From Planctomycetota bacterium (GTDB lineage Bacteria; Planctomycetota; UBA8742; UBA2392), in assembly GCA_020849795.1 (NCBI GenBank), contig JADZFR010000001.1, positions 1 to 64,000 on the forward strand: a DNA stretch of 64,000 nucleotides. The letters run 5' to 3'. A program made the translations under genes and the position numbers. The notes beneath the pieces are model-generated. The model was given only the letters and a program-made list of their open reading frames with translations, was not told the origin of the DNA and did no database searches. This document shows positions 1 through 64,000 of this stretch, one piece after another. Within the stretch, counting starts at the first letter, position 1. Each line of letters opens with the position of its first letter.

Positions 1-65
1 CGCTGACCGCCCGCGCTTTCGCCACAGGCAGGGCAGTCCGCTTCGCCATTCTTTGTGTTTTCCAT
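1..65 (-). CDS. Partial small CxxC protein, running off the left edge
   Basis: An ATG at 65-63 on the minus strand opens a frame with no stop up to the window edge. Its first 21 residues begin MENTKNGEADCPACGESAGG. The CPAC motif could be one half of a zinc ribbon. The frame starts 36 bp after the stop of the capsid-like gene on the same strand, so the two could be co-transcribed. The ribosome binding site is weak (GGAAC about 6 nt upstream). An ATG at 49 in another frame is the competing reading. Function unknown; with so few residues this is a tentative gene. Confidence 0.3.
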   Translation of the reverse strand, partial: MENTKNGEADCPACGESAGGQ

Positions 66-101
66 AACTTGTTCCGGCTTGTCGGGCGCGGCAAACCGCG
101 A

Positions 102-1142
102 TCAGGTGGTGGGCAGGTCGGCGACCAACGGGAACCCTCGCAGTATGCTCAATGAACCCTGTGAACCCATCGCCACACCCGTCGGCCAGCTTACCCAGGT
201 GTCCACCGTCGGCAGTGTCGGTATAGTCACTGGCGCCAGTACCGAGCCGATGAAAGGCACGCTGGGAATGTCCAGGCCAACCGTGGCCTCGCCCGTTCCT
301 ACCAACCCGTTGGCGTCGCGCCTGACAAACCAGCGGTCCCGCATGCCCTGCGGCACCAGGCCGGTGATGCCGCGAGAATGCCCCGGCCCGCCGTCGTCGC
401 CCAGAACCATGAAGTAGATGATACCCGTTTCGCCCGCTTCGTCGTCAATCAAATCGTTGATGTACCACGGCGTGCCGTTAAACGCCGTGATCGGCGCGGT
501 CACTTCGCCCAGCACCGGGTCCATCCACGTATCAAGCACATCTTTGGGTTCGCCGCCGCCATCGCCGAAATACAGGTTACGGAAGGTGCGCAGCGCGCGG
601 CTGTTCGACATGATGGCGTTGGCGCGCCCTTGGTTGCTATCGATCAGGTGGTAGGCCTGATCCAAGGCCGCGAACGTCAAAGCCGCGCCACCCATGTTGA
701 TCGTCTTGCCCGCGCCCACCATGTCTTGCAGGCCGGGAAACTGGCTGATCCCGCCGGTAACCTCATCAAGCCGCTGAAAGTAGCGGTACATCAGGCGCAT
801 GTCGGCCAGCACGCCAAGCACCTGTTTCAGGAGCTCGGGGTCGCGGATGCGGTCGATGTCAGCCATGCAGATCTGGAAGCGGGTCATGATGGTGACCAGC
901 TCGAAGATGGCTTCGCTATCGGGCTGGTCCGTGCGCTCAGGAACTTCAGTCGTGCAGCCGCCGTCGCTGATCTCGGCCAATTCAGCCGGGTCCATGCGAT
1001 TGGTGCGGGCAAACGCCACCTGAGTGCCTTCGATGGCTTTCCAGACCCATGCGCGGGGAATCTGCAATTTGTGGGGGAAGTTCTCGATCAACCACGCCTG
1101 CCGCAACAGTTGCAGCAAGCGCGAAACATTGGCAAGCGGCAT
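102..1142 (-). CDS. Putative HK97-fold major capsid-like protein
   Basis: A 346-residue protein. The start was chosen at 1142 (MPLANVSRLLQ) because GGAAGGG lies just upstream; the longer open frame upstream is low-complexity. I see an N-terminal helical arm rich in Leu, Arg and Asp (residues about 75-130). It is followed by the layout common in HK97-type coat proteins: a GGAALTFAALDQA segment, then ANAIMSNSRALRTFRNLYFG, then a G-x-P strand (NGTPWYINDLI). The C-terminal third is rich in beta-strand-forming residues. No portal, terminase, protease or tail gene is visible downstream to 3.3 kb or beyond. It could be a phage or GTA remnant, an encapsulin-like compartment protein, or the edge of a prophage that lies left of the window. 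The call rests on motif layout only. Confidence 0.4.
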   Translation of the reverse strand: MPLANVSRLLQLLRQAWLIENFPHKLQIPRAWVWKAIEGTQVAFARTNRMDPAELAEISDGGCTTEVPERTDQPDSEAIFELVTIMTRFQICMADIDRIRDPELLKQVLGVLADMRLMYRYFQRLDEVTGGISQFPGLQDMVGAGKTINMGGAALTFAALDQAYHLIDSNQGRANAIMSNSRALRTFRNLYFGDGGGEPKDVLDTWMDPVLGEVTAPITAFNGTPWYINDLIDDEAGETGIIYFMVLGDDGGPGHSRGITGLVPQGMRDRWFVRRDANGLVGTGEATVGLDIPSVPFIGSVLAPVTIPTLPTVDTWVSWPTGVAMGSQGSLSILRGFPLVADLPTT

Positions 1143-1190
1143 GGGATACCCTTCCAAGGTCAGGAAGGGTGAAGATACCCTACGGCAAAC

Positions 1191-1203
1191 AAAAAAAAAA
1201 AAA
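1191..1203. repeat. Poly-A/T homopolymer of 13 bases
   Basis: Thirteen consecutive A on the plus strand (T on the minus strand) lie in the 229-bp gap between the acetyl-CoA synthetase stop and the capsid-like gene start. No strong hairpin precedes it on the minus strand, so it is not a clear intrinsic terminator. Long homopolymers are rare in this GC-rich window. Confidence 0.6.
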
Positions 1204-1371
1204 GGAGTTCGCGAATAAGTTACAGAAATCTTTCGTGGCGGCCATTGCTGGCACACCGCGTTGCGTGATCGGGGCAACACCTTACCACCAGGTCCGCCTT
1301 TTTCGGGTTGCCAGAGATGCTGTTAGCGGTCCCTGTGGTCCTTTGCCACAGAGCGCCTGTTACCGACGCGA

Positions 1372-3306
1372 CTATCCGCCGGCTTTGTGGCCCTGGACGA
1401 TTTGCTCAACTACTGCGGGGTCGGCTAGTGTGGTGATGTCGCCTAGTTGCTGGTACTCGCCTTCGGCGATCTTGCGCAGTATGCGGCGCATGATTTTACC
1501 GCTTCTGGTTTTCGGCAAGCCGGGCACGATCTGGATTCTGTCGGGCGTGGCGATTGGGCCGATTACTTCTCGCACCTTTTCTTTCAACTGCCCGATCAGC
1601 GTCTTGGGGTCCAACCTGGCGTAACCGGGATTGATGATGCAATACGCGTAAATCCCCACGCCCTTGATGTCATGGGGGAAGCCCACCACGGCAGCCTCCG
1701 CCACGGCTTCGTGGGCGACCAGCGCACTTTCGATTTCGGCTGTACCCAGCCTGTGGCCGCTTACGTTCAGCACGTCGTCAACGCGGCCGGTAATCCAGAA
1801 ATAGCCGTCTTCGTCGCGACGGCAGCCGTCGCCAGTGAAGTAATAGCCGGGGTACAGCGCAAAATAGGTTTCGCGAAAACGCGCATGGTCGCCATAGACA
1901 GTGCGAGCCTGGCCGGGCCATGAACGCTTGAGCACCAGGTTGCCGCTGACACCGTTGCCGTGAATCTCGTTGCCGGCTTCATCGACCAGTGCGGGCTCAA
2001 TGCCGAAAAACGGCAACGTCGCGCTGCCGGGCTTGCAGGGCGTGGCGCCGGGCAAGGGCGTGATGAGTATCCCGCCGGTTTCGGTTTGCCACCAGGTGTC
2101 GACGACGGCGCAGCGTTTGTCGCCGACCTTGTCGTGGTACCAGCGCCAGACTTCGGGGTTGATCGGCTCGCCGACGCTGCCCAGCACGCGCAGGCTTTTG
2201 CGTGAGTGCTTGCCGACCCATGCGTCACCTTGGGCAATCAGGCTGCGAATCGCGGTGGGGGCTGTGTAGAAGATGTTTACGCCCAGGTCGTCGACGATCT
2301 GCCAGTAGCGGCCGGCGTCGGGGTACAGCGGTGTGCTTTCAAACATCACGGTGGTGGCGCCGTTGGCAAGCGGGCCATAAACGATGTAGCTGTGGCCGGT
2401 CACCCAGCCGATGTCGGCTGCGCAGAAGTAGATGTCGTCCGGCCGCAGATCAAAAACGTACTCGTGCGTCATGCTGGCGTACACCAGATAGCCGCCCGTG
2501 GTATGCAGCACGCCCTTGGGTTTGCCGGTGCTGCCGCTGGTGTACAGCACGAACAGCGGATCTTCGGCGTCCATCCACTCGGCGGGGCAGGTGCTGCGCT
2601 GGCGGGCTGTCTCAACGTGTAGCCAGTGGTCGCGGCCCTGCTTCATGGGCACGTCGGCGTCGGTGCGGCGGGCGACCAGCACGGTCTGGACAAGGCTGAC
2701 GCCCTCAACGGCTTTGTCGATGGTGGCTTTGAGCGGAATCTTGCGGCCGCCTCTTAAGCCTTCGTTGGCTGTGACGACGACTTTGCAGCCGGCATCCAGA
2801 ATGCGGTCGCGCAGACTCTCGGCCGAAAAGCCGGCAAAGACGATACTGTGCACCGCGCCGATGCGCGCGCATGCGAGCATCGTGTACGCAAGCTCCGGGA
2901 TCATCGGCAAGTAGATGCAGACGCGGTCGCCCTTGCGCACGCCGTGGGCCTTGAGCACGTTGGCGACACGGCAGACTTCGTGCTTGAGCTGGCGATAGCT
3001 GATGTGTTCGTATTGGCCGGGTTCGTCTTTGGCCCAGATGATGGCGGTTTTGTCGCCGCGGGCTTCGAGGTGGCGATCGACACAATTGAATGCGGCGTTG
3101 AGCTTGCCGCCGGCGAACCAGGAGACGTCCACGGCTTCGAAGTCGTAGTCGAAGATCGTGTCCGGTTCATGGAACCAGGTGACGCGCTTTGCCTGCTCGC
3201 GCCAGAAGGCTTCGGGCTGCTCCAGCGACTCGCGATAAAGCCGCTGGTACTCTTCCAGCGACTTCACTATCGCATGTTTGGCAATGTCGGCCTTCGGAAG
3301 TTCCAT
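1372..3306 (-). CDS. acs: Acetyl-CoA synthetase (AMP-forming)
   Basis: Activates acetate to acetyl-CoA through acetyl-AMP in the cytoplasm. The 644-residue length is typical for the family. Visible motifs are the P-loop-like [11 protein letters not shown] (about residue 265), the adenylate-binding [10 protein letters not shown] (about 405), [20 protein letters not shown] (about 490-510), and the C-terminal [11 protein letters not shown] with the Lys that Pat-type acetylases modify. The start [11 protein letters not shown] at 3306 lies 15 bp after the stop of the P5C dehydrogenase gene, on the same strand. The pair may be co-transcribed for use of acetate and proline carbon. Confidence 0.96.
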
Positions 3307-3321
3307 TCGCGCCCCGACTCG

Positions 3322-4887
3322 CTACCAGCTGGTCTTTTCGCTGACCAGCTTGGCCTGCGTGAACAGCAGCAGGTACTCTTTGCCGCCTGCTTTGCTGTCG
3401 GTGCCGCTCATGTTGAAACCGCCGAATGGCTGGCTGCCGACGAGCGCGCCGGTGCACTTGCGGTTCAAGTACAAGTTGCCGACGTGGAAGTCGCGGCGGG
3501 CCAGCTCAAGGTGTTCTGCCTTGTTCGAGTATACGGCGCCGGTCAGCCCGTACTCCGTGCTGTTGACGATATCGAGGCCCTGTTCAAACGTGTAAGCGCG
3601 CAGCAGCGCCAGTACCGGGCCGAAGATCTCTTCGCAGTGGATGCGCGCGTCGGGGTTGACCTCGCCGAAGATCGTCGGCTGGACGTAGTACCCGGCTTTG
3701 TCGCCATCTTTGCCGCCGAGCAGCAGCTTGCCTTCGCGGGTGCCGATCGCGATGTACTTGAGAATGGACTCCTGCGCGCCCTTGTCGATCACAGCGCCCA
3801 TGAAGTTCGTGGGGTCTTCGGTGGGGCCCATCTTGATCTGGCCCGCCAGCTCAATGACCTTGGGTACGACCTGCTTGTACGCGTCGCCCACGAGGATGGC
3901 ACGCGAGCATGCGCTGCACTTCTGGCCTTGAAAGCCGAATGCCGCGGCAACAATGCCGGCCGCCGCATCGTCATAGTTGCTGCCCTCATCAACGAGGATG
4001 GCATCTTTCCCACCCATCTCAAGAATCGTGCGCTTGATCCAGATCTGGCCACTGACGACTTTGCCGCACTTTTCGGCAATGCCCAACCCGACTTCTTTGC
4101 TGCCCGTGAACGCGACCATGCGCGTCAGCGCGTGCTCGACAATCACGTTGCCGACTTCGCTGCCGCTGCCCGGCACGAATTGCAGCACGCCGCGGGGCAG
4201 GCCTGCCTCTTCAAGCAATTCCACAAAGCGCGCAGCCACCAAGGGCGTGACACTGGCGGGCTTCATGACCACAGTGTTGCCGGTGACCAGCGCGGCGACG
4301 GTCATGCCGGCCATAATCGCCAGCGGGAAGTTCCAGGGCGGAATCACGCTGACCACGCCCAGCGGGATGAAGTACTGGTGGTTGTCTTCGCCCTGCAATG
4401 GCGTGAGCGGCTGGGGCTCGCCTTGCAGTTTCATGGCCTCGCGAGCGTAGAATTCACAGAAGTCGATGGCTTCGGCGGTGTCGGCGTCGGCTTCGGTCCA
4501 GCTTTTGCCGGCTTCGAGCACAAGGTAGGCATTGAACTCGTCACGGTATTTGCGGCGCATAAGACCGGCGGCGCGCATCAGGATGCGTGCGCGCATGCCG
4601 ACGTCGGTTTTGCGCCAGCGGTTCGTGAAGACGTCGTGGGCGTGCTCAATCGCGCGGGACGCGATTTCGCGGGTCGCTTTGACGACACTGCCAAGAACTT
4701 CGGCGTGGTTGCAGGGGTTGACGGATTCAATCTTGGGCCCGTCGTTGTCAAGCTCGTTGCCGACACGCAGTGGCCGTGTTTCTTTGGCGCGCGCGCGCAC
4801 CTTGGCAAAGCCTTCGCGCATGGACTTCTGGCGGGCTTCGCTGCTCCAGTCGCTGTTGATCGGCTCGTTCACGAACGGTGTGGGCAT
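3322..4887 (-). CDS. pruA: L-glutamate gamma-semialdehyde (P5C) dehydrogenase
   Basis: A 521-residue aldehyde dehydrogenase that oxidises glutamate semialdehyde (from P5C) to glutamate with NAD+, the second step of proline catabolism. I see the cofactor-binding PWNFPLAIMAGMTVAALVTG (about 170-190), the general-base Glu in LEMGGKDAILVDEG (about 290), and the catalytic Cys in FQGQKCSACSRAILVGD (about 325). The length and the N-terminal FVNEPINSDW match the stand-alone RocA/PruA type, not bifunctional PutA. The start at 4887 has AGGAG 8 nt upstream. No proline dehydrogenase gene lies nearby. Confidence 0.93.
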   Translation of the reverse strand: MPTPFVNEPINSDWSSEARQKSMREGFAKVRARAKETRPLRVGNELDNDGPKIESVNPCNHAEVLGSVVKATREIASRAIEHAHDVFTNRWRKTDVGMRARILMRAAGLMRRKYRDEFNAYLVLEAGKSWTEADADTAEAIDFCEFYAREAMKLQGEPQPLTPLQGEDNHQYFIPLGVVSVIPPWNFPLAIMAGMTVAALVTGNTVVMKPASVTPLVAARFVELLEEAGLPRGVLQFVPGSGSEVGNVIVEHALTRMVAFTGSKEVGLGIAEKCGKVVSGQIWIKRTILEMGGKDAILVDEGSNYDDAAAGIVAAAFGFQGQKCSACSRAILVGDAYKQVVPKVIELAGQIKMGPTEDPTNFMGAVIDKGAQESILKYIAIGTREGKLLLGGKDGDKAGYYVQPTIFGEVNPDARIHCEEIFGPVLALLRAYTFEQGLDIVNSTEYGLTGAVYSNKAEHLELARRDFHVGNLYLNRKCTGALVGSQPFGGFNMSGTDSKAGGKEYLLLFTQAKLVSEKTSW

Positions 4888-4976
4888 GGGTCGTCTCCTG
4901 TGGTCGCGACTTTAGCGGTGCATTGCCCCGTGGCAACCGACCGGCAAGACTGTGTTCATGTGAACCATGCCCCCGG

Positions 4977-5915
4977 CTAGGGCTCGGGGTTTTCTGTGGC
5001 CTGCCTCAACGCGGCGATCTGCGCAGGGCCGATCCGGCAGCAGCCGCCGATCAGGTTTGCACCCGCCTCGATCCACTCTGCGGCATGGTCGGCGATCTCG
5101 TGGGCGTGGCCTTGGCCCACGAAACGGTGATGCTCGGCATCCCAGCTTTCGCCGCTGTTTGGATACACCACGATCGGCCTATTGCTGGCGCTGCGGACTT
5201 CTCGAATCAGCGACGTGATGTGCTGCGGTGCCGTGCAGTTCACGCCCAGGGCGACCAGGTTTGCCGTCGTGCCCAATTCGCGCGCGCAGTCGGCGATGCG
5301 TTCGCCATGGCAGTTCCGCTGCCCGTCCCGGCACGAAAAGCTGATCCAGCCGGGCTTGTCGGCCCAGCGGCGCAGCAGCCTTGCATATACGTGTGCCTCT
5401 TCGAGTGAAGGCGTCGTCTCGCACGCCAACAGGTCGGCGCCGCTTTCAGCCAGGATCTCGAAGCGCCTTTCATGGAAGTCCAGCAGTTCGTCAAAGCCAA
5501 TGCCGTAATCGCCCGAATACTCGCCGCCATCGGCGGTAAACGCGCCGTAGGGCCCGATCGATGCCGCAACCAGCGGCTGGCCTTTGCCCCCATCTTTGAG
5601 AAAGCGCTTCCGGGCGTTGATGGCCAGGTGCACGCTGCGGCGCAGGGCTTCTTCGGCTTCGCGTTCGGTGTAGCCGGCATCCAGCATGCCCGGCACGCTG
5701 ACCTGGTAGCTGGCGGTGATGACGATGTCGGCGCCGGCGCGCAGATAATCGTAGTGAAGTGTCTCGATGGCGTCGGGCTGGTCCAGCAGCGCGTGACCCG
5801 ACCACAGCGGGCCATCCATGACCACGCCGCGCGCCTGCAACTCGGTGGCCAGCGCGCCATCGACCACGTGCACGCGGCTTTGGAAGCGCCGGATCAATTC
5901 AGCCGGGGTTGGCAT
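4977..5915 (-). CDS. mmuM: Homocysteine S-methyltransferase
   Basis: A 312-residue zinc-dependent methyltransferase of the betaine-homocysteine/MmuM family that transfers a methyl group from S-methylmethionine (or another donor) to homocysteine. The N-terminal DGALATELQARG opens the barrel. The zinc ligands are visible as GVNC (about residue 225) and GGCCRIGP (about 290). PNSGESWDAE is also typical of the family. It stands divergent from the beta-helix gene at 6059. No MetH cobalamin domain is present, so it is the short, cobalamin-independent type. The methyl donor cannot be told from sequence. Confidence 0.88.
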   Translation of the reverse strand: MPTPAELIRRFQSRVHVVDGALATELQARGVVMDGPLWSGHALLDQPDAIETLHYDYLRAGADIVITASYQVSVPGMLDAGYTEREAEEALRRSVHLAINARKRFLKDGGKGQPLVAASIGPYGAFTADGGEYSGDYGIGFDELLDFHERRFEILAESGADLLACETTPSLEEAHVYARLLRRWADKPGWISFSCRDGQRNCHGERIADCARELGTTANLVALGVNCTAPQHITSLIREVRSASNRPIVVYPNSGESWDAEHHRFVGQGHAHEIADHAAEWIEAGANLIGGCCRIGPAQIAALRQATENPEP

Positions 5916-6058
5916 GCCGCGATTCTAGCTGCAATTGGCTTGCTGTGCAGGCTGAACCGCACTTGCCTCGGGTCCTGGAAACAAATTCTGAAAATGTCTC
6001 CTGACCTGCCCGGGACAGCCGGTGTTCCCCTTCCAGAACCCCGAAACCGGAGAACGAC

Positions 6059-7675
6059 ATGCGCATCTCAGCCGCCGCGATTGCCATTGCCATGCTGGTC
6101 ACTACCGCCTGCGCGGGAGGTGGGGGAGGCTCGAGCACGGGCACCAACACCGGCACCAATCCGACCGGTCTGACGCTGACGGCGCAGGCGGGCGACGCGC
6201 AGATCACGTTTACGTTCAATGCCATCACCGGGGCCACGGCCTACACGCTGTACTACGGCACAAGCTCAGGCGTCACGCCCGCCAGCGGTACAGCAGTGCC
6301 GATGGTGGCCAGCCCGTTTGCGCTACCGGGCCTGAGCAACGGCACGCGCTACTATGCCGTCGCCACGTACACTGACGCCCAGGGCGAAAGCGCGCCCACC
6401 ACACAGGTCAGTGCCGTGCCGCAAGCCGCAGCCGCGGGCTCGCCATATGACCCGTCGTGGGCGAATGTCGCGCCGACCAGCACGATCCAGCACCCGTACA
6501 ACAGTGGCCAGACAGCGGCCCAGAACGGCACGGCGCTCAAGACGGCGATGCTGGCTTTGACTGCAGGCCAGAAGCTCGAGATCGCGGCGGGCACATACCA
6601 GTACAGCAGCAACTTTACGCTCAATCTTCAGGGCACCGCGGCTGCCCCAATCTGGATTTGCCCCGCGCCCGGCGCCACGGTGGTGATTCACATGAACACG
6701 ACTGGCCAGAACATCCTCAATATCGGCAGCGGCAGTCAGACTCGCTACCTGTGCATGCGCGGCCTTGAGTTCACCGGCGGAAGCCACGGCCTGCGGTTCT
6801 ACGACTGCACGCAAGTGTGGCTTGACCAGTGCGAAATTCACGGCACGGGCGACGCGGGCATATCAACGAACACCGTGGACACCAGCTATCTGTACATCAC
6901 ACGCAACGAGATCCATGACACCGACGGCACCGGCGAAGGCATGTATCTGGGCGCAAACAATGGCGCCGTCAAAATGAGCAACAGCATTGTTGCCCTGAAC
7001 CACGTGTATGACACGAACGCCGCCAGTGTCAGCCAGGGCGACGGTATTGAGCTGAAGCAGGGCAGCTTCGGCAACCTGATTGCCGAGAACCACGTGCACG
7101 ACACGAAGTACCCGTGCATTCTGGTGTATGGCACCGCCGGTGCCGCCCAGAACATTGTGGAGCGCAACGTGTGCTATCGCTCGGGCGACAACGCCATGCA
7201 GATCCAGGGCGAGTGCATTGTGCGCAACAACCTGGTGATCAGCGCCACCGGCAGCGCTTTTGCAAGCCAGGTTCACCAGGGCAACCCGACCAACCTGCAA
7301 GTTGTGCACAATACCTTCGTGAACAGTGGCACGGCTGCCCGCCTGAGTTCATGGAACGCGGCGAGCAACATGGTGTTTGCCAACAACGCCTGCTACAGCA
7401 GTGCAACCGCGCTGAACGTTGTCGGGGGCAATACCGGAATCACGTTTGCCGGCAACGTCTGCTTTGGCATCGTGACCGGCGCGACCACCGGGTTTGTCGC
7501 AGGCAACGGGCTGAGTGACTTCACGAACATGAGCTATGATGCCAGCAATCGCAACGCGATCCCGAGCGGAGGCTCAGCGTTGCTGGGTGCCGCAAGCACA
7601 ACGCACGCAACGCCCAAGGACATTGAAGGCACCAACCGTGTCGCCCCACACGATGCCGGCTGTTACGAGGGCTAG
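6059..7675 (+). CDS. Secreted Fn3 / parallel beta-helix lipoprotein
   Basis: A 538-residue exported protein. The N-terminus has a short signal followed by LVTTACAGGGGG, a weak lipobox with a Gly/Ser linker. Residues about 35-125 form one fibronectin type III domain (AITGATAYTLYYGTSSG ... YYAVATYTDAQG). From about 130 to the end there is a right-handed parallel beta-helix with recurrent N-x-[VI] turns (ITRNEIHDT, IVALNHVYDT, IAENHVHDT, VERNVCY). This fold is shared by pectate lyases and polysaccharide-binding proteins; no catalytic residue set can be assigned. A strong hairpin follows the gene. Similar in design to the next gene, it is likely a surface polysaccharide enzyme or adhesin. Confidence 0.8.
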   Translation: MRISAAAIAIAMLVTTACAGGGGGSSTGTNTGTNPTGLTLTAQAGDAQITFTFNAITGATAYTLYYGTSSGVTPASGTAVPMVASPFALPGLSNGTRYYAVATYTDAQGESAPTTQVSAVPQAAAAGSPYDPSWANVAPTSTIQHPYNSGQTAAQNGTALKTAMLALTAGQKLEIAAGTYQYSSNFTLNLQGTAAAPIWICPAPGATVVIHMNTTGQNILNIGSGSQTRYLCMRGLEFTGGSHGLRFYDCTQVWLDQCEIHGTGDAGISTNTVDTSYLYITRNEIHDTDGTGEGMYLGANNGAVKMSNSIVALNHVYDTNAASVSQGDGIELKQGSFGNLIAENHVHDTKYPCILVYGTAGAAQNIVERNVCYRSGDNAMQIQGECIVRNNLVISATGSAFASQVHQGNPTNLQVVHNTFVNSGTAARLSSWNAASNMVFANNACYSSATALNVVGGNTGITFAGNVCFGIVTGATTGFVAGNGLSDFTNMSYDASNRNAIPSGGSALLGAASTTHATPKDIEGTNRVAPHDAGCYEG

Positions 7676-7700
7676 CCCTGCGCGGAAGCCCTGCCTTCAG

Positions 7701-7735
7701 CGGCCGCGGCGACCTCGCCGCGGCCGGAGACTTTT
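7701..7735 (+). terminator. GC-rich hairpin after the first beta-helix gene
   Basis: A perfect 12-bp stem (CGGCCGCGGCGA with its complement, 2-nt loop) at 7701-7726 is followed by GAGAC and four T. It lies 26 bp past the stop codon. The T tract is short, so termination efficiency is uncertain. Confidence 0.55.
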
Positions 7736-7807
7736 GACCGAAAAATTGACCCCATTGAGTCTTCCCTCGCATCCAAGGCATGCACCGTTATCCGAAATGG
7801 GGGTTGC

Positions 7808-9916
7808 ATGCGCTGGTTGATCCTGCTGCTGATGTTGGCTTCACCGCTGTCGGCGCTGACTTACAGCGTTGGCCCCGGCCAGACATACACGAGCATCGGC
7901 GCCGTGCCCTGGGAGAGCATCGGGGCCGGCGACATTGTCGAGATTCACTGGCGCGCCACGCCCTACGCCGAGAAGTGGGTGATCTGCAAACAGGGCACGC
8001 AAGCCAACCCCATCATCGTGCGTGGCATTCCTAACGGCACAACGGGCGCGCTGCCCGTGATCACGGGGCAGAATGCCACCACCCGCACACAACTCAGTTA
8101 CTGGAACCAGGACCGCAGCCTGATCAAGATCGGCGGCGCGAGCACGCCCGCCGACACCACGCCGCAGTACATCACGATTGAGAACCTTGAGTTGCGCGGG
8201 GCATACGAAGGCTACACCTACACCAACGCCGCCGGCGCATCGGGGCAGCCGTACAGCTTCAGCGCCAGCGCTGTGTACATCGAAAAGGGCAAGCACATCA
8301 CGATTCGCGGCTGCACGGTCACGGATTGCGGCAACGGCATTTTCGTGGCACCGGGCGGCGGCACAAGCAACCCCTCAAGCATGAGCGAGTACATCACGCT
8401 TTCAGGCAACTACATCCATGGTAACGGCAACGTCGGCCGGATCTATGAGCACAACACCTACTGCGAAGCCAATCACATCACCTACGAATTCAACCGTTAC
8501 GGCGCACTGCGCAGCGGGGCCGGCGGCAACAACCTGAAAGACCGCAGCGCCAACTGTGTCGTGCGCTACAACTGGATCTTCAGCGGCAACCGCCAACTCG
8601 ACTTGACCGAAGCCGACGGCAGCGGCATTGAAACCCTGACCGGCTACAACACCACCTACGTGTACGGCAACATCCTGTATGAAGACCAGTCGGGCAACAG
8701 CCAGATCATTCACTACGGCGGCGACAACGGCACCACCAGCACGTACCGCAAGGGCACGCTGCACCTTTACAACAACACAGTCTATTCCACGCGCAGCGGC
8801 AACACCACGCTGGTGCGCCTGAGCACGAACGACGAAACCTGCGACTGCCGCAACAACATCATCTTTGTGACGGCGAGCGCAGGCAGCCTTGGCTTGATCG
8901 ACGACACTGGGGTTCTCAATTACCGCAACTGCTTCTTCAAAGGTACGCCCACACCCAGCCACAGCGGCGCCGGCATGGCCGGCACGGTGAACAACCAGGG
9001 CGGCAATGTGACGGGCACTGACCCCGGCTGGACGAACGTTGCTGCCCAGGACTTTACGCTGACCGGCACCGCGGCAAGCCGCGACACCGGCACGTCGCTG
9101 CACGCCGGCGTGCTGCCGACACACAATGTGTCGCTGGAGTACGTGCCGCACCAGCAGCAGCAGGCGCGCGCGAGCGACGCCACGTTTGACATCGGCGCAT
9201 TCGAATTTGGCAGCGGGGGCGCTCCCGTGCCTCCGACCGCACCGACCACACTGGTTGCAACTGCGACGGGTACCCTGGGCGCCGACCTTAGCTGGACCGA
9301 CACCAGCAGCACCGAGACCGGCTTCCGCATCGAGCGCCGGCAGGGTGCCGGGTCCTACGCCACAGCCGGAACAGTGGCTGCCAACGTGACCGTGTTCGGC
9401 GACAGCGGATTGACCAACGGGCTCAGCTACACCTACCGCGTGTTTGCCTTCAATGGCGGCGGCGACAGCACAGCCAGCAACGAAGACACGATTGTCGCCA
9501 GCAGCACGCCCGTTGCGCCGTCGGCCCCGACTGGCTGCACGGCAACCGCACAGGCCGGGCTTGCGATTCTGGTGAGCTGGACTGACACCAGCAGCAACGA
9601 GGACGGATTTTATCTTGAGCGCAGCGATGCGGGCGGTGGCTTCAACCAGATCCAGGCACTGGGGGCAGGTGTCACGACGTTCAACGACAGCGGGCTGACC
9701 GAGGGCACGCTGTATGCGTACCGCGTGCGCGCATACAACACGACCGGCAACAGCGCTTACTCGAACACCGCTTCGGCCACGGCTTCAACGGGCGGCGGCG
9801 GTGGTGGTGGGGGTGGCGGCAGCGGCAAGTCAGGCGGCGGCGGATGCTCAGCCGCTGGTGGTGCAGGCGTGTGGCTGCTAGCGCTGCCCCTTCTGTTCCG
9901 GCGCAAGCGAACCTGA
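7808..9916 (+). CDS. Secreted parallel beta-helix / double Fn3 protein with C-terminal sorting tail
   Basis: A 702-residue exported protein. Signal peptide MRWLILLLMLASPLSA. Residues about 20-470 form a right-handed beta-helix (ITIENLELRG, ITIRGCTVTDCGNGIFV, ITLSGNYIHGNG). Two fibronectin type III domains follow at about 480-565 and 570-655, each with the WTDTSS and YRVxAxN pattern. The tail is a long Gly run, then GGGGCSAAGGAG, a hydrophobic segment WLLALPLLF and RRKRT. This tripartite tail resembles GlyGly-CTERM/MYXO-CTERM sorting signals, which are cleaved and anchored at the outer surface. The start has GGGGG 6 nt upstream. Substrate unknown. Confidence 0.82.
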   Translation: MRWLILLLMLASPLSALTYSVGPGQTYTSIGAVPWESIGAGDIVEIHWRATPYAEKWVICKQGTQANPIIVRGIPNGTTGALPVITGQNATTRTQLSYWNQDRSLIKIGGASTPADTTPQYITIENLELRGAYEGYTYTNAAGASGQPYSFSASAVYIEKGKHITIRGCTVTDCGNGIFVAPGGGTSNPSSMSEYITLSGNYIHGNGNVGRIYEHNTYCEANHITYEFNRYGALRSGAGGNNLKDRSANCVVRYNWIFSGNRQLDLTEADGSGIETLTGYNTTYVYGNILYEDQSGNSQIIHYGGDNGTTSTYRKGTLHLYNNTVYSTRSGNTTLVRLSTNDETCDCRNNIIFVTASAGSLGLIDDTGVLNYRNCFFKGTPTPSHSGAGMAGTVNNQGGNVTGTDPGWTNVAAQDFTLTGTAASRDTGTSLHAGVLPTHNVSLEYVPHQQQQARASDATFDIGAFEFGSGGAPVPPTAPTTLVATATGTLGADLSWTDTSSTETGFRIERRQGAGSYATAGTVAANVTVFGDSGLTNGLSYTYRVFAFNGGGDSTASNEDTIVASSTPVAPSAPTGCTATAQAGLAILVSWTDTSSNEDGFYLERSDAGGGFNQIQALGAGVTTFNDSGLTEGTLYAYRVRAYNTTGNSAYSNTASATASTGGGGGGGGGGSGKSGGGGCSAAGGAGVWLLALPLLFRRKRT

Positions 9917-9943
9917 ACCAGAGGCACTCTGGGCGAATCGCAG

Positions 9944-11344
9944 TCAGTCGTCGGAGTGGCGGCCGACTTTGACCTCGATTTCGCGCTGTTTGCCGTTGCT
10001 GTCTGCGACTGTGTACTTCACCTTGTCGCCGGGTTCGTACTTCATGCGAAACCACGCGCAGAACTCGCGGCCAGCGATGTTTGGGCTTTCGCCGTCCACG
10101 GCAATGATGTAGTCGCCCGCTTTCAGGCCTGCCTTGCCGGCGTTGCCGACGGGGCCTTTCGGAAAGTACGGCTTCACACACATCACGTCTTTCGCCACGC
10201 CCGCCTTCTGGCGGTCGTTGTCGTTGCAGGCCAGTGGCCACGGAAAGCCGTGGTGCGCACCGATGTCAGCCTCGGCCACGCTCTTGCGCCAACCGGGGTT
10301 GTACTTGCGCCACTCGCCCGTCAGCGCCAGCTCTGCCGAGTGAATGCCGTCAGCATTTCTGTACCACAGCGTCAGTCTCGTGTCGCCAAATGGCAGGCGG
10401 TGCAGCACGCCGCGCAGGTCGGTGGCGCTGAAGACCAGACGGTCGCCGGCTGCCTGCAGCATGTCGCCGGGCTTGATGCCCGCCTTGGCGGCCGCGCTGT
10501 CGGGGGTGACCCTCTTGACGCGCAGACAGTTGTCGAGCTCAAGCTCGAGGCCGATGTTCTCGGGATATGGCCAGACGTAGAAGTCTTTTTGTTTGTCGAA
10601 GTCTTTTTTGTCAAAGCGCGGCTGCCGCACAACCTCGGCGCATTCGTGGCAGTGCAGGCACTCGGTCTTGTCCTTGGCGATTTTCTCGGCGCGTTCGGCG
10701 TGTTTGGACCACGACTTCCAGCCCTTGTGCTTCAGCGGGGTATCGGCTTTGCCCTTGAGTTCCGGGGCTGGCCCATCGACGGCCCACTCTGCGCGCTTGG
10801 GGTGGTAGTGGTGCGCCAGCACGCCGTCCATCGCGGCCATGAGTCCCTTTTCGCTCAGTCGCGCCTTGTCGCCGGTGATGTCGATGCCGCCGTATACGCT
10901 GTAGATGCGGCCTTCTGGGTCAAAGAAGTAGCCCCACCACGAGCAATCGAGGTCCTGGTACTCCTCAAACCGGAAGAGTCGTGCGTCCATGTCGCGCATC
11001 GACACAATGCGTACGCACACGAAGTTGGACAGCTTGGCCTGCATTTCGGCCGATGGCTTCATCAAAGCGTTGTCCCACCACGAGCACTGTTTGCAGGGCA
11101 GGCAGCGGATCGTGACGAACAGCGGCCGCTGCTCCTTCGCGGCGAGCTTTAGCGCGTCTTCCATTTCCGTATTTTCAAGCCACTCGTGCTTGCGCGGTTC
11201 GGGCAGGACGACTTTGGCAGCGGCCCGATCTTCGAGAATGTCTGACATGCTCGGGATGGCGTCCTGCGCGGCTGTGGGTGCGCCCAGGATGGCTGCGACG
11301 GTTGCCGACACAACGCAAGCCACGCTAAGTAGAAGCAATCTCAT
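9944..11344 (-). CDS. Exported thioredoxin-like / PDZ protein with one CxxCH site
   Basis: A 466-residue periplasmic protein. The start was set at 11344 (MRLLLLSVACVVSATVAA) because GGGGAGGA precedes it and a signal peptide follows; the frame is open further upstream without coding character. After the signal, residues about 45-170 look thioredoxin-like with CLPCKQCSWW. A CLHCH motif (about 237) fits a single c-type heme attachment site. Two PDZ-like domains follow (about 275-350 and 385-466), recognisable by SAAAKAGIKPGDMLQAAG and KAGLKAGDYIIAVDGESP. The architecture resembles the Trx/PDZ proteins of Planctomycetes, some of which are selenoproteins; here the site is coded as Cys. The redox partner is unknown. 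Confidence 0.72.
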   Translation of the reverse strand: MRLLLLSVACVVSATVAAILGAPTAAQDAIPSMSDILEDRAAAKVVLPEPRKHEWLENTEMEDALKLAAKEQRPLFVTIRCLPCKQCSWWDNALMKPSAEMQAKLSNFVCVRIVSMRDMDARLFRFEEYQDLDCSWWGYFFDPEGRIYSVYGGIDITGDKARLSEKGLMAAMDGVLAHHYHPKRAEWAVDGPAPELKGKADTPLKHKGWKSWSKHAERAEKIAKDKTECLHCHECAEVVRQPRFDKKDFDKQKDFYVWPYPENIGLELELDNCLRVKRVTPDSAAAKAGIKPGDMLQAAGDRLVFSATDLRGVLHRLPFGDTRLTLWYRNADGIHSAELALTGEWRKYNPGWRKSVAEADIGAHHGFPWPLACNDNDRQKAGVAKDVMCVKPYFPKGPVGNAGKAGLKAGDYIIAVDGESPNIAGREFCAWFRMKYEPGDKVKYTVADSNGKQREIEVKVGRHSDD

Positions 11345-11499
11345 CGTATGTCCTCCCCGACAACGCAAACGCACGGCGGCCAAACCGGTTCCGTCTGGCA
11401 CTAGATTGCCTTGGTCCAGAGTGTGCGATTCAACAAATTCAAGAATCTTGCGCAAAGTCGCAACCCGCGGTGTGATGCTGCCAACCGGGGGAGTTTGCC

Positions 11500-13056
11500 A
11501 TGGCACGCACGCCGCTGTTTTCGCAGTTGCGCCGCTTGATGCGCACAGCCCAAGTTTCACAACGCACCGGTGTGCCAGCCGCTGAGCTGCTGGAATTCTC
11601 TCTCTCGCGCCGCCACTTTCTGCAGGCAGGCGCGGGCGGGGCGGCACTTGCGCTGGCGGGTTGCCGTTCGACCGCCAAGGACAGCAGCGGCGCGGGCACA
11701 GACGCTCGCGTAGTGATTGTCGGCGCGGGCATGGCCGGCTTGAACTGCGCCTGGAAGCTGCACGGCCAGCGCATTGACGCCACGATCTACGAAGCCGCCG
11801 ACCGCACGGGCGGGCGCATGTTCAGCAAGGAGGGCCTGCTTCACGAGGACCAGACGGTGGAACTGGGCGGTGAGTTCATCGATACGCCGCACAAAGACAT
11901 GTTTGCACTGGTGAAAGAGTTTAAACTTGAGTTCTTGGACATGCAGGCTGACCCGCTGGACACCGAGTGCGCCTACTACTTTGGGGGCCGTCACTACAGT
12001 GACCGAGAAGTGCTTGAGGCACTCAAGCCGCACGTGGAGCGCATGAGCAAAGATGCAGCGTGGCTTGAGAAAGACTGGTCGGCACTACAGAGCGATCGCG
12101 TGGTGCGCGACCTGGACCAGACCAGCATTCGCGCGTACCTCGAAGGCATCGGCGTCACAGGCTGGTTGAAAGATCTGCTTGAGGTCGCGTTTGTGACCGA
12201 GTACGGCCTGGATGCGGATCAACAGTCGGCGTTCAACCTGTTGTGCATCATCGGCCTGGATGTGGCGGCGCCACGCTGGGAAAGCTTTGGCGAGAGCGAC
12301 GAGCGATACAAGGTCAAGGGCGGCAACCAGCGCGTGGTCGACGAACTGGCCAAACGACTCGACAGCCAGATTCACACCGGGCATCGCCTGACGCGACTCA
12401 AGCAGGCGGGAAGCGCGTTTGCGCTGAGCTTTGACAAGGGTGGCACCAGCGTTGAGGTCAAAGCCGACTTCGTGGTGATGACCGTTCCGTTCAGCGTGCT
12501 GCGCGATGTCGAATTGAAGATCGACATGCCGGATGCAAAGCGCCTGTGTATCAACGAACTTGGCTACGGCACCAACGCCAAGGTCATTGCCGGTGTGAAG
12601 TCGCGACCGTGGCGTGCCGCCAAAGCCTCAGGCAACGTGTTCAGCGATCTGCCATTTCAGTTGGGGTGGGATAACTCGCGCATGCAGGGCACAGGCCAGG
12701 GCGGCGTCACGATGTATAGCGGCGGCGCGCCGGGTGTGTCTGTCGGCAAGGGTACACCGCGCGAACAGGTCGAGCGGCTGCTGCCCGGATACGACAAAGT
12801 GTTCGCCGGCAGCACCGACGCATGGGACCACAAGGTGTTCCGCATGCACTGGCCAAGCCACGCGTTCACGAAAGGCAGCTACGGCTGTTATCGGCCCGGG
12901 CAGTGGACCACGATTGCCGGCCACGAGATTGAGCCCGTGGGGAATCTGCTGTTCGCCGGCGAGCATTGCAGCGAAGACTTCCAGGGCTTCATGCAAGGCG
13001 CTGCCGAGACCGGAAGGGTCGCCGCTGAGGAAATTCTGGCGCGCGTGGCCAAGTAG
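11500..13056 (+). CDS. Tat-exported flavin amine oxidase family protein
   Basis: A 518-residue FAD-dependent oxidoreductase. Residues about 29-55 hold a twin-arginine motif SRRHFLQAG, a hydrophobic core and LALAGC, so it is probably Tat-exported and perhaps lipid-anchored. The FAD-binding Rossmann motif VVIVGAGMAGLNCAWKL and YEAADRTGGRMFS follow. The C-terminal flavin contact GNLLFAGEHCSEDFQGFMQG is typical of monoamine oxidases and tryptophan 2-monooxygenase-like enzymes. The true amine substrate cannot be inferred. GGGGGAG lies 6 nt before the ATG. It is divergent from the thioredoxin/PDZ gene and convergent, without a gap, with the next gene. Confidence 0.85.
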   Translation: MARTPLFSQLRRLMRTAQVSQRTGVPAAELLEFSLSRRHFLQAGAGGAALALAGCRSTAKDSSGAGTDARVVIVGAGMAGLNCAWKLHGQRIDATIYEAADRTGGRMFSKEGLLHEDQTVELGGEFIDTPHKDMFALVKEFKLEFLDMQADPLDTECAYYFGGRHYSDREVLEALKPHVERMSKDAAWLEKDWSALQSDRVVRDLDQTSIRAYLEGIGVTGWLKDLLEVAFVTEYGLDADQQSAFNLLCIIGLDVAAPRWESFGESDERYKVKGGNQRVVDELAKRLDSQIHTGHRLTRLKQAGSAFALSFDKGGTSVEVKADFVVMTVPFSVLRDVELKIDMPDAKRLCINELGYGTNAKVIAGVKSRPWRAAKASGNVFSDLPFQLGWDNSRMQGTGQGGVTMYSGGAPGVSVGKGTPREQVERLLPGYDKVFAGSTDAWDHKVFRMHWPSHAFTKGSYGCYRPGQWTTIAGHEIEPVGNLLFAGEHCSEDFQGFMQGAAETGRVAAEEILARVAK

Positions 13057-13548
13057 TCAATGAAGGCTTCGCCACATGTGCACCTCGGCGACCATGCGTC
13101 CGTCGAGGCACAGCGCCGCTTCTTCGCGTCCCCAGGCTGCAAATCCCGCGGATTCGTACAATTGCCGCGCAATCGTGTTCGACTCAGACACGCCGAGTTG
13201 CGCGATGCTGCAACCGGCTGCGCGGATTTCTGCAAGCATGGTGTCAAGCAGTGCGCCCCCGATCCCCCGCGAGCGCGCCTCGGGCGCGACGTACATGCCC
13301 CAAATCACGCCGATGTGCGCGCGCTTGGCGCCCTGCTGCGCGTGCCAGCCGGATGACCCCACCAGTGTTTCCTCCAGAAATGCGCCGTGGACGTGTCCGC
13401 CGAGCATCATGTGCTCGACGTTGGATTCATCACGCTTGCGAAAGTCGTCCACGTGCTCGCCAAAGGCTTCCGGGTGTTCGCCCAGCATGCGCAGCCGCAG
13501 GATTCTCCATGCGGGTGCGTCATTCTTGTGTAAGGGTCGAATCTTCAT
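13057..13548 (-). CDS. GNAT-family N-acetyltransferase
   Basis: A 163-residue acetyltransferase of the GNAT fold. The acetyl-CoA pyrophosphate-binding motif is APEARSRGIGGALLDTMLAE (Q/R-x-x-G-x-G/A form), preceded by the beta-strand IGVIWGMYV. The late ESNTIARQLYESAGFAAWG motif is also characteristic. Substrate unknown; similar stand-alone proteins modify small molecules or protein N-termini. Its stop abuts the amine oxidase stop, so transcripts converge here with no visible terminator. Confidence 0.88.
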   Translation of the reverse strand: MKIRPLHKNDAPAWRILRLRMLGEHPEAFGEHVDDFRKRDESNVEHMMLGGHVHGAFLEETLVGSSGWHAQQGAKRAHIGVIWGMYVAPEARSRGIGGALLDTMLAEIRAAGCSIAQLGVSESNTIARQLYESAGFAAWGREEAALCLDGRMVAEVHMWRSLH

Positions 13549-13593
13549 GGCTACTGTGATAGTAGACGCTTGGGGGTTTCAAAGGGATTGGCA

Positions 13594-15042
13594 ATGAGAA
13601 CTGCGCTGTTGAGTTTAGCCGCCTTTGTGCTGGGACTCGCGGGTACCGCGCACGTATGTGCGCAACCGGCCTACGACCTGGAAGCGCAGCGCGCCAAGCT
13701 GTGGGACTTTTTCGCCGACAAGCACACCGAGATCGGCGATGACTACAAGAAAGTCCAGCTGTTCGAAGACGCGCTCCAACAGTACCTGCGCGCGATTGAG
13801 CTGATGCCCGACCATGGCAAGGCGCGCCGCGGACTTGGCATGAAAAAGAAGGGCGACGCGTGGGTCGACGACGAGCCAATGCCCGAGAAGTCGCCGCTGA
13901 AGCCGTCGGAGAAGGTCGAAGCGCGCAAGAAGCCTGACGAGCTGAAGGCTAAAAACTTTGAGAAGTGCGCCGACCGCGCCCGCAAGCAGGTGCAGGCGGC
14001 AACGTCAGCGGGCGACCCCCGGGCGGCGCGGATTCTGGCCAGTGACGTGCTGACGTATGCGCCCGACGATGCAGCTGCGCGCAAGCTGCGCGGCCACGAA
14101 AAGCTGGGCGAAGACTGGATGCCCGGCTTTGCGAAAAAGTGGCGCGAAGCCGGCATGGCCCATGTCGCCAAAGGCACGTTCGGCGAAGAAGTCACTGAAG
14201 AAGATGAGCAGGCTAAAGAAATCAGCGTCAAGTTCACACGCCGCTCCAGCAAGTGGCTGATGGCGCGTACAACTTATGACGACACGCGCGCCAAGTTCAT
14301 GCACCGCAACGGCGAAGCGGCCATTACGCGGGCCATGGAACTGCTGGGCGTTGAAGCGCCATTCGGCGCGCATCGCTACACCATCACGCATTTCCAAAGC
14401 GTCGCCGAGTACGACGCGATGCTTGAGAAGGTACTGAAACTGACCGGGGACGAACTTGCGTTTGCCAAGAAGCTCGCGGGCCACGGGCAAAGCAAGCCGT
14501 GGGGTTTTCTGTGCCGCAGCAACTCCGACGCCGGTGCAGACGACATGATTGCCAACACCATCGCCATCAACGTCATGAATACCAACCGCCGCAACGGGCG
14601 CCTGACGCAGCCTTGGGTAGAAACCGGATTCAGCTACCTGATCACTTCCCAGACCCTCGGTACCTGCATCACAACGCGCTACTCGTTGATCAAGCAGGGC
14701 GCAACCGCCAGCAGCCACACCACGATGCCCGAGTTGAACAAGAAATCCGGCACGCCCGACCACCTGCGCGAAGCCATCCTGCGCGAGGTCACGTTCAAGC
14801 GCGACCTGCCTCTCAGCCGCATCGTGAACTACGAAACGAATGACATGACCATGGAAGCCGCGGCCAAGTCGTTCAGCCTGATGGAATTCTGGTTCAGCAA
14901 CTATCCCGACGCAACGCGCAAGTACCTCGCCAGCCCGGGTGAGGAGAAAGAAGCGCGGCTCACCAATGTCGAAACGCACTTCGGCAAGAAGGTCGAGGAG
15001 ATTGAAGCCGAGTGGCGCGAATGGGTGCTTGCGAACTATTGA
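13594..15042 (+). CDS. Secreted TPR-like protein with a degenerate peptidase-MA-like domain
   Basis: A 482-residue exported protein; start at 13594 (MRTALLSLAAFVLG), with signal cleavage likely after HVCAQ. A TTG eight codons upstream is the alternative start. Residues 20-100 look like TPR helices ending in RRGLGMKKKGDAWVDDEP, and a second similar unit ends in KLGEDWMPG. The C-terminal 260 residues resemble a gluzincin (peptidase MA-like) layout around QPWVETGFSYLI, but the HExxH zinc motif is absent, so it is probably inactive. The gene at 48853 has the same overall design. Function unknown. Confidence 0.65.
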   Translation: MRTALLSLAAFVLGLAGTAHVCAQPAYDLEAQRAKLWDFFADKHTEIGDDYKKVQLFEDALQQYLRAIELMPDHGKARRGLGMKKKGDAWVDDEPMPEKSPLKPSEKVEARKKPDELKAKNFEKCADRARKQVQAATSAGDPRAARILASDVLTYAPDDAAARKLRGHEKLGEDWMPGFAKKWREAGMAHVAKGTFGEEVTEEDEQAKEISVKFTRRSSKWLMARTTYDDTRAKFMHRNGEAAITRAMELLGVEAPFGAHRYTITHFQSVAEYDAMLEKVLKLTGDELAFAKKLAGHGQSKPWGFLCRSNSDAGADDMIANTIAINVMNTNRRNGRLTQPWVETGFSYLITSQTLGTCITTRYSLIKQGATASSHTTMPELNKKSGTPDHLREAILREVTFKRDLPLSRIVNYETNDMTMEAAAKSFSLMEFWFSNYPDATRKYLASPGEEKEARLTNVETHFGKKVEEIEAEWREWVLANY

Positions 15043-15052
15043 CCAGCGTCGG

Positions 15053-16156
15053 TCAGCCAAGCAACCAGGCGGCTACGAAAATCGTGCCGAACCCGACGCT
15101 GATCACCCCGTTCACGGTGAAGAACGCGAGATCTACGCGAGACAGGTCGTCCGCCTTGACCAGCGAGTGCTGGTACAGCATGCCCGCCAGCATCAGGCCC
15201 GGCGCGGCCCAAACCCAGGGCGCCAGCTGCGTGTAAGAAGACACATCCATGCCGCCGAACGGCGGTGGATTAAGCAGCGCGTAAACGAAGGCAAAGAACA
15301 GCGCGGCAGCCAGCGCGTGCATGCCCCGGCTGACCCACAGCGCGCCCCTGCGGCCAAGCTTGGCCGGTATCGAGTGCAGGCGGTTGGCGCGGTCGAACTC
15401 GACATCCTGCAAGGCGTAGATGACGTCAAAGCCGGCCACCCACATAGCAACGGCGCCGGCCAGCAGCCACGGCGCCGGTTCAGCCACGGCGTTCCAGCCC
15501 AAGGCAACCTGGCCCCAATCGAAGAGCGTGCCATAGGGCGCCTCGCCGATCATTTCGGCTGCAATGGGAAATGAGCCTGCCAACTTGCCGCCGGTTGTCG
15601 TGACCAGCCCCCGTATCGCCACCCACGCGCCAACGGGCGCCAGACCAAGAGAGAACCCCAGCACGACGTGGCACAAGGAAGTGAAGCGCTTGGTGAGGGG
15701 ATACAGCAGCATCAACACAATCGGGATCGGGCTGAGGGCAAACACCACCGGCCCGTGAATCCAGCAAGCGCCGAAATAAAGGGCGGCCATCACAATCGCA
15801 AATGCCCAAGCCTGCGGCAGCGTCATGGTGCCGGCGGGCAGTTCGCGTGCTGCAGTGCGGGGGTTCAACGCGTCGATGCGGCGGTCAAGGATGCGGTTGA
15901 CAGCCATGGCGAAACTTCGTGCGCCCACCATGCACGCCAGAATCAGCAGCAGCAGCGCCCAGAAGAACGGCACATGCCGGTCAAAACCGCCGGGGTAGGG
16001 CGGCACGCCTGCCGGGCCGGGCAGGACGTACAGAAAGCCTGTCGGCACGGCATGCGCGGCGGCCATGCCGACAATCGCGAACGGCAGCGCGAACACGGTG
16101 TGGGCGAACTTCACGAAGCTCGCATAGGTCTTGATCAGTTTGATCGGGCTCTGCAT
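15053..16156 (-). CDS. UbiA-family polyprenyltransferase (MqnP/UbiA-like)
   Basis: A 367-residue integral membrane prenyltransferase. Start at 16156 (MQSPIKLIKTYASFVKFAHT). The N-terminal VKFAHTVFALPFAIVGM is typical of UbiA-like enzymes that include MqnP of futalosine menaquinone synthesis. The first Asp-rich motif is NRILDRRIDALN and the second is YALQDVEFDRANRLHSIP, both Mg2+-diphosphate sites. Eight or nine hydrophobic helices are visible. It lies 61 bp after the ketosynthase-like gene on the same strand, at the end of a five-gene minus-strand run. It may serve quinone synthesis, or prenylate or attach a product of the neighbouring acyl-chain cluster; the second option is inference. Confidence 0.85.
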   Translation of the reverse strand: MQSPIKLIKTYASFVKFAHTVFALPFAIVGMAAAHAVPTGFLYVLPGPAGVPPYPGGFDRHVPFFWALLLLILACMVGARSFAMAVNRILDRRIDALNPRTAARELPAGTMTLPQAWAFAIVMAALYFGACWIHGPVVFALSPIPIVLMLLYPLTKRFTSLCHVVLGFSLGLAPVGAWVAIRGLVTTTGGKLAGSFPIAAEMIGEAPYGTLFDWGQVALGWNAVAEPAPWLLAGAVAMWVAGFDVIYALQDVEFDRANRLHSIPAKLGRRGALWVSRGMHALAAALFFAFVYALLNPPPFGGMDVSSYTQLAPWVWAAPGLMLAGMLYQHSLVKADDLSRVDLAFFTVNGVISVGFGTIFVAAWLLG

Positions 16157-16217
16157 TTGCGCGTGACAATCAACTACTCGCGCGGCGACTTTGCCAGACC
16201 CATGTTGGCGGTTCAGC

Positions 16218-17324
16218 CTATGCCCGCGACACAACGTAAGCCGCGTGGTTGCCACTGATACTGCGCGCATCGTGCAGGATGCGCGTTGGCGCGACCCGAT
16301 CGGAAACCGGGCGGCCGTTGGCCAGCGGCGCGTAGCCTTCGCCGTGGTGCAGCATCAGCACGTTGGCTGCAAACTGCTGCGCTCCGGCACTGGCATATTG
16401 CCCAAAGCTGCCCAGGTGGCTGACAGACGGTACAGCGTACCGGGCGCCCCTGTATGCGATAGCCGAGCGGCTGGTGCCGTCCCGCGCGGTGGTCACCAGG
16501 TCAACGGCGCCCGCAGACTTCATGGCCAGCGATGCCACATCGTCACTGCCGACGTCATGGCGCCCGAGGGCAGTGCGCTCAATGCGCGCCAGTGCCGCGC
16601 GCGGCGAGTCATCGCGTTCCAGCACCGCCACGGCAGCGCCATCACCGGGAATGACCGTGCCGCGACTTGCGTCGGGGTCTATCCCCTGTTGCGACAAGTC
16701 GAGCGTAAACTGGTGCAGCCGCGATCCGCATTCGTGCAACAGGTCGGTCAGCTCGTCGGCGCCGCCGACAAGGATCACGTCTGCGCGGCGCTGTTCCAGC
16801 AGGCTGCACGCGGTGTCGAGTGCCGCTTCGAAGCAGATGTCGCGCTGCGCAGTGGTCAGGTTCACGCCCGTTGCATGGATGTCCAGCGCGACCTGGCTGG
16901 CAAGAATGCCATGCACGCTGTTCATGAATTGCAGTGGCGACGCGTGTTGCGCGCCTTGCTCAAGCCACGAGTCAACAAACTTCTGCGTCACCTCAAGGGC
17001 ACCCATGCTGGTGCCGAAGACCACCCCGAGCTTCGCCGGGTCCATGCCCGCCGGGTCAAGCCCGGCTTGCTGCAGCGCCTGCCGCGATGCCACGGCACTC
17101 ATCCGTGCCAGTCGGAACATGCGGCGCAATTTCTTGGGTTCAATCAGGCCAGCGGCATCGGCCGGCTGGGCGATGTACGCAGGTGCGGTGACCACGCTAG
17201 CGTCAAGCCTGCGAAACGGGTGGGGCCGACACGGGCACTCTGCGGCAAGCAGCGCGCGCCGAAACGCCCCGGTGTTCGCGCCAAGCGAGCTGACCACGCC
17301 GATGCCTGTGACAATCACGCCCAT
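16218..17324 (-). CDS. Ketosynthase-like protein lacking the catalytic Cys (chain-length-factor-like)
   Basis: A 368-residue thiolase-fold protein. MGVIVTGIGVVSSLGANTGAF and the FGTSMGALE segment place it with beta-ketoacyl-ACP synthases. In active members the nucleophile sits in A-C-A/S-S-G; counting back from ADVILVGGADE, that position here reads AQRDICFEAA, with Asp at the aligned Cys site. The C-terminal NSFGFGG glycine loop is also not recognisable. It is therefore probably a non-catalytic partner, like the KS-beta/CLF subunits of type II PKS or ApeC-type proteins. Its start lies 2 bp after the stop of the GxxExxY-like gene, so translation is likely coupled. Confidence 0.75.
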   Translation of the reverse strand: MGVIVTGIGVVSSLGANTGAFRRALLAAECPCRPHPFRRLDASVVTAPAYIAQPADAAGLIEPKKLRRMFRLARMSAVASRQALQQAGLDPAGMDPAKLGVVFGTSMGALEVTQKFVDSWLEQGAQHASPLQFMNSVHGILASQVALDIHATGVNLTTAQRDICFEAALDTACSLLEQRRADVILVGGADELTDLLHECGSRLHQFTLDLSQQGIDPDASRGTVIPGDGAAVAVLERDDSPRAALARIERTALGRHDVGSDDVASLAMKSAGAVDLVTTARDGTSRSAIAYRGARYAVPSVSHLGSFGQYASAGAQQFAANVLMLHHGEGYAPLANGRPVSDRVAPTRILHDARSISGNHAAYVVSRA

Positions 17325-17326
17325 AC

Positions 17327-17734
17327 TTACACTCGTGGCGCCGGGTTCATGACCCGCCGCATGCCGCCCCGGATGGAGGGCGTGCCGAATCCCAGTAGAA
17401 GTCCCATCGGCAAACCGCTGACGCGCAACTGCGCCTGGATCGCCATATCGTGCGCGGCGGTCAGGGTTGGCTCACTGTGTGCGTTCACTACGGCCAGTCC
17501 GTTGACCACCAGCGGCAGCAGCGCTCCTTTGTCAATTCGAAGATCCCGGTACAGCACGGGTACGGCAATGTTGCGCTGCACCGTTACCTTCATCAGGGTG
17601 AGTTCATGGCTCAGGCACTGCAGGTACAACTCCGGTTCAAGCCCGCGGCCCAGGGCGGCGTACACCTGTTCGGCGGCAATGAACACCGCTTCGTACAGCT
17701 GGTCAAGTTCAACCTTGCGCCGGGAGTCCATCAT
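17327..17734 (-). CDS. Degenerate GxxExxY-family protein (PD-(D/E)XK fold)
   Basis: A 135-residue protein. It follows the GxxExxY family along its length: an N-terminal helix, then GRGLEPELYLQCLSHEL, VQRNIAVPVLYRDLRI, a core strand pair, and the C-terminal SGLPMGLLLGFGTPS. In the family, the nuclease-fold residues D and ExK sit in the core (forms like RIDLLV and VELKA). Here these read LLPLVV and VVNAHS, so Asp, Glu and Lys are all lost. It is likely a non-catalytic binding protein. The start overlaps the upstream ketosynthase stop by 4 bp (ATGA) and its stop is 2 bp from the next gene. Role in the cluster unknown. Confidence 0.7.
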   Translation of the reverse strand: MMDSRRKVELDQLYEAVFIAAEQVYAALGRGLEPELYLQCLSHELTLMKVTVQRNIAVPVLYRDLRIDKGALLPLVVNGLAVVNAHSEPTLTAAHDMAIQAQLRVSGLPMGLLLGFGTPSIRGGMRRVMNPAPRV

Positions 17735-18948
17735 TCGCTCCTGCTGAAAATCAGGGCCGCGTTGTTGCCGCCAAAACCAAAACTGTTCGACAACACGTGC
17801 TTCACTGACGCCTGCCTGGGCTGCAGCACCAGGTCGATTCCCGGCTCCGGGTCGTGCGTGCCCAGGTTCTGCGGCAGCTCACCCAGTTGCATTGCGCGCA
17901 CAGAGACCACGGCTTCCACGCCGCCCGCGGCCGCCAGCGTGTGGCCAAAAAAGCGCTTGGTGCTGCTGACGGGTGTGCGGTCGCCGAACACCTGTGCAAT
18001 GGCCCTGGACTCGACGTCGTCGTTGTCGCGTGTCGCCGTCCCGTGCGCATTGATGTAGCCGATGTCAGGCGCGCTCAACCCGGCCTGGGCAAGCGCGGCG
18101 GTCATGGCCTCGATGGCGCCGCGGCCCTGCGGGTGCGGTGCCGTCAGGTGGTGCGCGTCGCAGGAATGCCCATAGCCTGTCAGCAGCGCCAGCACGTTTG
18201 CGCCGCGCGCCTTTGCGTGGGCCACGCTCTCGAGTACCAGCACGCCCGCGCCTTCACCAACCATCATGCCCTGCCGCTGCCGATCAAAGGGGCGCGGCCC
18301 GTCGGGGCTCACGACCTTCAGGCTGCAAAACCCGTTGAACACGATGTTGCTCAGGCTGTCGGCACCGCCGGCCAGCATTACATCGCTGCGGCCGCTGCGT
18401 ATGACTTCGGCTGCAAGCCCGATTGCGTTGGCTGCGCTGCTGCACGCCGTCAGGAAATTCAACGTCGGGCCGGGCAGGCCGAATATCCGCGCCATCAGGT
18501 CCAGCGTGTTCGCGCCCTCGTGTACGAGCAGGCCCGCGTAGGAACGCTTGCCGGTATCGCCCGCGGCTGCACTCTCTATGGCGCCGATGTACACAGCTTC
18601 GCTGGTCAGAGTGCCGCAGACACTTTGGCCCATGTACGCGCCCGCGCGCGCCTTTGCCAAGGCAGGCGCCGCAAGGCGCGCCTGCTGAAGTGCCTCATGA
18701 GTTGCGACTAGTGCAAGCATGTCCGAGCGCGACATGCGTGGCTGCAACTCAAGCGCCGGCAGGTGGTCTTCCAGGCGGGGGCCGCGATACTCGCCGACCG
18801 GAAAGTGCAGCGGGCTCTGCCACAAACTGAGCGGTCCCACGCCCTCGCGGCCCTGCTTCAAAGCGGCGTCCATCGCCGCCACGCCACGGCCGGTGGCGCC
18901 GATCACGCCAAGGCCGGTGATAGCAACGGGCGCCGCCTGTGCAGCCAT
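17731..18948 (-). CDS. Beta-ketoacyl-ACP synthase (active KS)
   Basis: A 405-residue FabF-like condensing enzyme that extends an ACP-bound acyl chain with malonyl-ACP. The complete Cys-His-His set is visible: TACSSAANAIG (about residue 170), NAHGTATRDNDD (about 303), and KRFFGHTLAAAGG (about 340), plus the terminal NSFGFGGNNAALIF loop. It is followed by the GxxExxY-like gene with a 4-bp overlap, and by the Cys-less ketosynthase homologue, which could be its heterodimer partner. The ACP gene lies 12 bp upstream in the same operon. Confidence 0.9.
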   Translation of the reverse strand: MAAQAAPVAITGLGVIGATGRGVAAMDAALKQGREGVGPLSLWQSPLHFPVGEYRGPRLEDHLPALELQPRMSRSDMLALVATHEALQQARLAAPALAKARAGAYMGQSVCGTLTSEAVYIGAIESAAAGDTGKRSYAGLLVHEGANTLDLMARIFGLPGPTLNFLTACSSAANAIGLAAEVIRSGRSDVMLAGGADSLSNIVFNGFCSLKVVSPDGPRPFDRQRQGMMVGEGAGVLVLESVAHAKARGANVLALLTGYGHSCDAHHLTAPHPQGRGAIEAMTAALAQAGLSAPDIGYINAHGTATRDNDDVESRAIAQVFGDRTPVSSTKRFFGHTLAAAGGVEAVVSVRAMQLGELPQNLGTHDPEPGIDLVLQPRQASVKHVLSNSFGFGGNNAALIFSRSE

Positions 18949-18960
18949 GGGTGTGCTTGA

Positions 18961-19218
18961 CTACTTGGTGCGATGCTCGTGAACGAAGTTCGCGAGCGAG
19001 TTTAGCGTGGCGAAGGCCTGCCTGCCGACTTCGCTGCTGCCGATCTTGGCGCCGAAAGTCGTTTCCATGAGCATGACCAGCTCAAGCGCGTCCACGCTGT
19101 CCAGGCCCAGACCCTCGCCAAACAGCGGCGCTTGCGGGTCCACACCCGCCGGATCCACGTCTTCAAGGTTCAGGTGATCGATGATCAGTGTCTTGATCTG
19201 GTCTACGAGTGCATCCAC
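18961..19218 (-). CDS. Acyl carrier protein (first of two in the cluster)
   Basis: An 85-residue ACP if the GTG at 19218 (VDALVDQIK) is used; AGGGCAGGG lies about 8 nt upstream. An ATG at 19245 would add nine residues. The 4'-phosphopantetheine attachment Ser is in GLGLDSVDALEL. The acidic helix II that docks partner enzymes is clear (ALELVMLMETTF). It heads the minus-strand operon with the two ketosynthase-type genes and is divergent from the ketoreductase gene across a short shared promoter region. Likely the dedicated carrier of this cluster, not the housekeeping AcpP. Confidence 0.88.
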   Translation of the reverse strand: MDALVDQIKTLIIDHLNLEDVDPAGVDPQAPLFGEGLGLDSVDALELVMLMETTFGAKIGSSEVGRQAFATLNSLANFVHEHRTK

Positions 19219-19269
19219 TGGCGAAACCCTGCCCTTCGGCCCCATGCATCGCGGCCTGTTGGCGCGCGG

Positions 19270-19310
19270 TGAAGGCGCTAATATACGCACCCTTTACGCT
19301 TACTGTAAAG
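19270..19310. promoter_or_regulatory. Divergent promoter / operator candidate between ACP and ketoreductase genes
   Basis: The 113-bp gap between the divergent ACP and FabG-like genes holds an AT-rich TAATATAC stretch (19279-19286) that can serve as a -10 on either strand. A perfect inverted repeat CTTTAC-N7-GTAAAG (19292-19310) lies downstream. Its symmetry suits a dimeric regulator. No adjacent transcription factor gene is present. Inference from sequence only. Confidence 0.4.
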
Positions 19311-19331
19311 CATCCGGAACGGAGACAGCCT

Positions 19332-20057
19332 TTGTCCAAAATTGCACTCGTGACTGGCGCGTCACGGGGTATCGGCCGCGCGATTGCTGAGCGCCTGGCG
19401 CGTGACGGATACCGCATCTGGGTCAATTACTCTGGCAGCAAAGAGGCAGCCGAAAGCGTTTGCGCCCAGATTGCGCAGGCCGGCGGCAGCGCATTGCCGG
19501 TGCAGTTCAATGTCGCCGACGGCGAAGCCACTACCCGTGCCATTGAGGCCCTGATCGAAGCCGAAGGCGGGCCCGACGTCGTCGTCAGCAACGCCGGCAT
19601 CACCCGCGACGGCTTGATGGCCACGATGTCGGCCAAAGAATGGAACGAGGTTTTGAACACCAACCTCGGGGGATTCTTTCATGTTTCAAAGGCCTGTCTG
19701 CGTCCCATGTTGCGAAAACGCGCTGGGCGCATTATCGCAATCTCAAGCCTCAGCGGTGAAGCGGGCAATCCCGGCCAAGTCAACTATTCGGCCAGCAAGG
19801 CAGGGCTGATCGGGGCATGCAAGGCACTGGCCAAGGAAATCGCCAGCCGCAACATTACCGTGAACGTCGTTGCGCCCGGGTTTGTGGTTACGGATATGGT
19901 CAAGGAGCTTCCGCAAGACGAGCTTGCAAAGATGATCCCGCTGAAACGCTTTGGCCGACCCGAAGAAATTGCAGCGGCGGTGGCGTTTCTGGCCTCTGAT
20001 GAAGCCGGCTACATCACGGGCCACGTGCTGAGTGTAAACGGAGGCATGTACATATAG
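19332..20057 (+). CDS. fabG: 3-oxoacyl-ACP reductase (SDR family)
   Basis: A 241-residue short-chain dehydrogenase that reduces 3-ketoacyl-ACP to 3-hydroxyacyl-ACP with NADPH. The cofactor motif VTGASRGIGRAIAERLARDG starts about residue 8. The catalytic tetrad is visible as Asn (NTNLGGFF), Ser (ISSLSGEAG) and YSASK. The start is a TTG at 19332 with CGGAG about 8 nt upstream. It opens the plus-strand half of the acyl-chain cluster and would supply the ketoreduction step for its ketosynthases. Confidence 0.92.
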   Translation: MSKIALVTGASRGIGRAIAERLARDGYRIWVNYSGSKEAAESVCAQIAQAGGSALPVQFNVADGEATTRAIEALIEAEGGPDVVVSNAGITRDGLMATMSAKEWNEVLNTNLGGFFHVSKACLRPMLRKRAGRIIAISSLSGEAGNPGQVNYSASKAGLIGACKALAKEIASRNITVNVVAPGFVVTDMVKELPQDELAKMIPLKRFGRPEEIAAAVAFLASDEAGYITGHVLSVNGGMYI

Positions 20058-20097
20058 GCTCGCAGCATTTTCACGCTGATTTTGCCGAACGCTGAAC

Positions 20098-21318
20098 ATG
20101 AGTGAACGGGTTTTCATTACTGGCCTTGCCGCAATCTCCTGCCTGGGCAACACTTTGGCCGAGATTGAAGCATCCTTGCGCGCCGGAAGTTGCGGCATAG
20201 TCGTCGACGAACGGCGGCGCGAGCTGGGCTTTCGGTCGCCGCTGACGGGCGCGGTGAGGGGGTTTGATCCCAAGGCGCGCCTGGACCGCAAAGCGCGCAA
20301 GACTATGCACGAAAGCGGGCAGTGGCAGGCGTTTTCGGTACTCGAAGCGGTTGAGCACGCCGGTTTGCAGCCGGTACATCTGCGAACGCCGCGGACCGGC
20401 CTGATCATCGGCAACGACAGCACCAGCGCACCGAACGTCGAAATTGCAGATGCGGTGCGCCGCGACCGCACGACGCAGCAGCTTGGCAGCGGGTACATTT
20501 TTCAGGCCATGAACAGCAGCCCGACGATGAACCTGAACACACTGCTCGGCACCCAGGGCGCGGCCTGGACCCTGGCAGCGGCCTGTGCCAGCGGAGCCCA
20601 TGCGGTAGGCCAGGGCTATCTTCTGATCAAGGCCGGCATGCAGGATGTCGTGATCACAGGCGGAATGCAGGAGATCACGTGGGAGAGCATGGCAAGTTTC
20701 GACGCGCTGGGAACGTTCAGTTTGCGCGTCGATGAACCGACCCGGGCAAGTCGCCCGTTTGACAGGTCTCGCGACGGGCTTGTGCCCAGTGGCGGCGCGG
20801 CCACGGTGATTCTTGAGAGCGAGAGCCACCTCAGAGCCCGCGGCGGCAAACCGCTATGTGAGGTTACCGGCTACGCATTCTCAAGCGATGGCGAGCACCT
20901 GACGCTGCCCAGCGGCGACGGCGCGCGGCGTGCCATGCAGGGCGCGCTGCACAATGCAAAACTTGACGCGTCAAGTATTGACTACATCAATGCGCATGCC
21001 ACCAGCACGCCAATCGGCGACGCCAAAGAAGCCGGGGCGATTCGCGAAGTGTTTGGCGAGCACACGCCGGTCAGCAGCACCAAGAGCATGACCGGCCACG
21101 AATGCTGGATGAGCGGCGCCTCAGAAGTGCTGTATACCGCGCTGATGATGCGCGGCGGGTTCATCGCGCCGAACATCAACTTCGAGGCACAGGAAGCCGA
21201 CGCGCCGCGTATCAGCATTTCGGCAACCGTGCTTGAGCGCCGGTTGCGCAACGCGCTGGTCAACAGTTTCGGCTTCGGCGGGACAAACGCCGGCATCGTG
21301 CTGAAGTCGCTGGAATAG
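20098..21318 (+). CDS. Beta-ketoacyl-ACP synthase (FabB-like, active)
   Basis: A 406-residue condensing enzyme. Catalytic residues: Cys in AACASGAHAVG (about residue 160), His in NAHATSTPIGD (about 300), His in MTGHECWMSGASE (about 335), and the terminal NSFGFGGTNAGIVL loop. The GHECWMSGASE form, with Trp and Met, is common in ketosynthases of polyene/flexirubin-type clusters, as opposed to housekeeping FabF. It follows the ketoreductase by 40 bp and precedes the FAD oxidoreductase by 14 bp on the same strand. Confidence 0.9.
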   Translation: MSERVFITGLAAISCLGNTLAEIEASLRAGSCGIVVDERRRELGFRSPLTGAVRGFDPKARLDRKARKTMHESGQWQAFSVLEAVEHAGLQPVHLRTPRTGLIIGNDSTSAPNVEIADAVRRDRTTQQLGSGYIFQAMNSSPTMNLNTLLGTQGAAWTLAAACASGAHAVGQGYLLIKAGMQDVVITGGMQEITWESMASFDALGTFSLRVDEPTRASRPFDRSRDGLVPSGGAATVILESESHLRARGGKPLCEVTGYAFSSDGEHLTLPSGDGARRAMQGALHNAKLDASSIDYINAHATSTPIGDAKEAGAIREVFGEHTPVSSTKSMTGHECWMSGASEVLYTALMMRGGFIAPNINFEAQEADAPRISISATVLERRLRNALVNSFGFGGTNAGIVLKSLE

Positions 21319-21332
21319 GCAGGAGTGCAGCG

Positions 21333-22859
21333 TTGGAAGCGACCCCGCACGCACCCCGCAACGAACGTGCCGTAGCGCCCACCACGATCATCGTCGGTTC
21401 CGGTATCAGCGGCCTGGCTGCGGCCATTGTGTTGGCCCGGCATGGACGCAAGCCGCTGGTCCTGGAAGCGCACAACGTGCCCGGCGGCTGCATGCAAATG
21501 TTTCAGCGGCGCGCGCCGGACGGCACGATGTGTCGCTTCGATACCGGCGTCCACTATGTGGGTTCGCTTTCTGCCGGGCAATTGATGTGGCGTCTGTTCC
21601 GCTACCTTGGTGTGGACGTCCCGACCCAGCCCATGAATCGCGAGTGCTTTGACCGAATCTCGCTGCCGGGGGGCGATTTCTGCGTGCCCGTGGGCTGGGA
21701 TGCAGTGGGCAGCGCGCTCAAGCGTGAATGCCCCGCGGAAGGCGCCACGGTGGGCACCTGCATTGCGCGCATGAAGGAGGTCGAAGCATCGCTGAACTGG
21801 CACGCGCTGGCCCCCGAGGCCGACGGCGCATACGACCGCAGCTTGTACGAAGTCAGCATAGGCGACTACCTGCGCAGCGTTGGTGCCAGCCCGCGACTGC
21901 GGTCGCTGCTGCTGGCACAGTCGTCGCTGTACGGCGCGCCAAGCCATGCCGCGCCGCTGGCGATCCATGCGCCGGTGGTGGGCAGTGCAATTCAGGGTCC
22001 GCATTACGTTGTAGGGGGTGGAGAGGCGATCACCCATGCGCTGCTTGAGCGGCTGCGTGACCTCGGCGGTGAGTTGCGCACCCGCTCTCCCGTGGTGCGA
22101 GTACTGGTAGAGGGCGATCGTGCCGCCGGCATAGAGTTGCAGGACGGCAGCGTCCTGCATGCCCCCGAAGTCATACTTGCGATGCATCCCCGTGCCGCGC
22201 TGGGGCTGATGCCGCCCGACGCATGGCGCGGCACCCTTCGCGAGCGTCTTGCGGCTGCGCCCGAGTGTGTCGGGCTGTTCTGCGTGTACGGCGTGGCAGA
22301 GGGCGACCTGGATGCGTACGCAGGCAGCAACCATTACCTTCTGCGCGACGACGACCCGGACTGCTTCTATGACCCGTCGCTGCATGGCCCAACCGATGCC
22401 GTGGTCAACCTGCCGCCCACTAGCCCGCGGTTGTTCAGCGCGATGGGTGCTGCGCGCATGGAATGGTTCGAGCGTTGGCATGGCACACGCACACCGCGCC
22501 GCGACGCCGACTATCGCGCGCTGAAGCAGCAATTGACCGACAACATCATGGCCACGGTGCGGCACCGTATGCCGGGGCTGCGGCTGCAGGTGGTCGACGC
22601 CGCCACGCCGTTGACGATTCGTGACTACGCTCGCTATCCCGGTGGCGGCATCTACGGCCTGCAACCGGGGATGTCGGCGCAGGGGCGCAACGGCGTGCGC
22701 CGCCGCACGCGCTATGCCGGTTTGTACGTGACTGGTGCCGGCACCGGGGCCCCCGGCATTCTGGGCGCGTGCGTCACAGGCTTTGCCGTGGCGGGCACCA
22801 TGCTGGGGACTGACGCCCTGATTCGTGAGGTGCGCTCGATGACGGACGCGCCTGCCTGA
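21333..22859 (+). CDS. CrtISO/RetSat-like FAD-dependent oxidoreductase
   Basis: A 508-residue flavoprotein of the phytoene desaturase / carotenoid isomerase / retinol saturase group. The dinucleotide motif IIVGSGISGLAAAIVLARHG begins at about residue 19. GGCMQMFQRR and DTGVHYVGSL follow, as in retinol saturase-like enzymes. The C-terminal substrate/flavin region is GLYVTGAGTGAPGILGACVTG. The start is TTG at 21333, with CAGGAG about 7 nt upstream. Within an acyl-chain cluster it may desaturate, isomerise or saturate a polyene; ladderane and flexirubin loci also carry such genes. Substrate is inference. Confidence 0.82.
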   Translation: MEATPHAPRNERAVAPTTIIVGSGISGLAAAIVLARHGRKPLVLEAHNVPGGCMQMFQRRAPDGTMCRFDTGVHYVGSLSAGQLMWRLFRYLGVDVPTQPMNRECFDRISLPGGDFCVPVGWDAVGSALKRECPAEGATVGTCIARMKEVEASLNWHALAPEADGAYDRSLYEVSIGDYLRSVGASPRLRSLLLAQSSLYGAPSHAAPLAIHAPVVGSAIQGPHYVVGGGEAITHALLERLRDLGGELRTRSPVVRVLVEGDRAAGIELQDGSVLHAPEVILAMHPRAALGLMPPDAWRGTLRERLAAAPECVGLFCVYGVAEGDLDAYAGSNHYLLRDDDPDCFYDPSLHGPTDAVVNLPPTSPRLFSAMGAARMEWFERWHGTRTPRRDADYRALKQQLTDNIMATVRHRMPGLRLQVVDAATPLTIRDYARYPGGGIYGLQPGMSAQGRNGVRRRTRYAGLYVTGAGTGAPGILGACVTGFAVAGTMLGTDALIREVRSMTDAPA

Positions 22860-22916
22860 AATTTGGCACTTCTGCAACGCGCCCTTCCGATTAGATTCAG
22901 TCGTCCTTTCGACACC

Positions 22917-25379
22917 ATGGTGATGGGGCCGTTCGAACGCAGCTTTCACTTTCTGGCACGGCGCAAAGCCGTGCTGCCTGTGTTGTTGCTGGTCGTGCTC
23001 GCGTTCTCGGTGGGCGGCGCTGTGCAGGTGAGTTTCGCCGAGGACATCTTCGCGCTTCTGCCGGCGGACGAACCCCGCGTCGCCGAAACCCGCATTGCCC
23101 TTGAGCGTTATCGCGGCCTTGAACGCATCGTAGTTGCCCTGGAGAGCGACGATCCGGCTGTGCTTGCGACGGCGGTCGATGATGCCGACGCCAACCTGCG
23201 CAAACTGGTGGGAGTGAAGGGCGTGGTTTCGCGGGTTGACCGGGCGGCGCGCGAGGACATCTTCAACCTGTACTCGGGCAAGGCGCCGCTGCTGTTTGAT
23301 GAGGCGTTTCGCGCCGAGCTGGAACCCCGCCTGACGCGCGAATACTTTGCCGCGCGCCTGCAGGACTTTCTGGACGAGCAAGCCGGCAAAGAGGGCATCA
23401 GCGTGGTCAGCACGTTTCGCCGCGACCCGTTCGGGTTTGATGAACTGGTGTTCAAGCGCTTCGAGCACCTCAACGGCGGGTTTCGTGGCAAGACCGACGG
23501 TGTGGGGCGCATTCTGAGCAGTGACGGTCGCTTTGCCGTACTGTTCGTGGAGGCCGACTTTCCGTCCAGCGACACCGGCCGCGGGCGCGAATTCATGGAC
23601 GCATTGCAGGCCGCGCTGCCGACAAGCGTCACGGCTCATGTGATCGGCGCCCACCGCAGCAGCGTCGACAACGCCGTGGTGTTGCGCAGCGACATGCACT
23701 TGACGATTGCGACCAGCCTGATTGCGATCGTGCTGCTGTTTCTGATTGTCTTTCGCAGCCTGACACCGATCGTTCTACCGCTGTTGGGCGTGGGCTTCGG
23801 GTTCATTGTTGCGCTGGGGTTGCAGGGCTGGATTCACGGCGAGCTCAGCGCGATCACGGTCGGATTTTCCGCGGTGCTGCTGGGCATTGCAGTGGATTAC
23901 GGCATTCACCTGGTCTCGGCGTACGGCAACGAGCCGGGCGACCGACCTGAACGCGCGCGGTCGGCACTGGTCCATGTCGGGCGCCCCGCCTTCGTGGCTG
24001 CGCTGACTACTGTGGCAGCGATCCTGATGCTGCGCTTTTCAAGCTTTGACGGCCTGCACCAGTTGTCTGAGATGGCGATGGCGGGCATTGCCGGCGCCCT
24101 TGTCTTTGCGCTGCTTGCCGGCCCGCAACTTCTGCGTGTCGCAGGGCCGAAGTCGGTTTCAGCGCAGGGGCTGGCCAGCATGGTGGGACGGCTGAATGCA
24201 ACGCGGCGGCGGCTGCGGTTGCCGTTGCTGGTTGTGGCACTGTCGGCGACGCTGGGCTTGGGCGCGTGCCTGCCGCTTGTGGGTTTCGACGGCGACGTGA
24301 TGAACCTGGATGGCAAGAGCGACGCCACGCGTGAGTCAGAAATCGAGGTGCAAAGGGCGTTCGGTCAGGACACCCTCAGTCGCACGCTTGTTGTGAGCAG
24401 CGGCGGCGATATGCAGGCCGCGCTGCGCGAAAATGACGTGAATTCGGCATCACTTCACCGGCTGTCGGCAAAGTTTGAGGGGCTGGCCTGGGTGCTGCCG
24501 GCGCGAGTGACGCAGCAGCAACACCTTGAGCACTGGCAGCGGTTCTGGAGCGAACAGCGCATTGACGCACTAAAGCATGCGATGGCGCAGGCGCGCGCAG
24601 TGCGGCCGGACACCGGCACAGAGTTGGGATTCAGTGAAGAGCAGATCGAGGCCCGGTTTGCCGAACTTTTCGCCGGCATTCGCATGGCGACGCCGCCCGC
24701 CCAGCTTGATCCGTCGGACCTGCGCGGCAAGCCGGTGTGGGCACTGCTGGCCAGCTACCTGAGCGAACATGCGGACGGAGTCTCGGTCGGCGCGACGGCG
24801 ACCCTTGACTCGTCAAGCACGGGTGAACTGCGCGCAGCCGCGCCGTCTGCAATCGTGTTGAACAAGGCGGGCTTCGTGGTGCGCATGGTGGGCTTCATCC
24901 AGTCCGATCTGCTGCTGATGGGCGGACTTTCCCTGCTGCTGGTGATCGTGGTGCTGGTCTCTACCTTCGGCAGCGCGCGTGAGGTGAGTATTGCATTGGT
25001 GCCCGTTGCCGGCGGCATGGTCTGGACTCTGGGGCTGATGGGCCTGTTCGGGATCGATTTCAACATCATCAATACGCTCGTGACAGTGTTCATCGCGGGG
25101 CTGGGCATCGACTACGGCATTTTCTTTGTGCAAACGTGGCGCGGCAGCACCAGCCCCGAGCACGCGGCACGGCGGCTGCAGCACGCGGGTGCAGGCGTAC
25201 TGGTGGCTGCGCTGACAACATTGTTCGGCTTCGGCAGCCTGGCACTGGCAAACCACCCGGCTTTGTTCAGTGTTGGCATCACGACGGCGCTGGGCGTAAC
25301 GTCCGCGCTGCTGCTGACGCTGTTCGTAGTGCCGACACTGCTGGAGTTCGGGCGCAGCAAGGAAAGCAAACATGATTGA
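22917..25379 (+). CDS. MMPL/RND-family lipid exporter
   Basis: An 820-residue inner-membrane transporter (start at ATG 22917; a TTG at 22863 would add 18 residues directly after the previous gene). It has the two-fold RND layout: one N-terminal helix, a large periplasmic domain, five helices (about 250-430), then the same again. Each half carries the conserved VDYGIH / IDYGIFF segment in TM4. MMPL proteins move lipids or polyenes across the inner membrane, and ApeM-type members occur in aryl-polyene clusters. The last 8 bp overlap the following lipoprotein gene, supporting joint function. Confidence 0.86.
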   Translation: MVMGPFERSFHFLARRKAVLPVLLLVVLAFSVGGAVQVSFAEDIFALLPADEPRVAETRIALERYRGLERIVVALESDDPAVLATAVDDADANLRKLVGVKGVVSRVDRAAREDIFNLYSGKAPLLFDEAFRAELEPRLTREYFAARLQDFLDEQAGKEGISVVSTFRRDPFGFDELVFKRFEHLNGGFRGKTDGVGRILSSDGRFAVLFVEADFPSSDTGRGREFMDALQAALPTSVTAHVIGAHRSSVDNAVVLRSDMHLTIATSLIAIVLLFLIVFRSLTPIVLPLLGVGFGFIVALGLQGWIHGELSAITVGFSAVLLGIAVDYGIHLVSAYGNEPGDRPERARSALVHVGRPAFVAALTTVAAILMLRFSSFDGLHQLSEMAMAGIAGALVFALLAGPQLLRVAGPKSVSAQGLASMVGRLNATRRRLRLPLLVVALSATLGLGACLPLVGFDGDVMNLDGKSDATRESEIEVQRAFGQDTLSRTLVVSSGGDMQAALRENDVNSASLHRLSAKFEGLAWVLPARVTQQQHLEHWQRFWSEQRIDALKHAMAQARAVRPDTGTELGFSEEQIEARFAELFAGIRMATPPAQLDPSDLRGKPVWALLASYLSEHADGVSVGATATLDSSSTGELRAAAPSAIVLNKAGFVVRMVGFIQSDLLLMGGLSLLLVIVVLVSTFGSAREVSIALVPVAGGMVWTLGLMGLFGIDFNIINTLVTVFIAGLGIDYGIFFVQTWRGSTSPEHAARRLQHAGAGVLVAALTTLFGFGSLALANHPALFSVGITTALGVTSALLLTLFVVPTLLEFGRSKESKHD

Positions 25380-26196
25380 GCATAAGCTGCGCCGTGCGAG
25401 AACCAGAACCAGGCGAATTGGCGAAGCGTCAGCCATCGCGCTCATCCTTGGCGTGTTGTTGAGCGCCTGCGCAGAAACGGACCCATACAAACGCCTTGAG
25501 CCTGCGGCGGTAAGCGACGCCGCAACCAGCGCGCACAGCGCATTCAACAGGCGCTGGCCCACGCAATTCAAAGCCGTCCAGACGGTGACAATCGACTTTC
25601 GAGTCACGACGCGCACGCTGGTCGGCTACTTGATCGTACAGGGCCACGAAAAGTTTCGGTTGCAGGGCATGACCGAACAGGGGATCAAGCTGTTCGACAT
25701 CGTGGGCGACGGCGACGAAAGCCGGGTGGTATACGCAGCGGAGGAGTTTGACCCACGCGTGCTGGAGAGCATCACGCGCGACATTCGCCGCGTGTTCCTG
25801 TTCGAATCGATGGATGTGGGCAGTGGCGTGCGCTACCGCACGACACTGGGTGATGTCGGTGACGTGCTGGTGGCGATGCCCGCGCGCGTGCTGTCACAGG
25901 GCGACAGCGGAGCGACCGTGGAGATTTCGGGCCCGCGCGGGCAGTTGCGCATGAACATGGTGGGCAAGCCGCCGCGGGTGGACCGGTACGCCTTTCGCCG
26001 TGATGACCGGGACCTCTATCGCGTGGACCACTACGAGTGGCACGACATGGGCGGTGCGTACGTGCCCACCACCATCGTGCTGCGCGAGCGCGGCGTGCAG
26101 TCAAATGGCCCACCCTACAAGCTGACCATCAAACTCACGGAGCTGATGGTCCGCGACGAGCCGTGGCCCGCCAGCGTGTTTGAGTTGGGGGACTGA
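25372..26196 (+). CDS. DUF3261-like / LolA-fold lipoprotein
   Basis: A 274-residue lipoprotein with lipobox LLSAC at about residue 33. The mature part has a predicted half-barrel of antiparallel strands (LVGYLIVQGHEKFRLQGMTEQGIKLFDIVGDG; quoted in parts, residues about 82-112), like LolA/DUF3261 proteins that shield lipid tails in the periplasm. DUF3261 lipoproteins regularly accompany MMPL exporters in aryl-polyene clusters. It overlaps the exporter gene by 8 bp, so the two are likely translated together. It probably passes the acyl product from the exporter toward the outer membrane (inference). Confidence 0.7.
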   Translation: MIEHKLRRARTRTRRIGEASAIALILGVLLSACAETDPYKRLEPAAVSDAATSAHSAFNRRWPTQFKAVQTVTIDFRVTTRTLVGYLIVQGHEKFRLQGMTEQGIKLFDIVGDGDESRVVYAAEEFDPRVLESITRDIRRVFLFESMDVGSGVRYRTTLGDVGDVLVAMPARVLSQGDSGATVEISGPRGQLRMNMVGKPPRVDRYAFRRDDRDLYRVDHYEWHDMGGAYVPTTIVLRERGVQSNGPPYKLTIKLTELMVRDEPWPASVFELGD

Positions 26197-26282
26197 GAGG
26201 CGCGTGCCCCCCGCAACTTCCGTCGCGGTTATTCGAGCCGATTGTGCTTGCCCGTCTGCCGCGGAATGCTTCCCTAACCGCC

Positions 26283-26645
26283 ATGGCTCTTGCAGATGAG
26301 ATCGTCGCCGCGACGCTGGACTTTCAACCCGGTGAGGGCGCGTGCACAGCCCGGCTGCGCTTCTCGGGCGCCGAGGACTTCTTTCAGGGGCACTTTCCCG
26401 GCAGGGCTGTACTGCCGGCCGTGGTCCAGATTGCCACCGTGGTCTGTTTTGCCTCAAAGCTCGCGGGCACTGAGTTGCGGCTGGCAGAGGTGACGCGCGC
26501 AAAGTTCACGAACCCGACTGGCCCCGGCCGCGAGCTTGCGATGCACCTGACAATGGACCAGAAAGTAGAAGGCCGGCGGCGCGTGAAGGCGACGTTGCTT
26601 GACGGCGATCTAGAAGTTGCGGAGCTGACACTGCGCGTCGCCTAG
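26283..26645 (+). CDS. Hotdog-fold 3-hydroxyacyl-ACP dehydratase (ApeI/FabZ-like)
   Basis: A 120-residue single hotdog domain starting at ATG 26283 (MALADEIVAATLDF); a GTG at 26244 is the alternative. FFQGHFPGRAVLPAVVQIA contains the dehydratase His in GHFPG. The Glu that FabZ carries in the following helix (PGVLxxEAxAQ) is replaced here, where the helix reads PAVVQIATVV. ApeI-type dehydratases show the same LPGVxQ pattern. It would remove water to set double bonds in the growing chain. Its stop overlaps the stop of the ACP gene on the other strand. Confidence 0.78.
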   Translation: MALADEIVAATLDFQPGEGACTARLRFSGAEDFFQGHFPGRAVLPAVVQIATVVCFASKLAGTELRLAEVTRAKFTNPTGPGRELAMHLTMDQKVEGRRRVKATLLDGDLEVAELTLRVA

Positions 26646-26887
26646 GCGGCAGCGCGCTCTTCGACAAATTGGTAAAGCTGCTCGACGCGGCGGATTTTAC
26701 GGGCGGCGCCTTCTTCTACCTTGAAGCCGAACGCCTTTTCGAGCGCGACGACCAGGTCAATGGCATCAAGGCTGTCGAGGCCAAGGTCGTCGTAAAGGTC
26801 TTTGTCAGGTGTGATGTCACCCTGTGCCAGTTCAAACTCGCGCGCGACGATTTGCTGTACCTGACTGCGGATAGTATCCGTTGCCAT
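26642..26887 (-). CDS. Acyl carrier protein (second in the cluster)
   Basis: An 81-residue ACP on the opposite strand to its neighbours. Start at 26887 (MATDTIRSQVQQIV). The phosphopantetheine Ser is in LGLDSLDAIDLVVALEKAF, and DKDLYDDLGLDSLDAI fits the standard ACP helix II region. The stop codons of this gene and the dehydratase gene share the palindrome CTAG at 26642-26645. Two distinct ACPs in one locus are typical of aryl-polyene clusters (ApeE/ApeF). Confidence 0.9.
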   Translation of the reverse strand: MATDTIRSQVQQIVAREFELAQGDITPDKDLYDDLGLDSLDAIDLVVALEKAFGFKVEEGAARKIRRVEQLYQFVEERAAA

Positions 26888-26976
26888 ACCTATACTGCCG
26901 CCCCCAAGGGGAAAAGGGCCGACCCACACTTGTATTCTCAGGCAAGCGGGGCACATAAGCAAGTGGACACCTGAAC

Positions 26977-29511
26977 GTGAACGAGCAAACCACAACCGCC
27001 TACCCGCCGCCCAGTAACGCCGTTATGAACGCGCTGCGTACGCCCGCTGCCTACGGCTTGCTGGCGGCCCAGTTGCTGTTTGTGCTGTTTATCCTCGAGA
27101 TTCCGTACTGGATTGCTGACCGCTTCCTGGCGCGACATCGTGGCGACACGTTCTACCGTGCCCAGAAACAGGTGGCCCGCTGGTTCTTCCGGCTTTACCC
27201 GTTTGGCGGGCAGCGCCGCATCAACGTGCGCAAAGAAGCGTTTCCGGTTCCGTGTGTCATTGTGTGCAACCACCAGAGCATGCTCGACATCCTGATGGCG
27301 CTCTTGCTGCCCGTGAACGCGCGCTGGTTCATCAAACCCTGGACCCTGAAGATTCCGCTGATGGGCGAGTTGAACAAGCTCGCCGGACACATTCGTGTTG
27401 ACGACACCGAAGCCGGCGACCCCGAGCGCCCCCAGGGTTTCGAAACCGCCTTGCAGTACTTGAAGGACGGCATCAGCATCCTGTTCTTTCCTGAGGGCTC
27501 ACGCAGCCCCGACGGCAACATCAAGCGCTTCAAGAACGGCGCGTTCTTGCTGGCGATTGAAGCGGGCGTGCCCGTCGTGCCCGTCGTGCTTGAGGGTACC
27601 GGAGCCTGCGTGCGCAAGGGCAGCCCAGCGGTCCATCACCCCGATGTCGTGATGAAAGTGCTGCCGCCGGTACCGACCACCGGCCTGAAAGGCGAGATGG
27701 ACGCGGCACGCCTCAAGTCAGCCATTCACGAGTCGATGGCAGCCGAAATTGCCAGCCTGCGCGCCAGGAAGACCGGAGTGCCGCGCATCCACGGGTGGGT
27801 CACACGGCTTGGCATGTTCGGAGTCGCGCTGGTGATCGGTGTGCTGGTCAGCCTTTCGATCTACGTGAAAAATTTCTGTATAGCCGAGCCGCCGGCATTT
27901 GATGGCGACCGCTCGCTGGCGAAAGAAGACGTTCGCGAAGTCTCACTGGATGAGCGAGTCGTCACCCGGCTTGGCCACAACTGGCGCAGGCGCCGCGACG
28001 GGGTCAACGAGATCGCGCTCTCCGGCACTCCCTGGGAACGCGGTTACGCCAACGCGCGCCTCACCCCCGAGTTGCTGGAACAGCAGGAACGCCACCTACT
28101 GAGCACGGCCCGCGAATTTCTGCCAAATGCCGCATCGTTCTGGCTGGTCAAGCAACTGATCGCCGTGAACAACCGAAACCTGCCGGACCACGTGTCCGAG
28201 CAGGAGCAGCTGGAAGTGCTGGGTCTGGTCGAGGGCAGCACGGACCATTACCCCGACGAAGGTGTGCCGCTGTATCACCGGGTGTTGAACTATCACGCAG
28301 CCCACGACATCAGCCACGTGCTGATCGACAATCCGCTGGTTGCCGAGAAAGAGATCGTCGGCTGCACAGCGTTTGCCGCATGGGGCGACGCCACCGCCGG
28401 CGGCGACCTGTGGGTCGCCCGCAACTTTGACTGGGAAGCGGGCGAGATCTTCGACAAAGAAAAGTGCATCCTGTACGTGTGGCCCGAGGGCGGCCTCGCC
28501 TATGTCCACGTGGCATGGGCCGGGATGGCAGGGGCCGTCACGGGCATCAACGAAGCGGGCATCAGCATCCACATCAATGCCGCCCGCACCGACGAAACCG
28601 GCTTTGGCCGCATCGGCACGCCGGTAAGCATGCTGGTCAAGCGCGTGCTGGAGCAGGCCCGCACGATTGACGATGCCCACGGCATTCTGCGCGAGGCACA
28701 GGTCTTTGTCAGTGACTCATACATGGTCGCCAGCCGCGATGAAAAGCGCGCCGTGGTGATTGAGAAGTCGCCGGGGCATTGTGTCCTGCGCGAAGCAAGC
28801 ACGCCAGGCATGCTGCTTCAAAGCAACCATTTCCTGGGCGAGCCCTGGAAAGCCGATCCCGTGCAGAAAGAACAGATCGAGCGTGCCACAACACTGTATC
28901 GCTGGCAGCGGCTGGAAGAGCTGACCGCGAAACACCACGGCAAGGTGAACAAGGACGTGTGTCTGCAGATTCTGCGCGACCGCAAGGGGCGCGGCGACAA
29001 AGAGCTTGGTTTCGGCAACCGCAACGCCATCGACGGCGGCATCTGCGCGCACAGCGTGATCATGAATGTCACCACGGGCCAGATGTGGGTGTCCAGCGGC
29101 CCGCATACGTACGGACATTACGTGTACGTTCCGGTTTACGAGATGTTGGAGGCCCAGCCGCAGGGCTCTCTGCGGATGCACATCGCGCGACAGGACTATC
29201 TTCCGCGTGACCCGCGAGCAGCCGAGGCTGACGATCTGCGCGAGTTCACGAAGCAGCTCAAGGTAACGCGCCTGAACCTCGAGTCAGAGGATCTACCGGC
29301 CCTTGAGGCTAACCTGCGCACGCTGCACAACCTGAATCCCGATGCATTCGAGACGGCCTACTTCGGTGGACGTTTCTCGTATCTCAAGGGCAAGTACGCC
29401 GAAGCTGCCAAGCACTTTCAGACGGCGCTGAATCGCGACCCGCACTACGAAGAGGTGCGGGAACACATCAAGGTGTGGCTGAACCGGGCCAACGACAAAG
29501 CCGCCAAGTAG
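26977..29511 (+). CDS. Fusion: PlsC-type acyltransferase - C45 Ntn acyltransferase/hydrolase - TPR
   Basis: An 844-residue fusion (start GTG 26977; ATG 27025 possible). Residues about 25-50 are hydrophobic. Residues about 75-275 form a lysophospholipid acyltransferase domain with NHQSMLD (about 98) and FPEGSRS (about 171). A membrane helix (GMFGVALVIGVLVSLSIYV, about 278-297) leads into a C45 peptidase/acyl-CoA:penicillin acyltransferase-type domain. Its expected autoprocessing nucleophile is Cys463 in IVGCTAFAAWG, followed by ARNFDWE. The last 60 residues carry a TPR motif (FSYLKGKYAEAAKHFQTAL). It lies 90 bp from the divergent ACP. PlsC and C45 genes occur as separate genes in flexirubin-like clusters, so a role in esterifying the product is plausible. 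Confidence 0.85.
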   Translation: MNEQTTTAYPPPSNAVMNALRTPAAYGLLAAQLLFVLFILEIPYWIADRFLARHRGDTFYRAQKQVARWFFRLYPFGGQRRINVRKEAFPVPCVIVCNHQSMLDILMALLLPVNARWFIKPWTLKIPLMGELNKLAGHIRVDDTEAGDPERPQGFETALQYLKDGISILFFPEGSRSPDGNIKRFKNGAFLLAIEAGVPVVPVVLEGTGACVRKGSPAVHHPDVVMKVLPPVPTTGLKGEMDAARLKSAIHESMAAEIASLRARKTGVPRIHGWVTRLGMFGVALVIGVLVSLSIYVKNFCIAEPPAFDGDRSLAKEDVREVSLDERVVTRLGHNWRRRRDGVNEIALSGTPWERGYANARLTPELLEQQERHLLSTAREFLPNAASFWLVKQLIAVNNRNLPDHVSEQEQLEVLGLVEGSTDHYPDEGVPLYHRVLNYHAAHDISHVLIDNPLVAEKEIVGCTAFAAWGDATAGGDLWVARNFDWEAGEIFDKEKCILYVWPEGGLAYVHVAWAGMAGAVTGINEAGISIHINAARTDETGFGRIGTPVSMLVKRVLEQARTIDDAHGILREAQVFVSDSYMVASRDEKRAVVIEKSPGHCVLREASTPGMLLQSNHFLGEPWKADPVQKEQIERATTLYRWQRLEELTAKHHGKVNKDVCLQILRDRKGRGDKELGFGNRNAIDGGICAHSVIMNVTTGQMWVSSGPHTYGHYVYVPVYEMLEAQPQGSLRMHIARQDYLPRDPRAAEADDLREFTKQLKVTRLNLESEDLPALEANLRTLHNLNPDAFETAYFGGRFSYLKGKYAEAAKHFQTALNRDPHYEEVREHIKVWLNRANDKAAK

Positions 29512-29531
29512 CGGCAATCCGACAGGAGCCC

Positions 29532-29567
29532 AAAAAAAAACAGCGAGCCGGCAATTGCCGGCTCGCT
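29532..29567 (-). terminator. Intrinsic terminator of the anti-sigma/sigma operon
   Basis: A 26-bp perfect palindrome at 29542-29567 (half-site AGCGAGCCGGCAA) is followed on the minus strand by nine T (29532-29540). It lies 48 bp after the stop of the FecR-domain gene. The plus strand lacks a T tract, so it mainly serves the minus strand, though the hairpin may also help the plus-strand fusion gene. Confidence 0.88.
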
Positions 29568-29614
29568 TCCTCAAGGGGCTGGGCTGCGGGGGGGCTTGCA
29601 GCCCGAGGCCAGGT

Positions 29615-31531
29615 CTACTCTTGGGCAGTGCCCTTCGCGTCTTCTTTCTTTTCCGGCGTCTTGTTTGCCGCGTCCGGATCAGGCTTGCTCTCAGTGTTGT
29701 CGCCATCGGGCTGGTCGGGCGTCTTCTTGATGATCTTCGGCGCGGGCGGCTTTTCCACGCGCTTGACCTTGCCGGCTTCGGCCGGGCAGTCCGGGTCGCC
29801 AGCGGCAGGCGCAGGCTGTGCGGGGCGCTGCACGGGCGGGTGCATCAGTTGCTCAAAGGCAAGTTTCCATACCTTGAAATCCTCGCCCACATGAGACGCA
29901 CGGCCCGCGCACCTTGCGATGAAGTTCAGCTCAAGGTCCAGGTTGACCCTGTCGCAAAAGGCGTTTTCAACTTCGTTGGCAATCTGCACGAGCAGCTTGC
30001 CGTGGAACTTCGGGTTCGCGATCGCGGCCTGAACGAATTCAAGCACATAGTCTTCATCCACCGAGTGGCAGAGCAGCCGGGCGAGGGTCTTGGAAAGGTT
30101 GCTGTCCACATAGCTGCGTTCGTCGCGCTTCATTTCTCGGGCATCCAGCGCGCTCTTGACGCCGGCCAGAATCAGGCTTGCACGCGCATCCCCGTTCCAG
30201 TCCGGCAGCAGAAGCCTGGCCGGCCGAATTTCCGCGGTCTGGTCACGTGTCGGGAACGGCTTGCCATACTCAACTTCGGCTTCGCCGATTCGGTCCAGCA
30301 GCATTGAGCCCTGAACGTCGTGCGACACATACGCAAAGCCGGCCACGTGCTTGAGGCCGATACCGTTCTTGCGCCGCGAGACCATCGTGTAGCCCTGGCG
30401 CACGTTGACTGTGTAACCATCGCACCAGAGTTCGATTTCGCCGCTGCCCGCCGTGCGATCGAGGCTCACGTCGCCCTTGATAAGCGCAGCCCTGCCCTTC
30501 TCGTCGAACGCCACTTCGGTGCCTTTTCCAAGCACCAGCGTGCCATTGTCGGTCATCAACATCGCGACGCCGTTCGCACTCGTGCGCATCTGCATGCCCG
30601 TAGAAAGCTGGGCACCATCGTCCATGCGCGACCACTTGCCATCGCTGCCCAAGGCGTCAGCCCGGCCGGACAGCATCACCAGCCTGCCCACCGGAAGCCG
30701 CGGCGCAGCTTCGGTCGCTGGTCGATCAGTGGGTTGTGGCTTCGACTCTGGACCGGTCTCGACCTCACCCTTTGGTTCCGGGTGCTCATTGGGGTCCGGC
30801 GTTCCTGACTCCGGCGCGGGCTCTCTGCCCGGCTGTTTGGATTCACCGTCGACTGCAGCGTCCCGTTTCTCGCCGGCGTCTGGTGCAACCGGGCCGCCCT
30901 TTTCAGGCAGGTCACGCGGCCCTTTGTTGCCGTCGGCCGAATCGCCGGGTATGCTTTCTGGCGTAGTATCGCGGGAAGCTCCGGGCTCCTTCTCAGGAGC
31001 CGGAGCTTCCCTCTCCTCTGAGACATGGCTGGAAGGGTCGGTGCGGTGATCCCCTCCCTTGCCGGGCCCGCCCCGGCTATCCTTGTCTGCAGATTCCGTG
31101 ATTGGTTTATCAATGGGGCGCGCAAACGCGCCGGTAATCACGCCGACGGACAGCAAGAACGCCGCAGCCGCGCTGACCGCCGCGATGCCCGCGTAAATGC
31201 GCAACCTGCGGCGCTGCACGCGGACAAGCGAATGACGCTTGCTGCGCACGCCAAGGGGACGCTGTTCCGGAAGACGCACACTTTCAATGCTTTCATCCGC
31301 CGGGACATTCACGCCCTGGATGCGGCGCATCACACGGGCCGAGAAGTCTCGTGACAGGGAGATCTGGCGAAACAGCTGCTCGGTGGCGGCATGCACCGTC
31401 TGCAATTCGTCAAACTCGCCTTGCAGCACCGGGTCAGCCTTCAGGGCTCGCGCCAGCACGTCGCGATCTGTATCGGCGATAACGCCGTCTATGGCGCGCT
31501 GCATGAGAATCTGGAGTTCTTCGTGCGTCAT
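29615..31531 (-). CDS. Membrane-anchored FecR-domain anti-sigma-like protein
   Basis: A 638-residue protein; start at 31531 (MTHEELQILMQRAIDG). Residues 1-95 are a cytosolic helical region resembling an anti-sigma domain (no HxxxCxxC zinc motif). A single membrane helix (about 112-135, AGIAAVSAAAAFLLSVGVI) follows. Residues 140-280 are a Pro/Glu/Gly/Asp-rich spacer. A FecR-like beta-domain begins at GRLVMLSGRADALG (about 283). The C-terminus is rich in Lys, Pro and Asp. The ECF sigma gene ends 93 bp upstream on the same strand, so it is the likely cognate regulator. Trigger signal unknown. Confidence 0.75.
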   Translation of the reverse strand: MTHEELQILMQRAIDGVIADTDRDVLARALKADPVLQGEFDELQTVHAATEQLFRQISLSRDFSARVMRRIQGVNVPADESIESVRLPEQRPLGVRSKRHSLVRVQRRRLRIYAGIAAVSAAAAFLLSVGVITGAFARPIDKPITESADKDSRGGPGKGGDHRTDPSSHVSEEREAPAPEKEPGASRDTTPESIPGDSADGNKGPRDLPEKGGPVAPDAGEKRDAAVDGESKQPGREPAPESGTPDPNEHPEPKGEVETGPESKPQPTDRPATEAAPRLPVGRLVMLSGRADALGSDGKWSRMDDGAQLSTGMQMRTSANGVAMLMTDNGTLVLGKGTEVAFDEKGRAALIKGDVSLDRTAGSGEIELWCDGYTVNVRQGYTMVSRRKNGIGLKHVAGFAYVSHDVQGSMLLDRIGEAEVEYGKPFPTRDQTAEIRPARLLLPDWNGDARASLILAGVKSALDAREMKRDERSYVDSNLSKTLARLLCHSVDEDYVLEFVQAAIANPKFHGKLLVQIANEVENAFCDRVNLDLELNFIARCAGRASHVGEDFKVWKLAFEQLMHPPVQRPAQPAPAAGDPDCPAEAGKVKRVEKPPAPKIIKKTPDQPDGDNTESKPDPDAANKTPEKKEDAKGTAQE

Positions 31532-31624
31532 CTGGCTTGGCCCACTTCTACGCTGCAATGCTTAGGTGGCAGACTTGCGAGTGTGCTTACAGCGGTTTTC
31601 GCCGTTTTGCGGGACCGCAAAGTG

Positions 31625-32182
31625 CTAAAGGTCCACATCCGGCAGATACTCCCGCATCACTAGTGCTAAAGCCTTACGGGCGCGGTGCATACACACTTCT
31701 ACTGCCCCGACGCTAAGGCCCAGGTCTTCGGCGATTTCTTCGTACTCCCGGCCCTCCAGATACCGTTTGATCAGGACCGCGCGGTACCGCTCGGACAGCT
31801 GCATCAGCGCCTTGTACAGGTACTCGTGGCGTTCCTGCTGCTCCACGGTCTGCAATGGGTCAAGCCCCGTCAACTCGACTTCGAGGCCCTCCGGCATGCC
31901 GGCCATTTTGCGGCGCTTGTAGTGGTCGCGGACCAAATTGCCGGCTATGCCCATGATCCATGACTTCAGGCGTGCGTGGTCTTTCAGTCGGTCAAGGTTT
32001 TCGTAGGCGATCAGGAATGTCTCCTGCGCCAGGTCCTGTGCCACGCCCGTGTCCGAAATCTTGCGAAGCATGAAGCCGTACACCAAGCGCTCATAGCGCT
32101 TGACGATGTGCTCAAAGATCTCGGTGTCGCCGCGCAAAACGCGGCGAACCAGATCCTCGTCGCTTAACGGGACAGGCTCCAA
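31625..32182 (-). CDS. ECF-type RNA polymerase sigma factor
   Basis: A 185-residue sigma-70-family factor with regions sigma2 and sigma4 only. Sigma2 (residues about 25-95) includes AQDLAQETFLIAYENLDRLK and the -10 recognition helix SWIMGIAGNLVRDHYKRR. Sigma4 (about 125-175) includes LSERYRAVLIKRYLEG and the HTH EEIAEDLGLSVGAVEVCMHR. It directs a small regulon, probably including its own operon. The FecR-type gene downstream is the expected inhibitor. Confidence 0.93.
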   Translation of the reverse strand: MEPVPLSDEDLVRRVLRGDTEIFEHIVKRYERLVYGFMLRKISDTGVAQDLAQETFLIAYENLDRLKDHARLKSWIMGIAGNLVRDHYKRRKMAGMPEGLEVELTGLDPLQTVEQQERHEYLYKALMQLSERYRAVLIKRYLEGREYEEIAEDLGLSVGAVEVCMHRARKALALVMREYLPDVDL

Positions 32183-32295
32183 GATTTCGGGTCTCCCCCG
32201 GCCCCCATGCCGAAGGTTTGAGTAGAGGGTAGTTTACGAACGTGCAACAGAACCGGCAGTTCGATCGTTCGGTGGTTTTGCGGAAGCGCATAAGC

Positions 32296-32325
32296 AAAAA
32301 GCCGCGGGATGTCCCGCGGCTTTTT
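32296..32325. terminator. Bidirectional intrinsic terminator after rpsD
   Basis: A 9-bp perfect stem GCCGCGGGA/TCCCGCGGC with TG loop (32301-32320) is flanked by five A on the left and five T on the right. It lies 18 bp past the rpsD stop and separates rpsD from the sigma-factor operon on the minus strand. Confidence 0.92.
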
Positions 32326-32342
32326 GACAACTGCCGGACCGG

Positions 32343-32951
32343 CTAGCGGCCCATGATTTCGATGACGAGGCGCTCGTTGGCAATGACGGGGATGTCTTTG
32401 CGCCGCGGAATCTGGATCAGTTCGCCTTCGACCTTTTCGAGGTCTACGCGGACATAACTGATCTGTTCCGGTTTCTGCGCAATCGCCTCCTGCACCTGCA
32501 GGTGGGCCTTGCTCTTCTGCCGGACCGCGACCTTGTCGCCCACGCCGACGACATAGCTGGCGCGGTCGGTCTTGCGGCCGTTCACTTCCACATGGCCGTG
32601 CGCAACAAGCTGGCGCGCGGCGCGGGTTGTGGGCGCGAAGCCCATCCGGTAAACGATATTGTCCAACCGACGCTCAAGCAGTTGCATCAGGTTTTCGCCG
32701 GTGTTGCCGGGCATGGCGTTGGCCTGTTCGTAAATGCGGCGGATGCTGCGTTCACGAATCTGGTAGTAGAACTTCAGCTTCTGCTTTTCGTTGAGTCCAC
32801 GGCTGTAGGTGGATGCCTTGCCGCGACGCCCGTCGCGGCCGTGCTGGCCTGCCTTGTACGGCTTGCTGGCCAGCGGTGTCTTCTTGCTGCCGTACAGGTT
32901 TTCGGCGAAGCGGCGCGATACGCGGTGCTTCGGCCCTGTGTAGCGACCCAT
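32343..32951 (-). CDS. rpsD: 30S ribosomal protein S4
   Basis: A 202-residue primary 16S rRNA-binding protein that nucleates assembly of the 30S body. Start at 32951 (MGRYTGPKHRVSRRFAENL) with GGAG 6 nt upstream. The S4 RNA-binding domain is visible as LERRLDNIVYRMGFAPTTRA and RQLVAHGHVEVNGRKTD. The N-terminus lacks the four-Cys zinc knuckle, so it is the C-minus form. It stands alone here, away from rpsM-rpsK-rpoA, with its own leader hairpins and terminator. Confidence 0.97.
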   Translation of the reverse strand: MGRYTGPKHRVSRRFAENLYGSKKTPLASKPYKAGQHGRDGRRGKASTYSRGLNEKQKLKFYYQIRERSIRRIYEQANAMPGNTGENLMQLLERRLDNIVYRMGFAPTTRAARQLVAHGHVEVNGRKTDRASYVVGVGDKVAVRQKSKAHLQVQEAIAQKPEQISYVRVDLEKVEGELIQIPRRKDIPVIANERLVIEIMGR

Positions 32952-32982
32952 GGAATCTCCAGGTCTCGGTTCAGGCCATCTG

Positions 32983-33028
32983 CGGGCAAACACTGCCCGG
33001 GATGTTGCATGGACACCGTGCCATGCAA
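32983..33028 (-). promoter_or_regulatory. rpsD leader with two hairpins
   Basis: Within 80 bp upstream of rpsD there is a perfect 8-bp inverted repeat TTGCATGG-N8-CCATGCAA (33005-33028) and a 6-bp hairpin CGGGCA-N5-TGCCCG (32983-32999). In other bacteria S4 represses its own mRNA through a leader structure, so these are candidates for an autoregulatory element. The DNA palindrome could equally be an operator. Confidence 0.4.
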
Positions 33029-33129
33029 GCCGTCTAACCAGACGGGCACATAAGGGGCGAGAAGTGTAGCGGCGGAAGGTGCGTGGTCAAGCAGGCGGCG
33101 GATTTCCTCAAGCGCAAGTCAATGCGCAC

Positions 33130-33400
33130 CCGACAGTTCCATTAGGCGGATGAGTCCGCCAAAGAATTCGGGCCGCGATCCCCCGGCGAGACTTGCGAAA
33201 GCACACGGGGCTGCTCGGTCGCGGTCCCCTGCATGACTGTTTCACGTTTGGGAGGTCAGTCCCTCACACCCGTAACAAACACCCACAGGGTCAGCGCGTG
33301 AGCGTTAGCCCCGGCGTCTGGAGCAGACGCCAGTCACCCATCCCACCCCAACATCCAACCCAACCACCCGGCGCGTGCTGACCACGCCGCCGGGTCCTGC
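33130..33400. other. Hairpin-rich intergenic region, possible structured RNA
   Basis: The 531-bp gap between rpsD and the cystathionine synthase gene has no credible protein frame. It contains GGCGGA-TGAG-TCCGCC (about 33154-33169), a nested arm closed by GGGCCGCGA and TCGCGGTCCC with an inner GAAA tetraloop (about 33170-33232), an 8-bp stem GGCGTCTG-GAG-CAGACGCC (33313-33331), and a 12-bp stem with one bulge (33366-33395). I match it to no known RNA family (not tRNA, tmRNA, SRP or RNase P by their core motifs). Strand undetermined. Confidence 0.35.
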
Positions 33401-33402
33401 AT

Positions 33403-33431
33403 TTGACACACGGCGCTCGCGAACCTTATCT
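33403..33431 (+). promoter_or_regulatory. Sigma-70-type promoter of the cystathionine synthase gene
   Basis: A consensus -35 TTGACA (33403-33408) and a -10 TTATCT (33426-33431) are separated by 17 bp, 52 bp before the ATG at 33483. This is the best sigma-70-like match noticed in the window. Confidence 0.65.
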
Positions 33432-33482
33432 CGCAAGTCTGTCATGCTGCCCTATACTCACCGCACCTGAACCGGAGCTGCC

Positions 33483-34625
33483 ATGCACTTCGATACGCTC
33501 GCCATCCACGCCGGATATGATCCCTTCAATCATTTTGGCGCGGTCAACCCACCGGTGTTCCTGTCCTCCACGTTCGCCCAAAGCAGCCCCGGCAAGCACC
33601 AGGGCTATGACTATGCGCGCAGCGGCAACCCGACCCGCAAGGCACTGGAGAGCGTGTTCGCGGCCCTTGAGGGCGCTGAATACGGGTTTGCGTTCAGCAG
33701 CGGCTTGGGCGCCACCGACACGATCACCAAGCTGCTGAATGCGGGCGACCACGTGATCTGCGCCGACGACGTATACGGCGGCACGTTTCGGATCTTCGAC
33801 AAGACGTTCAAGCGACTGGGCATCGAGTTCAGCTTCGTGGACACCACCGACGTCGCCAACGTACGCGCCGCCTTCAAGCCAAACACAAGAATGCTGTTCA
33901 TTGAGTCGCCCAGTAACCCGCTGCTCAAGGTCAGTGACATCGAGGCTCTTTCAAAGCTGGCACGCGAAAAGAAGGCGATCAGCGTCGTTGATAACACCTT
34001 CGCCACGCCTTACCTGCAGCAGCCGTTGGCGCTGGGCGCCGACATTGTGATGCACAGCGCGACCAAGTACCTGGGCGGGCACAGCGACGTGGTGCTGGGC
34101 GTGTGCGCCACGAAAGACGAGGCACTGGCCAAACAGATCGCCTTCAACCAGAACGCAAGCGGCGCAGTACCCGGCGGCTTGGACTGCTACCTGGTGCATC
34201 GCGGTATCAAGACGCTGGGCGTGCGGGTAGAGCGCTCGTGCGATAACGCCGAGCAGATCGTGAGTTACCTGCTGGAGCAGAAGCGCGTCACGAAAATCCA
34301 CTACCCGGCGCTGACCACGCACGTGAACCACGATGTCGCGTCGCGCCAGATGAAACGCTACGGCGCGATGATCAGTTTCGAGATCGACGGCAGCGTCGCC
34401 GATGGCGAAAAAGTCGTGAGCGGCCGCCAGGTCTGGACACTTGGCGAATCACTCGGCGGCGTCGAAAGCCTCCTTGAGCACCCCGCCAGCATGACCCACG
34501 CCAGCATCCCCAAAGAGCTGCGGCTTAAGGCCGGGCTGACAGACGGGTTGATCCGGCTGAGTGTCGGGATTGAGCACGTGGATGATCTGATTGCTGACCT
34601 GGAGGAAGGGCTGGCGAGCTATTGA
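33483..34625 (+). CDS. metB: Cystathionine gamma-synthase/lyase family PLP enzyme
   Basis: A 380-residue Cys/Met-metabolism PLP enzyme. Visible sites: YDYARSGNPTRKALE (about residue 40), the cofactor-stacking Tyr in DDVYGGTFR (about 98), DNTFATPYLQQP (about 178), and the PLP Lys in HSATKYLGGHSDVVLG (about 198). Members include MetB (O-acyl-homoserine plus cysteine to cystathionine) and gamma-lyases; sequence alone does not separate these securely. GGAG precedes the ATG. The stop overlaps the hemC start by 1 bp (TGATG), so translation is likely coupled. Confidence 0.87.
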   Translation: MHFDTLAIHAGYDPFNHFGAVNPPVFLSSTFAQSSPGKHQGYDYARSGNPTRKALESVFAALEGAEYGFAFSSGLGATDTITKLLNAGDHVICADDVYGGTFRIFDKTFKRLGIEFSFVDTTDVANVRAAFKPNTRMLFIESPSNPLLKVSDIEALSKLAREKKAISVVDNTFATPYLQQPLALGADIVMHSATKYLGGHSDVVLGVCATKDEALAKQIAFNQNASGAVPGGLDCYLVHRGIKTLGVRVERSCDNAEQIVSYLLEQKRVTKIHYPALTTHVNHDVASRQMKRYGAMISFEIDGSVADGEKVVSGRQVWTLGESLGGVESLLEHPASMTHASIPKELRLKAGLTDGLIRLSVGIEHVDDLIADLEEGLASY

Positions 34626-35566
34626 TGGCCGACAGAGTCACTATCGGTTCGCGCGGCAGCAAACTCGCGATGACGCAATCGCGGCAGGTGGCCGAGTTGC
34701 TGCGCCAGTTTCATCCCGGGCTGGTGGTCGAAATCGTAGAAATCAAGACCACCGGCGACCGCAACCTGGGTGCGTCACTGTCTGAACTTGGCGGCAAGGG
34801 CGCTTTCACCAAAGAGCTCGAGGACGCCCTGCTTCTCCGGCAATGCGACATCGCAGTCCATTCGCTGAAAGACCTGCCGACCACGCTGCCTGACGGCCTG
34901 CGCATTCTGTGCACGCCCGCCCGTGAGGATACCCGCGACGTGCTGCTTTGCCGTACCGACTCGGCGTTCCATGGAGCGCTTCCGTTTGTCGGCCAGGCGG
35001 CAATCGTCGGTACCTCAAGCCTGCGCCGACGCGCGCTGCTTGCCAACCTGCGGCCTGACCTGCATGCCATCGAATTCCGCGGTAACGTCGATACACGCCT
35101 GAACAAACTCCGCGACGGCAAAGCCGACGCCTGCATTCTTGCCGCAGCGGGCCTCAAGCGGCTTGCGCTGCTTGATGAAGTGGAGATGCGCGTGGCAGAG
35201 TTCAAAGCCCATTGGCTTGACTGGCCTCCCGCGCCGGGCCAGGGCGCACTGGGCATCGAGGGCCGTACGGGCGACGTCGCCACCACGCGACTGTTGGCCC
35301 CGCTGCACGACGCCGCCACTTTCGCCGCAACCGCCGCCGAGCGCGCGTTTCTCAACGAGCTGGGAGCCGGCTGCCAGGCCCCGGTGGGGGCGCTGGCGGT
35401 ATGCCCCGAAGGTTCAGGCATCCGTCTTGAGGGTGTGGTTCTGAGTCGCGACGGGAGTGCGCGGGTTCACGGCAATGTGTCCGGTGACATTTCGGATCCG
35501 CAGGCGTGCGGACGCGTTCTCGCACAAAGGCTGATCCGCGAAGGCGCAGACATGCATCTCAAGTAG
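34625..35566 (+). CDS. hemC: Hydroxymethylbilane synthase (porphobilinogen deaminase)
   Basis: A 313-residue enzyme that joins four porphobilinogen units into hydroxymethylbilane in tetrapyrrole synthesis. The N-terminal IGSRGSKLAMTQSRQVAELL and the catalytic Asp region HSLKDLPTTLP are present. The dipyrromethane cofactor Cys is in NELGAGCQAPVGALAV (about residue 245). TSSLRRRALLANLRP binds the substrate carboxylates. It is coupled to the cystathionine synthase gene through a 1-bp stop-start overlap. No other hem gene lies in the window. Confidence 0.96.
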   Translation: MADRVTIGSRGSKLAMTQSRQVAELLRQFHPGLVVEIVEIKTTGDRNLGASLSELGGKGAFTKELEDALLLRQCDIAVHSLKDLPTTLPDGLRILCTPAREDTRDVLLCRTDSAFHGALPFVGQAAIVGTSSLRRRALLANLRPDLHAIEFRGNVDTRLNKLRDGKADACILAAAGLKRLALLDEVEMRVAEFKAHWLDWPPAPGQGALGIEGRTGDVATTRLLAPLHDAATFAATAAERAFLNELGAGCQAPVGALAVCPEGSGIRLEGVVLSRDGSARVHGNVSGDISDPQACGRVLAQRLIREGADMHLK

Positions 35567-35572
35567 GCTGCA

Positions 35573-35668
35573 ACATGCACTTTGCCGGTTTTTTTGCATG
35601 TAAGCAGAGCTGATCGGCGGAGTACTATTGGTGTAAGGCTGGACCGGTATTACACTACCGGCACCCCC
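35573..35668 (+). promoter_or_regulatory. Inverted repeats in the hemC-downstream gap
   Basis: The 151-bp gap holds ACATGCA-N15-TGCATGT (35573-35601), whose loop contains a run of seven T, and further on GTGTAA ... TTACAC (about 35630-35656) overlapping a perfect hairpin CCGGTA-ttacac-TACCGG (about 35645-35662). The first may weakly terminate hemC; the second looks like an operator or leader for the next gene. Confidence 0.3.
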
Positions 35669-35717
35669 GCCAGCCTGAACACCCCTGAATCGGGACAGAG
35701 TCCCGCTGGAGGAGACC

Positions 35718-36152
35718 ATGAACAAGAACGCAATGCTGCCCACTGTCGGGATGGCGCTGCTCGCCTGCATCGCGCTGATGCTGACGGTGATCGGCGGCTT
35801 GTACGGCTACAATACTTTTGCGGGCGGCGCACAGCCGGCCTACGCCCAGGCCACTGGTTCGTCGGGCACGGACAAGGGCCCGTCGTGGACGGTTACGCCC
35901 GTCACAGTCGGCGGCAACACGCAGTACGTGGTGATTGTCGCGGAAGAAGACAACACGTACGAGGCGGGCAAGAAGTCGAAGGTCATGACGGTGTATGACC
36001 TGAAGGCGACCGGCACAGCCAAGGCTGAGATGTATCTGGTTGCGACACGCCTGCTTGAGTACGACGGCAAGTTCCCGTACATCAACGACACGCAAACGAA
36101 CAAGAAGGGCTATGAACCGATCGAGATGAAGAAGGCCCTTGAGAAGAAGTAG
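35718..36152 (+). CDS. Small exported or membrane-anchored protein of unknown function
   Basis: A 144-residue protein with one N-terminal membrane segment (GMALLACIALMLTVIGGLYG, about 11-30), either a signal anchor or a signal peptide cut after AYAQ. The rest is a soluble domain of alternating strands (TQYVVIVAEEDN, SKVMTVYDLKATG, AEMYLVATRLLEYDG) ending with KKALEKK. GGAGGAG lies 4 nt before the ATG, a very strong ribosome site. I do not recognise the family. It sits between hemC and the HTH-membrane protein gene. Confidence 0.75.
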   Translation: MNKNAMLPTVGMALLACIALMLTVIGGLYGYNTFAGGAQPAYAQATGSSGTDKGPSWTVTPVTVGGNTQYVVIVAEEDNTYEAGKKSKVMTVYDLKATGTAKAEMYLVATRLLEYDGKFPYINDTQTNKKGYEPIEMKKALEKK

Positions 36153-36202
36153 GCCGAAGCAGTTTGGCGGGCGGTTCAACACCCTGTCATATCCTTATCA
36201 TG

Positions 36203-36234
36203 GGGCGTTTTCGGTACTTGCGCCGGAAACGCCC
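36203..36234 (+). terminator. Hairpin after the small exported protein gene
   Basis: A 12-bp stem with one G-T pair (GGGCGTTTTCGG / CCGGAAACGCCC, 8-nt loop) begins 50 bp after the stop. No T run follows, so it may be a weak or factor-dependent terminator. Confidence 0.45.
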
Positions 36235-36336
36235 TCTGCATTACGATAGTGCTTTCCATAGCCGCAGAAGGTAAACCGCTTAGGCGGAACTGTGGTGCGT
36301 AACCCCCAACAGGCCGGATTCTTTCCGGAGTGAGCA

Positions 36337-37341
36337 ATGCCGAACTACAAGTCTTTCGACGACGTGTTGCGTGAACTTGACCTGGACGAGGACGAGCTGA
36401 AGCGGCTCGTATCCGAAGGTCAAATCCGTGCGTTCCGTGACGACGACCGCATGAAGTTTCGGTCGGAAGACGTCCAGTCGTTGGCGCGCCACCGTGTGCC
36501 CAGCGGCCCCGGTGACATCGACCTTGGCGAGACGCAGCTCGGCGGTGAAGGCCTCGAGATCATCGAGGAGGAAACCGACGAGACGCTGCTTGACCTGGGC
36601 AACCTGAACAGCGACGCGGACTTCGAAGACACCGGCGCCACCAGCGTGCCAACGGTCGAGTTGTCCGACATCGGCGAAGACCAGGACGCGACACTTACCG
36701 AAGAGCTTGTCTTCGACGAAACCGACGAGCTTGGCGGGCTGGACTTTGGCGACGAAGACGCAGACGCTACGCAAAAGATCGAGGGCGGGCTTGACCTGTC
36801 CAACGACGACGAGCTCGGCCTGCAGACAGAGCCCGTCGACTCCGAGGGCTTGGATGAGCTGGATGAGCTCGACGACGTCGGAGTAGCGGCCGGACCCGAA
36901 GAAGCCGACGTTGGCGGCGGGTACCAATACGCGCAGGCACCGATGGGCATGCCGGGCCCGGTACAGATTCAAGAGCAGGTGAAGTACGTCGAAATCGTGC
37001 CGAACGAAGGCATCGTCTGGAAAGTTCTGACGGGCGTGACGTTCATCCTTGTGCTGCTGCTGGGCGTGACTGCCCCTGCAATGGGCATGGTGGGCGGCCG
37101 CGACGTGCTTGGCGACTTCTGGGGCGGCACTGCATACTCGCTGTACATGAAGGGTCCGAACCAGGCTGCCGAGATCACCCAGAGCACGTACTCGCCCAAG
37201 GATCCCAATGCGGTACCGGGGCCAGAGCCATTCTCTGCCGGTGCCAAGCCTACGCAAGTTGTGTGGCCGGGCATGCCGATTGTCCGCAACGTGGAAGGTG
37301 CTTCGATTGACAGTGGCACAGCCAAGGGTGCCGGAGAGTAG
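36337..37341 (+). CDS. Membrane-anchored MerR/excisionase-type HTH protein with acidic linker
   Basis: A 334-residue protein with an unusual layout. Residues 1-55 form a winged-HTH of the excisionase/MerR kind (SFDDVLRELDLDEDELKRLV ... IRAFRDDDRMKFRSEDVQSLA). Residues about 60-200 are extremely acidic (long runs of D/E with L, T and G). A membrane helix VLTGVTFILVLLLGVTAPAMG (about 231-251) and an extracytoplasmic tail of about 80 residues follow. GGAG precedes the ATG. A DNA-binding head tethered to the membrane could couple membrane signals to transcription, or the HTH could bind protein. Followed by a clear terminator. Confidence 0.75.
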   Translation: MPNYKSFDDVLRELDLDEDELKRLVSEGQIRAFRDDDRMKFRSEDVQSLARHRVPSGPGDIDLGETQLGGEGLEIIEEETDETLLDLGNLNSDADFEDTGATSVPTVELSDIGEDQDATLTEELVFDETDELGGLDFGDEDADATQKIEGGLDLSNDDELGLQTEPVDSEGLDELDELDDVGVAAGPEEADVGGGYQYAQAPMGMPGPVQIQEQVKYVEIVPNEGIVWKVLTGVTFILVLLLGVTAPAMGMVGGRDVLGDFWGGTAYSLYMKGPNQAAEITQSTYSPKDPNAVPGPEPFSAGAKPTQVVWPGMPIVRNVEGASIDSGTAKGAGE

Positions 37342-37359
37342 TTCGCAAAAAAAGGATCG

Positions 37360-37390
37360 CGCACCCCGCCTTTGTGCGGGGTGCGTTCTT
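37360..37390 (+). terminator. Intrinsic terminator after the HTH membrane-protein gene
   Basis: A 10-bp perfect stem CGCACCCCGC / GCGGGGTGCG with a 6-nt loop (37360-37385) is followed by TTCTT, 18 bp past the stop codon. Seven A upstream (37347-37353) hint that it may also work on the other strand. Confidence 0.85.
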
Positions 37391-37401
37391 GAGGGGCAGG
37401 C

Positions 37402-38184
37402 TTGTCCGGCAAACCGACCGTGCTGCTGATCGATGAGAACCCCGCAGTTGCGGAGATCATCACTGCATTGCTTTCGCGCAACGGCTATCAGGTCGAGGTG
37501 CTGACCACCGGCGAAAGAGTGCATGACCTGCTGGGGCAACGCGAGGTGGATGTGATTGTCAGCGACGTGCGTGGCACCGGCCTGGACGGCATTGAGTTGG
37601 CGCGGCGCGTGCGCAATGACCCTGCCACTGCCGACATCCCGATCATTCTGCTCACGGCCATGGCGAGCATTGAAGACGAGTTCGAGGGCTATCTTGCCGG
37701 TGCCGACGCCTACATGACCAAGCCGTTCCGCGCCCGTGAGCTGCTGGCGGCCATCGACAATGTGCTGAACCGCCGCACGGTAAGTACCAGCAGCGGCCGC
37801 CTTGCCGTGGTGCAGGATGTTGCCCGGGTGCTGGCCGTGGTCGCCGATGAGCGGCACCGAATGGTCACCGCGGCCATGAAGCAGGCAGGCTTTGAACTGG
37901 ATTACGAGACCGAACTTGCGCGTGCCATGTCGCGCATTGATCGTGAGCGCTTTCACTTGTTGATCTGCGACACGGCGCGCGACCCGCAGGCGGTGGGAGA
38001 AGTGCGCGAGTTCCTGTCGCACTTTGCCCTTGCGATTCCGGTGATTTTCCTGCATCCGCGCGGCGCAGCCCCCGTGCTGCCGCTGAACGACCCGCAGTTC
38101 CACTCGCTGAAAGTGCCGGCGACACCGGCTGCACTGGCAGAGCTGGTGCGCAAAGCAATACTGGACTTTGGCGGGGCGCCATAG
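37402..38184 (+). CDS. Tandem receiver-domain response regulator
   Basis: A 260-residue protein starting at TTG 37402, with GAGGGGCAGG upstream. Residues 1-122 are a CheY-like receiver: acidic pair in LLIDEN, phospho-acceptor Asp in VIVSDVRGTGLDG, Thr in LLTAMAS and Lys in MTKPFRA. Residues about 135-255 look like a second, degenerate receiver (RVLAVVADERHRMVTAAMKQ ... LLICDT ... IPVIFLHPRG), whose TKP Lys motif is replaced. There is no DNA-binding output, so it probably acts through protein contacts. No histidine kinase lies in the window. Confidence 0.85.
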   Translation: MSGKPTVLLIDENPAVAEIITALLSRNGYQVEVLTTGERVHDLLGQREVDVIVSDVRGTGLDGIELARRVRNDPATADIPIILLTAMASIEDEFEGYLAGADAYMTKPFRARELLAAIDNVLNRRTVSTSSGRLAVVQDVARVLAVVADERHRMVTAAMKQAGFELDYETELARAMSRIDRERFHLLICDTARDPQAVGEVREFLSHFALAIPVIFLHPRGAAPVLPLNDPQFHSLKVPATPAALAELVRKAILDFGGAP

Positions 38185-38239
38185 GTCGTTGATTCCAGGC
38201 AATCGCAGGCAGCCGGCTTCCGAGAACCCGGACGGGCAG

Positions 38240-39208
38240 ATGGCCAGCATATTCATCACTCGCGCAGTACCCGATGCCGCGTTTGAGCTGCTGCGGCGCG
38301 AATTGCCGGACGCGAAGATTTCCATCAATCCGCACGATCGGAATCTGTCCCACGGCGAGCTTGCCGAGGCGGCAGCAGGCGCCGATGCCCTGATCTGCAC
38401 GCTGGCTGACCCCGTCGATGATGCCCTGCTGCGGGCGCTGGCACCAAGGCTGCAAGTCGTGGCGACCTATGCCGTCGGTGTGAACAATATTGCCCTGCCC
38501 ACCGCGCGCGAGCTCGGCATTGCGGTCTGCAACACGCCCGATGTGCTGACAGACGCCACAGCCGAAATCGCCGTCGGGTTGATCCTGGCCTGCGCCCGGC
38601 GGATGGTGGAGGGAGACAAGTTGATGCGGCAAGGCGAGTTCGGCGGATGGGCGCCGATGTTCATGCGTGGCCACGGCGTGTGTGGCAAGACCGTCGGGAT
38701 TGTCGGTGCGGGCCGGATTGGCAAGCGCGTCGCCCGGACGATGCGCATGGGTTTTGCGTGCCCGCTTCTTTACCATGCGCGCACTGCCCATGCCGACTGG
38801 GAAGACGAGTTGCAGGCTGAGCGAACGGGGCTGGACGAGTTACTGGCACGCAGCGACTTCGTCAGCCTGCACTGCCCGCTCACGCCGCACACGAAGCATC
38901 TGATCGATTCCGCCGCACTGGCCCGCATGAAACAGACTGCATTCCTGATCAACACGGCGCGCGGCCCGGTGGTGGACGAATCCGCGTTGGTAGCCGCCCT
39001 GCGTGATCGGCGCATCGCAGGCGCAGGGCTGGACGTGTACGAAAATGAGCCCGCGCTGGCGCCCGGGCTGGCGGATCTGGACAACGTCGTGCTGCTGCCG
39101 CACATCGGCAGCGCCACGCACGAAGTACGCGATGAGATGGGTCGCATGTGCGCACGCGCGGTAATCGCCGTATTGACAGGTCAAGAACCCGCGCATCGGG
39201 TTGCCTAG
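38240..39208 (+). CDS. D-2-hydroxyacid dehydrogenase (glyoxylate/hydroxypyruvate reductase type)
   Basis: A 322-residue NAD(P)-dependent oxidoreductase. Start at ATG 38240 (MASIFITRAVPDAA); a longer frame overlaps the previous gene. The Rossmann motif GKTVGIVGAGRIGKRVAR is at about 145. The catalytic Arg is in LINTARGPVVDE, Glu in GLDVYENEPAL, and His in LLPHIGSAT, as in GyaR/GhrB-type enzymes. Exact substrate (glyoxylate, hydroxypyruvate or other) is not decidable. Confidence 0.9.
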   Translation: MASIFITRAVPDAAFELLRRELPDAKISINPHDRNLSHGELAEAAAGADALICTLADPVDDALLRALAPRLQVVATYAVGVNNIALPTARELGIAVCNTPDVLTDATAEIAVGLILACARRMVEGDKLMRQGEFGGWAPMFMRGHGVCGKTVGIVGAGRIGKRVARTMRMGFACPLLYHARTAHADWEDELQAERTGLDELLARSDFVSLHCPLTPHTKHLIDSAALARMKQTAFLINTARGPVVDESALVAALRDRRIAGAGLDVYENEPALAPGLADLDNVVLLPHIGSATHEVRDEMGRMCARAVIAVLTGQEPAHRVA

Positions 39209-39218
39209 GCGATGTGCA

Positions 39219-39680
39219 TCATTCGTCGTCGCCCGCACGCTTTGCGTGAAGTTTCAGGTCGGAGAAACGGATGACGGCTTCGCCCTCTGGCTGAAGCAGG
39301 ATGCGATGCTCAAACGTTCCTTCCGGCCCGAGGTCAAATTCCTCGGTCAGGCAACCGTCCGCCAGCTCAAAGGCCTCCAGTTCGCTGGTGTCCTTGGAAA
39401 CGCCGAGGTACTCGAGTTGCAGGAAGTTTTCCTCGGTCCCGCTCGTGAACTTCAAGATTACGGTGAAACTCCGAGCCGCTTCGTCAAGGCGTGTCGCGAC
39501 CAGCTCACCTGACGCGAGCAGTTGCCCGCGGCTGAGCATCGCAAACGCCCGCGCGCCTTGGGGCAGCTCGGGCGCGGTATCGATCAGATGCCGCATGTAC
39601 ACGCCGTAGTACAAGCCCGTCGTGAACTCGTCGTACTCGCCGTCTGCCCATTTCCGGTTCAGGTACCGCATGGGCTTCAC
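39219..39680 (-). CDS. Conserved-looking hypothetical protein, 153 aa
   Basis: A 153-residue soluble protein (alternative start 9 bp in, MRYLNRKWADGEYDEF). The N-terminal half is helical and aromatic (FTTGLYYGVYMRHLIDTAPELP); the C-terminal half is beta-rich and acidic (RSFTVILKFTSGTEENFLQL, EAFELADGCLTEEFDLG). No signal peptide or known motif seen. It overlaps the EVE-domain gene start region by 4 bp, so the two are translationally coupled. Function unknown. Confidence 0.72.
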   Translation of the reverse strand: MKPMRYLNRKWADGEYDEFTTGLYYGVYMRHLIDTAPELPQGARAFAMLSRGQLLASGELVATRLDEAARSFTVILKFTSGTEENFLQLEYLGVSKDTSELEAFELADGCLTEEFDLGPEGTFEHRILLQPEGEAVIRFSDLKLHAKRAGDDE

Positions 39681-40216
39681 GTTCTCCGTTTGGGCGAACG
39701 TTTGAAAGACTTTCTGGGCGCCCGGGCCTGGGCCTTCTTTGCTTTGGCAAGTACCGGCGACGTTGTCGCCCGGCCCAGTTCGCGTACCAGTGTGAATTCG
39801 TGCGCTGTTACCGGTTGTACAGAAAGCCGCCCGGACTTGATCAGCACCATATCCTGCAGGCCCGGCGTCTGCTTCAACTCGTCCAGGGTAACCACGCGCG
39901 AAAGTGTTTCGACAAAGGACAGGTCCACAAGAAACCAGGTGGGGTTCGCGCGCTCAGACTTGGGGTCGAAGTACTCATGGCCTTTGGTGAAGGCGGCTTC
40001 GTCAGCGTACGCCGCGCGGGCCACAGATGCCACGCCCGCCACGCCCGTGGGGTTTGCGCTGGAATGGTAGAACAGCACCAGGTCGCCAACGCTCATGTCG
40101 CGCAGGTTGTTGCGCGCCTGGTAGTTCCGGATGCCTTCCCATGCCGTGCGGCCGTCGCGCGCAAGGTCGTCGATCGAGTAAGTCCCGGGCTCAGATTTCA
40201 CTAGCCAGTGTTTCAT
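39677..40216 (-). CDS. EVE-domain protein
   Basis: A 179-residue protein of the EVE/PUA-like fold (human THYN1 homologues). Motifs: MKHWLVKSEPGTYSIDDLAR, TAWEGIRNYQARNNLRDM, GDLVLFYHSS, and NPTWFLVDLSFVETL. EVE domains bind modified bases in DNA or RNA. The C-terminus has a Lys/Arg tail. It is followed by the 153-aa gene with a 4-bp overlap and preceded by the BFD-like gene 4 bp away. Confidence 0.92.
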   Translation of the reverse strand: MKHWLVKSEPGTYSIDDLARDGRTAWEGIRNYQARNNLRDMSVGDLVLFYHSSANPTGVAGVASVARAAYADEAAFTKGHEYFDPKSERANPTWFLVDLSFVETLSRVVTLDELKQTPGLQDMVLIKSGRLSVQPVTAHEFTLVRELGRATTSPVLAKAKKAQARAPRKSFKRSPKRRT

Positions 40217-40220
40217 CTCA

Positions 40221-40439
40221 TCAGGCTCCGGTCGGCGGCCATGTGCCCCGCTGCCATTCCGCCAGCAGTTCGGCGAAGTACGGGATGCACATACCGCAGT
40301 TGTTGCCGCAAGAGAAGCGACGCGTCAGTTCGCCGACGCTGGGTGTTTGCTCCCATGTCTGCAGGGCGTCGGTGTTGCTGACGTCGAAACAGACGCAGAT
40401 CCGCGTGCCGACCTTTCGGTAGTCCCACATGCCCAACAT
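40221..40439 (-). CDS. BFD-like [2Fe-2S] protein
   Basis: A 72-residue protein. Four Cys in the bacterioferritin-associated ferredoxin arrangement are visible: C-x-C in RICVCFDVSN and CGNNCGMC in the second half, which coordinate a [2Fe-2S] cluster. Domain length fits a stand-alone BFD. BFD reduces bacterioferritin to release iron; related domains also sit in other oxidoreductases, and no bacterioferritin gene is in this window. The gene lies 4 bp before the EVE gene. Confidence 0.8.
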   Translation of the reverse strand: MLGMWDYRKVGTRICVCFDVSNTDALQTWEQTPSVGELTRRFSCGNNCGMCIPYFAELLAEWQRGTWPPTGA

Positions 40440-40484
40440 TGTGCAACGTGGTTCGACAGTAGGAAGACAGAGCGGGTCAAATGC

Positions 40485-40516
40485 AGCGATCCCGCGACTG
40501 CTGCCGCGGGATCGCT
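40485..40516 (-). terminator. Strong hairpin between the repeat protein and BFD-like genes
   Basis: A 12-bp perfect stem AGCGATCCCGCG / CGCGGGATCGCT with an 8-nt loop lies 47 bp beyond the stop of the minus-strand repeat-protein gene. The following tract (GCATTTG on the minus strand) has only three T. Confidence 0.6.
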
Positions 40517-40563
40517 CTTACCGGCGGGACGCCCGGGGGAGTTGGGCGTCATCAGCCGCCGGG

Positions 40564-41112
40564 CTATCGCCCTCTGTGACTGACATTGCCGTGGCCGTCG
40601 TCGCAGTCGGGGTCACCTTTGACCCAACCACGCTCCTCGACAATGTCGTAGTGCCCTTCCACCCACACCTGTCGCTCGCAGGTGTCATAGTGAGCCGGGA
40701 CGACCACGCACTTCTCGACGTTCTTGTAATGCGCGGGAATGGTCTTGCAGACGTTGACAAAGAAGACGTGTCCGCAGGAGTCCACCCGGCGTTCCCGCAC
40801 GGTGTATGTTTCGGCGGGAACGTACACGCGCTCAATCACGGTCTTGGTTGTGGCGGGAACGTACACACGCTCCGAAACCGTCTCGTAGTGGCCGGGGTGC
40901 CACACCTTCTTCTTGACGGTGATGTAGTGCCCGGCTTGCGGCTGGTGTTTTGGCTGATCGCGTTCGATACGTCCGCCGCCGCGGCCTGTGTTGACCTCGA
41001 CGCTCTTGTTGCCCTTGTTGATGCGGACGCTGACGCCTTGGGCGTTCAAGCCGGACGCGCCGACTGCTCCGATCATCAGTATTCCTGCGAATGCGGTGAG
41101 TAAGGCTTTCAT
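40564..41112 (-). CDS. Secreted valine/tyrosine-rich repeat protein
   Basis: A 182-residue exported protein with signal peptide MKALLTAFAGILMIGAVGA. After residue about 60 it is built from degenerate units of about 13-15 residues, such as WHPGHYETVSERVYVPA, TTKTVIERVYVPA, ETYTVRERRV, IPAHYKNVEKCVVVPA and VWVEGHYDIVEERGWV. Conserved GHY, V-x-E-R-V and P-A positions alternate. There are six Cys in the second half, possibly paired. The periodicity suggests a beta-rich fibre or solenoid on the cell surface. It ends with Asp/His residues. I do not recognise the family. Confidence 0.72.
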   Translation of the reverse strand: MKALLTAFAGILMIGAVGASGLNAQGVSVRINKGNKSVEVNTGRGGGRIERDQPKHQPQAGHYITVKKKVWHPGHYETVSERVYVPATTKTVIERVYVPAETYTVRERRVDSCGHVFFVNVCKTIPAHYKNVEKCVVVPAHYDTCERQVWVEGHYDIVEERGWVKGDPDCDDGHGNVSHRGR

Positions 41113-41312
41113 GGTTCTTCTCCGGTTCTTCTGCGTGGCCCTTCTGTTTAAGGGACGCCAGTCGTCCCGCTCTGGTTCCTGTTAAACCACGTGGGAGTAA
41201 GGATTTACGCGCAAAAGTTCTGGCACAGGGGTGCCGGAAAAGTGGCATGCGCCCGACAATGGCAATGGGCATCGAGGCGGTGCTTTGAAGTGATTGGCTG
41301 GGGTGCGTGGCG

Positions 41313-41834
41313 TTACTTGACTTCACCGATGTAGGGAAGCGTCCGGCCCTTGTTGTTGTCGTCCATACCGTAGCCAACGAGAAACTTGTCGGCTTCTACG
41401 TCAAAGCAGACGTACTCGCATTCGAACGGAATTTTGCGACGTGCCTTCTTGTCGACCACGATGGCGTAGCGCAGGCTGCGCGGTCCCTGCGCCTTTACCG
41501 CCTCGTGCAGGTTGGCAAGTGTGAGGCCCGTGTCGACCAGGTCTTCGATCACCAGCACTTCGTAACCGCTGATGCGAGGCAACTGCCCGTGGAACCGCAG
41601 CCGGCCGCTGGATGTCTGGCCGACGTAGCTTTCAAGTTTGATAAACTCCAGTTCCACGCTCACGCCCTTCAACTGGCGAATCAAGTCCGCGGCGAAGAAG
41701 AAACCGCCGCGCAGCACAACCAGGCACATCAGCCGCCGCCCCGCGTAGTCGGCCGAAATGCGGGCCGCCAGCTCGCTCACCCGCGACTGGATCTGCTCGC
41801 TGCTGAAAACGACAGGGTAAAGCTCAGTCATCAC
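41313..41834 (-). CDS. hpt: Hypoxanthine phosphoribosyltransferase
   Basis: A 173-residue purine salvage enzyme that joins hypoxanthine (or guanine) and PRPP. The PRPP loop VLVIEDLVDTGLTL is intact; LVVLRGGFFFAADLIRQL and YVCFDVEADKFLVGYGMD, with the base-recognition region, are present. The start overlaps the apgM stop by 4 bp (ATGA), implying coupled translation. Confidence 0.95.
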   Translation of the reverse strand: MMTELYPVVFSSEQIQSRVSELAARISADYAGRRLMCLVVLRGGFFFAADLIRQLKGVSVELEFIKLESYVGQTSSGRLRFHGQLPRISGYEVLVIEDLVDTGLTLANLHEAVKAQGPRSLRYAIVVDKKARRKIPFECEYVCFDVEADKFLVGYGMDDNNKGRTLPYIGEVK

Positions 41835-43081
41835 AATCCGTTGATCATGTAGTCAATCAAGCGTGTGCCGTCGTCAATCTTTATGCCTGTGTCGTGGGCG
41901 TTTGTCTCGGTCAGCGTCAGGTTCCAGCGGCTCTCGACGCCCGGTCCCCACATCAGGAAGGGCACCGGTCGCTCATCGTGCTGACGGGTCTCAATGCGGC
42001 ACATCAGCGTCGGTACTACCGTCAGGCGCACCTCACCCATCTCGGCCAGTTTCTTGTGCAGCGGCTTGAAGAAGTGTTTGTCCAGCAGCTCAATGCTGCG
42101 CACCTTGCCCTGCACGTCGCCCTGGTGGCTGTAATCATCGGGGTAGCTGAAGTGGGCAATCACGAAGTCTGTTCCCTCAAGGGCCTGCTCGACACTCTGG
42201 CGGACCTTGGTGATTTCTTCCGTCTCCGTGGCCTTGCTGGCCTCTTTGTCCGGGTTGACGGCTGCCATGCGCCCGCTGGGCTCGCGCACAAACGGTGATT
42301 CGCCGGGGTTGATCACGCGTATGCCCGTCGCGACCGCCACGCCACGAAACAGGTCGCTGTAGCTGACCATCGCCGCATCCAGCCCGAACGTCTTTTGAAA
42401 GCCGGGCACGTCCACACTGGTTCCGCCGCCCCACAGCCAGACGGCGTTTGCCGGGTTCTGCTTCAGGTCAACACGCACGCGGTTGACCTCGTGCTTGCTC
42501 AGCACACCCGGCGCCTCGTTGATCACTTTCAGCAGTGTTTCGGCGCCGGCGCCCTCGGGCAGGTGCTCCTTGTACGGCAGGTCGAGCACATTGAACGGGC
42601 TGACCGTGGTCAGGCCGTTAAAGTCCACGCCGTCCACGATCATCAGGTGGCTGTGGCCGCGCCCCTGCACGAACCGGATTTTGGTCTGCTTGAAATGAAA
42701 TTCGAGCGCCTTGAGCAACTCCTTGCCTTCTTGCTCGCTGAGCCCGCCGGCGCGGGTATCGGCAATTTTGCCGTCGACTGTGGTCACAAACTGCAGCCGA
42801 AAGCACCACTCCTCGTCACTCAGCATCATGCCCATGGCAAGTGCTTCATAGTAACCGCGCCCAGTCAGGTACGGGCCGGGCGGATAGCCCAGTAGCGTGA
42901 ACAAGGCGGCTAGCGTCTCCGGCGGCTCGTCGCGCGGGATTGTGCGTATGGTCCCCAACCGCCCGGACGTCGCCAACTTGTCCAAGGCAGGGGCTGTGGC
43001 CGCTTCCAGTGGTGTCTTGCCCCCCAATTCCTTGAGGGGTGTGTCGGCAAGGCCGTCAATCAGCACCAGCAGGTAGCGCAT
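41831..43081 (-). CDS. apgM: Archaeal-type cofactor-independent phosphoglycerate mutase
   Basis: A 416-residue enzyme interconverting 3- and 2-phosphoglycerate, of the alkaline-phosphatase superfamily ApgM branch common in archaea and some bacteria. Motifs: LVLIDGLADTPLKELGGKTP (metal Asp), EAATAPALDKLA, TGRGYYEALAMGM and, near the end, late metal ligands in VIAHFSYPDDYSHQGD and ETNAHDTGIK. It differs from bacterial GpmI. It is divergent from the DsbD-like selenoprotein gene across 205 bp. Confidence 0.9.
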   Translation of the reverse strand: MRYLLVLIDGLADTPLKELGGKTPLEAATAPALDKLATSGRLGTIRTIPRDEPPETLAALFTLLGYPPGPYLTGRGYYEALAMGMMLSDEEWCFRLQFVTTVDGKIADTRAGGLSEQEGKELLKALEFHFKQTKIRFVQGRGHSHLMIVDGVDFNGLTTVSPFNVLDLPYKEHLPEGAGAETLLKVINEAPGVLSKHEVNRVRVDLKQNPANAVWLWGGGTSVDVPGFQKTFGLDAAMVSYSDLFRGVAVATGIRVINPGESPFVREPSGRMAAVNPDKEASKATETEEITKVRQSVEQALEGTDFVIAHFSYPDDYSHQGDVQGKVRSIELLDKHFFKPLHKKLAEMGEVRLTVVPTLMCRIETRQHDERPVPFLMWGPGVESRWNLTLTETNAHDTGIKIDDGTRLIDYMINGL

Positions 43082-43286
43082 GGTCTATTCACGAATAAAG
43101 CCGCAAGCGCGGCTGTTGAAAGAGGACGATATAAGCCGCAATGGGCGGCGCAATGGTCGAGTGACAAGCCGGGCACCCGAATAAAATGGTCCCAAATTGC
43201 ACTAAGGGCGCGTAGCATAGGAGAGTCAGGGGTGCCGGCGAATCGGTGCTGCGCCATTGCTGTGCTTCATTTTGGAAGGAACTGGG

Positions 43287-46200
43287 ATGCGTCTGCTATT
43301 CCTGCCCCTGGCGGCATTGTTGCTCGCCGGTGGCATGCTTTACGCGCAGGAGGGCCTTACCGCCGAGGTGCAACCACTCGTCGAAGGCAGCGTTGAGCCC
43401 GGCAAGCAGTGGACGTTCAAGCTGCAGTTTGCTCTTCCGGACGGGTATCACGCGTACCACAAGGACAATCCGGGCATCGGCATGGCGCCCAAGGTCAAGT
43501 TCACTCAGACATCCGGGCTGAAGCTCGCAAGCGAAGTCTGGCCCGAACCCACCAAGCACAAAGATGACAGCGGCGAAGAGTGGGAGTACTCAGGTACCTT
43601 CACCATCGGCTACATTTTTGACGTGCCGGCTGGGGCGAGCGGCAGGCTGCGCATTGCCGGGTCTCACCAGACGCAGTTCTGTGACGAAAACGGTTGCTTC
43701 ATGTCCGAGGCGGAATTCAGCGCCGACATCGAAGTCATCAGCGCAGAGCCGGTACTGGCATTAACAGTCGCGCCGATTGCCGAGGGCAAGGCTCAGGCGG
43801 GCAAAGAGTACACGCTGAAATTGCGCTTCACGGTGCCGGCGGGTTATCACGCCTACCATCGAGACAACAAGGGCTACGGCGTGGCGCCTATTGTGAAGTG
43901 GACCGAGCTTGCAGGCTTTGAGCTGGCGCGTGAAGACTGGCCCAAGGCCAAAGACCGGTACTACGAAGAACTCGAGGCCACGGAGTCCGAGTACAGCGGC
44001 ACGTTTGACATCGCCTATGTGTTCAAGGTGCCCGCCGGCGCCTCGGGCACCATCAAACTGGCCGGCACGCACCAGACGCAATTCTGCAACGATGACGGCT
44101 GCTTGATTACTGAGGGCGGCTTCAGCGCGGAAATTGCCGTGCAGGCCGGCGCAGAGGGCTCCAAGCCGAAGATCCCGACAGCAACCGTAAGCGCCGCGTT
44201 TCATGGCACAGCCAAGGCCGGCGGCGAAGCCACGCTTGAGCTGACGATTGAGCTGCCTGAGCACTTCCATACCTATCACAAAGATAACGCAACCGTGAAG
44301 GGCTATGGCGAGGCGCCCAAGGTTCAGTTCACGCAGACGTCGGGCATGACGCTGAAGTCGGAAAGCTGGCCCGATGCCAAGAAGGTGAAGTACGACGAAG
44401 ACTGGTACGAGCTTGAGTACGAGGGCAAGCTCACGCTCAAGTACACGTTTGAAGTGCCGAGTGCCGCGAATGCCAAGTTGCCGCTTACGGGCAGCTACCG
44501 AATCCAGGTCTGCGACGACGGCGGTTGCTACCTGAACGACGGCACGTTTTCGGCAACGCTGGAAATCGCAGCAACGGACGCGCCCCAGCCGACGCAAGAC
44601 CGTGCCCGAAAGGACAGCCACGGGTTCTACCTCGACTTCGATTACGCCCTTGAGCAGGCGCGTAAAGAGGGCAAACCGCTGCTGGTGGACTTCAACGGCG
44701 AGAATTGCGCTCCCTGCCGCAAGATGGAAAAGACCGTTTTCTCGCTGGTCGAAGTGAAGGAACTGTTCACTGGGTTCGTGATTGCCAGCGTGCAGAACGA
44801 CGTGAACGACGTGCGGTACAATGAATTGTGGGCCAAGTACCAGCCCACCCCCGGCGCGCCCGTGCCTTACTACGCCATCATGGACCACGACGCGAAGGTC
44901 GTGCGCGGCATAGGCAGCACGTTGCCCGCCGACAAGCGCGCCCACGAGTTCGTGGCATTCCTCAAAGGCGAGGCTCCAATGGAGCCCGCCCCGGTGGCCG
45001 ATCCGCCGTCAAAACTAACGCCCGCTGCAATCGGGCCCGCGGCCGCAGACGCACCAGGCTGGCCCAAAGGCTTGTTCGGGCCCCCGACCGAGGGACAGGC
45101 GCAGGGCATGGAGTTCAGTGCGGCGTTTGCAAGCGGCAAGGTGAAGCCCGGCAGCAAGAATTCGGTGGTTCTCAAGTTCACCATGAAAGACAACGGCGCC
45201 GGCGAAATTTACCACGCCTACCATCCCGGCACCAAAGCGACCGAGGTCAACATTCCGCTGACCGTAACGCTGAAAGACAATGGTGGCTTGAAGCCGACCG
45301 GCGAATGGAAGTACCCCGCCCCAGCCGAGAAAGTGGATGACGGATTCGGCGAAGAGTGGCGTCTTCCGCACGAGTTCACGCTGGTGCTGGATTTCGAGGT
45401 GCCATCCGACCTGAAGCCTGGCAAGTATACGGTGACCGGCCACGTCAACGGTCAGTACTGCGACAGCAACGGCTGCATTTTCTTTAACGCCAAGACAGCT
45501 GATTCTCCCAACCGCGAGTTCGGCTGGGTCGCCATGGTCGAAGTGTCGCTGGATGGCGCAGAGGGCGGCGTTACGGAGGCCACTGGCACCGGCGGCGGAT
45601 CGGGCATAGAGGGCGAAGTAGAGAAAGCGGGCGGCATCTGGCTGTTCCTGTTTTTTGCGCTGCTCGGCGGGATGATCACGCTTCTGACGCCTTGTGTTCT
45701 GCCGGTACTCCCGCTGACCGTGGGTTTCTTCGTCAGCCAGTCCGAAAAGGGCCGCTCGCCGCTGGTTACGGCATTCATTTACTGCACCTGCATTGTCGCG
45801 AGTTTCACGCTGTTCGGTTTGATCACGTCGGCCCTGGTTGGTGCAACCGGCGCGCAGCAGATCTCGACCAATGGCTGGGTGAACGGTTTCTTGGCCATTC
45901 TCTTCCTGACGTTCGCGCTGAGTTTCCTGGGGCTATTTGAACTGCGCGTGCCAGCGTTCATGACCGCATGGTTCACCAAGAAGCAGTTGACTGCACAGAA
46001 AGAGGGCAAAGGCTACGCCAAGGCCTTCTTCAGCGGCTCGGCATTCGCCTTGATCAGCTTTTCCTGCACCGGCCCCATTGCCGGCGCATTTCTGGCAGGT
46101 GCGGCAGGCGGCGATTTCTGGCTGCCGACGCTGGCAATGCTCGCCTTCAGTACGGGTATGGCACTGCCCATCTTCGTGATGGGCCAGTTCCCAAGCCTGA

Positions 46201-47012
46201 TGAAGAAGTTGCCCAAGTCGGGCGGCTGGATGAACGCGCTGAAAGTCGTGTTCGGCTTTGTCGAGATCGGGTTGGCCATCATGTACTTCAGTGCGGCTGA
46301 ACAGGCGTTCGCAAGCATGCCGGCGGCTGAGTGGGTCAACCGTTATGTAGTACTCGCGGTGTGGATCACGGTCAGCCTGGCCAGCGGCTTGTACCTGTTC
46401 GGGTTCTTCCGCATGCCGCACGACCACGAAGAAACTAAACAGATCGGAGTGATCCGGTCCCTCTTTGCGGTGGCCTTCATCGCGTTTGCGCTGTACCTGG
46501 TGCCGGGCATGTTTGGCGCCAAGTTCGGCCCGACCCTTGAGGGCATTTTGCCGCTTCCACCCGAGAACGGCGGTATCCAGCTTTCGCTGGGGGGCGGTGC
46601 GCCACGCAACGACCCCAAGTCGTTGCCCTGGGAGCATAACCTGGCAAAAGGCCTTGAGATTGCCGCCAAGGTGAACAAACCGGTGTTTGTCGACTTTACG
46701 GGCTATAACTGAAAGAACTGCCGTCTCGTGGAACGAGACATCTTTCCTCGCGATCAGGTCTTCAACCAATTCAAGGACGACTTTGTGCTTGTGGCACAGT
46801 ATACCGACGACCCAGACGACCCCGTCCCGGCCCAGAACCTTCACAAATACACCGGGGGAGGCAGTTTCGCGGTTCCGTTGTATATCGTCACGGATAGCAA
46901 GGGCCTTGAACTGGCGCGGCTTGTGCCGCCCACGAACATTTCGAGCCTCTCCGGAAGCCAGTTCGCCAGCTTCCTGCAGGACGCCAAGCAGAAGTACGCA
47001 GCCGGGGAGTGA
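43287..47012 (+). CDS. DsbD-type thiol:disulfide interchange selenoprotein (UGA at 46710-46712 read as Sec)
   Basis: A 1241-residue membrane protein when UGA is read through. Start ATG 43287 has GGAAGGA 6 nt upstream, and a signal peptide MRLLFLPLAALLLAGG. Three DsbD-alpha/DsbC-like domains follow (about 24-155, 160-290, 295-430), each with H-A/T-YH and a Cys pair such as FCDENGC. A thioredoxin domain with NCAPCRKM (about 471) and a fourth DsbC-like domain (about 610-750) come next. The DsbD membrane core carries TPCVLP (about 802) and SCTGP (about 925). The C-terminal thioredoxin domain reads VDFTGYN-U-KNCR, with Sec at 1142 where family members have Cys. The frame continues 100 codons past the UGA with clear thioredoxin-like sequence (VPLYIVTDSKGLELAR). 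It would carry electrons from the cytosol to periplasmic thiols. Confidence 0.88.
46710..46712 (+). other. In-frame UGA codon, candidate selenocysteine codon
   Basis: TGA occupies the position of the first Cys of a thioredoxin CxxC motif: the encoded context is TGYN-[UGA]-KNCR. The next in-frame stop is TGA at 47010-47012. Sequence homology continues across the codon, which argues against a real stop. Confidence 0.85.
46723..46739 (+). promoter_or_regulatory. Bacterial SECIS-like stem-loop
   Basis: A perfect 7-bp stem GTCTCGT / ACGAGAC with a GGA apical loop. The loop starts 17 nt after the last base of the UGA, inside the window expected for bacterial SECIS elements (about 16-37 nt), and its first loop base is G. 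It lies inside the coding region, where SelB binds in bacteria. Confidence 0.75.
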
Positions 47013-48778
47013 TGGAAACAGGCTCAGACGACGTTTCGCCGAAAGTCAGGACCACACTGGCCGAAAGGCTGGTGCGCGCCACGCGTACCGTCGACCTTGG
47101 CGGACCCCCGCCCAAACGCATTTTCGACCAGGTCAGCATTGTTGCCATCGTACTTGATCCCAGCCTGCGAGTGGTGCGCTACAATCGGGCCGCTGAACGG
47201 TTGTTCGGCAAGCCCTTCGCCAACGTGTTGAACCGGGCATACGCCGAGAGCGTGCCCACGCTTGCCGATGTCAATCGCAGCCAGGTGTTTCAGCGCACGC
47301 TGGCGCTGGGCGTGCCTGCCGAAGTCAAAGAGGTCGAAATCAAGGAGCCCCGGTCCGGCGTCACGTTTTACTTTGACTTCGTGATTGACCCGATCCTCGG
47401 CGACGACGCGCAAATCGCGGGCATCAGCCTGATCGGCCTGGACGTCACGGAACGTGCCAAGCTGCGCCACCAGCTGACAGAACAGAACGAAGATCTCAAA
47501 GCGCTTCAACAAGTCAGTGACTGGCTGCGTAAGACAATGGACCTGGAAAAGGCGTTCTTCATCACTGCCAGTGCGCTGACCAGTGCCGAGGGCGGTTACG
47601 ACCACGCGATGATTTTCACCGTCGACCAGGACCGCGAGTTTCTGGTCGGCCGCAGCTGCGTGGACAGCCTGAAACTGTCCGAAGTCTGGGGAATCTGGCG
47701 CGGGCTCACCAGCCACGACGCGCCGCTGCAAAAATCCCTCGAGACGATGCAGCCGGTGCTCGCCCGTCGCTGGGGTGAACTGACCGAGATGATCAAGCAG
47801 GTGAAGGTGCCGCTGAATGACCCCAAGAGCGTCCTGGTGCACGCGCTGCGCAACCAGGTCACTGTTACGCACCGCACCTTGGATGACGAACCGGAACTGC
47901 GGGTACACCCGGCGATCAGGCAGCACTTTGAGCTTCAGTCTTTTGCCGCAGCGCCGCTGATGGCCGAGAACGAGGCCATTGGCGTCGTGCTGGTCGAAAG
48001 CCGACGGCCGCGGGAATTCACGCCTGAGCAACTCACGATGCTGGAAATGTTTACGGGGCAGGCGGCGCTGGCCATCAACAACGGCATGATTTTCCAGAAC
48101 GTGCTTGAGCGCGCCCAGCGCGACAGCCTGACACGGCTATACAACCACGGGCACTTTCAAGAGGCGCTGCGCAACGAAATAGACCGCGCCGGTCGGTACG
48201 GCAACCCGCTCAGCGTGATCATGCTCGACATTGACCATTTCAAGCGCTTCAACGACACGTGGGGTCACCAGACCGGCGACCGTGTACTCAAGCAGACCGC
48301 GTTGCTGCTTTCCGCACTGGTGCGCGTCACGGACTTGCCGGCGCGATACGGCGGCGAGGAGTTCGCGCTGCTGCTTCCCCAGACCGACTACGCGCACGCC
48401 ATGGAACTTGCCGAGAGGCTTCGTATCGGCGTTGAGCGCAAGGTCGTGGTCAGCGGGCCCAAGGGAGAAAAGATCGGCGTGACTGCGAGCTTCGGTGTCG
48501 CGACCTTCCCCAAGTACGCGGAAGACGCGGCTGGGCTGGTCAGCATCGCCGACGAGGCGCTGTATTACTCGAAAGAAAAGGGGCGCAACTGTATTTCGGG
48601 TGCGCACGAGGTTTCAGCACAGGCGCAGGAAACGCGCAAGCGCCTGAAAGAAGCCCGCAAAACCAAAAGGCTCAACAAGCCCGTGATTACGCAAGTGAAG
48701 TCAACGGCCGTGTCACCACCACCTAAGAAGTCATCGGCATCATCGTCGCGTAACAAGCGCAGCGGCAAAGTGAAGTAA
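47012..48778 (+). CDS. Diguanylate cyclase with PAS and GAF sensors
   Basis: A 588-residue protein. Residues about 30-150 form a PAS domain (VSIVAIVLDPSLRVVRYNRA), 160-360 a GAF domain (SFAAAPLMAENEAIGVVLVE), and 375-540 a GGDEF domain with the active-site GGEEF. The inhibitory I-site RxxD (RVTD) lies five residues before GGEEF, so it can be product-inhibited. It makes c-di-GMP. The C-terminus is a Lys/Arg/Ser-rich tail. The start ATG overlaps the selenoprotein stop by 1 bp; a GTG 3 bp earlier is possible. The co-translation may link redox state and signalling (inference). Confidence 0.92.
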   Translation: METGSDDVSPKVRTTLAERLVRATRTVDLGGPPPKRIFDQVSIVAIVLDPSLRVVRYNRAAERLFGKPFANVLNRAYAESVPTLADVNRSQVFQRTLALGVPAEVKEVEIKEPRSGVTFYFDFVIDPILGDDAQIAGISLIGLDVTERAKLRHQLTEQNEDLKALQQVSDWLRKTMDLEKAFFITASALTSAEGGYDHAMIFTVDQDREFLVGRSCVDSLKLSEVWGIWRGLTSHDAPLQKSLETMQPVLARRWGELTEMIKQVKVPLNDPKSVLVHALRNQVTVTHRTLDDEPELRVHPAIRQHFELQSFAAAPLMAENEAIGVVLVESRRPREFTPEQLTMLEMFTGQAALAINNGMIFQNVLERAQRDSLTRLYNHGHFQEALRNEIDRAGRYGNPLSVIMLDIDHFKRFNDTWGHQTGDRVLKQTALLLSALVRVTDLPARYGGEEFALLLPQTDYAHAMELAERLRIGVERKVVVSGPKGEKIGVTASFGVATFPKYAEDAAGLVSIADEALYYSKEKGRNCISGAHEVSAQAQETRKRLKEARKTKRLNKPVITQVKSTAVSPPPKKSSASSSRNKRSGKVK

Positions 48779-48852
48779 GGCTGCGTGGCAGAGAACAGGA
48801 GCCCAGAGCGCAAGCGACGGGCAAGCGATCAATACCGACAGCATGACTGCCC

Positions 48853-50244
48853 ATGTTCAAGCACTCGCACATCTCGTTGAGATTGGTTACCGCAGTGACC
48901 GTGGCTGCCGCCATGCTTGCTTGCCTTTCCATGATCCACGCAGAAGACGAAGAATCCGAATTCGCCCAACAAGCCGACAAGACCCGTCACGCCGTGGCAA
49001 CCGCCCATGTCTCGCTTTCAAAATCCGCCCGCAAGCTCGGAATGAACGTTGCCGCGCGAGCCGAGCTGGACGCGGCGCTGGAGCTCGTGCCGGAGTTCGA
49101 CGACGCGATGTCAGAGCTTGGCTATCGCCGCAAGAAGGTCGATGGCGAAGAGAAGTGGGTACTCGATGAACGCAAAGCGTTGCCCGCACACGACGCCGAC
49201 AACGTGACTGCGGCCCAGCGCAAACGTCACGCCGAGTCTCGCGAAAAGATGCGCAAAGCGGCAGCCCTGGAGTTCATCAAGCTGGCAAAGACTGCGCAGC
49301 GACTTGGACTGGCGCCGCACTCGCGCGCATCGTTCGAGGTGGCGCTGCGCTACGATGCCATGAACGACGATGCCCGCAGCGGCGCCGGGTGGCAGAAGGA
49401 CGAGCAGGGAGTCTGGACAAGCCCCAACGAGACCGCCGAACGCGCCGCGACTGCCAAGGCCCTGGAAACCCCCGAAGCCAAGGCAATCGACGCGCTGCCC
49501 GACTGGTGTGCCCGCGTCTTCGCGCAGGGCGCCTGGGGCGTCAAAGCCGGCGGTGTGTCCGTCCTTGGTACCGGCGCAGCCCACAACGATCACGCGAAGC
49601 ACGCCTGCGCTACCCTGGCACTTGTCGCGGGCCTGCTGGGCGGTGAAGCAGGTGAACTGCGCGTCGTTGTGTGCGCTACGAAGGCCGACTTCATCAAGTA
49701 CTGCGAGGTGCGCCACCCGGGCACTCCGGGCCTGGCCGAAGGTTGGATGGTCGTTGAGAGCACCGAAATCGGCGTCCTGCTGGCAGAAGCCAGCGAAGAG
49801 GCGGCCGAGCGCGTGGTTTATGCAGCCGCGTTGTCCCAGGTGCGGCGGCGTTGTGGAGTTGCGCGTCACCCGTGGTTTGAACTCGGCTTTGCCGGCAACT
49901 TGACTCGGCGTCTGACGGGGCGCGTCGGCTGTGTCGAATTCAGCGGCGATACGACCGGCCCGAAAGAGCCCGGTCGCTGGAAGCGTGAACTGCGCATGCT
50001 GCTGGATTCGGGCGAAGAGCCTGACCTTGGCAATGTTATCGCCGATCGCGACCCAACAGAGCCCCGCGTGATTGTCGCCTACTTTTTCGTGCAGTACCTG
50101 TGCCGCGAGAGAGCGGCCGGGTTGCCGGATTTCTGCGCCGCCCTGAAGTCAGACGGAGACTCGGAGGGCGCGTTGAATCAGGCATGGCAGAGCGATGCCG
50201 CGGCAATGCAGCAGTCTTTCCTCGACTGGTTCAATGCAGGCTGA
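48853..50244 (+). CDS. Secreted TPR-like protein, paralogue of the gene at 13594
   Basis: A 463-residue exported protein with signal peptide MFKHSHISLRLVTAVTVAAA. Two TPR-like units end in the same signature as its paralogue: ALELVPEFDDAMSELGYRRK then EEKWVLDERKALPAH, and ALRYDAMNDDARSGAGWQ then EQGVWTSPNETAE. The C-terminal half (about 215-463) has the layout of a peptidase-MA domain around RHPWFELGFAGNL, without an HExxH motif. Probably non-catalytic. Function unknown. Confidence 0.7.
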   Translation: MFKHSHISLRLVTAVTVAAAMLACLSMIHAEDEESEFAQQADKTRHAVATAHVSLSKSARKLGMNVAARAELDAALELVPEFDDAMSELGYRRKKVDGEEKWVLDERKALPAHDADNVTAAQRKRHAESREKMRKAAALEFIKLAKTAQRLGLAPHSRASFEVALRYDAMNDDARSGAGWQKDEQGVWTSPNETAERAATAKALETPEAKAIDALPDWCARVFAQGAWGVKAGGVSVLGTGAAHNDHAKHACATLALVAGLLGGEAGELRVVVCATKADFIKYCEVRHPGTPGLAEGWMVVESTEIGVLLAEASEEAAERVVYAAALSQVRRRCGVARHPWFELGFAGNLTRRLTGRVGCVEFSGDTTGPKEPGRWKRELRMLLDSGEEPDLGNVIADRDPTEPRVIVAYFFVQYLCRERAAGLPDFCAALKSDGDSEGALNQAWQSDAAAMQQSFLDWFNAG

Positions 50245-50311
50245 TTTTTTCATCCACACCCTGTAGTCACCCCCCGGGCGTGCTAGAAAATAGCCCGGTG
50301 TGGAGACTGCC

Positions 50312-51889
50312 ATGGACCAGGTTGAGATTCGTCGCGCGCTCGTTTCGGTTTCAGACAAGACCGGCGTCGTGGAATTCTGCAAGGCGCTGGATGCCCGCAA
50401 TGTCGAAATCATCTCGACCGGCGGGACCGCAAAGGCGCTGCGCGACGCGGGCCTGCGGGTCAAAGACATCTCAGACCACACCGGCTTTCCGGAAATGCTG
50501 GATGGCCGCGTAAAGACGCTGCACCCCAAGGTGCATGGCGGCCTGCTGGCGCGTCGCGACCTGGATGAGCACCTGCGTGTGGCCGAAGAGCACGACATCG
50601 GCTTGATCGACATGGTGATCGTGAACCTGTACCCGTTCGAGGCGACCGTGGCCAAGCCCGGCGTGTCTCGGGAAGACGCGATTGAGAACATCGATATTGG
50701 CGGTCCCAGCATGCTGCGTAGCGCCGCGAAGAATCACGACGCGGTTGCCGTAGTCACGGATCCCGCCGACTATGCTCAGTTGGCAAAAGAGCTCGAGGCA
50801 AAGGGCGGCAAGCTCGGCATCTCGACGCGACGCCGTTTGGCGTTGAAAGCATTTCGCGTAACCTCGTGGTACGACCACGCCATTGCCGAGCATCTGCAGC
50901 ACCTTGAAGACGACAGCGACGAACTGACGCCGAACAAGCTGGTCGCGCTCAAGAGCGGCACCGAGTTGCGCTACGGCGAAAACCCGCACCAGCAGGCGAT
51001 GTTCTATGCCACGGGTCGCAAGCCACAGGGGCTTGGTGCCCTGCTGCAGTTGGGCGGCAAAGAACTCAGCTACAACAACCTGCTCGATCTTGATGCGGCG
51101 CTGCGCGTCTCGGCAGACTTTGAAGATGAGCCCTTCGCCGTGGTCATCAAGCACACCAACCCTTGCGGGGCTGCGATCGGCAAGGGCATCGCCGAAGCAT
51201 TCGTGCGCGCCTATGACTGCGACCCGCTGAGCGCGTTTGGCGGCATCGTCGGCTTGAACAAACCGTTTGACATGGCGACGGCCGAAGCCTTCATCGCCGG
51301 CGAGAAGTTCATCGAAGCCGTGGTCGCGCCTGATTTCGCGCCCGAGGCCATCGATGCGCTGGTCGAGAAGAGCAAGAAGAAATGGCGCAAGTCCATCCGG
51401 CTGATCAAGGCCGCCCCGCCCAAGCTGCGCGCACCGCTGGAGTACCGCAGCCTTGCCGGTGGCATGTTGGCCCAATCAAGCGATGTTCATCGCCTGGATA
51501 GTGATGCGATCAAGGTGGTCACTTCAGGCATGCCCGACAACTCCGAGCTGCAGGAACTGCTGTTTGCGTGGTCACTCTGCCGGCATTACAAAAGCAATGC
51601 CATCGTCATTACAGCCGGCAGGGCGCTGCTGGGCTACGGCGCGGGTCAGACTAACCGCGTTGATGCTACCGATCACGCGCTGCACCGCGCTGGTGCAGCG
51701 GCCAAGGGTGCCGTGCTTGCCAGCGACGCTTTCTTTCCGTTTCCCGACAGCATCGAGAAAGCTGCCAAGGCCGGCATCGCGGCAATCATCCAACCGGGCG
51801 GCAGTGTCCGGGACGAAGAGGTCATCGCGGCCTGTAACGAGCGCGGGGTCTCGATGGTCTTCACCGGCATGCGTCACTTCAAGCACTGA
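50312..51889 (+). CDS. purH: Bifunctional AICAR transformylase / IMP cyclohydrolase
   Basis: A 525-residue bifunctional enzyme for the last two steps of IMP synthesis. Start ATG 50312, GGAG 7 nt upstream. The N-terminal MGS-like cyclohydrolase domain begins RRALVSVSDKTGVVEFCK; KTLHPKVHGGLLARRD is conserved. The C-terminal transformylase domain shows RYGENPHQQA and KHTNPCGAA, the latter with catalytic Lys-His. The late DAFFPFPDSIEKAAKAGIAA is also typical. Stands alone among non-purine genes. Confidence 0.96.
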   Translation: MDQVEIRRALVSVSDKTGVVEFCKALDARNVEIISTGGTAKALRDAGLRVKDISDHTGFPEMLDGRVKTLHPKVHGGLLARRDLDEHLRVAEEHDIGLIDMVIVNLYPFEATVAKPGVSREDAIENIDIGGPSMLRSAAKNHDAVAVVTDPADYAQLAKELEAKGGKLGISTRRRLALKAFRVTSWYDHAIAEHLQHLEDDSDELTPNKLVALKSGTELRYGENPHQQAMFYATGRKPQGLGALLQLGGKELSYNNLLDLDAALRVSADFEDEPFAVVIKHTNPCGAAIGKGIAEAFVRAYDCDPLSAFGGIVGLNKPFDMATAEAFIAGEKFIEAVVAPDFAPEAIDALVEKSKKKWRKSIRLIKAAPPKLRAPLEYRSLAGGMLAQSSDVHRLDSDAIKVVTSGMPDNSELQELLFAWSLCRHYKSNAIVITAGRALLGYGAGQTNRVDATDHALHRAGAAAKGAVLASDAFFPFPDSIEKAAKAGIAAIIQPGGSVRDEEVIAACNERGVSMVFTGMRHFKH

Positions 51890-51946
51890 TGCGGGCACGG
51901 CACGCCGCTGTGTTCAAGTCGGGCGCCACAATCCACAATAGCCGCC

Positions 51947-52816
51947 ATGGCCGGACCCTCGACTTGGCAGCAGTTGCTGGACCCTGCGCGGTTTCCACCG
52001 GCACCGGACGCGGTGTTGTTGCCGATGGTGATCGGGTTGGCCGCAGCGCTGCTGGGGCTGCTCACGGTCTGGCGGGTGCTGCGCCCGATCGGCAAGCCCG
52101 ATGGCGGCTTGCCCGTGCAGGACACGCTGCTGGCGCTGGCACTGGGGTTCACGGCGCTATTGCTGCCCGACATCGCGGGTTTTGTCGTTACCCGCAACCC
52201 CGAGCCAGATCCGATGATTCTGGGCGCCCTGCAGGTGGCGATTGCACAGGTCTGCATTGTGCTGTTCGCCCGCAACCCCCTGCGCAGACAGGATGAGCCT
52301 GCGCCCGCGCCCTCCTGGATCAGGTTTGAACCAATATGGCTGGCACGCGTTCTGCCTGCATGGGCGCTGTGCTACCCCGTGCTGATTGGTGCAGCCGTCG
52401 CCAACGCTGCACTGCTTGTAGTGCTGGACGTGCCGATCACCGAGCAGCACCACCTGACGCGATTGCGCACGGATGACTCGGTACCGTGGATCCTGGGCTG
52501 GTATGTGCTGGCTGGCGTGGGTGCGCCACTGCGTGAGGAGTTTGCGTTTCGGGTGGTGTTTTTCGGCGTGCTTAAGGGCTGGCTTTCGCCTGCGGGCAGC
52601 GCGGGCTTGTGGGTCGCCGGCAGCGCCTCGGTGTCGTTGTTTGTGCTGGCGCATTATCCGTGGCAATTTCCGGTGCTGATTCTGCCACTGACTGCGCTGG
52701 GCGTGATCCTTACGCTGAGTTATGCATACACGCGCAGCATCTGGCCGGGCGTAATCATCCACGCGCTGCACAACTCGCTGGTGCTGACGTTTCAGTTTTT
52801 CGTAGCGGCAGACTGA
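51947..52816 (+). CDS. CPBP-family intramembrane glutamic protease
   Basis: A 289-residue integral membrane protein with about eight hydrophobic segments. The CPBP/Abi motif 1 is PLREEFAFRVVFFGVL (EE-x3-R, about residue 193). Motif 2 is VSLFVLAHYP (His, about 228) and motif 3 is IHALHNSLVL (His-x3-N, about 277). The catalytic set is complete. Some members process peptides or protect against bacteriocins; the substrate is unknown. Converges with nuoL with 0 bp between stops. Confidence 0.87.
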   Translation: MAGPSTWQQLLDPARFPPAPDAVLLPMVIGLAAALLGLLTVWRVLRPIGKPDGGLPVQDTLLALALGFTALLLPDIAGFVVTRNPEPDPMILGALQVAIAQVCIVLFARNPLRRQDEPAPAPSWIRFEPIWLARVLPAWALCYPVLIGAAVANAALLVVLDVPITEQHHLTRLRTDDSVPWILGWYVLAGVGAPLREEFAFRVVFFGVLKGWLSPAGSAGLWVAGSASVSLFVLAHYPWQFPVLILPLTALGVILTLSYAYTRSIWPGVIIHALHNSLVLTFQFFVAAD

Positions 52817-54871
52817 CTACTGCGCGATCAGCAGAAACAGTGCGATGAGGATGACGGCACCGGTCGCAAATGCATACAGGTAGTGACGCACCAAGCCGGT
52901 CTGCAAGCGGCGCACGAGGTCGCTGCTGGCCTTGACAACCATCGCTGCTCCGTTGACGAACAACAGGTCAATCACGATCACGTCCACCACGACAAACAGC
53001 ACGTCGCTGGCAATCTTCGTCGGACGCACGATGGTGAGGTCGTAAAGCTCGTCGATGTAGTACTTGTTCAGCAGCACTCTGTACCAAGGCGTCATCACGG
53101 CGTCGGCGCCCTCACCACGGAAGGCAAGCGCGCGCACCTTGGCAAGATTGGCCGGGCGCGAGTAGATCGCAAAGGCAAACAGGAAGACGCCAATGGCAAT
53201 CAGGCTGCTGATCGCGATGTTGACCCACTCGGCTGCGATGGCGGCGCTGTCGTGCTCGACCGGAATCAGCAGCTTGCTGCCCTCGGGCAACGCGGCTTGG
53301 CCCGCAGCCCAAATCGGGGCCAGCCACGTCTGGAAGGGCGGGTGATGCACGCCAAATGCCGGCGGCAGCAGCAGGTACCCGACGCCGATTGCGCCCAGCG
53401 CCAGGATCAACAATGGCATGGCCATGCTGCGCGGCGCTTCGTCTGCGTGGGCATAGGCGTGCTCGTCGCCGCGCCATTTGCCGTAGAAAGTCAAGCCGAT
53501 GAGGCGCGCAGAATAGAACGCGGTGCAGATCGCCGCCGCTACGCCCAGGCCGTAGATGATCCAGCCCAAAGTGTCACCGCGGTGAAAGGCCGAATACAGG
53601 ATTGCGTCCTTGCTGAAAAAGCCGGCCAAGCCGGGTATGCCCGCCAACGCCAGCGCGCCGATGAACATGGTGTAGCAGGTGATGGGTAATTTCTCTTTCA
53701 ACCCGCCCATCTTCCACATGTCCTGGCTGTCCGGGTTGCCGTGCCCCAGTGAATGCTCAAGCGCATGAATCACGCTGCCGGAACCCAGGAACAACAGCGC
53801 CTTGAAAAAGGCGTGCGTGAACACATGAAACACCGCAAGGTGAAACTGTCCCAGGCCAGCCGCCATGAACATGAAGCCGAGCTGGCTGACGGTGCTGTAG
53901 GCCAGCACCTTCTTGATGTCGCGCTGGACCAGCCCGATGCTGCCCGCGAACAGCGCTGTGGCGCCGCCGGTGACGGCAACGATGGTCATGGCAGTTTCGG
54001 CATGCACGAACACGAAGTTCATGCGCGCGACCATGTAGATGCCTGCTGTCACCATCGTCGCGGCGTGAATCAGCGCGCTTACGGGCGTGGGGCCGGCCAT
54101 GGCATCCGGCAACCACACAAACAGCGGAATCTGCGCGCTCTTGCCGCAAGCGCCGACAAACAGGCAGATGCATGCCCAGTTCAGCAGCGTGGTATCCACG
54201 GTGCCCGATGCGATCGCGGCTTGCATGCCCGTTTGCAGGCTGGCATCGCCGGCATAGCTGAGGCTGCCGAAGTGCCAGAACAGCAGGAACATGCCGATCA
54301 TGAATCCGAAGTCGCCCACGCGGTTGGCGATGAATGCCTTCATGCCCGCAGTGGTGTTGTGCAGGTGCTTGTACCAGAAACCGATCAGCAGATAGCTGCA
54401 CAGGCCCACGCCTTCCCATCCCAGGAACAGCGTGACCAGACTGTCGCCCAGGACCAGCATCAGCATCGCGAAAACGAACAGGTTCAGGTACGCGAAGTAG
54501 CGCGCGAAACCCTCATCGTGTCCCATGTAGCCGATGCTGTAGATGTGAATCAGCGCACCGATGCCGGTGATGATCAGCATGTACACGCTGCTCAACCGGT
54601 CGAGATATAACCCGAAGTTGATCTTGAACCCGCCGACCTGCATCCAGGTAAACGCCGACGACTGCACGGTCTCTTTGCCCAACATGTTCATGTGGTACAC
54701 GAACAGGCCAAGTGCACACAGAAACGAGATGACGACCGCAGCAGCGGCAATCCCGCCTGAACTTGCGACCGACATGCGCTTGCCGAACAGTCCGTTGATC
54801 AGGAATCCGAACAGCGGCATCAGCGGCACCGCCCACAACAGCAACTCGGGGTTGTTGAAGACGTTGATCAT
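52817..54871 (-). CDS. nuoL: NADH-quinone oxidoreductase subunit L
   Basis: A 684-residue antiporter-like membrane subunit of complex I, pumping protons. Start at 54871 (MINVFNNPELLLWAVPLMP), directly after the nuoK stop. Conserved stretches: GWEGVGLCSYLLIGFWY (Glu of TM5), HAATMVTAGIYMVARMNF (Lys/His region of the proton path), DIKKVLAYSTVSQLGFMF and MGGLKEKLPIT. The long C-terminal lateral helix region is present. It is the last gene of a three-gene nuoJKL run; no nuoM follows. Confidence 0.96.
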   Translation of the reverse strand: MINVFNNPELLLWAVPLMPLFGFLINGLFGKRMSVASSGGIAAAAVVISFLCALGLFVYHMNMLGKETVQSSAFTWMQVGGFKINFGLYLDRLSSVYMLIITGIGALIHIYSIGYMGHDEGFARYFAYLNLFVFAMLMLVLGDSLVTLFLGWEGVGLCSYLLIGFWYKHLHNTTAGMKAFIANRVGDFGFMIGMFLLFWHFGSLSYAGDASLQTGMQAAIASGTVDTTLLNWACICLFVGACGKSAQIPLFVWLPDAMAGPTPVSALIHAATMVTAGIYMVARMNFVFVHAETAMTIVAVTGGATALFAGSIGLVQRDIKKVLAYSTVSQLGFMFMAAGLGQFHLAVFHVFTHAFFKALLFLGSGSVIHALEHSLGHGNPDSQDMWKMGGLKEKLPITCYTMFIGALALAGIPGLAGFFSKDAILYSAFHRGDTLGWIIYGLGVAAAICTAFYSARLIGLTFYGKWRGDEHAYAHADEAPRSMAMPLLILALGAIGVGYLLLPPAFGVHHPPFQTWLAPIWAAGQAALPEGSKLLIPVEHDSAAIAAEWVNIAISSLIAIGVFLFAFAIYSRPANLAKVRALAFRGEGADAVMTPWYRVLLNKYYIDELYDLTIVRPTKIASDVLFVVVDVIVIDLLFVNGAAMVVKASSDLVRRLQTGLVRHYLYAFATGAVILIALFLLIAQ

Positions 54872-54872
54872 C

Positions 54873-55199
54873 TCAGCCCTTGAGTTCCGAGGCGGCGTCC
54901 GAGTCCGCGGTGTGCTTGCGGCGATAGACCGCAACGATAATCGCCAATCCGATTCCGACTTCGGCGGCGGCTACCGCCATGACCATCAGCGTGAAGAACT
55001 GGCCCGAGTGTGCGCCGATCATGCCCGCACCTTCCCCGGCCCAATAGCGCGAAAAGGTGACCAGCGCGATGTTTACCGCGTTCAGCATCAACTCCAGCGA
55101 CATCAGCAGCATGATCAGGTGGCGGCGCGAAAGCACGCCGTACAGCCCCGCGCTGAACAGTACCGCTGCCAAAAACAGCACGACCTTAGGTTCAAGCAT
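54873..55199 (-). CDS. nuoK: NADH-quinone oxidoreductase subunit K
   Basis: A 108-residue, three-helix complex I membrane subunit. Start at 55199 (MLEPKVVLFLAAVLFSAG). The conserved Glu in LMSLELMLNAVNIALV and the second in VAAAEVGIGLAIIV are the proton-path residues. Its first 8 bp overlap the end of nuoJ, and its stop is 1 bp from nuoL. Confidence 0.95.
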   Translation of the reverse strand: MLEPKVVLFLAAVLFSAGLYGVLSRRHLIMLLMSLELMLNAVNIALVTFSRYWAGEGAGMIGAHSGQFFTLMVMAVAAAEVGIGLAIIVAVYRRKHTADSDAASELKG

Positions 55200-55905
55200 G
55201 GTCGCGCTCCTTGCCCACATCCTGTGTGCCGGGGATACCCGCCAGGTGGCGGCGCGCCAGCAGTACCGCGCCGAGCAGGGCCGCGAAAATCAGCAGGCTG
55301 ACCACTTCAAACGCGAGCGGAAAGCCCTCAAAGATCGTCTTGCTGACAGCGGCTGTGCTGCCGAACGACAATGCCCCGTCCGAAGATGACGGCACAAACA
55401 GGGCGCCCGAGTAGCTTGCCGGCAGGGGCCCGAAGTCGTTGAAATCGGCCGGCAGTTTGGCAATCGCGGCAGTGAAGCACACCAGGAATGACAGCGAAAG
55501 CACCATCGCCATCGGCTTCGGAAGCTGGATGCTGTCCAGTGCTGCAGTCACCGCCGGAGGCATCTGAAGCTCGTTCTTCTTCTTCTTCGCCTTGGCAGGG
55601 CCGCCGGAGTCTTTTGGGTTGAACACTGCGCGCGAGCCGACCGCGCCGGGCAGCTTCAGCCGGTCATCTTGCGTTCGGGTGTCGGTGAACATCAGGACGA
55701 ACAGGAACATCACCGCCAGTGCGCCCGCGTAAATGATGATCTGGGAAACAGCGATAAACGGCGCATCCAGCGCCTTGAACACGCCGGCAGAGCCGCCAAA
55801 CGCAATCAGCAGACCCAGCAGGGCATACACAGGGTTCTTCTGCGTGATCAAGATCAGCGTGCCCGCCAGCGAAATCAGGGCGCTAAGAGTGAACAGAACT
55901 TCCAT
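55192..55905 (-). CDS. nuoJ: NADH-quinone oxidoreductase subunit J
   Basis: A 237-residue complex I membrane subunit. Start at 55905 (MEVLFTLSALISLAGTLILI). The TM3 region IIYAGALAVMFLFVLMFTDT carries the pi-bulge-prone Tyr/Gly segment. Between TM3 and TM4 there is a long, charged insert (KAKKKKNELQMPPAV, about residues 123-138), making it longer than the usual 165-185 residues. The upstream gene is the HEAT-repeat lipoprotein gene, not nuoI. Confidence 0.93.
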   Translation of the reverse strand: MEVLFTLSALISLAGTLILITQKNPVYALLGLLIAFGGSAGVFKALDAPFIAVSQIIIYAGALAVMFLFVLMFTDTRTQDDRLKLPGAVGSRAVFNPKDSGGPAKAKKKKNELQMPPAVTAALDSIQLPKPMAMVLSLSFLVCFTAAIAKLPADFNDFGPLPASYSGALFVPSSSDGALSFGSTAAVSKTIFEGFPLAFEVVSLLIFAALLGAVLLARRHLAGIPGTQDVGKERDHA

Positions 55906-56041
55906 GAAACCGATCCCTGCTGGAGTCGAGGGCGGCACGTTAGCAGTGGGGGAATGGGCACGCAAGCACGCTCGCCCGGTGCCGGAAATGACACCCGTCG
56001 CGCGCTTGAAAGCTCACGACGGGTGCGTTCAGGTCAGCCGG

Positions 56042-57436
56042 CTAGCGGCCTCGGGGCTGCGTGCGCGCATTGTTGCCGCCTTGGTTGCGCCCGGTGTTGT
56101 TGTTGTTGTTGCGCGGCTGGGTGCGAGGCTGGGTGCGTGAGCTGCTCGGGGTGGTGCGCGGTCGTGAGCCGCTGTTGCTGATGCCTGAGCTGAAGCGCGG
56201 CTTGGGCTTGCCCACATACAGGTTTGCCGGGTCAAGGTCGGGGTACTTGGTATAGAAGTACTTGCGCCACCGCGGCTGGTCGCTGCCGTTGTCGGTACGG
56301 CAAATGCGTACCAGGCTTGCCATGGCGCTGAGCTGCACGCCTGGGCTCTGGTCGGTCAACAATTCCACCAGTGGGTAAGCCTCTTTCTCGCGCTCAGCTG
56401 TGATCAACTGGCCCAAGGCGGTGGCTGCGGCTTCGCGAACTACTGCGGTGCGGTCGCCGGTTGCCTGCAGCAGTGGCTCAATGGCACGTTCGTCGCGGAT
56501 GCGGGCCAGTGCCAGGGCCGAGCTTTCGCGAACACGTTCATCAAAGTCCGACAGACCGGTCAGCACCGCATTGTACACGCGCTCAGGGTCGCTGCCGTAG
56601 TGCCGCGACAGCGCGTCGATCGCGTGCCGGCGCACAGACGGGTACTCATCGCTGACTGCCCGCTCCAGCGCGGGGATCACGCGCTGCGGGTCTGCAATCT
56701 TGCCCAGCGCGATGGCAGAAGCCCCGCGCAACTCTGCGTCCGGGTGCGACAGGCCGACGACACTCAAGTCGTTGACAGCCGCCACGTCGCCGATGTCACC
56801 CATTGCGTTGACGGCGGCGACCTGTACGCGCGGGTCAGGGTCTGACAGAAAGCGGCTGCGCAGGGGCAAGATCGAGTCCTTCTGTACTCCGTCGAAGGCC
56901 ACCGCAAACGTGTAGACCGCCGCGCGGCGCATCGCGTAGCCGCCTTCCTGGTCTTCCATGTTGTGGCTGAGCGCCTGCATCAGCGCCTTGTGGTCGGCGT
57001 AATCGCGCAGCTTGTCACCCATCGTGGAAAGCCCGAGCATGCTGTTCAGGCGCACGCTGGCGGCTTCTTCGGGGTCGAGCACTTTTTCCATAAGAACCGG
57101 TATCACTGCGGCGTCGCCGGTGAACCCGAGCATTACGCCAGCTACTGCGCGCCGCGGGGTACTGCCATCGTCGTGCAGGGCCGACAGCAAGGCGCGCTGG
57201 TACATGCGGGCGTTTTCGGACAGCTTGGCGCGCATCGCCGTCTCGCCGTCTTTGTCAGCACGCTGGATAGCCAGCGCCAGTTCGCGCAGGGAGTCATCGA
57301 AGGACTCCAGTGTCGCGTCGTCAATGTATGCGCGTTCGCCGTTTTCGTCAGCGCCGGAATTGCGGGTGCCGGAGCAACCCGCAAGCAACCCCAACAGCAA
57401 AGCCGCGCAAACGATAGGCAAGGAAGTGCGACGCAT
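56042..57436 (-). CDS. HEAT-repeat lipoprotein
   Basis: A 464-residue exported protein. Start at 57436 (MRRTSLPIVCAALLLG), lipobox LLAGC at about residue 20. From about 75 to 400 it consists of HEAT-like alpha-alpha repeats (PDAELRGASAIALGKIADP, DPRVQVAAVNAMGDIGDV, VVREAAATALGQLI). A disordered tail rich in Ser, Arg, Thr, Pro, Gln and Asn (five consecutive N) ends the protein. HEAT proteins act as scaffolds; the partner is unknown. It lies 136 bp upstream of nuoJ on the same strand. Confidence 0.85.
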   Translation of the reverse strand: MRRTSLPIVCAALLLGLLAGCSGTRNSGADENGERAYIDDATLESFDDSLRELALAIQRADKDGETAMRAKLSENARMYQRALLSALHDDGSTPRRAVAGVMLGFTGDAAVIPVLMEKVLDPEEAASVRLNSMLGLSTMGDKLRDYADHKALMQALSHNMEDQEGGYAMRRAAVYTFAVAFDGVQKDSILPLRSRFLSDPDPRVQVAAVNAMGDIGDVAAVNDLSVVGLSHPDAELRGASAIALGKIADPQRVIPALERAVSDEYPSVRRHAIDALSRHYGSDPERVYNAVLTGLSDFDERVRESSALALARIRDERAIEPLLQATGDRTAVVREAAATALGQLITAEREKEAYPLVELLTDQSPGVQLSAMASLVRICRTDNGSDQPRWRKYFYTKYPDLDPANLYVGKPKPRFSSGISNSGSRPRTTPSSSRTQPRTQPRNNNNNTGRNQGGNNARTQPRGR

Positions 57437-57601
57437 TTCGTGTCCCCGCTGAAGCCAAAAAGAAGTTCTATCCTCTATATACGCCGACAGATGCAAATCC
57501 GTTGACAATTTTCATCGCTTGCAGCCCGGTTCTACCTTGCCGCCACGGCCGCTCGGGCTTGGCCCGGCGTGTTATCGATTCCAAAGAGGTGACCGCGTGT
57601 T

Positions 57602-57622
57602 ACGCACCAGACACAGGTGCGT
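57602..57622. promoter_or_regulatory. Perfect 7-bp inverted repeat upstream of the VWA gene
   Basis: ACGCACC-N7-GGTGCGT lies in the 440-bp gap between the divergent HEAT and VWA genes. Operator or RNA hairpin; no regulator gene is adjacent. The rest of the gap (57437-57876) has no convincing protein frame. Confidence 0.35.
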
Positions 57623-57675
57623 GCCGGCGGGTCCACTTCCGCGGCGGAACGCACTCGTCATAAGTAACTATTTAG

Positions 57676-57681
57676 TATAAT
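57676..57681 (+). promoter_or_regulatory. TATAAT -10 element upstream of the VWA gene
   Basis: An exact TATAAT sits in an AT-rich patch unusual for this region. No good -35 lies 16-18 bp upstream, so an extended or activated promoter is possible. It is about 195 bp upstream of the start chosen for the VWA gene, giving a long 5' leader. Confidence 0.45.
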
Positions 57682-57876
57682 GTTACGGCTTCAACGTGGC
57701 GTCAGCGTCCGCGCCGGATTGCAGATGGCACCCATGTTGCACTCTGGATTGGCAAGCATGAGTTGTCGTCGGGCTTTCTGCCCCCGGTTCGACGGCAAAG
57801 CAATGGGCGGCATCAGTGCCCTAAGGATTGAATTAGGCGGGACTTGTGCTGGAATGCGGGTCCGATGCCGAGGCCA

Positions 57877-58662
57877 ATGAAACAGTCGACAAAACACTCG
57901 CGAAGCTTTCTCCCGGTGCGCACCCTCGTTGCATGTCTTTGTCTGCTGCTGGGCGCCGCAAGTGCGTTGGCGCAGGAGAGCGGCGGCGAAAACAAGCCCC
58001 CGAAAGATCGCGACGGCTATGACAGGCCGACGACCTACCCGAAGATCAGTTTCGGCGGCAAGAAGAAGGAAGGCGCCGAGGGGGTTGAAGGCGAAGCAGC
58101 CGCAGCAAAAAACAAGTCCCGTGTGTTCCTGTTGGACATCAGCGACAGTATGGCAGCGAGCATCACAATCGACGGCACCCGCGAGACCACGCGCATGGAG
58201 CACATGCGCGAGGTCATGGGGCGTACGCTGGACAACCTGGCCAAGAAGCGAAACCTGGATTTCAACATCGTCACCTTTGGCAGTGTCAAGGACTTCGCCA
58301 ACGGCGGCGACCTGGTGCAGACGAGTGCCGAGACCACGTTCAAGGCCAAGGAGTGGCTGAAGAAACTTGAGTCCAAGGGCTCGCCCGACCTGCACGCCCT
58401 GTTGGCTGAGTGCTACAAGCAAGAGCCCGACACCGCCGCAATGCTGGTCGGCAGCATGCCCGCCAAGCCTGCGGGCGTGGACGAAGAAGTGCTCAAGAAG
58501 TTCGAAAGCGTCGGCGAGTACATCATCGACGAGGTCAAGAACAAACGCACAGCCGGCAAGAAGACGACGCTGGATATCATCGGCATCGGCCTTGGCCGCG
58601 ACGAGAAGGCATATTACAGGCGCCTGGCGGAAGCCGGTGGTGGTACCTACATCGACGGTTGA
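57877..58662 (+). CDS. Secreted von Willebrand factor A domain protein
   Basis: A 261-residue exported protein; start ATG 57877 (MKQSTKHSRSFLPVRTLV) with GAGG 6 nt upstream, and signal cleavage after ALAQ. Earlier in-frame ATGs at 57865 or GTG/other codons are possible. After a Lys/Gly linker, a VWA domain spans about 85-258. The MIDAS motif is DISDS (D-x-S-x-S), followed by FNIVTFGSVKDFANGG and IIGIGLGRDEKAYY. It likely binds protein ligands through a metal. It precedes the large prepilin-like gene by 120 bp on the same strand. Confidence 0.82.
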   Translation: MKQSTKHSRSFLPVRTLVACLCLLLGAASALAQESGGENKPPKDRDGYDRPTTYPKISFGGKKKEGAEGVEGEAAAAKNKSRVFLLDISDSMAASITIDGTRETTRMEHMREVMGRTLDNLAKKRNLDFNIVTFGSVKDFANGGDLVQTSAETTFKAKEWLKKLESKGSPDLHALLAECYKQEPDTAAMLVGSMPAKPAGVDEEVLKKFESVGEYIIDEVKNKRTAGKKTTLDIIGIGLGRDEKAYYRRLAEAGGGTYIDG

Positions 58663-58782
58663 CCCCGCGCCGGCGGACACAGTTCGCTGCGTCCGCTAGA
58701 GAAGAAGAATTCAAGTGAAGCCGCGTCCCCCGACGGCTGCACTGCAAAACCCTGTTTCAACGTGGACCGGAGGTCTGACGTG

Positions 58783-61700
58783 ATGCAACCAAGGCGCACA
58801 GTGCTATGGAACCCGCGCGCATATAGGCGGGGAACACTGTTGGTTGTCGTGCTCGGATTGCTGGTGGCGCTGTTCGTCATCGGCACTTCGTTCAGTTTCG
58901 TGACGCTTTCTGAGCGTCGCGCAGCCGCGAACTACCTGGATCGACAGCGGGCGCTTGACCTGGCCCTGGACGGCATTGAGTACTCGGTGGCGAGATTGCG
59001 CGCCGAGGCTGTCGTCGAGCATTACGAGGGCATCAAGCCTACGCACGCGGGCTACAAGAGCAAAGACTACGACGCTCGCCTGTATTCACTGCGTCCGCTT
59101 GACGCCGCCAACCCGTCGGTAAGCTGGAGTCGCGCCGCGTCTTCGACCAGCCATTCTGGCGGCGCAGACGGCAACTGGGCGGACTTCGACGGCAACGGGG
59201 AAAAGGGCGGCAACGAGACCAGCTTCGGCACTGACAAGATTCCGTCGCAGGTTGCGTTGGGCTCTGAGGGCTGGGCGTCAAGCGTCACGGGATTCCACGC
59301 CGACGGCATCAGCATCAACCAGGTGCGCAACAAAGATGTTGCGCGAGCCTCCGAAGAAGCCAACTACGGGCCCTCCGGCACCTATGAGCAGTTCGGCGAT
59401 TACTTCCGCGTGCGCACTGTCGACGCCGCCAGCCTGCTGAACCTGAACAATTTCAAGGGCGACCGGCTTTCGCAGGTGCTGCTGGTGCTGGGTGATGCGA
59501 TTGACGCCTGGCTGAACGGCACGCCAACGGGCAAGGACAACCCTTTCTATCCAGAGATTGTGCAGGACATCGTCCGCTTGTCGGAAGACAACGGCTGGGT
59601 GATCGAGAGTAAGGAAGAGCTGCGGCCGATTTACGCCAGCTACACCGATGGCGAGCGCCTGTTCGACCTCGCCAACAACTTCATCACCGTCGCAAGCTGG
59701 CAGGACCCAAGCTACCGCGACTATTGCGACAACAACACGAAGGTCGAAGAGCTCAACAACCCCCGCAAGCTGACCGAGCAAGAACGCTGGCGCTCAGGCT
59801 GGGCGGATTCCGCCTCGGCGGGCATGGACGGATGGCCGGACTGGCAGCCGGCGGCCAGCGGCTTCATGAAGTCGCCGATCAACATCAACACGGCTTCAAA
59901 GCCGGTGCTGGTCGCGATGCTGGCCGGCATTGAGGCCAAGGCGCGCCTGCTGTTCTATCAGAAGCAGGATTTGATCACTGCCAACGACCAGCTGTACTTT
60001 GACAACTTTACACAGGCTGTGCCGCAGCAGACCACCGGCACGACTGACCTTGGCCGACAGAACAACTCGGCGGACATTGCCGGTACGGGCGTACAGTTCG
60101 AAGTCAACTGGTACCCCAGCGGCGCCAACAGCCGCGGCATTTTCCAGATGGTGCCGATCGGGCCGATCGAAACGATGTACGGCAAGAAGGGTGCCACCAG
60201 CAGCACCGCCACCGGCTCGGCTGAAAATGCCGGCGCGCTGGCAGAACAGATTATCCTGATGCGCAGCGCCGAGCCGTTCCGGAGCTGGCAAGATTTCGAC
60301 GCTCGCTTTCTGCGCGAAGTGCTGTTGCGCGTGTACACCGAGGGCCGCACCGGCATCCAGGTGCCTGACCTGGTCGGCGTCAACCGCGGCGACCTGCAGG
60401 GCAAAGACAGCAACACGGTCAAGGGAATGTACCCCGAGAGCCTGCTGCCGCGCCCCGACAACTGCAACCACGCGGCAAACCCGATCAAGTCCGGCGACGC
60501 AGCCATGAAGGGCGGCGACTTCCGCGCATGGTACTGGAAGAGCTGCGTCGACATGCTGCGCGCGGCGCTGTGTCCGAGCAACATCAGCAACCGCTACAAC
60601 GCGGACTATCCCTACCATCTCAACGTGGACCGGATGGACCTGACGGTCACCAGCGCGCCTGTGTGCTTCAGCAGCATGGGTGTGTACGAAGTGGTGAGCA
60701 TGGGCGAGTTGCTGGCGCCCGCGCCGGGTGCCCAGCAGGCAACCAGCAGCGGCGCCGTAGACCGCCTGCCGGTTGCGCGCCGCAAAGTGCGCAGCGTTGT
60801 GAAGATTTACGACGTGTGGCGCCACAGCAGCCAGGCCGACTTCATGACCGCCCCCGACCCGGCCATCTTCAACAAACCGTTCCAGACCGCTTCCACCACC
60901 GCGCCGCCGATCGTTCCGTACGCGCGCCTGACCAAGTCGAACACGAACAGTGGGCCGTTCTCGATCGATGAGATGAGCGCCCAGATCTGGAACAACAACT
61001 CCGCCACAGAAAGCGCGCTGCTCAACAAGGCCGATGACTCCAAGGGCATTGGATACAAGCGCGACCAGAACAACGTGATCCAGGATGGACGCGACCGCTG
61101 GAAGGGCCACAACGAGTATACGTCGGCGTCGCGTGATTTCGGCTACGTCACCATGAACTCGCAGGACCGTACGCCGTTCACCTACACCGACGGCCGCACA
61201 TACCCGCTGGCGTTCCATGCTCGCTTCAACGAAAGCCTGCGTGCCCGCACCGAGCTGATCAATGATGTCGACAGCACCTTCACCATTGAAGGCGTGTGCA
61301 GCGACCAGGCAGGACGCGACCAGGCATGGGGTCACCTGCCGCTGGAAACCGGCGCGCTGTTCGACGACTTCATCTCAAGCGCGTCGCCCCGCGACACCGG
61401 CCAGGCGCTGGTCAACCCGGCAGGCGTGGCAGAATTCGCCACCAGTTCAGAGGGTGAAGAAGCTACCAAGTATTCGTCGCTGGTGCCTGACGGCGTGCGC
61501 ATGAGCGGCCAGAGTTTGCGCTTCCGCGCCCGCAGCGCGCTTGCCGCAACCTATGGCACGCGCGGCTTGACGCGTTACGCGCGTCTGAAAATCCTGCGCT
61601 ATCCCTGCGGCAGCCACTATGCCAACTATCCCTTCATGCCGATTCAGCCCACGGACAACAGCTATCCACAGGGTGTCAAGGACAGCGACCTGCCCAACCC

Positions 61701-63480
61701 GGCTTGGGACGGCAGTGTCAGTGAACCCATGACGCGCATGCGCCTTGAGGGACTGGCACCGCCCTGGCGCGGCCTGGACGACCACAACCGCGCCGTCGAG
61801 AGCATACGCCAGCGCCGCAGCAACATGCCGTACTACGAAGGCACGGTGGACTTCTGGATCAAGTGGGACCTGCCCGCCCAGGGCAGCGAGCGCAACAACA
61901 TCGTGGCGGCCATGGGCGAAATCGACCCTGCCAGCCACAACTTCTCGGGCTTGTTCGGCGCCACGATGTACGGCCGCTTCCGCGATACCGAACAGGGCGG
62001 CATCGGCGGTACGCCGCTGAACCCGGCAGACGTGACGACACCGTTCTACTCCGAGCCGTTTGCCTCATCTTCGACCAGTACCGAGCGCGACGACACCGCC
62101 GACTTCGAGGGCGTCCAGTTCTTTGTCTACAAGGAACCAGGCGGCTGGCTGCGCTTCACACGCATGTACTTCAGCGAAGCGTTCGGCGCCAACGTGGTCA
62201 CCGGCGCCACCGGCAGCAGCACGCAGAACGTTACCCGCTTTGGCAACGCACTGCGCCGCATTGTCGGCCCGGTCGGCACCGCCGACGGCGGACCTTTCCC
62301 GGCATCGGTGCCATTCAGCCCGTACTCGTTCACCAACGACATCGTCAACGACGTCAGCAACGGCGACAACGACAAGGGCTTCCTGTACAGCCGCACCGAC
62401 TCGTGGGTGGACCTGTCTAACGCCACGTATGTCAACGCCAGCGCCGCCAAGCTTGTGCTGCGGCCCCATGACTGGCACCGCTTCACGCTTTCATACAACA
62501 GTAACACGACTCAGCCGTACCGCTTGTGGCTGGATGGCCGCCAGGTCAGCGGCCTGGTGTTCAATGACGACCCCAGCGGCGACATGGGCTTCCGCAATGA
62601 CGGCCGCCACAAGGGCCCGACGGGTGCATACGACCAGCAGATTCCTGCAACCTCAGCCAGCGGCGAGCAGTACCTTGTGTACCGCACCACGGTCAAGCTG
62701 CTTGAAATCAACCCGGAAGACCGCCTGACTGTCGGGTGCATCTTCCGTCGCCAGCCTGACATCAAGAGCACGTCGTGGTACTCGCAGTACTTTGCCGACG
62801 GCCCTGACCCGGGCAACGTGACCAAGTCGCCGCGCCCGGTATTCAAGTTCGACAGCAACTTTGTGGCTGTGGCCAATGCGACGATTGACGACTTCCGGAT
62901 TTCCAAAGAAGTCATCCCGCTAAGCGTGCAGCAGGTTCCTGCGGCGATGGCCGAGGCGAACAGCCGCTATTTCGGGCGCAGCGACCCGGAACTGTCGAAC
63001 TGCTTCTTTGAACAGGGGTTCTTCCCGATGGCCGACGGCGGCGAACACGTCCTGGGTTCACCGGTGCGCGTCGGCACCATCAGCTGGACCGAGCTGCGCC
63101 CCGACTTTGACCCGTATCGCGCCCGCGGGATCGACCTGCCCAAGTCAAGCCGCGTTCGTCTGGAGTGGGCAGTGTTCGAGGATTACCAGACCGTCGAGTC
63201 CGGGGGCGCCGACAACGACCTGAAGGCGCAGAAGCAGAACGGCGACTCAGGCGACATGAACGACGCCGCGATCACCGCCGAGGCTTACTGGGCCCGCGGC
63301 GGCATGAGCCTGCGCGGGGCAGTCGTCCCGTCCGGCACGCAGGTCGGCATGTTGATGTACCGCGTACACTTCCAGCCCGGCGACGACCTGACTGCCAACA
63401 ACACGACGGCATACCTGCTGGATGTAACCGTGACAGTGCTGACGCCACCACGCAAGCTGTGGTTCTTGATTGAGTACTAG
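58783..63480 (+). CDS. Giant GspK/PilX-like prepilin with LamG-type domain
   Basis: A 1565-residue protein. Start ATG 58783 (MQPRRTVLWNPRAYRRG) with GGAGG 9 nt upstream; a GTG at 58762 is possible. YRRG-TLLVVVLGLLVALFVIG resembles a class III signal peptide of the GspK/PilX kind (no Glu at +5), followed by ERRAAANYLDRQRALDLALD. Residues about 200-600 contain helix-hairpin-like INTASKP and SLLNLNNF segments, typical of GspK. Residues about 1000-1400 look like a concanavalin A/LamG domain (EGTVDFWIKWDLP, DWHRFTLSYN, YRLWLDGRQVSG). It is about four times the usual GspK length. Probably a pseudopilin adapted as a surface-binding subunit. Confidence 0.75.
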   Translation: MQPRRTVLWNPRAYRRGTLLVVVLGLLVALFVIGTSFSFVTLSERRAAANYLDRQRALDLALDGIEYSVARLRAEAVVEHYEGIKPTHAGYKSKDYDARLYSLRPLDAANPSVSWSRAASSTSHSGGADGNWADFDGNGEKGGNETSFGTDKIPSQVALGSEGWASSVTGFHADGISINQVRNKDVARASEEANYGPSGTYEQFGDYFRVRTVDAASLLNLNNFKGDRLSQVLLVLGDAIDAWLNGTPTGKDNPFYPEIVQDIVRLSEDNGWVIESKEELRPIYASYTDGERLFDLANNFITVASWQDPSYRDYCDNNTKVEELNNPRKLTEQERWRSGWADSASAGMDGWPDWQPAASGFMKSPININTASKPVLVAMLAGIEAKARLLFYQKQDLITANDQLYFDNFTQAVPQQTTGTTDLGRQNNSADIAGTGVQFEVNWYPSGANSRGIFQMVPIGPIETMYGKKGATSSTATGSAENAGALAEQIILMRSAEPFRSWQDFDARFLREVLLRVYTEGRTGIQVPDLVGVNRGDLQGKDSNTVKGMYPESLLPRPDNCNHAANPIKSGDAAMKGGDFRAWYWKSCVDMLRAALCPSNISNRYNADYPYHLNVDRMDLTVTSAPVCFSSMGVYEVVSMGELLAPAPGAQQATSSGAVDRLPVARRKVRSVVKIYDVWRHSSQADFMTAPDPAIFNKPFQTASTTAPPIVPYARLTKSNTNSGPFSIDEMSAQIWNNNSATESALLNKADDSKGIGYKRDQNNVIQDGRDRWKGHNEYTSASRDFGYVTMNSQDRTPFTYTDGRTYPLAFHARFNESLRARTELINDVDSTFTIEGVCSDQAGRDQAWGHLPLETGALFDDFISSASPRDTGQALVNPAGVAEFATSSEGEEATKYSSLVPDGVRMSGQSLRFRARSALAATYGTRGLTRYARLKILRYPCGSHYANYPFMPIQPTDNSYPQGVKDSDLPNPAWDGSVSEPMTRMRLEGLAPPWRGLDDHNRAVESIRQRRSNMPYYEGTVDFWIKWDLPAQGSERNNIVAAMGEIDPASHNFSGLFGATMYGRFRDTEQGGIGGTPLNPADVTTPFYSEPFASSSTSTERDDTADFEGVQFFVYKEPGGWLRFTRMYFSEAFGANVVTGATGSSTQNVTRFGNALRRIVGPVGTADGGPFPASVPFSPYSFTNDIVNDVSNGDNDKGFLYSRTDSWVDLSNATYVNASAAKLVLRPHDWHRFTLSYNSNTTQPYRLWLDGRQVSGLVFNDDPSGDMGFRNDGRHKGPTGAYDQQIPATSASGEQYLVYRTTVKLLEINPEDRLTVGCIFRRQPDIKSTSWYSQYFADGPDPGNVTKSPRPVFKFDSNFVAVANATIDDFRISKEVIPLSVQQVPAAMAEANSRYFGRSDPELSNCFFEQGFFPMADGGEHVLGSPVRVGTISWTELRPDFDPYRARGIDLPKSSRVRLEWAVFEDYQTVESGGADNDLKAQKQNGDSGDMNDAAITAEAYWARGGMSLRGAVVPSGTQVGMLMYRVHFQPGDDLTANNTTAYLLDVTVTVLTPPRKLWFLIEY

Positions 63481-63484
63481 CATA

Positions 63485-63518
63485 CTGCCGGGGGCACGGC
63501 ATTCCGCGCCTCCGGCAG
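63485..63518 (+). terminator. GC-rich hairpin after the giant prepilin gene
   Basis: An 11-bp stem with one G-T pair (CTGCCGGGGGC / GCCTCCGGCAG), starting 4 bp after the stop. Followed by CTCCCCCTCTTTC, without a clean T run. May stabilise the 3' end instead of terminating. Confidence 0.4.
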
Positions 63519-63594
63519 GCAGTCTCCCCCTCTTTCGGTAGCATGTTTCAAGGCATGATTGCGTAGAAGTGACTGGGGTTAGAGGAGGAAGGAC

Positions 63595-64000
63595 ATGAGG
63601 GCATTTCAACTGGCGCCGGCTCTGGCGCTGCTGCTGTTGTCGGGCGCGTTGTATTCGCAGGACATTACAGCCGACGCATATCCGCAGCAGCGCGTGCGGA
63701 TGATCAAGGGCGACGGGCATTTCCCGGACCCCTATTACGTGACAAATCGGGTCGTGCTGCGCACGGTCAAGCTTGTGGCGACGGCCACAGGCCTGCAACT
63801 CAGCGGCGACCTGTTCACGGACTTTGACGCGGACCGCATCCCTGGCGACGACCAGTCGCTCACGCGCGGCCAGCAGAAAGTGAACGTTGAACTTGAGTTG
63901 GTGCACTACGCCACGCAACTCAAGCGCCGCAACAACGTGGTCGTTGACCCCAAGATCAATCCGACCAAGCAGGATAACCCGGGCGTGCTGGTGCCCGGCC
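63595..64000 (+). CDS. Secreted protein, truncated by the window edge
   Basis: Begins at ATG 63595 after a superb ribosome site (GAGGAGGAAGG). The first 135 residues show a signal peptide MRAFQLAPALALLLLSGALY and then a mature part starting SQDITADAYPQQ. The visible sequence is rich in Asp, Val and Lys (GLQLSGDLFTDFDADRIPG, VNVELELVHYA), with a beta-strand character, and no catalytic motif. Continues beyond 64000. It follows the giant prepilin-like gene, so it may be part of the same surface apparatus. Function unknown. Confidence 0.75.
   Translation, partial: MRAFQLAPALALLLLSGALYSQDITADAYPQQRVRMIKGDGHFPDPYYVTNRVVLRTVKLVATATGLQLSGDLFTDFDADRIPGDDQSLTRGQQKVNVELELVHYATQLKRRNNVVVDPKINPTKQDNPGVLVPG

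Follow-up and report, generated by a model that had tools for sequence, protein, structure and literature searches.

The window analysed here, a 64,000-nucleotide stretch of planctomycete DNA, carries on its plus strand, on which the parts of the gene given below also lie, a gene at 43287..47012 (Sec-DsbD) whose predicted product has 1241 residues with selenocysteine (Sec) at position 1142, counted from the ATG at 43287; an in-frame TTG at 43257 offers an alternative start. Along this protein a signal peptide is followed by three DsbD_N domains, a thioredoxin domain, a further DsbD_N domain, the DsbD transmembrane domain and a C-terminal thioredoxin domain with a UxxC motif. The first three DsbD N-terminal (alpha) domains stand in tandem from 43344 to 44591; each contains a CxxxxC pair and exceeds the PF11412 cut-off. 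The internal thioredoxin domain (44589..45026; PF13899) has the motif CAPC, and the fourth, weaker alpha domain (45054..45626; CDSNGC) scores 21.3 bits with PF11412 against a cut-off of 25 (E 2.9e-4). The initial annotation had described four DsbC-like and two thioredoxin domains; Pfam bears out the count, and the four are DsbD_N domains rather than the DsbC isomerase.

The transmembrane (beta) domain (45639..46286; PF02683, E 2e-31; residues 795-1010 of P0001) holds two invariant cysteines, in TPCVLP and FSCTGP (C32 and C156 of alignment A2). The C-terminal thioredoxin domain (46524..47009; PF13899), assigned by profile and predicted fold, is DsbD gamma-like: profile comparison relates it to the solved gamma structures 2fwe and 1uc7, with which the predicted fold agrees, and in the structure model the UxxC lies where the first thioredoxin strand turns into the helix, the usual redox site. 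The features that define the DsbD family are all found, namely an alpha domain with a Cys pair, a membrane domain with two cysteines and a C-terminal gamma domain, here with UxxC. The score with PRK00293, the NCBIfam model of a DsbD subfamily, is below threshold (146 bits against a cut-off of 330), which places the protein in the DsbD superfamily and outside this narrow subfamily.

An in-frame UGA at the catalytic cysteine

The candidate Sec codon, assigned by comparison with relatives, is the TGA at 46710..46712, with which the redox motif UKNC begins. It replaces the first Cys of the C-terminal CxxC within DFTGYN-UGA-KNCR, as the initial annotation had read it, and the count from the ATG at 43287 agrees with the residue number 1142 given there. 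The frame likewise proved open past this codon, as claimed, up to 47012: 99 sense codons lead to a terminating TGA at 47010..47012, which overlaps the ATG of a downstream GGDEF-type gene, the final base of the terminator (47012) being the A of that ATG. Several Sec relatives share this terminal TGA. Over the 99 codons 3' of the UGA, comparison with the relative G002 gives Ka 0.042 and Ks 0.48 (Ka/Ks ~0.09), so that this stretch evolves as protein. A Ka/Ks value calculated against L029 for the 100 codons 5' of the UGA was left out of account, since the two sequences, compared unaligned, are out of register there. The pairing of a UGA at the catalytic Cys position of homologues with conserved coding sequence 3' of it is what is expected of a selenoprotein gene.

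The gene is present in 16/16 genomes of the family, and the aligned C-terminal codon is TGA in 12 and TGC in the other four (G006, G011, G013 and G015). Cys codons are the only alternative to UGA among the relatives examined, and TGA is retained in all close relatives. The initial annotation had proposed looking for a clean stop in close relatives; they keep the TGA, and the sequence after it is under purifying selection. Every family genome with TGA also has selB. In G013, the sole family genome without selB, both thioredoxin domains are of the Cys type. Its genus relatives do carry selB, and its assembly is 86% complete; G013 may have given up Sec recently, or the gene may simply be missing from the assembly.

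Sec machinery in the genome

The genome of the window (3.97 Mb, 94% complete) contains every component that the initial annotation had proposed to search for, namely selA, selB, selD and tRNA-Sec with a UCA anticodon. The selA gene lies near tRNA-Sec on the same contig, and the selB match scores 333 bits against a cut-off of 242. The selD gene is itself a selenoprotein gene of known type, with an in-frame UGA at GAGUGCK (L088, G000:C3:95500-98500). Within the window, UGA terminates 18 other long ORFs, and for this reason it is not generally reassigned.

The same genome encodes a separate small thioredoxin, preceded by a signal peptide, whose motif FTAEW-U-GPC includes an in-frame TGA (L087, G000:C36:3000-6500, minus strand), and TGA at homologous places is also seen in other family genomes. 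Judged by its sequence, this thioredoxin is likely a second periplasmic selenoprotein, and it could possibly be a partner of Sec-DsbD.

A candidate bSECIS hairpin

Downstream of the UGA, at 46723..46739, lies a candidate bSECIS hairpin in which the arms GTCTCGT (46723-46729) and ACGAGAC (46733-46739) enclose a GGA loop; it was assessed by compensatory changes, a synonymous-codon test and local folding. The perfect 7-bp stem and the loop are as first described, and the distance of 17 nt given for the stem needs correction: the stem begins 10 nt past the UGA and the loop 17 nt past it. A hairpin soon after the UGA with a G in the apical loop is what a bSECIS element should offer. In a local fold the stem is the minimum free energy structure (-9.3 kcal/mol), with 7/200 shuffles equally good, and against synonymous randomisation the window hairpin alone is borderline (p 0.05-0.07). 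A general RNA fold of 46707-46760 found no significant structure, the hairpin emerging only in the shorter register and by comparison, and a longer stretch favours another fold, which makes the evidence from the single sequence weak. An Rfam search returned zero matches.

Comparative evidence argues that the hairpin is more than chance. The stem reads GUCUCGU-GGA-ACGAGAC in the window genus and in G009, GGACCGU-GGA-ACGGUCC in G004, G008 and G014, and GAACCGU-GGA-ACGGUUC in G005; three pairs are altered on both sides and so doubly compensated, and the covariation score was reached by 0/500 shuffles. The stem is absent from the Cys (TGC) relatives, which are the more distant ones. Four relatives have a C-terminal hairpin that is weak or unlike this one: the 7-bp stem is missing from G003, and G007, G010 and G012 form another hairpin at this site; some members of the phylum lack even a simple stem of at least 5 bp. 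In a phylum-level set of 42 Sec and 30 Cys genes, mean hairpin energy is -7.1 kcal/mol for Sec versus -3.3 kcal/mol for Cys (Mann-Whitney p 5e-6), and p-values from synonymous randomisation are lower in the Sec genes (p 2.6e-7), both tests being optimistic because the genes compared are related.

A probable second Sec site in the internal thioredoxin

The internal thioredoxin, which has Cys in the window gene, carries a TGA in six relatives (G007, G008, G010, G011, G012 and G014), in the motifs UGPC, UTAC or UGAC. A strong hairpin follows the internal TGA at L032, L033, L036, L040, L041 and L042, and in most of the six relatives it has the form GAGCGUGA-GGUCU-UCACGCUC, with a loop that seems to resemble that of the E. 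coli fdhF SECIS. Sec would be present in both thioredoxin modules of G007, G008, G010, G012 and G014, in the internal module only of G011, and in neither module of G006, G013 and G015. Judged by the TGA and Cys codons at the two sites, all four combinations occur within one family, with Sec in the C-terminal or the internal module alone, in both or in neither. At L035 (G015) and L037 (G013) the internal site is Cys and a strong hairpin stands immediately downstream (synonymous p 0.014 and 0.007, respectively); these hairpins are possibly remnants of a lost SECIS.

Distribution across Planctomycetota

The exact pattern FTGxx-UGA-xNC was searched in a sample of 292 Planctomycetota genomes, with the reversed pattern as control. 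It matches 65/292 genomes versus 1/292 for the reversed pattern, and 28 of the 30 matches that were fetched sit in long DsbD frames. The other two (L060 in G215 and L082 in G161) were rejected as chance matches: their frames run for only 40 and 26 aa and do not match DsbD. The selB gene is found in 63 of the 65 pattern-positive genomes versus 186/292 overall (Fisher p 2e-12). The two exceptions are G161, a chance match, and G232, a 90%-complete draft. In G232 the pattern match lies at G232:C133:8119-8145 and selB was not detected, although its genus sisters have the gene; its absence is probably a draft gap. The Cys version of the pattern occurs in 53/292 genomes, and selB is missing from 12 of these. 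Mapped onto a 72-protein tree, the Sec/Cys state requires at least eight changes, with starred branches forcing at least four, which indicates repeated switching of the residue between Sec and Cys.

Alternative explanations

We are highly confident, from sequence comparisons, that the gene specifies a transmembrane thiol reductase of the DsbD family and that this protein is a selenoprotein, with the UGA at 46710 read as Sec through SelB and the hairpin. The initial annotation had already proposed a selenoprotein DsbD, and this reading is supported by the Sec machinery, by conservation of both the UGA at the catalytic Cys and the hairpin, and by the coding constraint. The frame does end mechanically at the UGA, and a 94-aa ORF could begin at the GTG at 46728, so one might suppose a true stop that leaves a DsbD truncated after its membrane domain beside a separate small ORF, or a decaying gene. 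Such an ORF would lack the strand and the redox motif of the thioredoxin fold, strong purifying selection acts on the codons beyond the UGA, and the UGA is exchanged only for Cys among the relatives examined and kept in all close ones; we regard a true stop as very improbable. General readthrough or reassignment of UGA in this genome, for example to Trp, would account for the internal UGAs of selD and of the periplasmic thioredoxin too, yet these fall at catalytic positions known to hold Sec or Cys, the genome has selA, selB and tRNA-Sec, and so many long ORFs of the window end in UGA that we give this reading scarcely any weight. The source is a draft assembly, and a TGC misread as TGA, an error that the initial annotation had considered, would dispose of the codon altogether; the same TGA recurs in many independently assembled genomes together with a covarying stem, which in practice excludes a sequencing or assembly error and leaves it a vanishingly small chance.

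A different kind of alternative accepts the selenoprotein and questions its novelty: it may simply belong to a UxxC family already listed as "thiol:disulfide interchange protein", with nothing new except the host. We take the conserved domain cd02953 to be the DsbD-gamma domain. A 2008 survey of the GOS data assigns to cd02953 a UxxC family of 22 sequences, "Trx-like 2 (Thiol disulfide interchange protein)" (PMC2398784), and a "Thiol:disulfide interchange protein" (PF13098, UxxC) is listed in two selenoprotein inventories (PMC9312934 and PMC13188914). These entries precede our observation, so Sec in a domain of the DsbD-gamma type is not new in kind, and the UxxC in a DsbD-gamma-like thioredoxin domain is common to that family, whose reference sequence is WP_011366075.1, and the window protein, which has the UxxC and scores 25.3 with PF13098 against a cut-off of 27. 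Against a simple identity, the accessible parts of these sources list the family by its thioredoxin domain alone and from Deltaproteobacteria and marine metagenomes, a comparison made by description; and in the open-licence literature we found no description of the full multidomain membrane architecture, the second Sec site in the internal module, the covarying SECIS or the broad presence in Planctomycetota. Membership in the listed family is a possibility that we take seriously and lean against.

A working model and its significance

We posit that the UGA at 46710 is decoded as Sec by SelB and Sec-tRNA(UCA), steered by the adjacent 3' hairpin, and that the UGA at 47010 would end translation. 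If the protein works as its homologue DsbD does, electrons would pass from the cytoplasmic thioredoxin system to the two membrane cysteines and on to the C-terminal domain, in which the selenol of UxxC would be the attacking residue; this domain would then reduce each of the four alpha domains and, probably, the internal thioredoxin as well, and through them periplasmic targets. General selenoprotein chemistry suggests that, with Sec as the attacking residue, thiol exchange would be faster and the site better protected from irreversible oxidation. For the phylum as a whole, we consider it reasonably probable that Planctomycetota practise selenium-dependent periplasmic reduction through a multidomain DsbD, in which the selenol has been moved between two modules of one relay, each with its own SECIS.

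The proposed arrangement makes Sec a catalytic residue of an electron relay across the membrane in about one-fifth of the sampled Planctomycetota genomes, as counted by the exact pattern. Annotation that takes UGA as a stop would cut such proteins just short of the active site. Switches between Sec and Cys at two homologous positions of one protein, among close genomes that mostly have selB, provide a natural test of the benefit of Sec in thiol-disulfide exchange, and the same switches inform on the gain and loss of SECIS elements inside coding sequence.

Comparison with known systems

E. coli DsbD shares with the window protein the alpha, transmembrane beta and thioredoxin gamma modules, the two membrane cysteines and the gamma fold. 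It differs in having a single alpha domain, whereas the window protein has four and an extra internal thioredoxin, and in using Cys where the window protein would have Sec as the first residue of the gamma pair. The Trx7/PDZ (seleno)protein family (NF041199) also has a Thioredoxin_7-type domain in a selenoprotein; its listed motif is CxxU, and the window protein scores 49 bits against a cut-off of 300. TsoB (NF045694), a selenoprotein with a DsbD-type membrane domain, was considered as an identity for the window protein and rejected (160 bits against a cut-off of 805); it is listed as a rhodanese-domain protein with UxxxxU, unlike the UKNC in a thioredoxin domain seen here. The 2026 inventory of prokaryotic selenoproteins also lists TsoB, as rhodanese/DsbD fusion-like, and names no multidomain Sec-DsbD (PMC13188914). 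In our judgement, a multidomain Sec-DsbD that is widespread in Planctomycetota is new relative to that inventory, its nearest precedents being the UxxC "thiol:disulfide interchange protein" and TsoB.
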